Shown piece by piece: positions 1 through 43,625 of a stretch of 43,625 nucleotides of DNA (its first letter is position 1; every line of letters starts with the position of its first letter). Source of the DNA: Nitrospirota bacterium. Lineage in GTDB: Bacteria > Nitrospirota > Nitrospiria > Nitrospirales > Nitrospiraceae. The notes beneath the pieces are model-generated. The model was not told the origin of the DNA and did not search any database. It was given only the letters and a program-made list of their open reading frames with translations. Made by a program: the position numbers and the translations under genes. The stretch lies in the NCBI GenBank assembly GCA_020027965.1, contig JAHRHE010000016.1, forward strand, positions 1 through 43,625, read 5' to 3'.

Positions 1-7
1 GGCCGAG

Positions 8-529
8 ATGAGAGTCGTCAACCAGAAGCTCCGGAAGGCGATCGAGAACGAGGGCCGCGTTGCCCGTATCGAAGGCCTGTGGTGGCAGTTTTCCCTGACC
101 GAGCGCACCGCGCGGGAGCCTTCCGCCGTGAGCCTTCTGAGGATTTCTCGGGACCGAGACGGCGCGCTAGAGCTGGCCGGCCGTTCATGGCAAGAGGATG
201 GCAGCCTGTCAGCGAGATACTGGAGCGAAGCCGTGAAGGAGAGGAAGGAGTCTTCGGGCGTCTTCTATTATTGGAAGGGAGAACGGCCGCTGGACCCGAA
301 CGCGCCGCAGTTGGACGGGACGGGGGAGATTCGGATGGAGTCGGCCGAGCGCGCGTCCGGGTACTTCACGACTCGTGCGGACACACACCCGAGAGTGAAC
401 GCGCGGACGGCCGGTGTCTATTGGCGCGCTGATCCAGAGGACATGAGCATCCTCGACGGACGCGACGAGCGGAAACGCGCGCAGCTGATCGCAGTGCGGC
501 TGAGGCATTGGAAGTCGGCCAAGACCTAA
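8..529 (+). CDS. Uncharacterised beta-rich protein, possibly 5'-partial
   Basis: Function not recognised. The frame is open to the window edge, so the true start may lie upstream and 8 is only the first ATG inside the window. The 173 residues visible are rich in Trp, Tyr and alternating hydrophobic positions (GLWWQFS, SLLRISRDRDG, FYYWKG, GEIRM), which suggests a compact beta-sheet or beta-barrel fold without membrane helices in the visible part. The G-x-WWQ and L-x-G-x-S-x-x-x-DG spacing recalls the beta-barrel domain of CBASS-associated effector proteins (Cap15-like). That resemblance is from memory and unproven. The gene is followed by tRNA remnants and an inverted repeat, which fits the edge of a genomic island. 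Confidence 0.6.
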   Translation: MRVVNQKLRKAIENEGRVARIEGLWWQFSLTERTAREPSAVSLLRISRDRDGALELAGRSWQEDGSLSARYWSEAVKERKESSGVFYYWKGERPLDPNAPQLDGTGEIRMESAERASGYFTTRADTHPRVNARTAGVYWRADPEDMSILDGRDERKRAQLIAVRLRHWKSAKT

Positions 530-590
530 ACCGCGGGTCTTGCGGGTCTAGGAACCTCAAACCGGAGGGTTCGCAAAGGATACATTTCGG

Positions 591-612
591 GGAGCCGGGC
601 AGGACTCGAACC
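591..612 (-). other. tRNA 3'-end remnant (T-arm and acceptor)
   Basis: Read on the minus strand, these 22 bases match a tRNA T-loop (TTCGAGT) followed by CCTGC and an acceptor-like CCGGCTCC. The 5' side of the T stem does not pair (CCGG against CCTGC), no CCA follows and there is no tRNA body. It shares the 16 bases GGTTCGAGTCCTGCCC with the tRNA-Asn gene near 40931. Probably a decayed attachment-site copy, not a functional tRNA. Confidence 0.35.
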
Positions 613-812
613 GGAACGCGAGGCCACTGTGTATACCTAGAAACCCTGATCCCGGTTTTACTCCCGGTTCCACTCCCGGTTTTGGTCCCGATTCGGGATC
701 TACCTCGATGGCAATTAGTAGCAGCGAAACAGGCATAAGTCATTGTTTTAATTTCTCCGGCGTAGTACTCTGTCGCTCTGAGTCGTCAGTAATCGTAGAG
801 TTATCGGGCGTA

Positions 813-857
813 CTGCAAAACTGCGATGCGGCGGTTCGAACCCGCCCGGCGCCTCCA
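813..857 (+). other. 3' half of a tRNA-Cys-like gene
   Basis: From 813 the sequence reads as an anticodon loop CTGCAAA (anticodon GCA), five bases of 3' anticodon stem, a five-base variable loop, a perfect T arm (GGCGG, TTCGAAC, CCGCC), a seven-base acceptor strand CGGCGCC, discriminator T and CCA. This is the exact layout of a tRNA-Cys 3' half. The 5' side is missing: the bases before the loop do not pair with the 3' anticodon stem, and no GGCGCCG strand lies upstream. Best read as the copy of a tRNA 3' end left at the far boundary of an integrated element. Confidence 0.5.
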
Positions 858-947
858 CCATTCGACTCGCCCTTCGATGAACTCAGGGCTCGCTCATGGC
901 AGGCCCCCTCGACAAGCTCAGGGCAGGCACCCAACGAGTCGAATGGT
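857..947. repeat. Inverted repeat flanking dispersed-repeat core
   Basis: Perfect 13-bp arms (857-869 and 935-947) enclose 65 bases that contain two copies of the CTCAGGGC-type repeat. The left arm starts on the last base of the tRNA-Cys-like CCA end. The small size, terminal inversion and repeat content resemble a non-autonomous palindromic element or a large hairpin. Confidence 0.5.
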
Positions 948-1198
948 GCCCCGAGCCGAGTCGAGGGGCAGCCTTCGCTTGTGCTCCCGAGCGCCATGTA
1001 ATCGTGCTTGGCGCGAGAGGAGAACACCCCAGCGGCTTTCATTTTTCGGCTCTTGCTTCCACCTGAAATGTCGGTCGCGCGCCCGCGAGGCGATACAGCC
1101 TGAGCCGAGCGGTGAAGCACCACTAGTACGTTTTTTTGATCGAGCGTTCGAATAGCTGGACGAGTCGGTGATTCTCTTAATCGGGAATCCTCCCAGCC

Positions 1199-2224
1199 AT
1201 GAGCCAGCAGGAATTCGCTTCCCACCACGCGAGCCACCGGTCAGTCGATCGGGCGCTGGCGGAACTGCGCAGCCGGATCGACAGACTGGATCTCCCCTCC
1301 CTGGAAGCCGACTTAGGGTTTCCTCTGGCTGAGGTCATGAGTTTCTATGAAGGGGAGCTGGCACATCGGTTTCCGATTTCCTTTGCCAATCCCCGCCAAT
1401 TCCTCGGCCGGTTGGCGGAGCAACTTCCCTTGAGCGATGTCGCCGCATTCCTCCTCTGTGCGCAGGGGTGTGACTGGCGAACGACGGATTTCTTTTTTGA
1501 TGAGGAGTACCGGGCTGGCCTCAGAAGGAAGCAAGAACAGGGCACCCTGCCGCTCTTCGATTATCTGTTCTTTTTTGCGTTCCCTGGCTGGCTTGCCACC
1601 CAAGAACGTTTCCGGATTTTCCAGGCGCACATGCAGCCCCATGTGATGGATGGGGCCAGCCTTGCGAGCGTTCCTTGTGGACGCATGCGAGACCTCCTGA
1701 CGCTGGATTATACCCGTCTGCGTCAGCCGGTCCGGTTAGTGGGGATCGACAAGGATGAGGGGGCACTGGCCGGCGCCCGGGAACTGGCGCAGAAGATCCT
1801 CGGCAAGGACAGTCGGGTCAGGGCGGAATGGCGTGCCGGGGATGCTTTGCGGCCGGGGATGACGGAGCCTGCCGCGGTGGAAGAATTTGATCTGGTCACC
1901 AGCAACGGTCTCAACATTTATCTCACAGACGAGCAGTGTGCCCTGTTCTACGCCAACGTATTTGCCGCGTTGAAGCCAGGAGGGATCTTTATCACCAGCC
2001 ACCTGGTCCTCCCGACATACTACCGGTGGGATTGCGTCAAGCGACACCATGTGCAATTGCAGACGGTCGTGTGGAAGACATTGATCAATCCGCTCTGGGA
2101 ATCCTTTCTGAAGCCGCCGGAGGCGGTGCGGGACCAGATGAAACGGCCAGGATTCGTGGAGGTCCTGATCGTGCCGGATTCTCAAGGCATCTTCCCCACG
2201 TTCGTCGGACACAAGCCCGCGTAA
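1199..2224 (+). CDS. Class I SAM-dependent methyltransferase
   Basis: Predicted cytoplasmic methyltransferase of 341 aa. The N-terminal ~140 residues are a helical accessory domain. The catalytic Rossmann domain follows: a weak motif I region around SVPCGRMRDLL, an acidic strand end VGIDKDEGAL that would bind the SAM ribose, EFDLVTSNGLNIYL as the motif IV strand, and LKPGGIFITSHL as the motif V/VI region. The glycine-rich loop of motif I is atypical (PCGR instead of GxGxG). The substrate is not predictable. The start at 1199 has no strong Shine-Dalgarno (only TCCTCCC upstream), so a slightly later start is possible. It stands alone downstream of the repeat-rich stretch. Confidence 0.8.
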   Translation: MSQQEFASHHASHRSVDRALAELRSRIDRLDLPSLEADLGFPLAEVMSFYEGELAHRFPISFANPRQFLGRLAEQLPLSDVAAFLLCAQGCDWRTTDFFFDEEYRAGLRRKQEQGTLPLFDYLFFFAFPGWLATQERFRIFQAHMQPHVMDGASLASVPCGRMRDLLTLDYTRLRQPVRLVGIDKDEGALAGARELAQKILGKDSRVRAEWRAGDALRPGMTEPAAVEEFDLVTSNGLNIYLTDEQCALFYANVFAALKPGGIFITSHLVLPTYYRWDCVKRHHVQLQTVVWKTLINPLWESFLKPPEAVRDQMKRPGFVEVLIVPDSQGIFPTFVGHKPA

Positions 2225-2507
2225 CGCGCTGGTGATGGTTCCCGCTCTTCTTCTCGGTGGGGAACTGGGCCGGCATCCAACGAGAGGCGATCGCACTTGG
2301 GATGTCGACATGCCCAGAGCCGTTTTTTCCCGTTCACACGCTGCAGATCGCGTTCGCCTCTGGGGGAACTTTGATGAGGGTCCACGGGCCGTCTTCTGGA
2401 AAACGGAGCTCCGCGTCTGAGAGCCCGCAGAATCATTGAACTATGTCAGGCCCGACAAATAGCGGTTGACGCGGCTGCCTATCCCCGCGTACGATGAAGG
2501 TGATGGT

Positions 2508-2588
2508 TTGAGCCACGTTGACTGTCCTATCCCTTGCGCTTTCCCACTCCTCCTTGCGCAACCGATTCTCCAGTCTCCGCCGCTCCTG
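2508..2588 (+). repeat. Repeat copy A upstream of zinc-ribbon gene
   Basis: About 80 bp beginning TTGAGCCACG and ending CAGTCTCCGCCGCTCCT. The same order of blocks recurs at 7807-7886 with roughly 75-80 percent identity by eye. Both copies lie upstream of a paralogous zinc-ribbon gene, which implies duplication of a segment or a shared leader. Confidence 0.65.
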
Positions 2589-2959
2589 AGTCAGAGTCTC
2601 TCTGAAGCGCTTATTTGTACACAAGGATCCGCGCCTTTTGTGTCACGAAGGCCGGTATTGGAAGGTTGGCGGATCTCCTGGCTACGTTCGTGGCCCCTCC
2701 TGCCGGCTGTAGGGTCGTCGATTGGGTGGGCAGCCACCATGGAAGAGAGCCGATGTGGGCTCCGTCCGGATGCCAATCGCGCGCCCCGATGGGTTCGGTC
2801 ACACCATCTGACAGAAGGCCGTCCGTGCTGCCCTGACGAACTCGTCGCCGATGCCATGGGGGCTGATGGAAGGCGGCGCCGGGGCTGTCGTTGAAGGAGG
2901 CTCGACATGATCAGAGTGTGGTCGCTCATCAAGAAGCGCTGGTTGCTGTGCTTTTATAG

Positions 2960-3070
2960 GAAACCACAAGGTTCACAGTATATCTATCTGCGTGCATTGA
3001 GTGCGGGGGGCACGTTGAGGAAAGTAACGTGATCCCAAACAGGATGCGGGACCGAATCCAGGAAGGTTGA
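2960..3070 (+). pseudogene. Degenerate C-terminal half of a zinc-ribbon paralog
   Basis: An open frame without start codon ends at a TGA at 3068. Its last part reads C-I-E-C-G-G-H-V-E followed by V-I-P-N-R-M-R-D-R. This matches the spacing of the C-terminal C-x-x-C-G and A-N-R-K-x-H-R-E of the two intact zinc-ribbon proteins at 3074 and 7995. The N-terminal CxxC half is absent. It sits immediately upstream of the intact copy, so it may be the relic of a tandem duplication. Short and inferential. Confidence 0.35.
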
Positions 3071-3073
3071 CAG

Positions 3074-3304
3074 ATGCACTGTCTGCGTTGTCATGGACTG
3101 ATGATGACCATCAGCATGAAGGAAACGGCGAGTGGCGACACGGTTTCCGGATGGCGATGCCTACTGTGTGGTGAGGCCATCGACCCTGGTATCACAGCCA
3201 ATCGGAAAGGGCACAGGGAACCGATGCCGTGCCGGGCTCGTCCTCCTGGCACGGTGCCGGGGGAATCTGGCAGAAGACCCAAGCGTACGCAGCTTAGCCA
3301 TTGA
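3074..3304 (+). CDS. Small zinc-ribbon protein, paralog 1
   Basis: A 76-aa protein with two CxxC pairs: C-L-R-C at residues 3-6 and C-L-L-C-G near 30-34. Together they form a zinc-ribbon knuckle pair. A conserved A-N-R-K-x-H-R-E-P segment and an R-P-P-G-T-V-P tail follow. The same layout occurs in the protein at 7995-8231, so this is a small paralogous family. AGGAAGG lies about 10 bases upstream of the ATG. Probably a nucleic-acid or protein-binding accessory protein, but no function can be assigned. It begins a run of small genes on the same strand. Confidence 0.7.
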   Translation: MHCLRCHGLMMTISMKETASGDTVSGWRCLLCGEAIDPGITANRKGHREPMPCRARPPGTVPGESGRRPKRTQLSH

Positions 3305-3479
3305 CCTGTGTACTGGCTCCGGACGCGATGGGTTCACGATCCCAACCATTGGGAAGCAGGGGCGCGCTATGGACAAGGTGAGTTCCATCATCGACGTGTC
3401 GATCGCGATCGCGGGGATCATCTCTACTTGAGCGAAGTCAAGCTAAGCACTGACCGATGTCTACAGGAGCGGGATCGCC

Positions 3480-3719
3480 ATGTCACAGCAGGGGACTGTT
3501 GCTAACCGGATCCTTGACGCCGTGCGACGTGCTCCTGGTTGTCAGCTCGATGAGTTGGAGCGTCGCTTACCGGGGCTCACCTGGAACCAGGTTTTTCTCG
3601 AAGTCGATCGCTTGAGCCAAACGGGACGGGTACGGGTGCGGCCGATGGGCGACGGGATGTATACCGTCAGGCTGCCCAGCAAGGGGAAAAGACCATGCAG
3701 CCCAAGGGAGCTCCGGTGA
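3480..3719 (+). CDS. Small winged-helix-like protein
   Basis: A 79-aa protein with a predicted helix-turn-helix: ANRILDAVRRAPG, then LDELERRLPGLTWNQVFLEVDRLSQTG, then a beta-wing (RVRVRPMGDGMYTVRL). This is the usual order of a winged-helix DNA-binding domain in compact form. AGGAGCGGG upstream supports the ATG at 3480. Its 3' end overlaps the next gene by 25 bp, so the two are likely translated together. It may be a local transcription regulator. No ligand domain is present. Confidence 0.65.
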   Translation: MSQQGTVANRILDAVRRAPGCQLDELERRLPGLTWNQVFLEVDRLSQTGRVRVRPMGDGMYTVRLPSKGKRPCSPRELR

Positions 3720-3946
3720 GAAGCGAAGGGAAGCCAAAACCTACAATTGGTCTTCCGGGATCCTCGGTCGCCGAGGTGGACCTCGGTCCACACCTTGAGC
3801 CAGGTACTGACGATCTCCACAAGCCTGTTGATCTTCACGCACGGATCGCCAACCTGGCCGATGAACATTACCAGCGGCGAGGGCGCCAAGATGGCCGCGC
3901 GCTTCAGGACTGGCTCCAGGCGGAGCGAGAGATCTCGGGTACCTGA
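3695..3946 (+). CDS. DUF2934-family small protein
   Basis: An 83-aa protein whose C-terminal half carries the DUF2934 signature: R-I-A-N-L-A-x-E-x-Y-Q-R-R-G-R-x-D-G followed by DWLQAEREI. The N-terminal 40 residues are polar and probably disordered. Members of this family are small, common in Nitrospirota and many proteobacteria, and have no known function. It overlaps the 3' end of the winged-helix gene, which suggests translational coupling. AAGGGG precedes the ATG. Confidence 0.75.
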   Translation: MQPKGAPVRSEGKPKPTIGLPGSSVAEVDLGPHLEPGTDDLHKPVDLHARIANLADEHYQRRGRQDGRALQDWLQAEREISGT

Positions 3947-4139
3947 GTCCGGATGATCGATGGAGCGCGACCAACCACGGGCGGAGCGTCATCTCAGTCA
4001 GACCTCTTGTCTCCCTTCGCATGCGCAGCACGACTGAAAGATCGCCTGCGAGGAGGCCAGGAACGTGGGGTCTCCTTGAATGATCGCTCGATAGAGCGAC
4101 CACCGACGAAGCCAGGAAGCAGAGATGGAGGGCATGGCA

Positions 4140-4484
4140 ATGAGAAAAATCGTCATCAACAAGAGCCACGGAGAATTTTATCTCAGCCACACGGCATTTC
4201 TGCGGTTGCGAGAGTTGGGACAACGTGACGCGCTCCAAGAACCTGACCTCGGCGCCTATTGGCCCAGCGGCGCGAGCCCGCATGAGCCTAGTCTGAATCG
4301 ATGTGGCGCGCTCATTCCTCGGGACGATCTCAAACTTGTGCAGGTCGTGGAGGAGCTGGGAGGCGAGGCGAACGGCCACTGCGCAGAACTGAAGATCGTT
4401 GAGATTCCGAATGATGCGCAATGGGGGATCGAGAAGTCGGACGGGATGGAGCATGTGAGCGAGGTCCATCGCACGTGGAGATGA
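4140..4484 (+). CDS. Conserved protein of unknown function
   Basis: A 114-aa cytoplasmic protein starting MRKIVINKSHG. The start at 4140 is preferred over ATGs at 4125 and 4134 because GGAGGG lies seven bases upstream. Recognisable features are the N-terminal KIVINKSHGEFYLS strand, the central IPRDDLKLVQVVEELG block and a C-terminal LKIVEIPND...W-x-I-E...DG-x-E-x-V-x-E-x-H-R-T-W end. I recall the same blocks in a widespread phage and bacterial family of unknown function. It precedes the SUMF1-like gene by 71 bp on the same strand. Confidence 0.7.
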   Translation: MRKIVINKSHGEFYLSHTAFLRLRELGQRDALQEPDLGAYWPSGASPHEPSLNRCGALIPRDDLKLVQVVEELGGEANGHCAELKIVEIPNDAQWGIEKSDGMEHVSEVHRTWR

Positions 4485-4555
4485 CGAATCGAGGAGCGAG
4501 GAGGCCACAGGAACCGAGCGGGTCATGTCTCCACCTAATCGCGAGGAGGTCTGTC

Positions 4556-5371
4556 ATGCGACAGGTCATGACCATCACGCTGTTGGTTGGGCTGGCTGCC
4601 ATCAGCCTGACGACATCCGTGCTGGCCGAGACACGTCGAGCGATTGAGGCAGAGGCCCGCAAGCACGGGGCCCCCATGGTGTGGGTCTCGGACGGGGCGT
4701 TTACGATGGGGAGCCCAGACGGGGCCTCCACGACCCAACCGCAGCATCGGGTCTATCTGAATGCGTTCTATATGGACCAGTACGAGGTGACGGCCGCGCG
4801 CTATGCCACATTCCTGGACGCCACCGGGGAGAATCACCCGGGTCTGGTGCCGATGTTGTGGGAGCATGTCAACCTGCCTTCCGACGGGGATCGGCCGGTG
4901 ATGGGGGTGACCTGGATGGCAGCGGAGGCCTACTGTCGCTGGGTTGGCAAGCGTCTACCCACTGAAGCCGAGTGGGAGAAGGCGGCGCGAGGAACGGACG
5001 GTCGAAGGTATCCGTGGGGCAATGAAGAGCCGGCCTTCACACTGGCGAACTACAGTAAGCCCATTTCACGCGACATGTATGGTGACAGTCTCAGGCCGGT
5101 GGACAGTTACGAGGCAGGCAAGAGCCCCTATGAGATTTTCAACATGGCGGGGAACGCCTCAGAGTGGGTGGCGGACTGGTACGACGAGAAGTATTACGCG
5201 ACAAGCCCAAAGAGTAATCCGCAGGGGCCGGCACGCGGCCAACAGAAGGTGCTCCGAGGCGGGTCGTTTGGGGACCCCAAGGCCGCCCTAAAATCAGCGT
5301 CCCGGGAGAGTTATTTCCCCGCCGACAAGGGCCCCTATGCGGGTATCCGCTGCGCGCAAGACGCCTTCTAG
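4556..5371 (+). CDS. Secreted SUMF1/formylglycine-generating-enzyme-fold protein
   Basis: A 271-aa protein. An N-terminal Sec signal (MRQVMTITLLVGLAAISL, then TSVLA-ET) is followed by an FGE-sulfatase (SUMF1) domain over nearly the whole length. Typical blocks are visible: F-T-M-G-S, V-Y-L-N-A-F-Y-M-D-Q-Y-E-V-T, P-V-x-G-V-T-W-x-x-A-x-A-Y-C-R-W, RLPTEAEWEKAARG, YPWGN, N-M-A-G-N-A-S-E-W-V-A-D-W-Y, V-L-R-G-G-S-F and a closing G-I-R-C-A. The paired active-site cysteines of true formylglycine-generating enzymes are not evident, so a non-enzymatic or other modifying role in the periplasm is likelier. GAGGAGG seven bases before the ATG fixes the start. Confidence 0.88.
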   Translation: MRQVMTITLLVGLAAISLTTSVLAETRRAIEAEARKHGAPMVWVSDGAFTMGSPDGASTTQPQHRVYLNAFYMDQYEVTAARYATFLDATGENHPGLVPMLWEHVNLPSDGDRPVMGVTWMAAEAYCRWVGKRLPTEAEWEKAARGTDGRRYPWGNEEPAFTLANYSKPISRDMYGDSLRPVDSYEAGKSPYEIFNMAGNASEWVADWYDEKYYATSPKSNPQGPARGQQKVLRGGSFGDPKAALKSASRESYFPADKGPYAGIRCAQDAF

Positions 5372-5817
5372 CCTTTGATCCTCATTCAGAATCTCCGGCC
5401 TCCACCTGTGCCGCCTGAGTTTCAGCAAGATGCCGGCTTTCGGGGTCTCGTCCTCGATAGGGGCGGCATTGAGCTTGGCCGGTTGGCGACGGGCTGGCTG
5501 TCATCAACAAGAACATGAGATGGCAGTGGATGGCGGTTCTTGCTGTAACTCGGTCTCACCACTAAGTAGTATAGCTAGATACGTTTTTGGGCCATGGGTA
5601 TAGCAATTGGAGTTTATACTTGCTTCTGAGACTCACTTCGTGATATTCTTTGTATTGATCGCGTAAGACCTCCTTCGCTTGGGGGCGGCAGGCCTCCGGT
5701 TTGAGAAGCAGGGGAGTATCTTACGCGAATTTTTTATGTTCAAACAGGACGCAGGACTTTGCGGGTTGAAGTGATGGGATGGACGAACTGGATTTCTGGA
5801 TGTGAAGAGGTGACTCG
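5372..5817. other. AT-richer intergenic stretch
   Basis: No gene supported. The base composition is less GC-rich than the flanks, notably around 5560-5640. That is consistent with a promoter region for the downstream TTG-start gene, but I cannot pick out a clear -35/-10 pair. Confidence 0.4.
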
Positions 5818-6810
5818 TTGTTGAAAGAAGCACTGACCAAGGTCCGGGATCTCCTGAATGGTGCGGCATGGAGTCTCTACCACATTGTCGTGGTTGCCCT
5901 GAGTGCTGGGATTGCCTTATCTCTCCCAGCGGTCGCCAGGAATTTCCTGGCGTACTGGTCTCGGGTAGAGAATGAAAAGATCTACCTCATCGCGGTGGAA
6001 ATCACGGCGGCGTTTGTTCTTATCTTGAGCTTCAACTTCATCCATCGCAGCCTTCGGGACAGGACCCTCGCTAAGATGGCGGCGGGGGCTGGATTGGTCT
6101 CCTTTTTCCCCAGGCGTGGACGTCGTGCGCAGAGCCGGATCAAGAAACTAAAGGAAAAGCACGGCACGGGCAGGACTGTGATGGTGATAGGGTCGAGCGG
6201 CTACGGGACCTTTGTCGACCAAGTGGGGGATTTATCCACGGTGTTGGAAAAGTGCCTGGGGGCTAAAATCCTGCTGGTGAACCCCTACAGTCAGGAAGCG
6301 AGCACGCGCATACGGGCTATCGGGGATTCCGATTTCACTCTTGAGAGCTTTCGAGAGGAGGTCAGGCAAAGTATCGAGCTGCTCAAGAGGCTCAAGGCGA
6401 TCGGCAAAGCCGTCAAACTCAAGCTCTATTCGGACCCCCCGCTCGTCAAGTTGGTCATTCTGGGAGACTACCTCTGGCTGCAACATTACCATACCGACCT
6501 GGATGTCCAAACAATGCCTGAATATGTTCTCCGGCACAACCTGAAGGACCACGGCCTCTACACCCTGTGTTACCAGTACTTCGTGCAGAAATGGGAAAGT
6601 GCCGAAATACCGGAATATGATCTCGATACCGACGAGCTGGTATACAGAGGAACCAATGGTACCGAGGTCAGGAGGGAACGATTTTGGCCGGAGGAGACGT
6701 CTGAGGGTGTGGGGCAAGGGGTGGGGGACCCTCGCCTCAATCCCGATGCCGGCATGGCTAGGCTGATCCGAGGCTACGATACCGAATTGCTCTCTGATAC
6801 CTTGGCGTAG
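5818..6810 (+). CDS. Two-helix membrane protein with phospholipase-D-like cytoplasmic domain
   Basis: A 330-aa protein with a TTG start supported by GAAGAGG upstream. Two predicted membrane helices lie near residues 21-40 and 58-76. A basic juxtamembrane stretch with SFFPRRGRRAQSR follows. The rest is a soluble alpha/beta domain whose elements (TVMVIGSSGYGTFVDQ, KILLVNPYSQEASTR, KLYSDPPLVKLVILGDYLWLQHYH) resemble the single-lobe phospholipase-D-like fold found in bacterial membrane sensor or effector proteins. No complete HxKxxxxD motif is visible, so activity is uncertain. It is monocistronic between intergenic gaps. Assignment is by fold impression only. Confidence 0.65.
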   Translation: MLKEALTKVRDLLNGAAWSLYHIVVVALSAGIALSLPAVARNFLAYWSRVENEKIYLIAVEITAAFVLILSFNFIHRSLRDRTLAKMAAGAGLVSFFPRRGRRAQSRIKKLKEKHGTGRTVMVIGSSGYGTFVDQVGDLSTVLEKCLGAKILLVNPYSQEASTRIRAIGDSDFTLESFREEVRQSIELLKRLKAIGKAVKLKLYSDPPLVKLVILGDYLWLQHYHTDLDVQTMPEYVLRHNLKDHGLYTLCYQYFVQKWESAEIPEYDLDTDELVYRGTNGTEVRRERFWPEETSEGVGQGVGDPRLNPDAGMARLIRGYDTELLSDTLA

Positions 6811-6952
6811 TGCCGCTTCATCCGACCTGAAGTACGACCGGAAACGATTCTAACCATCGCCGGCACGGAATATTTTCATTCAGTTGGCCTCGGCGTGACT
6901 CACCGTGCGTGATCGTCAATCGTCATAGCTGATGAGCATGCTGAGAACCTGA

Positions 6953-7651
6953 ATGGAACGAGAAGGGCCTATGGGTCTAGAGGGGAAAGTGGTCCTGATT
7001 GTTGGTGGAGCAGGAGCCCTGGGACACACGGTGACTCCCGCTTTTGTCAAGGCGGGCGCCAGGGTCGTGGTGATGGGGCGCGAGATTCCCCGTGGACAAC
7101 CGGCGGGACAGATAGCCGTGGCGGCCGATGTGACGGATGAGCGCAGTGTCCAACGGGCGATTGCCGAGGTCATACAACAAGCGGGCCGCATTGATTGTGC
7201 GATTAACCTGGTCGGTGGATTTACGCTCGGTCGGTTGGTCGACACGGAGGCCTCACTCTGGCAGAAGATGCTCTCGCTCAATTTGACCGCTGCCTTCTTG
7301 GTTTCCCGGGCCGTCGTCTCGCACATGGTTGAACGAGGCCATGGCCGAATCGTCCATATGGTCGCGCGAGCGGCGCTGGAGCCGTTCCCCGGCGCGGCGG
7401 CGTATATTGTGGCGAAATCAGGTCTCGCCACCTTGGTTCGGGTGCTGGCGATGGAACTGGCCGGAACCGGCGTGACCGTCAACGGGATTCTGCCGACCAC
7501 GATTGATACGCCGGCCAATCGGAAGAGCATGCCGGATACCGACCCCTCGAAGTGGGTCAAACCGGAATCGATTGCCCGGCTTCTCCTGTTCCTCTCTTCA
7601 GAGGATGCCGGTGAGCTGAACGGTGCGTTGATCCCCATCGGCTCGGCCTGA
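6953..7651 (+). CDS. Short-chain dehydrogenase/reductase family protein
   Basis: A cytoplasmic oxidoreductase-fold protein of 226-232 aa; the ATG at 6971 is also plausible. The N-terminal Rossmann motif reads V-G-G-A-G-A-L-G, where classical members have TGxxxGxG. The INLVGGF block replaces NNAG, and a YxxxK pair is present in A-A-Y-I-V-A-K-S-G. The catalytic Ser expected about 13 residues before the Tyr is missing (I-V-H-M-V-A-R-A-A-L). Activity may therefore be altered or lost. NAD(P) use and substrate are unknown. It stands alone. Confidence 0.82.
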   Translation: MEREGPMGLEGKVVLIVGGAGALGHTVTPAFVKAGARVVVMGREIPRGQPAGQIAVAADVTDERSVQRAIAEVIQQAGRIDCAINLVGGFTLGRLVDTEASLWQKMLSLNLTAAFLVSRAVVSHMVERGHGRIVHMVARAALEPFPGAAAYIVAKSGLATLVRVLAMELAGTGVTVNGILPTTIDTPANRKSMPDTDPSKWVKPESIARLLLFLSSEDAGELNGALIPIGSA

Positions 7652-7994
7652 GCTGCACCGCGGAGCTCCAGAGCCTGCCTCCACAAGTGGGCACAATCAC
7701 TGCGCTTGGACCCAGCGGCTGGCTGCAGATTCTCGGAATGGCCATGGACCCGCTGAATAGAGGTTGACCAGAGCACTTCATTACGTGTAAGGTAACCCAT
7801 GACGTCTTGAGCCACGCTGACTTTCCTATCCTTCGCGCTTCCTGGTCTCCCCCAGCGCGACCGATTCCACAGTCTCCGCCGCTCCTACGCCAGAGTTTAG
7901 AGGCAGTGTGGTATGCCTTGGCTTTGTGTCGCAGGGCTGGAGCCTCTCATGGAGTGGGCGGCATGAACGATGCCCAGCCCGAGGAGGTCAGGAG
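7652..7994. other. Intergenic stretch holding repeat copy B
   Basis: No gene supported. It contains the 7807-7886 repeat. GAGGAGG at 7981-7987 belongs to the leader of the zinc-ribbon gene that starts at 7995. Confidence 0.5.
7807..7886 (+). repeat. Repeat copy B upstream of zinc-ribbon gene
   Basis: Begins TTGAGCCACG and ends CAGTCTCCGCCGCTCCT, in the same orientation as copy A at 2508-2588. It lies about 110 bp upstream of the second zinc-ribbon gene; copy A lies about 490 bp upstream of the first. Confidence 0.65.
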
Positions 7995-8231
7995 ATGACC
8001 TGCGTACGCTGCCAGGGCCTGATGGTGACGAGCAGGCTGGAAGATGCGGGAGGTTCGACAGAATTCGAGCCCCTCTCAGGGTGGCACTGTCTGCAGTGCG
8101 GCGAGGTCATCGACTCCGGCATCGAAGCCAACCGGAAAGACCACCGGGAACCAAGGCGAAATCTGGCCCGACCTCCCGGCACTGTACCGGCGAGGTCTTC
8201 CGGTCCCAAGCGCAAGGAGCGGACACATTGA
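7995..8231 (+). CDS. Small zinc-ribbon protein, paralog 2
   Basis: A 78-aa protein: C-V-R-C at residues 3-6, C-L-Q-C-G near 33-37, then E-A-N-R-K-D-H-R-E-P and R-P-P-G-T-V-P. It aligns over its whole length with the product of 3074-3304, differing mainly by a short insertion between the cysteine pairs. Likely binds one zinc ion. The start is set by a GAGGAGGTCAGGAG leader. It is followed 75 bp later by another small gene on the same strand. The function is not known. Confidence 0.72.
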   Translation: MTCVRCQGLMVTSRLEDAGGSTEFEPLSGWHCLQCGEVIDSGIEANRKDHREPRRNLARPPGTVPARSSGPKRKERTH

Positions 8232-8306
8232 TGCGTTTTGTGGAAACACCTTAGGCACGAAGACGGGCTTGCTTCTCAACTCCGAGTCACTGACAATGGA
8301 GGCGCG

Positions 8307-8654
8307 ATGATCATGAACGAAGGCAAACGCGGGCCGTTGGATACTGGGAAGAGGGCTTGGGTGAGAATCCCTGATGGGACGAAGGTCAGGCACCGTCAAG
8401 AGGGTCATGAAGGAGTCATTGATGGTCTGACCGAGATCGTCAACGGGCCGAGCCGGAATCCTGATGGGCGGACTCAGTATCGAGTGAATGTGGGCGAGCC
8501 CGTTCGGAAACTGGTTGCAGAGCAGGAGCTTCTGATTCTCACGGATCCTGAGGGGCTTGTCATGATCGTGAAACAGAATGTTGAATACCGGCGCCATGTC
8601 ACTGCGCAGCTCCACGGAAGATTCACCGACGACAGGTTTGTCGCGGCTCTATGA
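8307..8654 (+). CDS. Conserved small protein of unknown function
   Basis: A 115-aa soluble protein starting MIMNEGKRG. The start at 8307 is chosen because GGAGG lies five to six bases upstream; the frame is open further 5'. The central block WVRIPDGTKVRHRQEG-x-E-G-x-I-DGLTEIV followed by RNPDGRTQYRVNVG suggests a small beta-rich domain, possibly SH3/KOW-like, reading a nucleic acid or protein. The C-terminal part (VEYRRHVTAQLH) is helical. No firm family assignment. It belongs to the run of small genes from 7995 to 9049. Confidence 0.65.
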   Translation: MIMNEGKRGPLDTGKRAWVRIPDGTKVRHRQEGHEGVIDGLTEIVNGPSRNPDGRTQYRVNVGEPVRKLVAEQELLILTDPEGLVMIVKQNVEYRRHVTAQLHGRFTDDRFVAAL

Positions 8655-8722
8655 ATGTCCACTGGGGGCGATGACGGATCGCGGGGGGCTCGCGGGGTTG
8701 GGCAGACGATGGAGAAACGCAC

Positions 8723-9049
8723 GTGAGTAAGATGAACGTCGAACCGTTGACTACGTTTCCCGACGGCTCGCAGTTGCTCGTCAGTACCCAGTATTCCGGG
8801 GAGGGCAGCTTTACCTGTGAGCTCTACGTGTCCAGGTCGTACGACAAGGGCAAACTGGACCTGCGAGTCGTGTCGGATCATCTTGAAGCGCAGACCTGTC
8901 GTCAGGCGCAGGATATGGCGTACAGTTGTGCCACGCGTCTCTACCCGAACACCACAAGCGGCCTGAAGGCACCCCCGTATCTGGTCTGGCCGGGGCCGAA
9001 TCTCCCTCTTGCGCCTGATAATCGCGGGCGGCGGCTGGAGCGCCGGTAA
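8723..9049 (+). CDS. Small hypothetical protein
   Basis: A 108-aa protein with a GTG start; ATG at 8732 is the alternative. GGAG lies about 9-10 bases upstream of the GTG. The sequence suggests a short beta-sheet (SQLLVSTQYSGEGSFTCELYV, KLDLRVVSDHLEA) followed by a helix (CRQAQDMAYSCATRLYP) and a proline-rich tail. No family is recognised. Same strand as, and 68 bp after, the previous small gene. Confidence 0.5.
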   Translation: MSKMNVEPLTTFPDGSQLLVSTQYSGEGSFTCELYVSRSYDKGKLDLRVVSDHLEAQTCRQAQDMAYSCATRLYPNTTSGLKAPPYLVWPGPNLPLAPDNRGRRLERR

Positions 9050-9378
9050 GAACGGCACAACGAGCAAAGAGAAGCGCATTGACAGTTGGTCTGGGTCGTC
9101 GGGGAGCCACCCGGTAAGGGATCAGGGCACGGCGAATTTTAGGTTTGCTATTGGATGCCCGGTGTGGTAGGGTGGGGCCACTTCATCGCGTAGGGCCTCG
9201 TGATGAAGTCTCGGAAGGCAAGGCCCGTAACCGATGTTGTTTTGCCCGGGAATCTGATAGGAATCTGATCGGAAGCCAGACCTAAGTCGCTTCATCATTC
9301 GCGTCTTCGGCCCGTTCCTTCCTTTCGTTTCTTCCTTCTCGAACTCAAGGCAATATCACTATCCAAAGGAGGAACCCC
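9050..9378. other. Leader region of the RRM gene
   Basis: No coding sequence supported. The 330 bases probably hold the promoter and a long 5' leader of the RNA-binding-protein gene. A TTGCTA/TAGGGT pair near 9150 is possible but weak, so no promoter is called. Confidence 0.35.
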
Positions 9379-9684
9379 ATGGGTTCGAAGATTTATGTCG
9401 GTGGTCTGCCGTATTCGGCGACCGAGCCGCAGTTGCAGGAGTTGTTCGCACCGCACGGCACCGTTGAGTCGGCGCGCGTGATTACGGACAAACTCACGGG
9501 ACAGTCACGGGGCTTCGGCTTCGTGGAGATGTCTACGGTCGAGGAGGCGAAGACCGCCATCACGGCGCTGAACGCCACCCAACTGGACGGCCGGACGTTG
9601 ACGGTCAACGAGGCAAAGCCCCAGGAGCCCCGCTCCGGTGGGAACGGCTTCGGTGGCAGCACGCGCGACCGCAGCCGCTTCTAA
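9379..9684 (+). CDS. RRM-type RNA-binding protein
   Basis: A 101-aa single-RRM protein. RNP2 is K-I-Y-V-G-G-L-P-Y near residues 4-12, and RNP1 is R-G-F-G-F-V-E-M near 44-51, with the usual beta-alpha-beta order (ELFAPHGTVESARVITDKLT between them). A short Gly/Ser/Arg-rich tail follows. It should bind single-stranded RNA through the RNP aromatics. Bacterial proteins of this type are often abundant and stress- or cold-responsive; that role here is inference. A strong AAAGGAGG site lies six to eight bases before the ATG. A GC-rich hairpin follows the stop. Confidence 0.93.
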   Translation: MGSKIYVGGLPYSATEPQLQELFAPHGTVESARVITDKLTGQSRGFGFVEMSTVEEAKTAITALNATQLDGRTLTVNEAKPQEPRSGGNGFGGSTRDRSRF

Positions 9685-9709
9685 TGGCACACGCCTAGAA
9701 GCCCGGTGA

Positions 9710-9745
9710 GCGGAGGGGCGCCTCCAACGGAGGTCGCCCCTCCGC
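9710..9745 (+). terminator. GC-rich hairpin after RRM gene
   Basis: GCGGAGGGGCG pairs with CGCCCCTCCGC, with an inner CCTCC/GGAGG extension and a three-base loop. There is no uridine run after it, so it may act as a transcript end, a pause or an mRNA stabiliser. Confidence 0.55.
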
Positions 9746-9769
9746 CTCTCTCTACGAAGGATCCTCAGA

Positions 9770-10627
9770 ATGACGAAGGCCACACCCCCTGTGATGCCGC
9801 TGTCCAGACCCTACAGTTATGGGACGGCCTTGCTCTTCGGCCTCATCAGCCTTGGCGCCCTGGTCGGGCTCCCCACCTACGCCTATTTCTATGACTACAC
9901 TTGGCTGGATTGGTCCATGTTTGGACTCCTCTACCTGCTCACCGGCCTCGGTATCACGGTCGGCTACCATCGGCTCATGGCCCATCGAAGCTTCGACTGC
10001 CCGAATTGGGTCAAGGCGGGGCTGTTGATCGCCGGCGGGTTGGCGCTGGAAAACTCGGTCCTCAAGTGGGCATCGGACCATATCCGGCACCATGCCCAAT
10101 GCGACCAGGAAGCGGACCCGTATAATGCCCAGCGGGGGTTCTGGTACAGCCACTGTGGCTGGATTTTTTTCAGTGATCCCTACGCTGATGAGAAATACGC
10201 CTCTCGTCTGCGGCAGGATGCCGTCGTGATGTGGCAACACCGCTATTATCTGCCCATCGTGCTCTCAGGGCTGGCCCTGCCTTTTCTCGTGGGATTTCTG
10301 TCTAACGGATGGGTCGGCGGGACCGGCTGTTTTCTGTTGGCCGGCCTGGGCCGGACCTTCTTTGTGCTCAATTCGACCTTCTGCATCAATTCCATCTGCC
10401 ACCTGTGGGGTAGGCAGCCGCACAGCGAATCCGATTCCAGCCGGGATAGCTGGTGGGTCTCCCTGTTGACCTTCGGAGAGGGGTATCACAACTACCACCA
10501 CACATACCAGAGCGATTACCGCAATGGCCCCCGCTGGTACAACTTCGATCCCTCAAAGTGGCTGATCTATGGCTTGTCCGTCGCCGGGCTGGCGACTGCT
10601 TTGAGGCGGTTCGAGAGCAATACCTGA
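9770..10627 (+). CDS. Acyl-lipid/acyl-CoA delta-9-type fatty acid desaturase
   Basis: A 285-aa integral-membrane di-iron desaturase that introduces a cis double bond into fatty acyl chains. All three histidine boxes are present: H-R-L-M-A-H (residues 67-72), H-I-R-H-H (104-108) and H-N-Y-H-H in the C-terminal third. Four membrane helices flank them in the usual two-plus-two order. Length and box spacing fit bacterial delta-9 desaturases. The start at 9770 follows a weak GAAGGA site. It probably adjusts membrane fluidity, and lies next to the hopanoid gene hpnH, another membrane-lipid function. Confidence 0.93.
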   Translation: MTKATPPVMPLSRPYSYGTALLFGLISLGALVGLPTYAYFYDYTWLDWSMFGLLYLLTGLGITVGYHRLMAHRSFDCPNWVKAGLLIAGGLALENSVLKWASDHIRHHAQCDQEADPYNAQRGFWYSHCGWIFFSDPYADEKYASRLRQDAVVMWQHRYYLPIVLSGLALPFLVGFLSNGWVGGTGCFLLAGLGRTFFVLNSTFCINSICHLWGRQPHSESDSSRDSWWVSLLTFGEGYHNYHHTYQSDYRNGPRWYNFDPSKWLIYGLSVAGLATALRRFESNT

Positions 10628-10754
10628 CTCGCACATCGCCCATCCCTCTCTTACCGCCGACCCTTCCTTTCCCCATCCAGGAGAAAAGACAACAAGGGGT
10701 GCGGTGCTCGTCACGCCCCGCTGAGGGGGGAGCACTGGTCCGATAATCTCTAAA

Positions 10755-10784
10755 TTGACGATGGGAGCGAGAGGGTGATACAAT
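10755..10784 (+). promoter_or_regulatory. Putative sigma-70 promoter of hpnH
   Basis: TTGACG at 10755-10760, an 18-base spacer, and TACAAT at 10779-10784. It lies 71 bases before the hpnH ATG with no gene between, and is the clearest housekeeping-type promoter I found in the window. Confidence 0.6.
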
Positions 10785-10855
10785 TTCTCCTTCTTCAGGC
10801 AAGCAATCCGGCGGGGGTCTGACCACCGTAGACCATAGACGGAGAGGAGAGGGGG

Positions 10856-11872
<1,017 letters not shown>

Positions 11873-11909
11873 GGTCGGCTCCTGCCGTCGGCAACGTCAC
11901 AGCCAGTCG

Positions 11910-12299
11910 ATGACTGACACGAAACAACACGGGTCGGAGGAGGGATTGCTCCAGGGGAAGGTCTTTCGCCCGACCAATTCGAAGGAGTTGGCCGAGGCGG
12001 TAGAGTTGGTCTTCGACTATCGCGGAGACGCCACACTCGGGCTCACCTCTGGGGAAACGATCGAGGGCTACGTCTTCAACCGTCACGGCTCCGGGCCTCG
12101 ACCCTGCTTGCAGGTGTTTCCGAAGAAAGACGCCGGCATACGCGAGGTTCCCTATGCGGACATTGTCACGATCGCGTTCACCGGCGAGGATACCGCGTCG
12201 GGAAAGTCCTGGGAGGTCTGGGTAGCCAAGAAAGAGTCGCAGCGGAAGGCCGAGAGAGACCGAGTGGCTGCCGAAGCCAGGGCTCGTGGCCACCTCTAA
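11910..12299 (+). CDS. Small conserved protein downstream of hpnH
   Basis: A 129-aa soluble protein. The middle reads as a small beta-barrel (LVFDYRGDATLGLTSGETIEG, then CLQVFP, REVPYADIVTIAFTG), similar in layout to Sm-like or SH3-like folds. A charged helical end follows (KKESQRKAERDRVAAEAR). It begins 38 bp after hpnH on the same strand and is probably co-transcribed with it, but nothing in the sequence links it to hopanoid chemistry. The start is weakly supported: no clear Shine-Dalgarno. Confidence 0.65.
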   Translation: MTDTKQHGSEEGLLQGKVFRPTNSKELAEAVELVFDYRGDATLGLTSGETIEGYVFNRHGSGPRPCLQVFPKKDAGIREVPYADIVTIAFTGEDTASGKSWEVWVAKKESQRKAERDRVAAEARARGHL

Positions 12300-12892
12300 G
12301 CGACCCAGCTAAGCGCCCCCAGTCCTTCGCTCTCCGCTCTCAGCCCTGAGCTCTCAGCAATCAGCCCTCCCCCCTCGACGTGGCTCGGGGCTAGCAGCCA
12401 TCCCCTCTCCCGCCGACGCCCCTCCGTCGCGCCGCTAAGGAGGGCTTTTCGGCCTTCGCCCTCCGGCCCGTCGGCCAGAGCCTCTGGGCGGCGTGCCGGA
12501 GTCGGCTTCGGCCGACGAAGGTCGGACGGGCCCGCCATAGCCGCACCTCTGCCCAAGTCATCGTGGGCCCCCGAGGCCTCCGCCGAAGGGCTCCAGCCCC
12601 CGCAGGCGGAAGCCGGTAGCGCAGGGGGCTTCGGCGACGGCGGGTAGCCAGACGCCATCCCCTCTCAGCGAGCCCCAAGGCGAGAAACGGGTGGCGTGTT
12701 CCTGCTCGTCTCCCGCTGCTGGAGGCCTCCCGTGGCCCGGAATGGCCAGGATTCTGATTGACAAAGAAAATCAACTATGTTAGAACTCTCCCGCCCAAAA
12801 TCTGACGCCTCGTGATTTGCTAAGAATCTTCGTAGGTTGAAACGCCCCTGAGCGATCCACTCAAGAGAGGAGCCGGACGGCTCTCACGCTGG
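12300..12892. other. GC-rich repeat-bearing intergenic stretch
   Basis: No gene supported. Several overlapping open frames exist on the minus strand (12391-12774), but their composition (Arg, Gly and Pro runs) and the many short palindromes such as GTCGGCTTCGGCCGAC indicate structured repeat DNA, not coding sequence. A dispersed AGCTGA-type repeat lies at 12331-12368. Confidence 0.5.
12331..12368 (-). repeat. Dispersed AGCTGAGAGCTGA-type repeat
   Basis: On the minus strand it reads as tandem variations of GCTGAGAGCTCAGGGCTGAGAG. A second copy in the other orientation lies at 21823-21856. Confidence 0.6.
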
Positions 12893-13435
12893 TTGGGGCA
12901 CGGAAGGGCAGGAGGACCGGGAGCGATCGGCTGGAGGCTGGCCCTCAGCCTCGCGGGCGCCGTGCTCGGGTCCGGCGGCTCCTTTCCTGGCGTTGCCGTC
13001 GCGATGCACGAGGCCGATCACCGGTTTGCCGTCGAAGGTCATGTGTGCGGGCCTGACGGGCAGCCGGTTGCCGATGCGCAGGTATTCGTCAAGGATCAGC
13101 GCGATCAGCGGGTGTCCGGGACGACTGTGTACACGGACCGCCGCGGGCGCTACAAAGCGGTTCTTCACCTCCATAATGACAATCGGGGCGATCCGATCCT
13201 GGTCACCGCTGGCGACAAGGAACAGCGGATCACCGCGCAGTTCGACGCGAAGGATCATGAGACCGAACGGAAGGCCGTCGTGCATTTCGGAGCAGGTTGC
13301 GAATCAGCCGGCGGTCCGGAGCCCTGGATGTATGGCGTCGGGATCGGCGTGCTCGCGGTGGCGGTCTTTGCGGGTGCACGGCTGATGCGGAGGCAGCGGC
13401 GGTCACAGGTCAGGGGTAAAGGGCAGCGCAAATAG
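12893..13435 (+). CDS. Secreted membrane-anchored protein with carboxypeptidase-regulatory-like domain
   Basis: A 180-aa protein. An N-terminal signal-type helix (WRLALSLAGAVLGSGG) is followed by a single beta-sandwich domain. Its motifs are typical of carboxypeptidase-regulatory-like/CNA-B folds: V-E-G-H-V-C-G-P-D-G-Q-P-V-A-D-A-Q-V-F-V, then T-D-R-R-G-R-Y-K. A C-terminal membrane helix (YGVGIGVLAVAVFAGARL) with a basic end suggests anchoring with the domain outside. The start is uncertain: TTG at 12893 keeps the signal, whereas the first ATG (13004) would remove it. It lies upstream of the respiratory cluster but is separated from it by a strong terminator. Confidence 0.72.
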   Translation: MGHGRAGGPGAIGWRLALSLAGAVLGSGGSFPGVAVAMHEADHRFAVEGHVCGPDGQPVADAQVFVKDQRDQRVSGTTVYTDRRGRYKAVLHLHNDNRGDPILVTAGDKEQRITAQFDAKDHETERKAVVHFGAGCESAGGPEPWMYGVGIGVLAVAVFAGARLMRRQRRSQVRGKGQRK

Positions 13436-13547
13436 CCAAGGGTACACACTCTCTCATCGGCGAGCGGCGATCATCGCCTCGCCGGGCAGCTCCAGGAGAA
13501 AGCGGCAGGACGCTGTCGCGTCATAGCGGGGTGATCTGGGCAGGTGG

Positions 13548-13597
13548 CGCTTTTGCTCCAGGCCACGGTGGCCTGAGTAAAAGCGTCTTATTTTTTA
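13548..13597 (+). terminator. Rho-independent terminator
   Basis: A long hairpin (CGCTTTTGCTCCAGGCCAC paired with GTGGCCTGAGTAAAAGCG, two mismatches) is followed by TTATTTTTT. It ends the 12893 transcript and insulates it from the respiratory cluster starting at 13722. A second small hairpin at 13458-13484 (GGCGA/TCGCC arms) has no T run. Confidence 0.85.
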
Positions 13598-13721
13598 GTA
13601 CACAGGTTTTCCTGCTTCAGAGTCCGTTCCGGACCGGATCGGCTGGATGATCCGGGGACGGTCTACGGTCTGTGGAGCAGGGCGGGATCGGCGGTCCGAC
13701 AGAAAGGAGCGGGGTGGGTTC

Positions 13722-14339
13722 ATGACACGCATGAAATGGGTCAAGGCGGCTCTCCTGATCAGCATGGCGGGCGCAATCGTCAGTGTCACGGGGTGTGAGG
13801 CAGGCGAGGGGCCGATCGTCGCGCCGCCGGACCCGCCACCCGAGTATGCAGACAAACACATGCCGGCCGGTTGGTGGGCGGATGAGAAGATCATCGAAGA
13901 GGGGAAGCAGATTTTCATCGGTGCCAAGAACATCGACGTCAACTGTGCCAGTTGCCACGGCAAGGACGGCAAACCGGTCAAGGCCGGGGCGCGGGACTTC
14001 CGGAACGCGGAGCGCATGAAGCTGTACTCCGACGCGGTCTGGTTCTGGCGGATCTCGGAGGGCGTGAAAGACACCAAGATGAAAGCGTGGAAGACCAAAC
14101 TGACCGAAGAAGACCGGTGGAAGGTGATGGCGTTCGAGCGGACCTTCGGGTTAAAGGGGATGGAGTACAACGTCGCGACGAAGAACTGGGTGCCGGTGGG
14201 AACGGCGGGTGCGGCGCCGGCGGCTGGCGCCGGGACGGCTCCAGGAGGCGCCGCGACTAAGGGCAAGGCGGCGCCCGCGAGCCCGGCTGCTCCGAAGGGT
14301 GGAGTGGCCCCGGCGGCCGGCAAGAAGTCCGGGACCTGA
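13722..14339 (+). CDS. Lipoprotein monoheme cytochrome c
   Basis: A 205-aa electron carrier, outside the cytoplasmic membrane. The signal ends in a lipobox (S-V-T-G-C25), so it should be lipid-anchored. One heme site is C75-A-S-C78-H79, followed by G-K-D-G-K-P and an F-W-R-I-S-E-G-V-K-D helix; the M-K-A-W segment may supply the distal Met ligand. The last ~45 residues are a low-complexity Ala/Pro/Gly/Lys tail of unclear purpose. The ATG at 13722 gives a proper signal peptide; the frame is open upstream. First gene of the respiratory cluster, 40 bp before the first bd-like gene. Confidence 0.87.
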   Translation: MTRMKWVKAALLISMAGAIVSVTGCEAGEGPIVAPPDPPPEYADKHMPAGWWADEKIIEEGKQIFIGAKNIDVNCASCHGKDGKPVKAGARDFRNAERMKLYSDAVWFWRISEGVKDTKMKAWKTKLTEEDRWKVMAFERTFGLKGMEYNVATKNWVPVGTAGAAPAAGAGTAPGGAATKGKAAPASPAAPKGGVAPAAGKKSGT

Positions 14340-14379
14340 AGATGCCGGGGTGATGAGACCGGAGGGGCGACGAGACACT

Positions 14380-16122
14380 ATGAAAACCTGGCAACGTAGT
14401 CTGCTTGTGACACTCGGTCTGGTGGCGGCGTTCGGGACTGCAGCCTATGCCCAGACTCCGAGCGCGCCGGTTGCCCAGTTTCCGTACACGGGAAACCGGA
14501 CCGCCGTATGGATCGTCGCCCAACTCCATATCCTGTTCGCCGCGTTCATTCTGGGGGCTCCGATCTTCGTCGTGATCTCCGAGTGGCTGGGGCACCGGAA
14601 ACAGGACCCTCGCTACGACCGCCTGGCGAAAGAGGTGACGAAGGTCACGGTCATCCTGTACAGCATGACCGCGCTCACGGGCGGGCTGTTCATCTTCGTG
14701 TTGCTGGCCACCTACCCTCAATTCACCACCTGGCTGATCAACCACTTCTTCCTGATCTTCGCGGTCATTTACCCGCTCCTGTTCATCGCCGAGACGATCG
14801 TGCTGTACCTCTATTTCTACACCTGGGACTCCTGGAAGGGTGAACAGAAAGCGCGCCACATCGCGCTGGGAGTCCTGCTCAATCTCATCGGGACCGTGAC
14901 CCTGTTCGTAATCGACGGGCCCACCTCGTTCATGAATACCCCGGCCAGGGCTGCGGAGGGCTTGTCCCTGGTCGAATACATCCAGACCGCGTCCCTGTGG
15001 GACAAGATCTACAACTACAGTTGGATGCCCCTCAACCTGCACAGGCTGGTGGGCAATGTGACCTTCGGGGGGTTCATCGCCGGCCTGATCGCGGCCTACA
15101 TGTACATGGGGGCCGCGACCGACGAAGAGCGCTCCTACTACGACTGGATGGGATTCGTCGGGAATCTGATCGGGGTCGGCGCGCTGCTCTTTCTGCCCTT
15201 CATGGGCTACCTGCTGGCGTTCGAGCTGTGCGACTACGATGCCTCCATCTGCCCCTACATGATGGCCGACCAGCTCTCGATGTTCTTTGAGATGCAAGGC
15301 GCCATGGTGGGGCTGATCTTCCTGGCCAGCAACTATTATATCTGGCTCAGCATGAAGCGAATCCGGGGGCTGGAACACATCCGCATGTCGCTCGCCACGC
15401 TGGTCCTCATGGTGAGCATCCCACCCGTGTTCATGCTGGTCTGGACCCTCTTCCCGATCCCCGACCTCATGGCGCTTGTCGTGCCGGCCGCGTACATCGC
15501 AGCGTTCTTGCTCCTCGCCAGGTTCACCCCGTGGACGGTCTCCTCCCAGACCATGGTCAAAGTTGCCTTTCTGATGGTGATCATTGGGAACGCGATCTGG
15601 ATGACCCCGCACGCCTTTGTCGCCACCCAAGCGCTGGCTCCGGAGGACGGGTCCTTGAGCCTTCCCCACGGGGAGCTGGCCCTGGGATCGATCACGCTGT
15701 CCTTCGGCGATTTAGCCCTGATGCCGGCCAAGAACGCCGCGGCGTTCACGCTGGTATTCGTGACGGTCGTCAACTACATCCTGTACAACCGGGCGATCCG
15801 GCGCGGCACGATCGTCTGGGGCAAGATTGATTTCGTCTCCCAGTTCGTGCTGATCTTTCTGGCGTTCAGCGCCATTTGGACCATGGGTCTCATGGGATCG
15901 GTGCGGTCGCTGGTGCGCAAGTATTTCCATACGTATAACCTCTTCTACGATTTCACGTCCGAGTCCTTCACCCCCACGCTGTCCTATGCCGCCTGGTGGA
16001 TCACCGCGATTACGCTGGGGTTCTACATCGTGGTGAGCTTCGCGATTCTCGTCACCCTGCGTGCGACCGAGGCCAAGGCGCACGCGGCGGAGCGGAAACC
16101 CGTTCCGGCCGGGGCCAAGTAG
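14380..16122 (+). CDS. Cytochrome bd-like oxidase subunit I homolog (first copy)
   Basis: A 580-aa integral-membrane protein with about 14 helices. Its N-terminus resembles a signal peptide (MKTWQRSLLVTLGLVAAF, then AYAQT), unusual for CydA. The bd family is indicated by the buried H50 in A-Q-L-H-I-L, E138 in I-A-E-T-I-V-L-Y-L-Y and H221 in P-L-N-L-H-R-L-V-G-N, all conserved in the second copy at 20039. Length and helix count exceed those of E. coli CydA, and no cydB is present. Nitrospira species are known to carry such divergent bd-like proteins; whether this one reduces O2 or handles quinol/cytochrome c electrons is unproven. A GGAGGGG site lies 12 bases upstream. Confidence 0.85.
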   Translation: MKTWQRSLLVTLGLVAAFGTAAYAQTPSAPVAQFPYTGNRTAVWIVAQLHILFAAFILGAPIFVVISEWLGHRKQDPRYDRLAKEVTKVTVILYSMTALTGGLFIFVLLATYPQFTTWLINHFFLIFAVIYPLLFIAETIVLYLYFYTWDSWKGEQKARHIALGVLLNLIGTVTLFVIDGPTSFMNTPARAAEGLSLVEYIQTASLWDKIYNYSWMPLNLHRLVGNVTFGGFIAGLIAAYMYMGAATDEERSYYDWMGFVGNLIGVGALLFLPFMGYLLAFELCDYDASICPYMMADQLSMFFEMQGAMVGLIFLASNYYIWLSMKRIRGLEHIRMSLATLVLMVSIPPVFMLVWTLFPIPDLMALVVPAAYIAAFLLLARFTPWTVSSQTMVKVAFLMVIIGNAIWMTPHAFVATQALAPEDGSLSLPHGELALGSITLSFGDLALMPAKNAAAFTLVFVTVVNYILYNRAIRRGTIVWGKIDFVSQFVLIFLAFSAIWTMGLMGSVRSLVRKYFHTYNLFYDFTSESFTPTLSYAAWWITAITLGFYIVVSFAILVTLRATEAKAHAAERKPVPAGAK

Positions 16123-16134
16123 ACGGGGAGTCCC

Positions 16135-16959
16135 ATGGCTGAACAGCCGAGCCTGCTGAAGAGCATCATCAAGAAGGGTCTCGCCGGAGTGGTAGTCGGC
16201 GTCATCCTGGTCGTACTCGCCAAGGCGCTGGAATTCCCGCCCGTGTTCCAGACCATGTTCTTCATCTACGCGATGCTGGGCGCCGCGGTCTACGTGCTGC
16301 TGGATGCCCCTGCCGTCAAGCCGGTGGGCGGGGCCAAGGCCCTGATCGCGCTGATCGTGTTTTACGCGGTGATCTCGGGCGTGTATATCGGCGGTGCGTC
16401 GCTCCTGCCGCAGTACGACCCGCAAGATGAAAAAGGGAAGATCGAGAAATTGTTGAAGCCCAAGCGCGCGGCCACGGAGCAGGGGAAGGCGGAGGAGTTG
16501 CTGGCCCGCACTCAGGCGCTCGCCGAGAAGGCCGAGGCCCTCATGAAGCGCCTGCAGGCCGCGGGAGTCGGCGGGACCGGGGAGGCTCCTGGAGCCGGCG
16601 GCGCGAACGCGGCGACAGGGCCGGGAGCCGCGACCGGAGACATGGTGGCGATGGGGAAACAGCAGTGGGATCTTCAGGAATGCTACAACTGCCATAAGCT
16701 CGAAGGCAAAGGCGGCAAGAAGCGCGGCCCCGAGCTGGACAACATCGGCAGCCTGATGACCCCGGAGCAACTCCGGCAGAAGGTGCTGGAGCCGCAGAGC
16801 TGGATGGCGGAAGGCTTCGAGAAGGAATACGAGAAGAAGAAGATGCCGAGCAAGTATCGAGAGCTGATGGAGGATAAGGAAGTCGACGCGCTGGTCGCGT
16901 TTCTGTCCACGCTCAAGAACCCTTCGGTGAACACACCTAAACCCATCCAGAAGAAGTAA
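16135..16959 (+). CDS. Membrane-anchored monoheme cytochrome c
   Basis: A 274-aa protein. Three N-terminal membrane helices (about residues 14-32, 38-56 and 66-88) are followed by a charged, coiled-coil-prone linker (KIEKLLKPKRAATEQGKAEE, then LLARTQALAEKAEALMKRL), a Gly/Ala hinge and a C-terminal cytochrome c domain with C183-Y-N-C186-H187. A likely distal Met lies in K-K-K-M-P-S-K-Y. The domain should face the periplasm and shuttle electrons between the membrane subunits. It begins 12 bp after the bd-like gene with a GGGGAG site, and its stop is one base from the Rieske start, so the genes are tightly coupled. Confidence 0.88.
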   Translation: MAEQPSLLKSIIKKGLAGVVVGVILVVLAKALEFPPVFQTMFFIYAMLGAAVYVLLDAPAVKPVGGAKALIALIVFYAVISGVYIGGASLLPQYDPQDEKGKIEKLLKPKRAATEQGKAEELLARTQALAEKAEALMKRLQAAGVGGTGEAPGAGGANAATGPGAATGDMVAMGKQQWDLQECYNCHKLEGKGGKKRGPELDNIGSLMTPEQLRQKVLEPQSWMAEGFEKEYEKKKMPSKYRELMEDKEVDALVAFLSTLKNPSVNTPKPIQKK

Positions 16960-16960
16960 C

Positions 16961-17902
16961 GTGCAGCCCAAGCTGAAGTCCAGAGTCAAGTGGGCCGACC
17001 GCGAGGTCGGCGAAGTGACCCGGGTCATCCTGGACCCCTTGTCGCGCGACGTCAGCCACATCGTGGTCGGTGGAAACGGCGTCGGGACCCAGGAGCGCCA
17101 GATCCCGGTCTCCGCGTTCCAATCGGTGACGGGGGACACGGTTCACCTCCGCGCCGCATCGAGCCAGATCGGCCAGTTTCCCGCCTTTCAGCGTGAGGCG
17201 TTCGTCACGATCCGCGAAGTGGAAATCGCGCATCTCGAGGATCACCTGGACGTGGAGCCGGGCGAGGTGCTGGTGCCGGTGCCCGAGCTGGAGCGCGACG
17301 TCAAGCGCCGGACCTTCTTCACAAACCTCACGCATGCGATCGGCGCGTTGCTGGCGCTGCCGCTGCTCTACCCGGTGCTCAGGTACGTGATGAAGCCCAT
17401 GTACGCGCCGTTCGACAACCGCTGGATCAAGATCGGTAACGTGAACAAGATCAAGACCGAGGATGTCGGCGTCCAGTTCAAGTTCAAGAAGCTGGTCAAG
17501 GAAGCGTTCATGCCTGAAGCCGAGGTCGATAAGAATGTCTGGATCCTGAAGGCCTCTCCCCCGGTGCTCGAACAGGTGTACAAGGGCAAGGATATGGAGT
17601 TCCGTGACTCCACGGGCCAGGTCGTGTGGGTCAACAAACGGGACTTTCCGTACGTCGTCTATTCCGGCAAGTGCCCGCACCTGGGCTGCGGTTACAAGTG
17701 GCGCAAGGTGCCCAAGCTCGGTCGTGAGATCTTCCTGTGTCCCTGTCACCTCAGCATCTACGATCCGAGCGGAAAGGTGCTGGACGGGCCGGCGCCACGG
17801 CCCCTGGACCCGCTCCCGATCCGGGTAGCGGCCAGCGGCGACATCGAGATCATCGACATGGAATACAAGGCGGGCGTCAAAGCCCAAGTCCGGATCGTCT
17901 GA
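16961..17902 (+). CDS. Rieske iron-sulfur protein with N-terminal PRC-barrel-like domain
   Basis: A 313-aa protein with GTG start. Residues 1-85 form a PRC-barrel-like beta domain (SRVKWADREVGEVTRVILDP, IVVGGN, RQIPVSAF). A single membrane helix follows at about 122-142 (AIGALLALPLLYPVL), then the Rieske domain: C238-P-H240-L-G-C243 and C260-P-C262-H263. C238, H240, C260 and H263 ligate the 2Fe-2S cluster, and C243-C262 would be the stabilising disulfide. In bc/b6f complexes this subunit takes the first electron from quinol. The PRC fusion on the cytoplasmic side is unusual. The stop overlaps the cytochrome b start (TGATG). Confidence 0.93.
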   Translation: MQPKLKSRVKWADREVGEVTRVILDPLSRDVSHIVVGGNGVGTQERQIPVSAFQSVTGDTVHLRAASSQIGQFPAFQREAFVTIREVEIAHLEDHLDVEPGEVLVPVPELERDVKRRTFFTNLTHAIGALLALPLLYPVLRYVMKPMYAPFDNRWIKIGNVNKIKTEDVGVQFKFKKLVKEAFMPEAEVDKNVWILKASPPVLEQVYKGKDMEFRDSTGQVVWVNKRDFPYVVYSGKCPHLGCGYKWRKVPKLGREIFLCPCHLSIYDPSGKVLDGPAPRPLDPLPIRVAASGDIEIIDMEYKAGVKAQVRIV

Positions 17903-18996
17903 TGAATAGCCAACCGTCCGCGCTCGAAAAAATCATCGCGTTCGTGGATGAGCGCGTTGGCCTGAAGACCATCCAGGCCAAGATGCTCAACGAGCCGGTG
18001 CCGGGCGGCTCCCGCTGGGCCTACGTCTTCGGGTCCTGCCTCCTCTTCATTTTCATCATGCAGGCGGTGACCGGGGTGCTCTTGATGTTTTATTACGTCC
18101 CGAGCGCGGATCATGCCTACGCGAGCACCCAGTACATCCTGCATGAGGTGGACTACGGATGGTTTATCCTGAGCTACCACTTCTGGGGCTCCTCCGCGAT
18201 GGTCGTCATGGTCTTCGCCCACATGTCGCAGGTGTTCCTGTGGGGTGCCTACAAGAAGCCGCGGGAGATGGTCTGGCTGATCGGTCTGGCCCTGTTCGGC
18301 CTCGTGATGGCGTTCGGATTTACCGGGTATCTCCTGCCGTGGGACCAGCGGGCCTATTGGGCGACCACGGTCGGTGTGGAGATCATGGACAAGACGCCGG
18401 TCGTCGGCGACTTTATCGCGCGCTTTTTGAAGGGCGGGCCGACCCCAGGCCAGATGACGCTCAGCCGGTTCTTCGTGATCCACGTGATGATTCTTCCGGC
18501 GGCGCTGATGGGCCTGGCCGGGTTGCACCTGTTCCTGTTCCGCAAGGCCGGCCCCGCCGGACCGTTCCGGGGAACGCCGGAGGAGTTGAAGGCCAAGACC
18601 GATTACTTCTTCCCCCGGCAGGTGTGGAAGGATATCGTGGCGATGGGGGCCGTGTTCGTCACGATCTGCAGCCTGGCCTTTATCGAACCGGTGGTGCTGC
18701 TCGAGGAGGCCACGCCGGACCCGGGCGACTATCACCCAGAACCGGAATGGTACTTCCTGTTCCTGTTTCAAATGCTTCGGTTGAAAATCTTCTCGGGTGA
18801 ATTCGGGCAGTTCGTGGCCGGGGTGGCCATTCCGAACGCCTTCCTATTATTCCTGGCCGCGCTGCCATTCATTGACCGCAACCCGGAGCGCAACATCTTC
18901 AAGCGGCCGATCGCACTCGTCGGTTGGCTGATCGTGATGACTGGGATCCTGGTCTTTACGGTGTCGGCGATCATTAATCGCGAGTTCCTAGATTAG
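17902..18996 (+). CDS. Cytochrome b (b6-type spacing, fused full length)
   Basis: A 364-aa membrane subunit that carries the two b hemes and the quinol sites of a bc-type complex. The first His pair (S-Y-H-F-W-G and F-A-H-M-S) has 13 intervening residues. The second pair (V-I-H-V-M and G-L-H-L-F) has 14, the cytochrome b6 value rather than the mitochondrial bc1 value. The Qo loop motif is P-E-W-Y, preceded by P-D-P-G-D-Y-H-P-E, and sits in the same chain, so b6 and subunit IV are fused. Translationally coupled to the Rieske gene by a one-base overlap. Together with it and the nearby cytochromes c this forms complex III. Confidence 0.95.
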   Translation: MNSQPSALEKIIAFVDERVGLKTIQAKMLNEPVPGGSRWAYVFGSCLLFIFIMQAVTGVLLMFYYVPSADHAYASTQYILHEVDYGWFILSYHFWGSSAMVVMVFAHMSQVFLWGAYKKPREMVWLIGLALFGLVMAFGFTGYLLPWDQRAYWATTVGVEIMDKTPVVGDFIARFLKGGPTPGQMTLSRFFVIHVMILPAALMGLAGLHLFLFRKAGPAGPFRGTPEELKAKTDYFFPRQVWKDIVAMGAVFVTICSLAFIEPVVLLEEATPDPGDYHPEPEWYFLFLFQMLRLKIFSGEFGQFVAGVAIPNAFLLFLAALPFIDRNPERNIFKRPIALVGWLIVMTGILVFTVSAIINREFLD

Positions 18997-19022
18997 CAGA
19001 AGTCGAGATCGGTGTAGAGAAG

Positions 19023-19934
19023 ATGGTTGACCAGCCGATGCAGATGTCATCCCTGAAGTTGGGCCTGGCCGTCGCGTGGCCGGCGTTCTGGACCGGCGTC
19101 CCGATCAAGATCGTGGTGGCTCTCCTCTTTCTGGCCCTGGGCGTGCCTCCATGGGAGATGCCTGGCCTGGCCTTGCTCCTGCTGCTCTCCATCCCGATTG
19201 ACATCTGGGCACTGGGCCTGAGCGCCCGCACGGTCTTTCTGGAGCGGCTGCGGTTGGACCCGCCCGAGTCCGTCGGGGTCACGCTCTGGTGGCAAGGGGC
19301 CTTGCTGAGCGCCGTGTACCTGCCTCTCTTCTATGAGATCGAGAGTGGGGTGATCGCCGGCGCCAAGGCGGTGGCGGGCCGGATCATGGAGTTCGAGTGG
19401 CTCAAGAGTCTGGGAGTGGCTGAGCGGATCAGCATCGAGCTGGTGCTGTGGGCGGGACCAGCCGTCCTGATGTTGCTGCTCCTGGCGTGCGGCTGGCTGT
19501 TTCTCTTCGGGCGGCTGATCGTCCGCAGGCAGGCGTCCGCGGCCAGGCCCTCCGACGCCTCCTACCAAACGCTGGTTCGCCGATTGGATCTGCTGCGGGT
19601 GCCGGCTGATCAACCCCTCGTGTTGACCGTACTCGTCGCGACCGGGGTGGTGCTCGTGTTGCTGTTCTGGGCGGCCATGCCGGTCACGACGCCTATTCCC
19701 CACGAATCCTACGTGAAGCCGCCGGAGAAGATCGCGCCGCCCATCAAGCCGGCTGAGAAGCTCCCAAAAATCGAAAAGCTGCTTGGCCAGGCTGAAACGG
19801 CCATGAAGGAGCTCGAGGCAAAAGGGACCAAGGGATCCAAAAGCAAGCAGAAAGACAAGGGTGCCGATAAGCCGGACGCGAAACCGGAGGCCGAAGGGGG
19901 CGGGCCCGGCCCGGCGGCTCCCGGCAAAGCCTGA
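19023..19934 (+). CDS. Membrane protein of unknown function in the respiratory cluster
   Basis: A 303-aa protein with about five membrane helices (residues 25-45, 47-66, 88-106, 140-162 and 197-217). A C-terminal extramembrane tail follows, rich in Pro, Lys and Glu, with a short coiled-coil-like stretch (LPKIEKLLGQAETAMKEL). No cofactor motif is visible: no CxxCH, no heme-ligand His pair. Its position between cytochrome b and the second bd-like gene suggests an assembly or structural subunit. The tail layout recalls that of the cytochrome at 16135. It starts 26 bp after cytochrome b. Confidence 0.75.
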   Translation: MVDQPMQMSSLKLGLAVAWPAFWTGVPIKIVVALLFLALGVPPWEMPGLALLLLLSIPIDIWALGLSARTVFLERLRLDPPESVGVTLWWQGALLSAVYLPLFYEIESGVIAGAKAVAGRIMEFEWLKSLGVAERISIELVLWAGPAVLMLLLLACGWLFLFGRLIVRRQASAARPSDASYQTLVRRLDLLRVPADQPLVLTVLVATGVVLVLLFWAAMPVTTPIPHESYVKPPEKIAPPIKPAEKLPKIEKLLGQAETAMKELEAKGTKGSKSKQKDKGADKPDAKPEAEGGGPGPAAPGKA

Positions 19935-20038
19935 AGGGTATAATGGCGCCGTCGCCGCTCTTGGCGACGAGATCCTTCTAGATTCAGAAGTTGATGGTTG
20001 CACAGATGAGCGCCTGTGCGCGGATGAGGAGACGTGCC

Positions 20039-21835
20039 ATGAACAACCATGGCGAACAGAGAGGGCGGATCGCCGGATTCCTGCGCGGACGAGTCTGGTC
20101 GCTGACTGGACTGGGCATCCTGATCGGCTTCCTCGGACTTCCCGCGCTCGGTCTGGCCGAGGAGGCGGCGACCGCCTCAGCCGCGGTCGCGTATCGCGAT
20201 ATTCCCCAGCTCGGGGGCAGCCGGAACATCATCTGGGTCGTCGCGCAGCTCCACCTGTTGCTGGGTGGCTTCGTGCTGGGCGTGCCGATCTTCGCGTGGG
20301 TCTGCGAGATCGTGGGATGGAAAACCGGCGAGAAGCGGTATGACAAGCTGGCCAAGGAGTTCACCAAGCTGCTCACCTCCTCCTACGCCACCACCGCGCT
20401 GTTCGGCGGGATTCTCCTGTTTTTGCTCATCGGGCTCTATCCGAAGTTGATGGCCTATCTGACGGACGTCTTCTTCCCGGCCTTCGTCCTGTACTGCGTC
20501 CTCTTCCTGGTGGAGACCGTGACGCTGTATCTCTACTGGTACGGCTGGGACGCGATGCCGGACGGGGGCCTGAAGGGACTGCATCTGTTCCTGGGCTTCC
20601 TGCTGAACGTCTTCGCCTTCTTCATCATGATCGTCCCGAACTCCTGGGCCACGTTCCAGGCCAGCCCCGTGGTGATCACGGAAGGCTCCAGTTTGGCCCG
20701 CGCCTGGGCCGCTACCTGGAATCCCACCTGGTGGCCGGTGAACGTCCACCGCCTGATCGCCAATGTGGTGCTGGGGGGGTTCATCTGCGGCGCGTATGCC
20801 GGCGTCCGGTATCTCATGGTCACGACGGCCGAAGAACGGAATCATTACGACTGGATGGGCTACGTGGGGAATTTCATCGGCGTCTTCGGCATGCTGCCGC
20901 TGCCGTTCGCCGGCTACTGGCTGATGCGGGAGGTGTACCAGTACAACCAGCAGATGGGCATCACGCTGATGGGCGGATTCCTCTCGTGGCTGTTCATCCT
21001 GCAGGCCATGCTGATCGGGGTGCTCTTTCTGGGCGCCAACTATTATTTCTGGCTGGGCATCACGTATCGAATTCCTGGGGCGGAAGTCAAATACCGAAGA
21101 CCCATCATGGCGATGCTGGTGATCCTGTTGCTCTGCCTCGGCGTCTGGATGACGCCCCACTCGCTCGTCGCCAGCCTGGAAGAGGCCCGGAAGCTGGGCG
21201 GCACGCACCATCCGCTGCTGGGCGTGTTCGGAGTGATGTCGGCCAAGATGACCGTGGCCAACCTCATGATCCTGGTGACGTTCATGAGCTTCATCATGTA
21301 CTGGCGCGCGGGCAAGCAGGAGACGGCCACCTGGGCCAAGGTGGCCAGGGCGGTGATGGGGGGCGTGCTGGGTGTGGCCGCGCTCGTCGTGATCGTGCTG
21401 GGCGTGTGGGGCTATTTCGTGCCGGCCATCACCCGGATCAACTACTTCTCGGTGGCTCAGGTGTTGATTGTCCTGTTCGTCCTGCTCACGATCACACCCC
21501 TGACGGCGGTCCTGCTGCGGAGCGCGAAGACCACCAGCGAGATGGTCTGGGGGCGCATGCCACCCCGGGCCGGGTACGCGCTGGTCCTGAATGCGGTCAT
21601 GGTCATTCTGCTGATGACCTTGATGGGCTACGCCCGCTCCTCGTCGCGGGTGCACTGGCATATCTACGGCGTGATGCGCGACTCTTCGCAGTATGCCTAC
21701 TCGCCGGCCCTGGGCTACGCCGCCGCATTCATGTCGCTGAATACGTTCCTGTTCTGCTTGATGGTCGCCTTTATCTTCTGGGTGGCGACGATGGGAGATA
21801 AGGGCAAGGCCTCTATACGGGGAGCTAAGAGCTGA
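20039..21835 (+). CDS. Cytochrome bd-like oxidase subunit I homolog (second copy)
   Basis: A 598-aa multi-span membrane protein homologous to the product of 14380. Shared landmarks: A-Q-L-H72-L-L, V-E159-T-V-T-L-Y-L-Y, P-V-N-V-H237-R-L-I-A-N and Y-D-W-M-G-Y-V-G-N-F-I-G-V. An N-terminal signal-like segment ends near G-L-A-E-E. It differs most in the loop after helix 8, where the first copy has a C-D-Y-D-A-S-I-C segment. The ATG at 20039 is preferred because GAGGAG lies eight bases upstream; the frame opens at 19991. The last codons and the stop lie in a dispersed AGCTGA repeat, so the C-terminus may have been altered by repeat insertion. Confidence 0.85.
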   Translation: MNNHGEQRGRIAGFLRGRVWSLTGLGILIGFLGLPALGLAEEAATASAAVAYRDIPQLGGSRNIIWVVAQLHLLLGGFVLGVPIFAWVCEIVGWKTGEKRYDKLAKEFTKLLTSSYATTALFGGILLFLLIGLYPKLMAYLTDVFFPAFVLYCVLFLVETVTLYLYWYGWDAMPDGGLKGLHLFLGFLLNVFAFFIMIVPNSWATFQASPVVITEGSSLARAWAATWNPTWWPVNVHRLIANVVLGGFICGAYAGVRYLMVTTAEERNHYDWMGYVGNFIGVFGMLPLPFAGYWLMREVYQYNQQMGITLMGGFLSWLFILQAMLIGVLFLGANYYFWLGITYRIPGAEVKYRRPIMAMLVILLLCLGVWMTPHSLVASLEEARKLGGTHHPLLGVFGVMSAKMTVANLMILVTFMSFIMYWRAGKQETATWAKVARAVMGGVLGVAALVVIVLGVWGYFVPAITRINYFSVAQVLIVLFVLLTITPLTAVLLRSAKTTSEMVWGRMPPRAGYALVLNAVMVILLMTLMGYARSSSRVHWHIYGVMRDSSQYAYSPALGYAAAFMSLNTFLFCLMVAFIFWVATMGDKGKASIRGAKS

Positions 21836-21856
21836 TAGCTGAGAGCTGAGGGCTGA
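21823..21856 (+). repeat. Dispersed AGCTGATAGCTGAGAGCTGA-type repeat
   Basis: Tandem AGCTGA-like units that overlap the end of the bd-like gene and supply its stop codon. Related to the inverted-orientation copy at 12331-12368. Confidence 0.65.
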
Positions 21857-21892
21857 AAGCCAAGGAGGCATCTCACCGTCAGTGGGAAGACT

Positions 21893-22489
21893 ATGAGCGA
21901 AGTGGCGTTGCTGCAGGTGATCGGCCTCTGCGTGGTCGGGATCGGGGTCGCGATCCTGCTGTTTATCAAGGCCCGCTTCCTTCGGGTGGTCGGGTTTGTG
22001 GTGATCGTGCTCGGGATCTTTGCGCTGATCGCGTTGGGCGTGCCCCAGATGGCATCGCTGCCGCCGGCGGAAGAGGTATTCGACGTGGCCAGCATCAAGA
22101 CTCCGGCCGATATGGCGGCGATCGGCCAGAAGATTTTCTTCAGCAAGGGCCAGTGCGCGCTCTGCCATTCGATCGGTCCGAGCGAGGCGGCTCGATGTCC
22201 CGATCTGAAGGGGATTGGCGCCAAGCTGACGAGGGAGTTCCTGTACGAAAGCCTGACGCAGCCGCAAGCGTATATCTACAAGGATTTCCGGCATGAGGGG
22301 CCGCCGAAGGACTATCCGGCCCGGATGCCCTATATCAACAAGAATCCGATCGGGCTCTCCAACAACGAGATCTTGTCCGTGATTGCGTTCCTGCAGCAGA
22401 TGAGCGGGGAGTCCATCACGGTCAGTCCGTCCGAGATCGTCCAGCCGGTGAAAACGGCGGCGGTGATGCAGGTCGCGCACGCCCGATAA
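21893..22489 (+). CDS. Membrane-anchored monoheme cytochrome c
   Basis: A 198-aa protein with two N-terminal membrane helices (about residues 5-25 and 31-50) and a cytochrome c domain. The heme site is C88-A-L-C91-H92 and a likely distal Met lies in Y-P-A-R-M-P-Y. An extra Cys follows the heme site (A-A-R-C-P-D-L-K). The lone heme and two-helix anchor resemble the cytochrome subunits of bc-type complexes, in which the heme accepts electrons from the Rieske head. It lies between the second bd-like gene and another cytochrome, on the same strand. Confidence 0.88.
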   Translation: MSEVALLQVIGLCVVGIGVAILLFIKARFLRVVGFVVIVLGIFALIALGVPQMASLPPAEEVFDVASIKTPADMAAIGQKIFFSKGQCALCHSIGPSEAARCPDLKGIGAKLTREFLYESLTQPQAYIYKDFRHEGPPKDYPARMPYINKNPIGLSNNEILSVIAFLQQMSGESITVSPSEIVQPVKTAAVMQVAHAR

Positions 22490-22563
22490 GGGCGCCGCGC
22501 CGGCCCGCGGCTGGGCCACGAGCCCGATGGCGGCCCGTGGCGCCGCAGGCAGTCGAAGAGGTC

Positions 22564-23286
22564 ATGAACATGAAAGGAAGCGTGCTCCTCAAGCCGATTC
22601 TCTTGCTGGTCGGCGTCTATCTGGTCCTGAAGTTCGTCCTGCCGTTATTTACCGCGCCCCTGCCTGCCAGCCTCATCTTCCTGTACCTGGCGCTGACGGC
22701 GGCGGGCATCATGATCTTTGAGACGCTGAGCGGGCAGTCCACCGAGGCGTTCTTTGGTCCTATCTTTGCTTTTCTGAGCGGGAAGGGACAGACGGGGCCG
22801 ATGAAGGCCGCTCGCCTTGCGGTGCTGATTCTCTTTCCCCTGCTCGTGGGGTGGCAGACCTATATCAGTACCGCTCCCAGTGATCAACCGCCGGCCGAAA
22901 ACCGCACCATCCATCCGGCCCCGCCCGGCGAGTTCGTGGGGCTCTCGAACCCGGTGCCGAACACGCCGGAGAATGTGATGGCCGGCAAAGGACTCTTTGC
23001 GGCCTTCTGCTCGCCGTGCCATGGGAAGTTCGACGGGAAGGGCCCAGCGGCAAAGGGCTTCAATCCTCCGCCGGCGGATTTTGTAGATTCGGGGACCATT
23101 GCCCAACTCCAGGAGTCGTATGTGTTCTGGAGGATTAAGAAAGGCGGGGTCGGACTGCCTGTCGAGGGGATGCCTTGGAAGTCGGCGATGCCGCGGTGGG
23201 AGGTTGAGCTGAAGGATGACCAGATCTGGAAGATTATTATGGGCGAGTACGACGGGGCGCACCAGAAGCCGCGCACGTGGGAATAG
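22564..23286 (+). CDS. Membrane-anchored monoheme cytochrome c
   Basis: A 240-aa protein with three N-terminal membrane helices (about residues 9-29, 34-52 and 84-101), then a periplasmic cytochrome c domain with C149-S-P-C152-H153 followed by G-K-F-D-G-K-G. The M-P-W-K-S-A-M-P-R-W block holds candidate distal Met ligands. ATG at 22564 or 22570 is preferred to the GTG at 22537, since AAGAGG lies just upstream. Another electron-transfer subunit of the cluster. Confidence 0.87.
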   Translation: MNMKGSVLLKPILLLVGVYLVLKFVLPLFTAPLPASLIFLYLALTAAGIMIFETLSGQSTEAFFGPIFAFLSGKGQTGPMKAARLAVLILFPLLVGWQTYISTAPSDQPPAENRTIHPAPPGEFVGLSNPVPNTPENVMAGKGLFAAFCSPCHGKFDGKGPAAKGFNPPPADFVDSGTIAQLQESYVFWRIKKGGVGLPVEGMPWKSAMPRWEVELKDDQIWKIIMGEYDGAHQKPRTWE

Positions 23287-23640
23287 GGGGGGAGCGGCCC
23301 GGTGGTCTGGCTGACCCGCCTGCTCGCGGAGCGCGCGCACAAGATCTATCGCTTCGGAAAGTGGTGGATGTGTGCTCGCTCGACGCGCCCAATAGGGGTC
23401 AGCCACGCCACCGGGCTTTTGGTGTAGCGGTGAAGGTGCTCGCTCGGGCAAGGGCGCGTCTTAGCGCGCCCGGGGTGGGCGGGTGAAAATGACGCGCGCA
23501 GTGAAGGCCAGCCCAGCCGCCCGCCCGCTGAAACAATAAGGTGGTTGGTGTGCCGGGTACCCGCTGTTCTTTGAGACGCAGCGGGTGATGTTGCGCGCAG
23601 TAGGAGGCAGGCTACCGGCCCTCTCTTTGAGAAAGGGTTT
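23287..23640. other. Intergenic stretch with large imperfect inverted repeat
   Basis: No gene supported. Arms at 23297-23317 and 23397-23418 (GCCCGGTGG..TGGCTGACCC and its complement, about two mismatches in 21) enclose about 80 bases. Further GC-rich palindromes follow around 23451-23475. This interrupts the otherwise compact respiratory cluster and may be an inserted small element, a structured leader of the next gene, or a terminator/processing signal. Confidence 0.5.
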
Positions 23641-24471
23641 ATGAAGACAACTCAAAAGGCCTCAGGGCATGTTGTGCATCTGGGCAGAATCCTCCTTGTG
23701 CTAAGCGTGCTCGCTCCGGGGTTTGGGTGGGCACAGGAGAGCGTGTCGGTGCGCGCTGGCCTGATCAAGGGACCGGTGCCGGGTGAGGATCCGACCGCCG
23801 CGGTCTGGAGCAGCGCGCCGGCCTCGGAGTTTCCGTTGTCTCCCCAGGTCCACTGGGCGACCCGGATCCTCGAAGCGACGGCCAAGTCCGTGAAGGTCCG
23901 TGGCCTGCATGACGGCCAGCAGGCCGCCATTCTGCTCGAGTATGAGGATCCGACCGAAGATCCCGATGACGCCGCCGCGTTGGAGTTCATGGTCGGGGAC
24001 AAGAAGGCGCACTTCGCGCACGGCCAGCCGATGGGCCTCGTGGAGGGTGGGCCGGTCAACATCTGGTATTGGAAGAACAAGACCGGCAAAGTACTGGACA
24101 TGAACGCCCAGGGGTTCGGCACGCTCACGGTCCAGGATCATCAGGATGTCAAAGGCAAGGGGGTCTATCAGAACGGCGTCTGGAAAGTCGTGTTCACCCG
24201 CGCCCTGTCGACGGCGCACCCCGAGCAGGACACGCAGATCAACCCCGGCGAATTCATCAACATCGCCTTTGCGATCTGGGACGGCAAGAAACTGGACAGT
24301 GGCGAACTCAAGGAGAAGGGCTCCCAGAAGGCGGTGTCGTCCTGGTGGTATTTCCGCGCAGACCCGCCGCCGGATTATTGGAGCTATCTGTATGCCGGGC
24401 TGGCTGTGGGACTTGCGGTGGGGCTGCAGTTCGTGATCATCCGGAAGCTGAAGAAAGGGGCGAGGGCATGA
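23641..24471 (+). CDS. Ethylbenzene-dehydrogenase/NXR-gamma-type heme b protein
   Basis: A 276-aa protein. A signal peptide (GRILLVLSVLAPGFGWAQ) is followed by a beta-sandwich domain of the ethylbenzene-dehydrogenase heme-binding (EB_dh) type: V-H-W-A-T-R, E-Y-E-D-P-T-E-D, D-M-N-A-Q-G-F-G-T-L-T, W-K-V-V-F-T-R-A-L and F-A-I-W-D-G. A C-terminal membrane helix closes the chain (YLYAGLAVGLAVGLQFVI). In type II DMSO-reductase-family enzymes, including nitrite oxidoreductase, such subunits carry a heme b and pass electrons outward. No catalytic alpha or beta subunit is nearby, so here it may serve the bd/bc-type complex. It overlaps the next gene by four bases (ATGA). Confidence 0.85.
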   Translation: MKTTQKASGHVVHLGRILLVLSVLAPGFGWAQESVSVRAGLIKGPVPGEDPTAAVWSSAPASEFPLSPQVHWATRILEATAKSVKVRGLHDGQQAAILLEYEDPTEDPDDAAALEFMVGDKKAHFAHGQPMGLVEGGPVNIWYWKNKTGKVLDMNAQGFGTLTVQDHQDVKGKGVYQNGVWKVVFTRALSTAHPEQDTQINPGEFINIAFAIWDGKKLDSGELKEKGSQKAVSSWWYFRADPPPDYWSYLYAGLAVGLAVGLQFVIIRKLKKGARA

Positions 24472-25499
24472 GCGGGGTCGCGAACCGGAGCGCTGGGCGA
24501 GGAGCTCGAAGACTGTGGCGGGGCGCCGCAATCGTTGGGATGTCGGCGGTCGTCTGGGCTGCAGGCTGCGCGCTCTTCCAGAGCGAGCAGATCTCGAAAG
24601 GCAAGACACTGTACGCGCACTATTGCATGCATTGCCACGGCGAGCACGGTCGACAGAACGAAGGGTACAACTGGTCTCAGATGGCCGACCCGCGTCCAAA
24701 AGACTTGTCGGCCAAGGAAGAGATGTCCACGTTCAAAGACGAAGAAATCTTCAACACGATCTCGCGCGACATGAAGGATACGACGCCTGAGGTGGGCGAC
24801 AAGATCGGCGACGATGAATTTGCCGTCCCCACGATGCCGACCTTCAAGTACACGCTGTCGGAGGAAGAGATCTGGGCCATCGTGGCCTACGTGAGGACCC
24901 TCCACGGCATGAAGCTCGAGTTCAACGCGGAAGGGAAAAAGAAGGAGCTGCAGGACCAGCTTTTGGCCGCCCAACAGGCGTACGACAGGGCCGACCAGGC
25001 CTTGAAGGCGGCCGAAAAAAACGCCGAGGCGGAGGCCGAAAAGAAGGGCGTGGATGTGGAGGAGTCCGCGACGGAGAAGGAGCAAGCGGCGCTGGCGGCC
25101 GCCAAGAAGGCTCTGGACAAGACCCAGGCTGCGCTGACCAGTTTCTCCACTCGTCCCAAGTTCGCCGTCATTCCACGGCCGGATCTGAAGACACCGCCGG
25201 CTGAGGCGCAGAAGCTGGTCGAGGTCGGTAAGCGCCTGTATCAGAACAAGTACGGCTGCAACGCGTGCCACCGCGTCGGCGACGCGGGCGGAGTGGTGGG
25301 TCCGGCGCTTGACCGCGCCGGATTTCGGCTGAATGCGACCTGGGTCTATCGGTGGATCAAGTATCCCCAGTCCATCAAGCCCGAGACACGCATGCCGAAT
25401 CTGGGCCTCAGCGATTCAGACGCCCGAGCGGTCACCCTCTACCTGGGTACCCTGCGCGCACCGAAGCCGGACACCTCCATCACGACCACCTCGAATTAG
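24468..25499 (+). CDS. Lipoprotein diheme cytochrome c with coiled-coil linker
   Basis: A 343-aa protein with two cytochrome c domains. The signal ends in a lipobox (W-A-A-G-C34). Heme 1 is C53-M-H-C56-H57 and heme 2 is C264-N-A-C267-H268, with Met candidates in P-T-M-P-T-F and T-R-M-P-N-L. Between them residues ~155-230 form a long Ala/Glu/Lys coiled coil (LAAQQAYDRADQALKAAEKN and following), unusual for a diheme cytochrome and likely a spacer or dimer rod. Coupled to the EB_dh-type gene by an ATGA overlap. Last gene of the cluster; a hairpin follows. Confidence 0.88.
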   Translation: MSGVANRSAGRGARRLWRGAAIVGMSAVVWAAGCALFQSEQISKGKTLYAHYCMHCHGEHGRQNEGYNWSQMADPRPKDLSAKEEMSTFKDEEIFNTISRDMKDTTPEVGDKIGDDEFAVPTMPTFKYTLSEEEIWAIVAYVRTLHGMKLEFNAEGKKKELQDQLLAAQQAYDRADQALKAAEKNAEAEAEKKGVDVEESATEKEQAALAAAKKALDKTQAALTSFSTRPKFAVIPRPDLKTPPAEAQKLVEVGKRLYQNKYGCNACHRVGDAGGVVGPALDRAGFRLNATWVYRWIKYPQSIKPETRMPNLGLSDSDARAVTLYLGTLRAPKPDTSITTTSN

Positions 25500-25520
25500 T
25501 CCGCCTGTCTGGCACAGGGT

Positions 25521-25547
25521 TGCCCATCCTCCTGCGAGGGATGGGCG
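25521..25547 (+). terminator. Hairpin ending the respiratory cluster
   Basis: GCCCATCC (25522-25529) pairs with GGATGGGC (25539-25546), nine-base loop, followed by GAAAAA. No T run, so termination is plausible but not certain. It lies 22 bases after the diheme cytochrome stop. Confidence 0.6.
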
Positions 25548-25682
25548 AAAAACTCACCCCCGCAATAGCCCGCTTATTTTTCAGGGTTGACCGGCCTAAC
25601 TCCTATTGCGCGCGTCGGTCCCTCTCCAGATCACTGCCGTCTCCATCCCCAAGCGGGCAGGTGGCATGTTGGCCTCAGACTG

Positions 25683-25880
25683 CGCGCGTTTTGACTGCGT
25701 CTCGTGAAGCGCACCTCGTGAAGCGTATCTCGCAAACCATCCTACTCACGAGATACGAGCGACGAGATACGAACGACGCCGAGAGAAGTGCGCGCTCCGC
25801 GAGGCGCGCGACGCGACGAATAGGGATTCACCCGCCAGGCGGGTACCCGGTTTGCGCGCCGGCGAGACGGTGAGCCGGCA
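25683..25880. repeat. Dispersed intergenic repeat, copy 1
   Basis: Contains CGTATCTCG/ACGAGATAC inverted units, then GACGCCG...GTGCGCGCTCCGCGAG, then CGACGAATA and TTGCGCGCCGGCGAGACGGT. The first blocks recur in the same order at 35137-35260 and the last ones at 29212-29262. The rest of 25500-25922 holds no gene that I can support. Confidence 0.6.
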
Positions 25881-25922
25881 GTGTCTTCCGCGGGTGAGAC
25901 CGGTCGACCTCTGTGAGTACGG

Positions 25923-26837
25923 CTACACGAACCCCAGCCAGATGGCGGCCAGCACTGCCACCCCCACCCCCACGTGCTGCTTGAACATCGCGAAGGCCTG
26001 TTCGGGGGACAGGTGACTGCGTAGCCTGTGGACCTGCCAGGTCAGAAATCCGCCGATGGCCGCCAGCGCCAGGTAGAACATCGGCCCCAAGCCGGCCATC
26101 CACCCGCTCAGGCCCAGGCACACCACCATCCCGCCCAGCGAGACCCCCACGGCGAGCCAGGTCCAGCGTCCGAATAGGATGGCCGACGACTTGACTCCGA
26201 TCCGGGCATCGTCGTCCCGGTCCTGAAGCGCGTAGATGGTATCGTAGGCCACCGCCCAACACGCTGTGCCGGCATAGAGGAGCCACACTGGAGCGTCCAG
26301 GCTGTTCCTGGCTGCGGCCCAGGCCATCACGGCCCCCCAGCCGAAGGCGGCACCGAGGACCGCTTGGGGGGCTGCCAGGACTCGTTTCGAGTACGGATAC
26401 ACCGCGGCCAGCAGGAAGGCCACCGGGCTGAGCAGGATGGTGAGCTGATTGAGGAAGACTAGGAGGCCCGCCGCGGCCGTCATCAGCGCCATGGCGGTAA
26501 GCCATGCCGCAGGCACGCCGAGAGCTCCGCTGGCCAGCGGGCGCGAGCGCGTGCGCACCACCTGGCGGTCGTACGAACGGTCGGCCAGATCGTTGAGGAC
26601 GACCCCCGCGCTTCGCATGAGAAAGGAACCGGCCACGAAGATCGCGACCAGGCTCCACGCCGGGCGTCCCTGCGCGGCGAGTAGCAACGACCACAGGGTC
26701 GGCAGCATGAGCAGCAGGGTGCCCGACTGGTTGGACAGCCTGATCAGGTGAGCCAGCGTCCGTACGTCAACGACACGGGAGGCATCCGAGGACGGGGGGC
26801 CAGCCACCGGAGAGGAATGCGACATGACCGCGACCAT
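25923..26837 (-). CDS. ubiA: UbiA-family prenyltransferase (4-hydroxybenzoate-type)
   Basis: An integral-membrane aromatic prenyltransferase of 300-304 aa with about nine helices. The first Asp-rich motif is N82-D83-x-x-D86-R-S-Y-D90 followed by RTRSRPLASG. The second is Y-D-T-I-Y-A-L-Q-D-R-D-D-D. Both coordinate Mg-diphosphate. The N-terminal I-R-L-S-N-Q-S-G-T-L-L-L block is like that of UbiA acting on 4-hydroxybenzoate. It may instead serve menaquinone synthesis by the futalosine route (MqnP), which uses a close homolog. Starts at 26837 or 26825 (MSHSS). Divergent from the caspase-like gene with 111 bp between. Confidence 0.9.
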   Translation of the reverse strand: MVAVMSHSSPVAGPPSSDASRVVDVRTLAHLIRLSNQSGTLLLMLPTLWSLLLAAQGRPAWSLVAIFVAGSFLMRSAGVVLNDLADRSYDRQVVRTRSRPLASGALGVPAAWLTAMALMTAAAGLLVFLNQLTILLSPVAFLLAAVYPYSKRVLAAPQAVLGAAFGWGAVMAWAAARNSLDAPVWLLYAGTACWAVAYDTIYALQDRDDDARIGVKSSAILFGRWTWLAVGVSLGGMVVCLGLSGWMAGLGPMFYLALAAIGGFLTWQVHRLRSHLSPEQAFAMFKQHVGVGVAVLAAIWLGFV

Positions 26838-26948
26838 AGCCTACTGCGGAAAAGGCTGTCAACGCGAGTGCCGGTTGCAGGGCCCTGTCGGACCCGTGGT
26901 GTTGCCTTCTGTGACCGTTTCCGGTATATATCAGCAGTTGAGCGGGCT

Positions 26949-28880
26949 ATGTCTTTCTCCACTGCCCTCCTACCCCTTGCATCATCCCTCGTGAGTCGAT
27001 TTGCCCAGACGGTCGTGCTGCTCGCGGTGCTCTCTGGCTGCGGGGAGATGTCTTCCAGGCCTTGGTTCGAGGCCAGCCCCCAGGGCTACTGGTTTCCACT
27101 GACGGTGGCCTTGCGACTGGATCAGAGCGTGACCGAGGCAAGCCTGGAATATCGGGATGCCTGCCGCCAGACCCGGACTCTTCCGATCGGTGGCCCGCTC
27201 AAGGACTCGCTGGCGCGAGAAATCGGGCTGGTGTTCGAGCATCTGCAGACGGGTTCGTCGTCCTCGCCGGGTGGCCCGGTGGATGGTACGGTCGAGGTCT
27301 CGCTAGGGCTGAAGGAGTTCGACCTTTTCATTCCGCGGCAGGGGAGCCACACCTATCCGGCCGGCATCGTCCTGGGAGCGACGGTGAACTATCTCGACGA
27401 GGCGGGCAGCGTGCTCTATACCAAGAAGCTGCGATCTGAATTTCACGGTGAGGTCGAGACAGATGCACAAGGCTGTGAGGTCCACGGTATTGAGGCGCTC
27501 GCCAAAAAGGTCGGCGGGATCTTGGCTCAGGGCCTCAAAGAAAATCTGGGCACGTCGTTCAAGATCCGCCAAATCGCCGAGGCCAAACAGGCCGGGAAGC
27601 GTATCGCATCAGCGGGACCGCAACCGGAGGCCAAGACACCGGTTGCAACTGGCGGCCTCATCGTTCCGTCGACGGTGCCTTCTGGGCAAAGCCCGCTGTC
27701 GTTCCGGGCCCTGCTCCGGGACGGGAACAATGACCAGGTCCTCGAGGGTGGAGAGCAGTTCACCGTCTCAGTGGAAGTCCGTAATGCCGGCTCAGAGATG
27801 GTCCCGGGAGTCATGGTGGCCTTCGACGGAAGTCCGGTCCTGGTGCAACAACTCGCCAAAGAGTTGCCGGTCGGGGACCTGCAGCCGGGAGAGACCAAGC
27901 GGGTTGAGGTCAGCGGGACGCTGCCGGCGGTGTCTTCGATTCAGCAGGCCGAACTGGTCCTCTCGCTGAGAACGCGGGTCTCCGGAACCGGGCCAGGTGC
28001 CTCAAAAAGATTCAGCGCGGCGTTGCGCCCCGCCGGATCGGACAATGTCGAAGCGCTGTCGGTGGATGTGGATCAGATCCCGCCACGCGCGCGTGATTAC
28101 ATCCACATGAACGCCGTCGGGGTGGCGATCGGCGTGGGAACATTCCGTGATCCGGGCGTGTCTGGCGTGAAGTTCGCCGCCCGCGATGCCGTGGTGATGG
28201 CGAAGTACCTTCGGACGGTCGGAGGGATCCCCGCCAAGCAGATCAGACTCCTCACCGACGATCATGCGCTCAAGGAAGACCTTGCGGATCTGTTTGAGGA
28301 CTGGTTACCTCGACAGGTCCAGCCTGGCGGGAGCCTGGTCGTATTTTTCTCGGGGCGGGCGTGGGTGGATCACGCGACCGGCGCCGTCTGGCTGCTGCCC
28401 TATGAAGGGAGCCCGGACTCGACCCCACGGTTGTTCTCGCTGCGTCGGCTGCACGCCGCCCTCGATCGTCTGCCGATCGACTACGCTGTGCTGTGCCTGG
28501 ATCTGACGTTGACGTCCGCCACGGGCTCCTCTCCCATGCCCGCAGGGGAAGGTAAACAGCCGGTGTGGGGGACCGGGACGCTCGCGGCGGGTGACGGGAA
28601 GCTGGTCCAACTCCTCGGCATCAGCGGCCGGCAGGAAGCGCATCAGTACGGACGAGGCCGGCACGGGCTGTTTACCTACTATCTGCTCAAGGGGCTTGGC
28701 GGAGAGGCCGATGAGGATCAGAATGGAGTGGTGGAGGTCGGCGAGCTGTTCGACTACGTCCGGACGCAAGTGCCGCAGACCGCCAAAGTTGAGTTCGGCA
28801 ACGAGCAGACCCCCAGCGTCCTGCCCGGTCTGGAGCCGAGTGCAAAAGCCCGTCTGGTTCCAGTGGCGCGTGTCAAATGA
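26949..28880 (+). CDS. Lipoprotein with degenerate caspase-like (peptidase C14) domain
   Basis: A 643-aa exported protein. The signal ends with a lipobox L-A-V-L-S-G-C. Residues ~45-225 form a beta-rich domain of unknown type, ~240-350 a CARDB/Ig-like domain (FTVSVEVRNAGSEMVPGVMV), and ~390-620 a caspase-fold domain: A-I-G-V-G-T-F-R-D-P, K-F-A-A-R-D-A-V-V-M-A-K-Y-L, L-V-V-F-F-S-G-R470, Y-A-V-L-C-L-D518 and an EF-hand-like E-D-Q-N-G-V-V-E-V-G-E-L-F-D-Y-V. The catalytic His of the usual F-x-G-H-G is Arg470, and the Cys of L-D-A-C is Thr520, so it is probably a pseudoprotease. No clear Shine-Dalgarno; the ATG is chosen because it gives a clean signal peptide. Confidence 0.82.
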   Translation: MSFSTALLPLASSLVSRFAQTVVLLAVLSGCGEMSSRPWFEASPQGYWFPLTVALRLDQSVTEASLEYRDACRQTRTLPIGGPLKDSLAREIGLVFEHLQTGSSSSPGGPVDGTVEVSLGLKEFDLFIPRQGSHTYPAGIVLGATVNYLDEAGSVLYTKKLRSEFHGEVETDAQGCEVHGIEALAKKVGGILAQGLKENLGTSFKIRQIAEAKQAGKRIASAGPQPEAKTPVATGGLIVPSTVPSGQSPLSFRALLRDGNNDQVLEGGEQFTVSVEVRNAGSEMVPGVMVAFDGSPVLVQQLAKELPVGDLQPGETKRVEVSGTLPAVSSIQQAELVLSLRTRVSGTGPGASKRFSAALRPAGSDNVEALSVDVDQIPPRARDYIHMNAVGVAIGVGTFRDPGVSGVKFAARDAVVMAKYLRTVGGIPAKQIRLLTDDHALKEDLADLFEDWLPRQVQPGGSLVVFFSGRAWVDHATGAVWLLPYEGSPDSTPRLFSLRRLHAALDRLPIDYAVLCLDLTLTSATGSSPMPAGEGKQPVWGTGTLAAGDGKLVQLLGISGRQEAHQYGRGRHGLFTYYLLKGLGGEADEDQNGVVEVGELFDYVRTQVPQTAKVEFGNEQTPSVLPGLEPSAKARLVPVARVK

Positions 28881-29033
28881 TGCACGCCGGGATGCCGAGC
28901 CGAGGCCGGGGCCTCACAGGCCCGGTGTCCGTCAGGTGCCCCGCGATTGACAGGCATGGCCGGGCTGGGTATGATACCCGGCCAATGAGTTGATCTGAAC
29001 CCCTGCCCCACGACCCTCACCGCGACTTCGGCA

Positions 29034-29108
29034 GCCGGCGTAGCTCAGTGGCAGAGCAGCTGATTCGTAATCAGCAGGTCGGTGGTTCGACCCCACTCGC
29101 CGGCTCCA
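29034..29108 (+). tRNA. tRNA-Thr (anticodon CGU)
   Basis: A 75-nt cloverleaf with encoded CCA. Acceptor GCCGGCG pairs with CGCCGGC; D arm AGCTC...GAGC; anticodon arm GCTGA-TTCGTAA-TCAGC (anticodon CGT); T arm GGTGG-TTCGACC-CCACT (last pair G-T); discriminator T then CCA. All stems otherwise pair. The last 32 bases are duplicated at 29360-29391. Confidence 0.95.
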
Positions 29109-29453
29109 GACTTCCACAGCACAGTATCATTGGTCGAGCACATTTCCCTGTGGGGTCGAACCAGCGAGCTGGGGGTTCCGAAGGGGGTGTGCCCCCTTCG
29201 TGGGGCGCACGGCGCGACGAATAAGGAGCGCCAGGTTTGTGCGCGCCGGCGAGACGGTGAGCCGGCCGGGGTTCGCACCCATTGGGATGCGAACGGATGC
29301 GAGGGGGCTGGCCCCCTCTGCAGGAGCCGGGAGGCAGGCTTCAGGGCCGATCCGGCGACGGTCGGTGGTTCGACCCCACTCGCCGGCTCCACACCACGCG
29401 TGTTCAACCGGGAGCCCTACGATGGCTCTTGGCGACCGGATAGCAACCTTAAG
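29109..29453. other. Remnant between and after tRNA-Thr att-like repeats
   Basis: No gene supported. The DNA holds a strong hairpin (GGGGGTGTGCCCCC at 29184-29197), a copy of the CGACGAATA...GCGCGCCGGCGAGACGGTG dispersed repeat (29212-29262) and additional GGTTCG-type T-arm-like bits. It looks like the collapsed remains of an integrated element. Confidence 0.5.
29360..29391 (+). repeat. Perfect 32-bp copy of the tRNA-Thr 3' end (att-like)
   Basis: Identical to 29077-29108: variable loop, T arm, acceptor and CCA. Such a direct repeat of a tRNA 3' end is the normal footprint of tyrosine-recombinase integration. Only 251 bp without an integrase separate the two copies. Confidence 0.75.
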
Positions 29454-31373
29454 CTAGGCGGTCTGGCCTCTCCCAGTACCACTCGAAACGGGGGGACGGG
29501 GCTCGCCCGCGGCTGGCCAGGTCCTCAGTACCTCAGTCATGTCTTCGGCTGACACTGGTTTCCCGAAAGCATACCCCTGCGCGTGCCGGCAGCCCTGCTT
29601 CTGTAACAAGTCGATCTGAGCCTCAGTCTCGACCCCTTCGGCGATCACCTGCAGTTTCAACGCCTCCGCCATCGCAATCACGGCGGCAATGATGGCCTGC
29701 GCGTCGGCGCTGTTCATCATGTCCAGGGTAAAGGCCCGATCAATCTTCAAGGTATCGATCGGGAACCGCCTCAGGTAAATCAACGAAGAGTAGCCTGTAC
29801 CAAAATCATCAATTGAAATACGGACACCCATCGCCTTCAATTGCCCAAGCGCCTGCAGGGCTGCCTCCGCATCTTGCATGATACACGTCTCGGTTAGTTC
29901 TAGATCCAAGTAGCCCGGCTCCAGGCCTATCTCTGCCAACACGTCAGCAATCGTGCTCGCCAGGCGTGGCTCTCGAAATTGCCGAGCGGACAGGTTGACC
30001 GATACGTGCAACGACGAGTATCCGGCCTGATGCCATGCCCTCAGTTGCCGACAGGATTGCCGTAATATGGATTCACCAATCTGGACGATGAGGCCGGTTT
30101 CCTCGGCAAGCGGAATGAATTTTGCCGGCTGGACGAGACCTGAGTCAGGATCTTTCCATCGCGCCAGCGCCTCGACTCCGATAATGTGCCTGGATGCAAG
30201 ATGAACGAGTGGTTGGTAATAGGGTACGATCTCATCCCGCTCCAGTGCTTTGTGGAGACGGCTTTCCAGCACGAGTCGCTCATAGGCGCACGCATTCATC
30301 CCGGGGGAGTAAATTTCGTAGCTGTTCTTGCCGCGTTCCTTAGCCCGAGACATTGCCGCTCCGGCATCCTTGATCAGGCTCCCAGCATCGCCGTTCTCTG
30401 GAGAAATGATCACAATGCCGATGCTCGCGGTCACAAAGACCTCATGACCAGCCAAGGTAAAGGGAGGCGTCAACGCGTCCAGGATGCGCTGGGCCAGACG
30501 GGCGGCGACGTCCGGAGCACTGATACGGTCGAGCAGGACTGAAAACTCATCAGCCCCCAAACGAGCGATCGTATCCGTCGGCCGCAGGCATTCTTTCAGT
30601 CTTGAGGCCACGGCCTTCAACAACTGGTCTCCGACCACATGGCCCAACGTATCGTTAATCAACTTGAAGCTGTTCAGATTGAGCACCAGCAGCGCCCTGC
30701 CCCGTTCGGCCGATCGGTGCCCACCACACTGCTGGCCGATCATCCGCACGAATTGGCGACGATTCGGCAAGCCGGTGAGGGGATCGTAATTCGAAAGGAG
30801 TTGGACGGATTCGGCAGTCCTTCGATAAAAGACCGCCATCACGAGCAAGAGAGGAATGCGAATGAGGTGATGCTCCAAGACATGCCCTGTGTCGTCAATC
30901 TCCTTATAGAGGGCCCACCCGTAGATCGCCGTGACGAGCGTCAAGAACACCACCATCTGCGTTGCGGTGCGGGAAGCGGTCACGATCAGGATAATCACAA
31001 AATACGCCAAATAGAGATCCGAACCGGCACTGCCCGAGAGATAGATGAGTCCTGAGATAATGCCGGTATCCAGAACTGCCAAGACTCCGGGGAACCACTC
31101 AGCGCTGATCAGTCGTGCCGGCAATATGATCAGCATTCCGCAGAAGAGAAGAAGGCCTAGAATCAACGTGGTCTCCGCTTCCCACGAGATCAAGGCATTC
31201 GGACTGAAGAGAAGCTGATAACTCAGTACCAGTGTCACGAGAGCCTGCAACTGGACGAAGCTGGTACGCAGGTGGGAAAGCGGCAGAGCGGACTCAGCGG
31301 CGACGTCTGAAACGACGGGTTGCGGGCCAAGGGTACGGTCAGGTGAATGGACGGCCTTTGACAGAATGGCCAT
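29454..31373 (-). CDS. Membrane GGDEF/EAL protein, likely c-di-GMP phosphodiesterase
   Basis: About 639 aa from the ATG at 31373; an upstream ATG at 31448 would add 25 residues. The N-terminal half has about six membrane helices. The GGDEF domain begins at Y-D-P-L-T-G-L-P-N-R-R, but its active-site motif is G-A-D-E-F instead of GGDEF, so cyclase activity is doubtful. The EAL domain is intact: V-E-A-L-A-R-W, L-T-E-T, I-D-D-F-G-T-G-Y-S-S, L-K-I-D, A-E-G-V-E-T. The protein is thus predicted to hydrolyse c-di-GMP at the membrane, with the altered GGDEF possibly a GTP sensor. It is tandem with a GGDEF pseudogene upstream. Confidence 0.9.
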   Translation of the reverse strand: MAILSKAVHSPDRTLGPQPVVSDVAAESALPLSHLRTSFVQLQALVTLVLSYQLLFSPNALISWEAETTLILGLLLFCGMLIILPARLISAEWFPGVLAVLDTGIISGLIYLSGSAGSDLYLAYFVIILIVTASRTATQMVVFLTLVTAIYGWALYKEIDDTGHVLEHHLIRIPLLLVMAVFYRRTAESVQLLSNYDPLTGLPNRRQFVRMIGQQCGGHRSAERGRALLVLNLNSFKLINDTLGHVVGDQLLKAVASRLKECLRPTDTIARLGADEFSVLLDRISAPDVAARLAQRILDALTPPFTLAGHEVFVTASIGIVIISPENGDAGSLIKDAGAAMSRAKERGKNSYEIYSPGMNACAYERLVLESRLHKALERDEIVPYYQPLVHLASRHIIGVEALARWKDPDSGLVQPAKFIPLAEETGLIVQIGESILRQSCRQLRAWHQAGYSSLHVSVNLSARQFREPRLASTIADVLAEIGLEPGYLDLELTETCIMQDAEAALQALGQLKAMGVRISIDDFGTGYSSLIYLRRFPIDTLKIDRAFTLDMMNSADAQAIIAAVIAMAEALKLQVIAEGVETEAQIDLLQKQGCRHAQGYAFGKPVSAEDMTEVLRTWPAAGEPRPPVSSGTGRGQTA

Positions 31374-31514
31374 AACGAGCGAACGTCCTTTCAGGTCAGC
31401 ATCGGCACGCGAGTGCCGGTTCAACTTACCGGCCCGTAATCGGGTCAATACCGTGGCCAGGTAGGTCTTTCGGTACGCTTGTTACTCATGCTCGCGAAGA
31501 CAGTCGGGACGACA

Positions 31515-32520
31515 CTAGTGGCTTGCCTCTGAGGCAGTCCCCGATGAGGGCGCATCCGGCCGCTGCACCTTCAAACTCACACCCTCCGGGACTTTGGTAT
31601 CACGGAGCTGGTCACTCACCGAATAGTTGCCCTTGCCTTGAGACTTGGCGCGATACATGGCCAGATCGGCATCCCGGATGAGGTCCTCCGGGCGTTCGTG
31701 AATATTCGTGCTGAGGGCGATGCCGATACTGGCCCCAACCTGGACGCGCTTCCGCGCGAGGTCAATGGGCTCTTTCACTTTACGGAGCACGCGCTCGGCC
31801 ACGGAGCACGGCGTCCCCGGCTTTATGGCCCAAGCCGTCGTTGATGGGTTTAAATCCATCCAGGTCGACAAAAAGCACCGCAAAGAGGAATTCACGATTG
31901 TTTCGTGCACACTGGATCGCCCGCCACAGCCAGTCGGTAAACTGGGCGCGATTGGGTAAACCGGTCAGCGCGTCAGTCATGGCCTCGGAGCGGGATTTGT
32001 CATCAGCGTCAGCGCCTTGCTTGACGGCATCATCGGCCGTGTAGGTCTTATTGGCGTAGACCAACGTCATGGCGAGTAGGATCGGAACAACCAGACTCTG
32101 CTCGGCAAACAGTGATCCGAACTGGTAGACGGACATGCCATAGACTGTGCAGAGAAGACCACCGAGGACCAGGAACTGCGCATACGAGGGACTGAATGAA
32201 GCCGTCAGCATCACCAGGATATAGCCGAGATAAAGCCCAGGCTCGATTGTCCGAGCTTGTAGCGTCACCTTTACAAGGATGGCGGTATTTGCCGCGGTGA
32301 GGATGAAAATGGCCCACCTCGTGTTCAGCAGGGAATGTGGCAGGCAAAGAATCACGATCGTCAGGAATGTCAGCCCGAGGACGGCATCGTCGTGACCTAT
32401 GATCAAGTCCGTGAATGCGTCGTGGTAGCTGAGCAACACGGTGAAGAGAATCTGGATGAGGGCGAGAGACACACGCAATGAGGACCCGTCGGCTGCGCCT
32501 CTGCCTGGATGCCTAGCCAT
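31515..32520 (-). pseudogene. GGDEF-family membrane protein, internal deletion and frameshift
   Basis: The 5' part (32520 down to about 31800) encodes about six membrane helices, then T-D-A-L-T-G-L-P-N-R-A and V-L-F-V-D-L-D-G-F-K-P-I-N-D-G-L-G-H-K-A-G-D-A-V-L. The reading then continues only in another frame as V-A-E-R-V-L-R-K-V-K-E, V-G-A-S-I-G-I-A-L, D-A-D-L-A-M-Y-R-A-K. About 40 residues expected between these, including the GGDEF active site, are missing. A GTGCTCCGT direct repeat brackets the junction near 31792-31815 and may have caused the deletion. No cyclase activity is possible. Confidence 0.82.
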
Positions 32521-32867
32521 CGGTCAGCTCCGCTTGAGTGCCAATTAACGTACTAAACTGTAGCATCGAAAGGGAACTTTGTCAGGCTGAATGGGAGTTT
32601 TGCGCAATCGTCATGCCTCACTGCGCAAGCCTTCGTAGCCGTGTCCTCTGGTCAATCGTTGCATTTCAGAAGCCTCCGAGAAGAATCTGTTTGAGTGACA
32701 GGATCGTTCCAAGCGCGACGATCCTGGGGATGGACGTGCCGATTGACTATCGGTCAGTAGGGCGCCGTTCTGAAGCGGTTCGGGCATTGGTCAGCCTGCC
32801 TCCTCTCCGGTGCGCAAACTATGGACTTTGATTGATTCTTTGCCGGAAGCTTGCTACAAGAATCACT
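32521..32867. other. Divergent intergenic stretch
   Basis: No gene supported. It separates the minus-strand GGDEF pseudogene from the plus-strand KAP NTPase and should hold the promoters of both. I cannot single out a reliable site. GC content is visibly lower than in the flanks. Confidence 0.4.
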
Positions 32868-35084
32868 ATGACCGCATCGCGCGCCACCATGCAGACCCCA
32901 TCCCCCGACGCCCCGGAATCGAGTCGCGAGCGCGATTTTCTTCGCCGATGGCCCCAGGCCCGGACCATCTATGATCTCATCCTCAACAGTCCGCCTGAAT
33001 GGTCGCTTCGCATCGGTGTGTACGGGGGGTGGGGAGAAGGTAAGACAACCGTCCTGAGCTTCATCCGGAACCTGGCCCGCCAGAATGGATTGCGCGTGGC
33101 CTGGTTCAATCCGTCCAACGCACAGGAACGGATTCAAATGTGGTTTGCCTTCTACCTGGCGATCGAAGAGGCATTCGACTACCCGAACGTCGCCAGGCCG
33201 CTCCTCAACTGGTCGGGGGAGCAATCGGTTCCCTGGATGGCGTTTACGCGCATCAACAAGAAACTGACGGATGTGGCCGAACCCGGGATGCCGGTGGTGC
33301 AACAGGAATTGCGCCGCGACATCGAGCGCCTCATCGAAACGGTCCCGGAGGAGACGAAGCTGCTCGTCATGATCGACGATCTTGACCGAGTCAGTCCTGA
33401 ACTGGTGACCGACCTGCTGATCGGGTTGATCGAAAGTTTCAATATCCCGCGATGCGCCTATGTCATGGGTCTCGACCCGACCATCGTCGCGCAATCCCTG
33501 CCCAGAGTGCACCCGGGGTGGGGCTCCACGGCCGAGTTCTTGGAGAAGGTCATTGACTTCCCGTTCTGGCTCTCGACCCCCATGCGGGAGGACTTGCTCC
33601 GCCTGGCCAACGCAGAGCTCCAGCGCGCACCCATTCAAATCGACCGCCAAGCGTTGCAAGAAGTGATCGACCTGATGCCCCATAATCCGAGGAAGCTTAA
33701 ACAGTTCTTGAGAAGGTTGTGGCGGTTGAAAGGGGCGCTCAAACGTCACGATCAGAATGAAGTCAACTGGCTCTTGCTCCTGCTCATCGACCTCATGCGA
33801 ACGGTCTCACCCGATGTCGCCGATCGTCTCTTGCGATCCGACTCGTTCAGGAGCCACCTGCTGGCGAGTCAGCTTCAGCGGCGGGCGGGATCGGGTGACT
33901 CTGAAGCGGCGGCGCGGGACAAATGGATCCCCGACGTGTACTCGGTGGTGGATCAGGTCAAGGAGGGAAAGACGGTCGATGTCGAGGGACTTATGCGGGT
34001 TATCACCGCGATGCGGGAGCGAACGTTCCTGCCATCCGAGGACCATATTCGGTACTGGTCGCTGATTTCCGACGAGCCGCCGATTTTTACCTCGAAGGAG
34101 TTCCGCGAACTGATCGAGGAATGGACCGGTGATCAGTCACAACGGAAGCTGGAGCAGTTGGTCGCCACCCACGCCCAACGCAGGGAAGTGCCGAAAACCA
34201 GGGTCTTCCGTGACCTCTTCCGCACCGCGCTGGAGTATCGTGAGGCAAGGCTCAACCGCGCCGCTGATAGTGATACGGAATCCGTCGTGCGTCAGGAGTC
34301 GAAGTCCGCTGACACGGCGCTGGCGATCATCAGCATCATCGTGTCGAAACTTCGCGCCTTCCGTGATGATCAGTCCATCCTCGACTCGTCTCATTTCAGG
34401 CTCCTCTTCGAACATTGCCAGAAGTGGGCACGCATGAGGCAGACCGACGTCTCTGTGGCGGCGCGTGAGACGGAACGTCAGGCCCTGGCCTTCGCCGCGA
34501 ATGACGGCTTATGGTTCGCCTCCGAGATTTTGGAGCACTTCCAGATTTGGCATCTTCCGAAGGGCATGGAACCGGCAGCCCAGAATCTTGAGCACTTCGT
34601 GGTCGGAGTGTTCATTCCGGTCATCCTGGCTGACTTGCGCGCACGATTTTCCAGCAAGGATGGGATCGCGTCACTGTGGGGGCGGGATCGACATCTGGTC
34701 GAGAAGTACCTGCTGTTTCGGCGCGATGCCGGCTTTTACACGGCTGAGACGATCGAACACTTGCAGATGGTAGCCGGTTCGGCCAAGGCCGATGAAGACG
34801 TGCAAACGAATTTCCTGGAATTCCTGCGGATGCTGGCCTATGGATTGAGCGAGACGCTCACTCCGGTGGGTCATGACGATCTCCTCGCGCTCGCTCGCGA
34901 TCGGGTCCTCATGCCGATAGCCTGGAAGGCTGCGACGTGGAACCGTCTTCAGCCGGGAATCCTCGACTCCCTGAAAAAGACTCGAGCGGCGCTGGCCGAG
35001 CTGCTGGGGAGCGACATGGACTTGCCCCTGCCTTCCTGGTGGGAGGCGGAACAGAAGGTGGAACCGTCCACAGAGCCGGTTTAG
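32868..35084 (+). CDS. KAP-family P-loop NTPase
   Basis: A 738-aa protein. The N-terminal NTPase domain has Walker A G53-G-W-G-E-G-K-T60 and Walker B L-L-V-M-I-D-D-L-D-R near residues 163-172, followed by a conserved D-P-T-I-V-A and an S-T-A-E-F-L-E-K-V-I-D-F-P-F block. This is the layout of KAP NTPases (STAND/AAA+ related). The remaining ~450 residues are helical without recognised domain. No membrane insertion is evident in the P-loop domain, unlike many KAP proteins. Such genes are often strain-variable and some act in phage defence or plasmid control; the role here is unknown. Start chosen at ATG 32868; TTG 32832 is possible. Confidence 0.87.
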   Translation: MTASRATMQTPSPDAPESSRERDFLRRWPQARTIYDLILNSPPEWSLRIGVYGGWGEGKTTVLSFIRNLARQNGLRVAWFNPSNAQERIQMWFAFYLAIEEAFDYPNVARPLLNWSGEQSVPWMAFTRINKKLTDVAEPGMPVVQQELRRDIERLIETVPEETKLLVMIDDLDRVSPELVTDLLIGLIESFNIPRCAYVMGLDPTIVAQSLPRVHPGWGSTAEFLEKVIDFPFWLSTPMREDLLRLANAELQRAPIQIDRQALQEVIDLMPHNPRKLKQFLRRLWRLKGALKRHDQNEVNWLLLLLIDLMRTVSPDVADRLLRSDSFRSHLLASQLQRRAGSGDSEAAARDKWIPDVYSVVDQVKEGKTVDVEGLMRVITAMRERTFLPSEDHIRYWSLISDEPPIFTSKEFRELIEEWTGDQSQRKLEQLVATHAQRREVPKTRVFRDLFRTALEYREARLNRAADSDTESVVRQESKSADTALAIISIIVSKLRAFRDDQSILDSSHFRLLFEHCQKWARMRQTDVSVAARETERQALAFAANDGLWFASEILEHFQIWHLPKGMEPAAQNLEHFVVGVFIPVILADLRARFSSKDGIASLWGRDRHLVEKYLLFRRDAGFYTAETIEHLQMVAGSAKADEDVQTNFLEFLRMLAYGLSETLTPVGHDDLLALARDRVLMPIAWKAATWNRLQPGILDSLKKTRAALAELLGSDMDLPLPSWWEAEQKVEPSTEPV

Positions 35085-35136
35085 GTCTCGCGAACCGTCA
35101 GCCTGCCCAGGAACCCTGCATCCTCTCCGAAAACCG

Positions 35137-35260
35137 TCGTTCGTATCTCGCATCTCGTCGCTCGACCCTGAGGCTCTCGAAGGGTATCTCGTGAAGAATC
35201 TGACGAGATACACTTCGCGAGCGACGATTGACGCCGGCAGGTGCGCGTTCCGCGAGCTAA
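35137..35260. repeat. Dispersed intergenic repeat, copy 2
   Basis: Shares CGTATCTCG/ACGAGATAC units and GACGCCG...GTGCGCGTTCCGCGAG with 25683-25803 in the same order. It contains the hairpin TATCTCGT/ACGAGATA (35185-35192 with 35203-35210). Lies directly after the KAP NTPase gene. Confidence 0.6.
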
Positions 35261-35291
35261 TGACCCGTTGCATTCTCAGAGCAACGGGTCA
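35261..35291 (+). terminator. Strong hairpin between KAP and HD genes
   Basis: TGACCCGTTGC pairs perfectly with GCAACGGGTCA (11 bp, nine-base loop). No T run, so it may be a repeat-derived hairpin or a transcript end. Confidence 0.5.
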
Positions 35292-35356
35292 CCCGGCACC
35301 CGGCCACCTGGCCGCTTGACACTCAGTTCGAGCTGACGATATTCTCGCCACACCCC

Positions 35357-36328
35357 ATGCTTCGAGTCCCGATGGCCGCTGACACGCACAGAGTCGGGAG
35401 ACGTCGCCCCCTTTCTATCGGGAGTCGTCCTCGGCGCCAGAGTCAAAGCGGCTCGGCCGATACGGCTCCTTTGTTGCTGCCGAGGGCGTTCGTGGCTGAG
35501 CTGATGCGTCTGTACGACTATCCGGACCCACGCCATCCCGGTCGCCTCATTCGAGGCTATGACCGGCCGCACGCCGTCAGGACCGCGCGCATGTGCGCGG
35601 CTGTCGCGACCCGACTGGGGCATCCTCCCGCGCGAGTCGTGACGTACCAGATTGCGTGCCTGCTCCACGACCTGGGACGGGCCGGGCTGGATCGTGGGCT
35701 CTTCGGGAAAATCTGGTCCTGGGCGAGGCGGCGTGGCGTTCCGACGAGGCCCAGGGAGTGGCGCGCCGTCCATCCGAGCACGCGGTACGGTCGTGAGACC
35801 GAGGCGTTTCTGTCGCGCCACGCCGATGAGCTACGGCACGCGGGTATTGTGATGGATGCGTGGGCTCGCGAGCAGGTCGAGATGCGCCTCGGCTATGCGC
35901 GCCGCCTCCGACGGCGCCTGCGTGCCGTCAGGCCCAGGTTGGCTCGCCTCGGCGTCAGGTGGGCGGCCTGGATGGAACAGGTCATGCTCTACTATTATTA
36001 TCCCGAGCAACTCAAGCGGGCGCCGGGATGGGTCCGCCAATTGGCCGAGGTGCTGGTCGCCTGCGAGCAGTTTGAAGCCTACAGCAATCGGCGCCGGGGA
36101 CGAGACTATTACCTGCGTCAACGAGAGACGCTCGCGGATGCCTTCGGCTACCTGGAACAGTTGCGGGTCGAGGAGATTCTTAGCGAACCTGTCCTGGACG
36201 CGCTGCGTGGACTGGCCGCCGAAGGCGCATTTGACCGCGTGCTGGCCGAAGCTCGCGGTGTTCCGCTGTCGTCGCAGGAGGTACGTGAGCTACGGACGAT
36301 GAGGCAAGGAGCCGCCGGATGCCGGTAA
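35357..36328 (+). CDS. HD-domain phosphohydrolase-like protein
   Basis: A 323-aa cytoplasmic protein. The HD pattern is present: H in R-P-H-A-V-R-T-A-R-M, H-D in C-L-L-H-D-L-G-R-A, then a third His in A-V-H-P-S-T-R-Y-G and a later helix with E-A-Y-S-N-R-R-R-G. The last element resembles the D-x-F-D-A-L-T/S segment of HD-GYP proteins but lacks the GYP motif and the Asp. It is likely a metal-dependent phosphohydrolase of unknown substrate, or an inactive relative. The first ~35 residues are basic and variable; ATG at 35372 is an alternative start. It overlaps the YjbQ-family gene by 10 bp. Confidence 0.75.
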   Translation: MLRVPMAADTHRVGRRRPLSIGSRPRRQSQSGSADTAPLLLPRAFVAELMRLYDYPDPRHPGRLIRGYDRPHAVRTARMCAAVATRLGHPPARVVTYQIACLLHDLGRAGLDRGLFGKIWSWARRRGVPTRPREWRAVHPSTRYGRETEAFLSRHADELRHAGIVMDAWAREQVEMRLGYARRLRRRLRAVRPRLARLGVRWAAWMEQVMLYYYYPEQLKRAPGWVRQLAEVLVACEQFEAYSNRRRGRDYYLRQRETLADAFGYLEQLRVEEILSEPVLDALRGLAAEGAFDRVLAEARGVPLSSQEVRELRTMRQGAAGCR

Positions 36329-36741
36329 AGAGCGTGCCGCTGCGGCTCAGCATGAAGGGGAATACCCAGATCGAGAACGTCACCTCTCTGGTCCAACAGG
36401 CCCTGGCCGGCACCGGACTCAAGACCGGAATCGTCACGGTGTTTATCAAGCACACCACGGCCTCGGTGATGATCATCGAAGACGAGCCCGGCCTCCGGGC
36501 CGACACCAAGACTGTCTGGGAGCGACTGGTCCCAGCCGATCCGTCCTGGCAGCACAATACCCGCAACCCGGGCGAGGATAACAGCCATAGCCATCTGCGA
36601 GGCCAGCTTCAGGGGCAGTCGGTGACCATCCCGTTCAACGGCGGGGCGCTCACGCTGGGAACGTGGCAGCAGCTGGTGGTGGTCGATTTCGACACAAAGG
36701 CGCGCAGCCGCGATCTGATCGTGCAGGTTATCGGGGAATAA
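36319..36741 (+). CDS. YjbQ-family protein (UPF0047)
   Basis: A 140-aa single-domain protein with the family blocks I-K-H-T-T-A-S-V-M-I-x-E-x-E-P-G, H-N, G-E-D-N-S-H-S-H-L-R-G and G-T-W-Q-Q-L-V-V-V-D-F-D. Conserved His and Asp/Glu residues in these blocks probably bind a metal. E. coli YjbQ has thiamine-phosphate-synthase-like activity when overproduced, but its physiological role is unclear. An AAGGAG site lies within the end of the HD gene, so translation is likely coupled to it. Confidence 0.92.
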   Translation: MPVKSVPLRLSMKGNTQIENVTSLVQQALAGTGLKTGIVTVFIKHTTASVMIIEDEPGLRADTKTVWERLVPADPSWQHNTRNPGEDNSHSHLRGQLQGQSVTIPFNGGALTLGTWQQLVVVDFDTKARSRDLIVQVIGE

Positions 36742-36777
36742 ACTTCAGCTCCGCTCCCACCCCTTACGCCTTACCCC

Positions 36778-37827
36778 TCACGCCCCACCGCCGCCACGCC
36801 TCTGGTGGGGCAGTCCCCTGAAGCCTTCGGCGACAGGGGACGCCTCACGAAGGAGGGTACTCGCCTTGGCGACCCACTCGACCAATCGGTTTTCGGCCCA
36901 GTAGCAGTCTTCGTTCGGGCGAAGGCGCTGGACGAAGCCGCAGTGGCCTCCCCGTGCTGGGGCCCAGAGACGGATGCAAGGATTGGCCTTGATGGCCGCG
37001 TGGTCGAACAGGCGATAGGGGATGAACGGATCGTCCTGCGCGGTGAGGATGAGGGTCGGCACGCCGATGGCGCCCAGCACATGCCGGGCACCCGCGCGAT
37101 CGTAATAGTCACTGGCGCTCGCGAACCCGCCGTCGGGCGCGGTGAAGCGATCGTCGAACTGACGAAGAGTTCGGATCTCCTTGAGGCAGGATACGTCGTA
37201 TTTGCCGGGGAACAACGCCGCTTTTCGCCTGATCCGAGCCTTCAACCGCTTCAAGAAGTGCCGCTGGTAGACCCAATTGGCGGGCCGCTCCAGCTCAGTG
37301 ACGCAGGCGGCGGGGTCGATGTTGGGGCAGACGGCCAGCGCGCCCCGGAGCGCCGGGAAGCCAGCCCCGGCCTCGCCCGCCATCTTCAGCACCAGGTTTC
37401 CACCCATCGAGTACCCGATCGCCCAGATGGCCGGCAGGCCATCGTCGGCCCACAGTGCGTCGATCACCGCGCGGATATCGTGACTCATGCCGCTGTGGTA
37501 CAGCGTGGGGGTCAGGTGTTCCGTTCCACCGCAGTTGCGCTGGTTCAGGCGAATTACGTTCAGTCCGGCCCGCCAGCACTTGTCGGCGAGGCCCCGCATG
37601 TAGTGGGACTCACTGCAGCCCTCCAGCCCGTGCACCAGCACGACCGTGCCCTGCCGCCTGGGAGAGGGCTGCCAGTGGCAAGATCCGATGATCCGGGAGC
37701 CAGGAGCCACCACGAACGCTCGCCGCTCAGTGGGGATCCCTCTGAGCAGTCCGGTGCGTGGCCTGAGACGAGGGAAGATGGTCATGAGGTGCGCATGAGC
37801 CAGGAGGGGGTGCGGGTGAAACTTCAT
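36778..37827 (-). CDS. YheT-family alpha/beta hydrolase
   Basis: A 349-aa hydrolase. It opens with F-x-P-H-P-L-L-A-H-A-H-L-M-T-I-F-P, typical of the YheT/ABHD1-3 group. The oxyanion/nucleophile region is V-L-V-H-G-L-E-G and I-G-Y-S-M-G-G-N (nucleophile Ser), with Asp in Q-D-D-P-F-I-P and His in R-G-G-H-C-G-F. An esterase or lipase acting on hydrophobic esters is expected. ATG at 37827 is preferred to 37845 because a GGAG site lies eight bases upstream of it. Monocistronic on the minus strand. Confidence 0.9.
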   Translation of the reverse strand: MKFHPHPLLAHAHLMTIFPRLRPRTGLLRGIPTERRAFVVAPGSRIIGSCHWQPSPRRQGTVVLVHGLEGCSESHYMRGLADKCWRAGLNVIRLNQRNCGGTEHLTPTLYHSGMSHDIRAVIDALWADDGLPAIWAIGYSMGGNLVLKMAGEAGAGFPALRGALAVCPNIDPAACVTELERPANWVYQRHFLKRLKARIRRKAALFPGKYDVSCLKEIRTLRQFDDRFTAPDGGFASASDYYDRAGARHVLGAIGVPTLILTAQDDPFIPYRLFDHAAIKANPCIRLWAPARGGHCGFVQRLRPNEDCYWAENRLVEWVAKASTLLREASPVAEGFRGLPHQRRGGGGA

Positions 37828-37845
37828 GGCGGTCGTCTCCATCAT

Positions 37846-38389
37846 GAGCCGGTCGGTCTCACTTCTCAGGCGAGCCGGCCCGCACGGTCAGGCTGTCGAG
37901 GCCTGGCTCCTCCGGGTCTGGTCCGGAATCGGGCTGCTCTCAATCCAGGGGGAATCCTGCCTGTTCCTCGAGGTCCAATCCGATCAGGCAGCCGGCTTCC
38001 CCATCATACCTACCCATACGGAGCGGCTCAATCCCGGGGATTGGACCCCTTGTCCCATCGGGCAAAGTCCCTATGGATTAGTGGACTTGCGTGAACAAAA
38101 GAAAGGATTGAAAGTTTGGAGTTACTAGTAGAAAATGGTGCTTGCCTGGCCGCCCACACGTGGGTGCGGGCGGCGCCGAGTGCCCGGCTTGCCGGGTGGA
38201 CGCCGGGCCCCTTCCCACTGCAATCGACCAGCCATGGAAGGCGAGCCGGGTCTGCGAGGCGCTCGAGGACAGGGCGCGCAGCGGGAAGGTCTCCCCGCCC
38301 GAGCGGGCGAGAGAGCCGAGGGTCCGCCTCGCGGCGAGCGCGCTCCGGCGATCCTCGACAGTCGGGATGACACCGGCCCCAGACCCAGG
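37846..38389. other. Intergenic stretch before the minor-pilin genes
   Basis: No gene supported. The first part (37846-38110) separates divergent genes; the GC-rich second part (38140-38390) is open in several frames but without ribosome binding sites or family resemblance. Frames that extend the pilV-like gene upstream into it are rejected because they would bury the prepilin leader. Confidence 0.4.
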
Positions 38390-38785
38390 ATGAGGATAAG
38401 GACCTGCAGCATAGGGACAGAGCAGGGCTTCACTCTCTTGGATCATGTGTTTGCGTTGTTGATTATGTCCGTGGCCCTGCTGGGGCTAGTCGCGCTGGCA
38501 TCGACCGTCATCGGCGCGAATGCCTCCAGCAAGACACGGACTGAAGCCCTGACCCTGGTTCAGGATAAACTCGAGGACATGCGCCGGGTCGGCTATGACT
38601 ACGCCCCGCTCACGAGTACGACGGTGACGGAAGCGTACGGGTCAATGGCGGGCGTCCCCTCGTACAAACGCGTGACGACGGTGCTGCCGAATACGCCCGC
38701 CCCCGGGCTGCAGACCATTACCGTCACCGTCTACTGGGCCGCGAACACGCGCTCACTCAGTTCAAGTGTGTTGCTGGGGCGTTAA
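38390..38785 (+). CDS. PilV-like minor pilin
   Basis: A 131-aa type IV pilin-like protein. A short basic leader ends in the prepilin site E-Q-G-F-T-L-L-D, cut after Gly. One hydrophobic helix (HVFALLIMSVALLGLVALAS) follows, then a small C-terminal domain with K-L-E-D-M-R and V-T-V-Y-W. The position-5 residue is Asp instead of the conserved Glu, which is seen in some minor pilins. Minor pilins of this type prime pilus assembly at the membrane. ATG at 38390 gives a proper leader. Its 3' end overlaps the longest frame of the next gene. Confidence 0.82.
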   Translation: MRIRTCSIGTEQGFTLLDHVFALLIMSVALLGLVALASTVIGANASSKTRTEALTLVQDKLEDMRRVGYDYAPLTSTTVTEAYGSMAGVPSYKRVTTVLPNTPAPGLQTITVTVYWAANTRSLSSSVLLGR

Positions 38786-38810
38786 CGAACAGGTCGGGAT
38801 CGGAGCACCC

Positions 38811-39389
38811 GTGACGAGCGTGCATCACGAGGATGGGAAGACGCTGGCCGAGTTGATGCTGTCCTTAACGCTCACCGGGGTCGTGATGGCCGCCACGTAT
38901 GATCTGATGATCATACAAACCCGGTTGTTCTCGGCTCAGGATCAGTCGGTGGATGCGGAGCAGACGGCGCGGACGGCGATGACGATGATCACGCGGGAGC
39001 TCCATATGGCCGGCTACAGTCCCGTGATGGGCGTGAGCGTCACCGGTATTACCTATGACCCCGCCCGCCTGCACATTCGGGCCGATCTGAACGGGAATGG
39101 CACGACGGCCGATGCCAACGAAGACATCACCTACTTCCATGATGCCCCGAACCTGCAGCTCATCCGATCCGGTAACGGCGCTCAAAGTGTGTTCAAGAAC
39201 ATCCAGGCCTTCAGCGTATCCTACCTGGATGCCGGTGGGGCCGCGACGACGGTGCCGGCCAATATCCGGACCGTCCTAGTCTCGATCACAGGGAAAACAG
39301 ACCGGCCCGATCCGACCTATACGGCCAATAATGGGTATCGGATCTTCACGCTGCAATCACGTGTCACACCGAGGAATCTCGGACTCTGA
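38811..39389 (+). CDS. PilW-like minor pilin
   Basis: A 192-aa pilin-like protein with GTG start (GGAG nine bases upstream). After an eight- or nine-residue leader it has the prepilin-like site D-G-K-T-L-A-E-L, with Lys instead of Phe at +1 but the Glu at +5 kept. The hydrophobic helix LMLSLTLTGVVMAATYDLMI follows. The body has E-Q-T-A-R-T-A-M-T-M-I-T-R-E-L-H-M-A-G-Y-S-P, the hallmark of PilW, then beta-rich blocks. It belongs to the pilV-pilW-pilX set and probably forms part of the pilus tip complex. Confidence 0.85.
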   Translation: MTSVHHEDGKTLAELMLSLTLTGVVMAATYDLMIIQTRLFSAQDQSVDAEQTARTAMTMITRELHMAGYSPVMGVSVTGITYDPARLHIRADLNGNGTTADANEDITYFHDAPNLQLIRSGNGAQSVFKNIQAFSVSYLDAGGAATTVPANIRTVLVSITGKTDRPDPTYTANNGYRIFTLQSRVTPRNLGL

Positions 39390-39478
39390 TCGTCAGGTGG
39401 AGTCGAATGCGTACCCTGGGCCCGCGTGTGGGCTTGAGTCTGGTCAATGCAGGTAGTCGGTAGTCCCGGAGTGTTCCC

Positions 39479-40774
39479 ATGTTGCTGGTGGCGTTGCTGG
39501 TCTTGGCGATTTTGACAGAGCGGGGCTCCATCGCGCTCACGGCCACGGTCAACGAAATGGCCAACAGTCAGAATCATAAGGCCGTCACGCAGGCCTTCAT
39601 GACGGCCGAAGCCGGCATCGAGGAAGCGAAGTCCCGGCTCATGGGGTCAGAATTAGGCCCCTACCCGAACTGGATCGGTGATCCGAACGCCACCCCCAAT
39701 CCACTCTGGTCGGCCTACGTCGTAACTTCCGACGCATGGACGACCGCTCAAGATCCGGACTTTAACTCGGCCCAGACGAATTATTTTCCGAGACCGGGAA
39801 TCAACACCAATGGCACGCTGGTTGTGAACAGCCTGCAGACGGCTATTCCATACTGGATCAAGATCAAACACAAGACCGAATACGATGCCGAGCAAGCCGG
39901 GCATAAGCTCGGGGCGATCCACTACCAGGACGGCGACGGGAACACGGCTGGGAACCACACCCTAGCCAACCCCGGTAGCGTCATCAATTACGGATACCCT
40001 CCAGGGAGCACCACGCCGGTTCAATTCACCATCACTGGCTCGACGACCGGCCTCCAGCCGGTGGAGCTCGTGAGGGCTTATGCCAGGAGCGGGAACAGTT
40101 GGAAGAGCGTCGAGATCGAGGTTGGGCGCTCGGCGGGGCCGCCGGTCATGGCGCCGGTCTACGTGAAAGGGAATCTCACGTTCCAGAACAACACACCGCC
40201 CAGCGGATTTGTCGACGGAGTCGACTGGTGTGGCGGTCCGGTGGACAAGCCGCCCATGTACATCAAGACCGGTGGGGTGATGATCGGGACTACGGCGTGG
40301 GTAGGGGGAACCCAGCCGACGCCCCAATCGGGACCGCTCGACATTGATCTCAAGGCCCAGATCAACAAGATGAAAGGTGGAGCGATCGTCCTCAGCCCCG
40401 ACCAGAGCAATCCCACCGGTGACATCAATGTCAGCAATGTCGACTACGGGAGTGACGCTCAACATGTGACGGTGTACAGCAATCCTCAAAGTCCGTCGAG
40501 TCTGCGCCTTGAGAATGTGAATGGGTACGGGTTGCTGCTGGTGGACGGGAATTTGATCTTAGACGACAATCTGCGCTGGAATGGAGCGGTACTCGTAAAC
40601 GGCAATCTCACGTTCCATACAGACCCGGGCGGGCTCAGAATCAGAGGAACGGTTGCAGCAGGGACGGCCACATCCGATGACACCAATCCGGAGCTGGCCT
40701 ATGATAGCTGCGCGCTGGCCAAGGCGCTGCAGCAACGGCCGCTCCAGATCCTCCGCTGGAAATATCGCTCCTGA
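39479..40774 (+). CDS. PilX-like minor pilin-associated protein, 5' end possibly damaged
   Basis: A 431-aa protein. The start is a hydrophobic helix (MLLVALLVLAILT), then Q-A-F-M-T-A-E-A-G-I-E-E-A-K-S-R-L, the N-terminal hallmark of PilX. The long C-terminal part is beta-rich (LVDGNLILDDNLRWNGAVLV, NGNLTF repeats), like the polymer-forming domains attached to PilX in several phyla. No prepilin leader precedes the helix. A short separate frame just upstream (39406-39462) reads M-R-T-L-G-P-R-V-G-L-S-L-V-N-A-G-S-R and could be the missing leader in another frame. No clear Shine-Dalgarno precedes 39479. Confidence 0.78.
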   Translation: MLLVALLVLAILTERGSIALTATVNEMANSQNHKAVTQAFMTAEAGIEEAKSRLMGSELGPYPNWIGDPNATPNPLWSAYVVTSDAWTTAQDPDFNSAQTNYFPRPGINTNGTLVVNSLQTAIPYWIKIKHKTEYDAEQAGHKLGAIHYQDGDGNTAGNHTLANPGSVINYGYPPGSTTPVQFTITGSTTGLQPVELVRAYARSGNSWKSVEIEVGRSAGPPVMAPVYVKGNLTFQNNTPPSGFVDGVDWCGGPVDKPPMYIKTGGVMIGTTAWVGGTQPTPQSGPLDIDLKAQINKMKGGAIVLSPDQSNPTGDINVSNVDYGSDAQHVTVYSNPQSPSSLRLENVNGYGLLLVDGNLILDDNLRWNGAVLVNGNLTFHTDPGGLRIRGTVAAGTATSDDTNPELAYDSCALAKALQQRPLQILRWKYRS

Positions 40775-40961
40775 GACACGCGGGAGGCGTCCTGCCACCC
40801 GCCGGCCCCTAAGCCAAACCCGTCGCAGCTCCCCAACCGACACGTGAGTCTTTCGTTGTCTCCCACAGGCGCAGGTTGTGGGTGTCCAAGACGGACGGGC
40901 TCGAGGCTGGTGGAAAAAATTGGCTCCCCGGGCAGGACTCGAACCTGCGACCAACCGGTTA

Positions 40962-41551
40962 CGAGTGCCCCGGCATTTCTACCGGGCTCGGACTATCTCT
41001 TCACCCGCCAGGCACCGTGCTACGGATGCCGGGGGAGGGTGTCGGGCGCTTGTGAGGCCTTATTGGATAGGCTCCTCAGCCTCTAGTCTCTGCACGTTCC
41101 TGCCTACGCTTGGCCCTTCGACTGTGCTCAGGGCCGGCCCTTCGGCAGGCTTCGCTCAGGGTTCCCATTCCGAATCGCGAAGGATTCGGGGCAGGCTTCC
41201 CTGAATTCACCCGAAGTTTCAACCACAGTTTCCTGTGGAAGCTGCAGTCCAGCATGAACTTCTCGATGGCAATTGGCGCACAAGAGTATGCATTTTTCCA
41301 GTTCCTCACGTATCTTGCTCCAGCTACGCGTGTAGCCTTTGCTGGAAATTCCAAAGTCCTTTCGTGAGGACTCGAGATGATGAAACTCTAGAGCTTCTGT
41401 ACACCGATCGTAGCCGCAACCTTCACAACGTCCGCCCTTAAACAGGATTGCCTTACGGCGCAATTCCTTCCGCCGCTTTTGGACGGCCTTGATGAGATAC
41501 TCACGACGATCAGCATACCTACGCCGCTCAACCACCGGTTCACCCATTCCT
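40962..41551 (-). ncRNA. Group I self-splicing intron in tRNA-Asn
   Basis: A 590-nt intron. The 5' exon ends in U and the intron ends in G, as required. Near the 3' end the R element GTGCAGAGACTAGA (41082-41095) and the S element AAGAGATAGTCC (40990-41001) are present; GACTA and TAGTC form P7. A Q-like element GGGAACCCTGAGCGAAGCC (41148-41166) precedes R and resembles the Q region of cyanobacterial/plastid tRNA-Leu introns, so subclass IC3 is likely. P6 may be GCCTGCC with GGCAGGA. A candidate P1 pairs exon GCUGU with intron GCGGC (41523-41527) using the usual U-G at the splice site. An HNH endonuclease gene occupies the 5' two thirds. Confidence 0.9.
41128..41547 (-). CDS. HNH homing endonuclease encoded in the group I intron
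   Basis: A 139-aa protein. The HNH/zinc core is C-E-G-C-G-Y-D-R-C, then L-E-F-H-H-L-E-S, D-F-G-I-S-S-K-G-Y-T-R-S-W, and C-I-L-L-C-A-N-C-H-R-E-V-H: CxxC and CxxC bind zinc, the paired His and the N-C-H give the nuclease site. A basic helix Y-A-D-R-R-E-Y-L-I-K-A-V-Q-K-R-R precedes it. It would cut intronless tRNA-Asn alleles to drive intron copying. ATG 41547 lies four bases inside the intron; a GTG slightly downstream is possible, and no clear Shine-Dalgarno is visible. The last ~28 residues are encoded by ribozyme-core and repeat DNA (P3-P6 region) and lack resemblance to HNH proteins. Confidence 0.88.
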   Translation of the reverse strand: MGEPVVERRRYADRREYLIKAVQKRRKELRRKAILFKGGRCEGCGYDRCTEALEFHHLESSRKDFGISSKGYTRSWSKIREELEKCILLCANCHREVHAGLQLPQETVVETSGEFREACPESFAIRNGNPERSLPKGRP

Positions 41552-41806
41552 ACAGCCGGCCGCTCTACCAACTGAGCTACCGGGGAACACAATCAGTGGC
41601 TTTGAGTTGTCTTGGACACACCCCCTTCTTTCTTTCGAGCCAAAAACCGGGCTGCATTCTACCATAAACCTTCGAAAACCGTGGGATCTTTTTCGGAGAC
41701 GGTAAGAAGCGGGCGAGCGAATCGGTTGAAGCAGGAAGAGACAAGGGGCACATCGGCCGTGAGGTTCTCCACACCGGTCAAGCATGGCAGGAACACAGCC
41801 AGGCGG

Positions 41807-42073
41807 CTACGTCCCGAAATCGGCTTCGTCTTCCTCGTCGGCCGCGTCGGAGGTGCCTTCCGAGAGCGCGGCATAGTGGCGAGCCCAGGTCAAATAGAGG
41901 TTGCCGCTATCCCGCATGGCATCGGCGCCCTTCGCCAGCTTGCCGGCCAATTCAGCATCCTTCCCGCCGGCCTCGAGTTGCGCGGCGCGACGCTCCAGGG
42001 CTTCAGGGAATTTCCGCATCAACCCGGTGATCTCTCCGATCAGCTCCCTGACTATGTTATCTTCACGTTCCAT
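41807..42073 (-). CDS. Small conserved helical protein
   Basis: An 88-aa soluble protein, almost all helical (NIVRELIGEITGLMRKFPEA, RRAAQLEAGGKDAELAGKLA), with an acidic C-terminus (DAADEEDEADFGT). No recognised family or cofactor motif. A good GGGGAGG site lies seven bases before the ATG at 42073. It is downstream of the oxidoreductase operon but separated from it by a strong terminator, so it probably has its own promoter within the 35-base gap or relies on read-through. Confidence 0.7.
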   Translation of the reverse strand: MEREDNIVRELIGEITGLMRKFPEALERRAAQLEAGGKDAELAGKLAKGADAMRDSGNLYLTWARHYAALSEGTSDAADEEDEADFGT

Positions 42074-42107
42074 CCGGTATCCTCCCCGGCTTGCTCCTCC
42101 GACTCAA

Positions 42108-42143
42108 TAAAAAAACCCCACAGCGCCGACGCCATGGGGTTTT
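42108..42143 (-). terminator. Rho-independent terminator of the oxidoreductase operon
   Basis: On the minus strand AAAACCCCA pairs with TGGGGTTTT, followed by further T residues. It lies 23 bases after the ferredoxin-like subunit stop and ends that operon. Confidence 0.88.
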
Positions 42144-42165
42144 CTGCCGATGCGCGTGGCGGGCG

Positions 42166-42444
42166 TCAGCCTTGGTAGGCTTGCCCGAGGGCCGCGGATT
42201 CACCTTTGTGCGTCATGAGGCTGCCGTCGGCGCTGACCGCCTGCATCTCGATGGCCTGGTGTTTGGCCGCGTTGCAGACCACGACGCACAGCTCGCAGCC
42301 TTTGCAGCGGTTGATGGTGACCTCGGCCACCATCCTGGCCACGTTCAGGTCGAGGCAGTTGGCCTCCGGGCAGTACATGATGCAGAGGCGGCAGCCTTTC
42401 TTGGCGACGCACTTTTCTTCGATCACCTGGGCGACGTTATACAT
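42166..42444 (-). CDS. 2-oxoacid:ferredoxin oxidoreductase, ferredoxin-like (delta/epsilon) subunit
   Basis: A 92-aa protein with two 4Fe-4S motifs: C-V-A-K-K-G-C-R-L-C-I-M-Y-C-P and C-K-G-C-E-L-C-V-V-V-C-N. The first has the spacing C-x4-G-C-x2-C-x3-C-P seen in small subunits of pyruvate or 2-oxoglutarate:ferredoxin oxidoreductases. It carries electrons between the catalytic TPP subunit and ferredoxin in the cytoplasm. In autotrophic Nitrospira the enzyme runs in the reductive direction, fixing CO2 in the reductive TCA cycle. Which of the two paralogous enzymes this is cannot be told from this subunit. Last gene of the operon, 20 bp after the gamma subunit. Confidence 0.88.
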   Translation of the reverse strand: MYNVAQVIEEKCVAKKGCRLCIMYCPEANCLDLNVARMVAEVTINRCKGCELCVVVCNAAKHQAIEMQAVSADGSLMTHKGESAALGQAYQG

Positions 42445-42464
42445 ACGCGCGATATCCCCGCTTG

Positions 42465-43169
42465 TTAGGCAGCAGCCATGGCGGCCACCTGCAGCTCGAC
42501 TTTATTCTTCTCGGCCCATTCTGCGCCCACCTCATAGGCCGCTTTCACCGTCGCGAAATTTTTCTGAAGGAGCATTTCCTTTTTGGCGAATTTCTTCTTG
42601 ATGGCTTCGTCCAGCGTCGCGGTCCCGCCGGAAGCCACGAATTTCTTCCCGAATCGCTCCTGGAGCGCCAGGTCGAGCCCGTTCAACGAGACGCACTTGG
42701 TAATACCGGCCGCCGATCCGATCATCGTCATGTTGGTCGACAACTCCGTCCCCGCGACCTCCAGCGCGATCTGGGTCCCCTTGATGTAGAACACCGCGAC
42801 ATTGAGATCCTTCAGTCGTTGGATATCTTCGTCCGACAGCAAGGGAACGTCAGAGTTGATGATGACGACCCCGCCTTCCTTGATCCCGGAATAGAACGGC
42901 ATCGTATAGCTCTTGCCCATCGTGATCACCTGGGGATGGTACACTTCGATCACGTCCGGGAAGACGAGCTCACCTCGGTCGTAAATGCGTTCGACGCCGA
43001 TCCGGCAATAGCTTTCGGCCGGGGCCATCCGTTTCTCGGCGCCGAAGAACGGGTTGGAAATGGCGAACCGCCCGTCTTTTGACGCGGCCATGGCCATGAC
43101 GTGGGCGCCGGTCACCGCACCCTGACCGCCCAGGCCCGACATGCGAATGTTGATCCGCTTCTTGATCAT
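42465..43169 (-). CDS. 2-oxoacid:ferredoxin oxidoreductase, gamma subunit
   Basis: A 234-aa subunit. The N-terminal nucleotide/CoA-binding pattern is I-R-M-S-G-L-G-G-Q-G-A-V-T-G-A, followed by N-P-F-F-G-A-E-K-R-M-A-P-A, G-E-L-V-F-P-D-V and V-V-I-I-N-S-D-V-P. This matches the gamma chain of five-subunit pyruvate/2-oxoglutarate:ferredoxin oxidoreductases. The C-terminal ~50 residues are a Lys-rich helix (EAIKKKFAKKEMLLQKNFA). Start at 43169 is supported by GGAGGGCGGAG. 38 bp after the beta subunit, same strand. Confidence 0.92.
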   Translation of the reverse strand: MIKKRINIRMSGLGGQGAVTGAHVMAMAASKDGRFAISNPFFGAEKRMAPAESYCRIGVERIYDRGELVFPDVIEVYHPQVITMGKSYTMPFYSGIKEGGVVIINSDVPLLSDEDIQRLKDLNVAVFYIKGTQIALEVAGTELSTNMTMIGSAAGITKCVSLNGLDLALQERFGKKFVASGGTATLDEAIKKKFAKKEMLLQKNFATVKAAYEVGAEWAEKNKVELQVAAMAAA

Positions 43170-43207
43170 GCTCCGCCCTCCCGACTATGGACACCCCGAC
43201 CTGATGA

Positions 43208-43624
43208 TCACGCCTCCTGAGAGGTCAACTGCTTGGACGCCGCCTTCTTTTCCTTTTCTTTGGCGGCGATCTCGGCTAAGAGCTGCTTCGCCGGCTCGCT
43301 GATATACTCCTTGTACGCGAATCGCTCGTTCGGCTTTTCTGAATCGCGCATCTCCTGCAAGCCTTCCATGCTGTTCTTGCCGATCTCCAGGATGCAGGGT
43401 GTATAGAGCTGCAAGTAGGTCGGTCCGATCTCGCGGGCGACGTAGACGGCGTTCTTGATCACTTTCTCCACCAGCGACGGCTTGCTCACCGTGCAGTTGA
43501 CGACATAATGGCAGCCCGATTCGCGGGCGATCTCCGGCAGGCGGACCTTCTCGAAGGTCTTCCCGACCGGCGCCATTTTGGCGACGAACCCCTTCTGCAT
43601 CAACCCGCTCTCCTGGCCGCCGGT
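43208..43624 (-). CDS. 2-oxoacid:ferredoxin oxidoreductase, beta subunit (C-terminal part)
   Basis: The window edge cuts the gene; only the last 138 residues are visible, beginning T-G-G-Q-E-S-G-L-M-Q-K-G-F. The T-G-G-Q start is the end of the TPP-binding region of beta subunits. K-N-A-V-Y-V-A-R-E-I-G-P-T-Y-L-Q-L-Y-T-P-C follows, then a Lys/Glu-rich C-terminal tail. This subunit carries thiamine diphosphate and the active site for oxidative or reductive (de)carboxylation. First visible gene of the operon; the alpha subunit should lie beyond the window. Confidence 0.9.
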   Translation of the reverse strand, partial: TGGQESGLMQKGFVAKMAPVGKTFEKVRLPEIARESGCHYVVNCTVSKPSLVEKVIKNAVYVAREIGPTYLQLYTPCILEIGKNSMEGLQEMRDSEKPNERFAYKEYISEPAKQLLAEIAAKEKEKKAASKQLTSQEA

Positions 43625-43625
43625 G

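Follow-up and report, generated by a model that had tools for sequence, protein, structure and literature searches.

The window analysed here is a 43,625-nucleotide stretch of contig C35 in a 3.6-Mb assembly (97 % complete) from a Nitrospirota bacterium. Positions 13722-25499 carry 11 consecutive genes, all on the + strand, in the order cycA, bd-like_1, cycB, Rieske, cytochrome b, unknown membrane protein, bd-like_2, cycC, cycD, EB_dh and cycE. Together with one upstream neighbor, the features are as follows:

12893..13435, + strand: carboxypeptidase-regulatory-like protein; a small gene just upstream, linked to the cluster by association only
13722..14339, + strand: cycA, c-type cytochrome with one heme, a probable lipoprotein; heads the conserved order
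14380..16122, + strand: bd-like_1, 580 aa, with a signal-like N-terminus and an N-terminal CydA domain
16135..16959, + strand: cycB, cytochrome c with one heme and three N-terminal hydrophobic segments
16961..17902, + strand: Rieske 2Fe-2S protein; a conserved N-terminal PRC-barrel-like domain of ~110 aa precedes the transmembrane helix
17902..18996, + strand: cytochrome b, undivided, with b6 and subunit IV in one 364-aa chain
19023..19934, + strand: unknown membrane protein, 303 aa, ~4-5 helices, the last of which is followed by a conserved TP(H)PHE motif
20039..21835, + strand: bd-like_2 (putatively NIDE0901-like), ~13 helices
21893..22489, + strand: cycC, cytochrome c with one heme, anchored in the membrane at its N-terminus; paralogous to the diheme cytochrome c in a module on contig C163
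22564..23286, + strand: cycD, cytochrome c with one heme and hydrophobic segments at its N-terminus; paralogous to a protein of the C163 module
23641..24471, + strand: EB_dh protein (alt_NxrC_1), a heme-b protein resembling type II DMSO-reductase gamma, with a signal and a C-terminal anchor
24468..25499, + strand: cycE, diheme cytochrome c, probable lipoprotein; 4-bp overlap with the preceding gene

Pfam and NCBIfam searches back every gene name save that of the 303-aa membrane protein, for which neither returned a match, and the gene inventory of a preliminary description of this DNA proved accurate: all 11 genes lie on the + strand where it had placed them, with matching domains. That description had also reported two bd-like proteins without cydB, and indeed no cydB occurs within the cluster, the one canonical cydAB pair of the genome lying on contig C220; its "fused cytochrome b" holds insofar as b6 and subunit IV are undivided, although no cytochrome c is joined to the chain. 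Genes overlap or are separated by short gaps throughout, except for a 354-bp gap (23286 to 23641) beyond which the last two genes, EB_dh and cycE, could form a separate transcript. The long minus-strand ORFs opposite the cluster genes were set aside as high-G+C artefacts. The carboxypeptidase-regulatory-like gene is found upstream in many loci and was not seen in others (e.g., L038 and L041).

The Rieske protein (PF00355, E 5.5e-8) carries the CPHLGC and CPCH motifs, whose C238/H240 and C260/H263 are invariant in 20 of 20 orthologs, and the cytochrome b (PF00033, 8.4e-51; PF00032, 1.7e-8) has its four heme histidines at 93/107 and 194/209 (the second pair with x14 spacing) and PEWY at 281. The pair is in these respects like the cytochrome bc1/b6f complex III, from which it differs in the PRC-like Rieske N-terminus and in the several separate cytochromes c that replace c1/f. 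Residues 1-110 of the Rieske protein (16961-17290) are conserved with a mean identity of 0.58, and their match to PF05239 (PRC) has an E of 2.9e-4, exactly at the cut-off; among the 20 orthologs the Rieske domain was found in all and the PRC match in nine. The ONR-linked Rieske protein of the same genome (a 165-aa frame) lacks this extension. A PRC-like N-terminal domain on a Rieske protein is apparently unreported: "PRC-barrel" and "Rieske" occur together in no paper of the open-access literature searched, although subscription papers fall mostly outside it and the evidence for novelty is therefore weak. The extension is also present in families outside the Nitrospirales; in two loci of a further family (L154 and L155), the extended Rieske gene adjoins a cytochrome b frame that runs on into a cytochrome c domain, and bd-like genes are absent. 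At another locus (L148), a second Rieske/cytochrome b pair sits beside a multiheme protein, an arrangement resembling the ONR cluster of N. moscoviensis.

Both bd-like proteins match Cyt_bd_oxida_I (PF01654), bd-like_1 with an E of 3.6e-21 over model positions 3-236 and bd-like_2 with 3.7e-19, and both cover only the N-terminal ~240 of its 418 positions; sequence matches to solved CydA proteins (bd-like_1 with 5doq_A, E 8e-12) span the same part. With the Pfam matches ending there, and by profile alignment to CydA, a counterpart of the Q-loop is absent from both proteins. When an AlphaFold model of bd-like_2 was compared with CydA structures by Foldseek (7ose_A, E 1.6e-5; 5doq_A, rmsd 3.2 A over 257 columns), its N-terminal half had, as modeled, the CydA fold, whereas the C-terminal half has a pLDDT mostly below 55 and its heme geometry is left uninterpreted. 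The pair is thus like canonical cytochrome bd (CydAB) in its N-terminal fold and in its counterparts of H19, E107, H186 and R448, but differs in having no Q-loop, no CydB, extra helices and replacements of E99 and E445.

Residues were mapped onto CydA in the E. coli sequence and numbering, anchored by the PDB matches. H19 corresponds to H50 in bd-like_1 and H72 in bd-like_2, E99 to Y131 and Y152, E107 to E138 and E159, and H186 to H221 and H237; toward the C-terminus, E445 corresponds to S510 and S534, R448 to R513 and R537, and W451 to F516 and W540, with an invariant histidine one residue further on (H517 and H541). The C-terminal mapping is the less certain: it depends on one short motif, and beyond the GRQPW region the alignment with CydA is weak; for bd-like_1 the segment was placed by profile alignment, a four-paralog MAFFT alignment having misplaced it. 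In bd-like_2, all 80 sequences compared keep H72, Y152, E159, H237, S534, R537, W540 and H541, as well as H374, H390, H391, M400 and M404, whereas the E107 counterpart of bd-like_1 is Gly in 10 of 59 orthologs; bd-like_2 is accordingly the likelier catalytic subunit and a candidate for O2 reduction. The conserved His and Glu residues that had been pointed out as possible heme sites do fall at heme positions in both proteins. Of the canonical ligand set of H19, H186, M393 and E445, H19 and H186 are kept, the E445 counterpart being Ser in 80 of 80 bd-like_2 and 58 of 59 bd-like_1 sequences. In structures of canonical enzymes, the two active-site hemes are ligated by one conserved His and one conserved Glu (PMC8951039). 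With Ser at the E445 position of both proteins, heme binding must differ from that of canonical cytochrome bd and, judging by the two replacements (E99 to Tyr and E445 to Ser), one or more of the active-site hemes must be bound otherwise than in CydA. A loop of bd-like_1, CDYDxxxCPYMM (15229-15276), has invariant Cys284, Cys291, Met294 and Met295, is absent from the paralogs and is a possible disulfide or metal site.

The cluster and its main interpretation have already been published. In N. moscoviensis, the corresponding region comprises CIII_1, bd-like_1, bd-like_2, alt_NxrC_1 and cytochromes c, with two cytochrome c genes between bd-like_2 and alt_NxrC_1; its genes are highly and coordinately expressed, and a III/IV supercomplex, perhaps also contacting NXR, was proposed (Mundinger et al., 2019; PMC6606698). 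The present locus has the same genes in the same order as that region (L031), proteins 41-88 % identical and the same proposed function; it belongs to a different species, and its PRC-like Rieske extension goes unmentioned alongside Rieske in the open-access literature searched. The role of bd-like_2 as a putative terminal oxidase was first proposed by Lucker et al. in 2010 (as cited in PMC6606698), and a 2025 comparison of Nitrospirales concluded that NIDE0901-like OR-N2 and OR-N1 CydA likely form a CydAA' terminal oxidase in most members of the order (PMC12342949). The same oxidase type probably uses cytochrome c, according to a proposal made for Nitrospinota (PMC10839748), as is supposed for the bd-like pair. 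The pair shares with the OR-N1/OR-N2 CydAA' oxidases of Nitrospirota and Nitrospinota the CydA N-terminal core, the missing Q-loop with extra helices, the two paired CydA paralogs and the lack of CydB (PMC12342949; PMC10839748), and synteny with N. defluvii and N. moscoviensis suggests that bd-like_2 is the NIDE0901-like OR-N2 and bd-like_1 its OR-N1 partner. Physical association and O2 reduction are proposals in the published work as well; what is added here is the residue comparison of the bd-like proteins, the PRC-like Rieske extension, a module paralogy and the cluster's occurrence in genomes that gave no NxrA match.

The reading preferred here, at a probability of roughly 0.66, is that the cluster is a core respiratory unit of the Nitrospirales, made up of complex III, a terminal oxidase of the OR-N (CydAA') type in which bd-like_1 pairs with bd-like_2, and cytochromes c dedicated to them. 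Periplasmic donors (nitrite via NXR) would deliver electrons to the anchored cytochromes c and the EB_dh heme b, from which they would pass to the hemes of bd-like_2, the putative site of O2 reduction. Through the Rieske protein and cytochrome b, this cytochrome c pool would exchange electrons with the quinone pool; the forward direction is possible, and in a reverse branch, electrons would be driven uphill by the pmf from cytochrome c through cytochrome b/Rieske to quinone, for NADH or ferredoxin. No COX1 domain match to a heme-copper oxidase was found across the whole assembly (97 % complete), and bd-type proteins are therefore the only terminal-oxidase candidates found there.

The bd-like proteins could instead be heme-b proteins for exchange between cytochrome c and quinone, an alternative route of reverse flow, and not O2 reductases at all; we consider this unlikely. 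Although the replacement of CydA E99 and E445 would suit such a role, the missing Q-loop and the genome without a heme-copper oxidase match argue against it, and an isoform with b hemes alone is reportedly active in archaea. Anammox bacteria and Nitrospina do possess paralogs of the bd-like_3/bd-like_4/alt_NxrC_2 type (PMC6606698; PMC3578206), and electron exchange of this kind has been suggested for the Nitrospina paralog (PMC3578206); nevertheless, canonical cytochrome bd is very weakly expressed in N. moscoviensis during nitrite oxidation (PMC6606698), which again argues against the exchange role.

The five cytochromes c of the proposed respiratory unit contain 1, 1, 1, 1 and 2 CxxCH motifs, six in total. 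Hydropathy fits membrane anchoring for three of them (16135, 21893 and 22564) and gives a single N-terminal hydrophobic stretch for the other two (13722 and 24468), in which lipobox-like motifs (VTGC and AAGC, respectively) were read by eye, in keeping with the three membrane and two lipoprotein cytochromes first described. The EB_dh protein scores 84.7 bits against PF09459 (E 1.3e-23), above the Pfam cut-off of 33.3, and 109.3 bits against TIGR03477 (E 1.6e-31), below the cut-off of 169.85; by these scores it is a relative, and not a curated member, of the type II DMSO-reductase gamma family. The stretch from bd-like_2 through cycC, cycD and EB_dh to cycE is paralogous to a module on contig C163 of the same genome (L006:9695-15923), where bd-like_4 (44 % identity) is accompanied by a diheme cytochrome, a homolog of cycD (33 %) and a protein of 586 aa with two heme-c domains fused to an EB_dh domain (alt_NxrC_2). 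The layout of bd-like, c, c and EB_dh/diheme genes is alike in both; EB_dh and diheme domains are fused on C163 and separate here, and the C163 module has no complex III. Given this paralogy, with the EB_dh protein corresponding to the C-terminus of the alt_NxrC_2-like protein, EB_dh and cycE look like a split version of alt_NxrC_2 that is here joined to bd-like_1 and complex III. Another bd-like gene lies near the C163 module (L006, 3806-5734).

A search with bd-like_2 matched 196 genome contigs, of which the best 80 are all from Nitrospirota, including Ca. Nitrospira defluvii (L030) and N. moscoviensis (L031), and the complete gene order is kept in 49 of the 50 loci with enough flank, those of N. 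moscoviensis and N. defluvii among them; the clustering is therefore not due to chance. All 61 related genomes have a bd-like_2 homolog; a distant homolog (~46 % identity in two cases) is all that three genomes from a fourth family contain, and these gave no NxrA match. The same gene order recurs in two genomes (G176 and G182; loci L150 and L151; 97-98 % complete) from families of the same class that lie outside the order, the gene for the unknown membrane protein being reduced or undetected in both, and neither genome has a real NxrA match. In the source genome, only the first 30 residues of NxrA were found, at the right end of contig C67 (L149); this start led us to reject the idea that the genome lacks NXR, and nxr is broken there by the assembly, as is usual at repeated nxr genes, and not evidently absent. 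As nxr is often lost at such breaks, and as four relatives of the same family as the source genome likewise gave no NxrA match, its absence from G176 and G182 is suggestive only, but with the cluster kept in two families without an NxrA match, the cluster is probably not specific to nitrite oxidation. These genomes also bear on the idea, put forward in PMC6606698, that the cluster serves mainly as a docking port for NXR with the EB_dh protein (alt_NxrC_1) as its anchor: kinship with the type II DMSO-reductase gamma subunit speaks for such an anchor, whereas retention of the cluster in G176 and G182, even allowing for the frequent loss of NXR from fragmented assemblies, makes docking as the main function quite improbable.

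At the sole broken locus (L059, in a MAG of chromosome level), the segment bd-like_2-cycC-cycD-EB_dh-cycE lies near 0.49 Mb and the segment cycA-bd-like_1-cycB-Rieske near 1.63 Mb; this could reflect a rearrangement or an assembly error, and it is the one case among 50 of the broken synteny in close relatives that the preliminary description had named as grounds for abandoning its proposal of one large complex linking quinol, cytochrome c and perhaps O2 or reverse flow. The joint function in that proposal fits the gene content and the proposals in the field (PMC6606698; PMC12342949), whereas its physical unity is putative, with halves 1.1 Mb apart in L059 and the internal 354-bp gap. Complex III and the bd-like oxidase may accordingly be separate enzymes that draw on a shared cytochrome c pool and are clustered for co-regulation, an alternative that deserves serious weight at somewhat less than even odds. 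Besides the split locus and the gap before the EB_dh gene, it can call upon the PRC-Rieske/cytochrome b pair without bd-like genes in another family (L154 and L155) and the bd-like_4 module without complex III on C163; the intact order in 49 of 50 loci and two outside families, the dedicated membrane-anchored cytochromes and the high, coordinated expression in N. moscoviensis (PMC6606698) favor a joint unit instead. A stronger version of the joint unit, in which PRC-Rieske/cytochrome b and the CydAA' oxidase would form one obligate quinol/cytochrome c/O2 supercomplex, older than and independent of nitrite oxidation, with the Rieske N-terminus acting in the cytoplasm for docking or regulation and bd-like_1 serving electron entry and not catalysis, is speculative and in our judgment doubtful.

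The cluster is real, strongly conserved and important to the organism. For Nitrospira, which account for much of the nitrite oxidation worldwide and mostly lack a normal heme-copper oxidase, the cluster is presumed to explain how O2 is reduced and electrons are pushed uphill. Testable points in this regard are the likelier activity of bd-like_2, as mapped by residues, the extended Rieske protein and the genomes that have the cluster but gave no NxrA match.

Lastly, the 303-aa membrane protein was modeled with a pLDDT of 82, yet a fold search with the model gave no PDB match, and comparison lent no support to its being a cytochrome-less copy of cycB. In the alignment, its motif reads TPHPHE(C/Y) in relatives and TPIPHE here.
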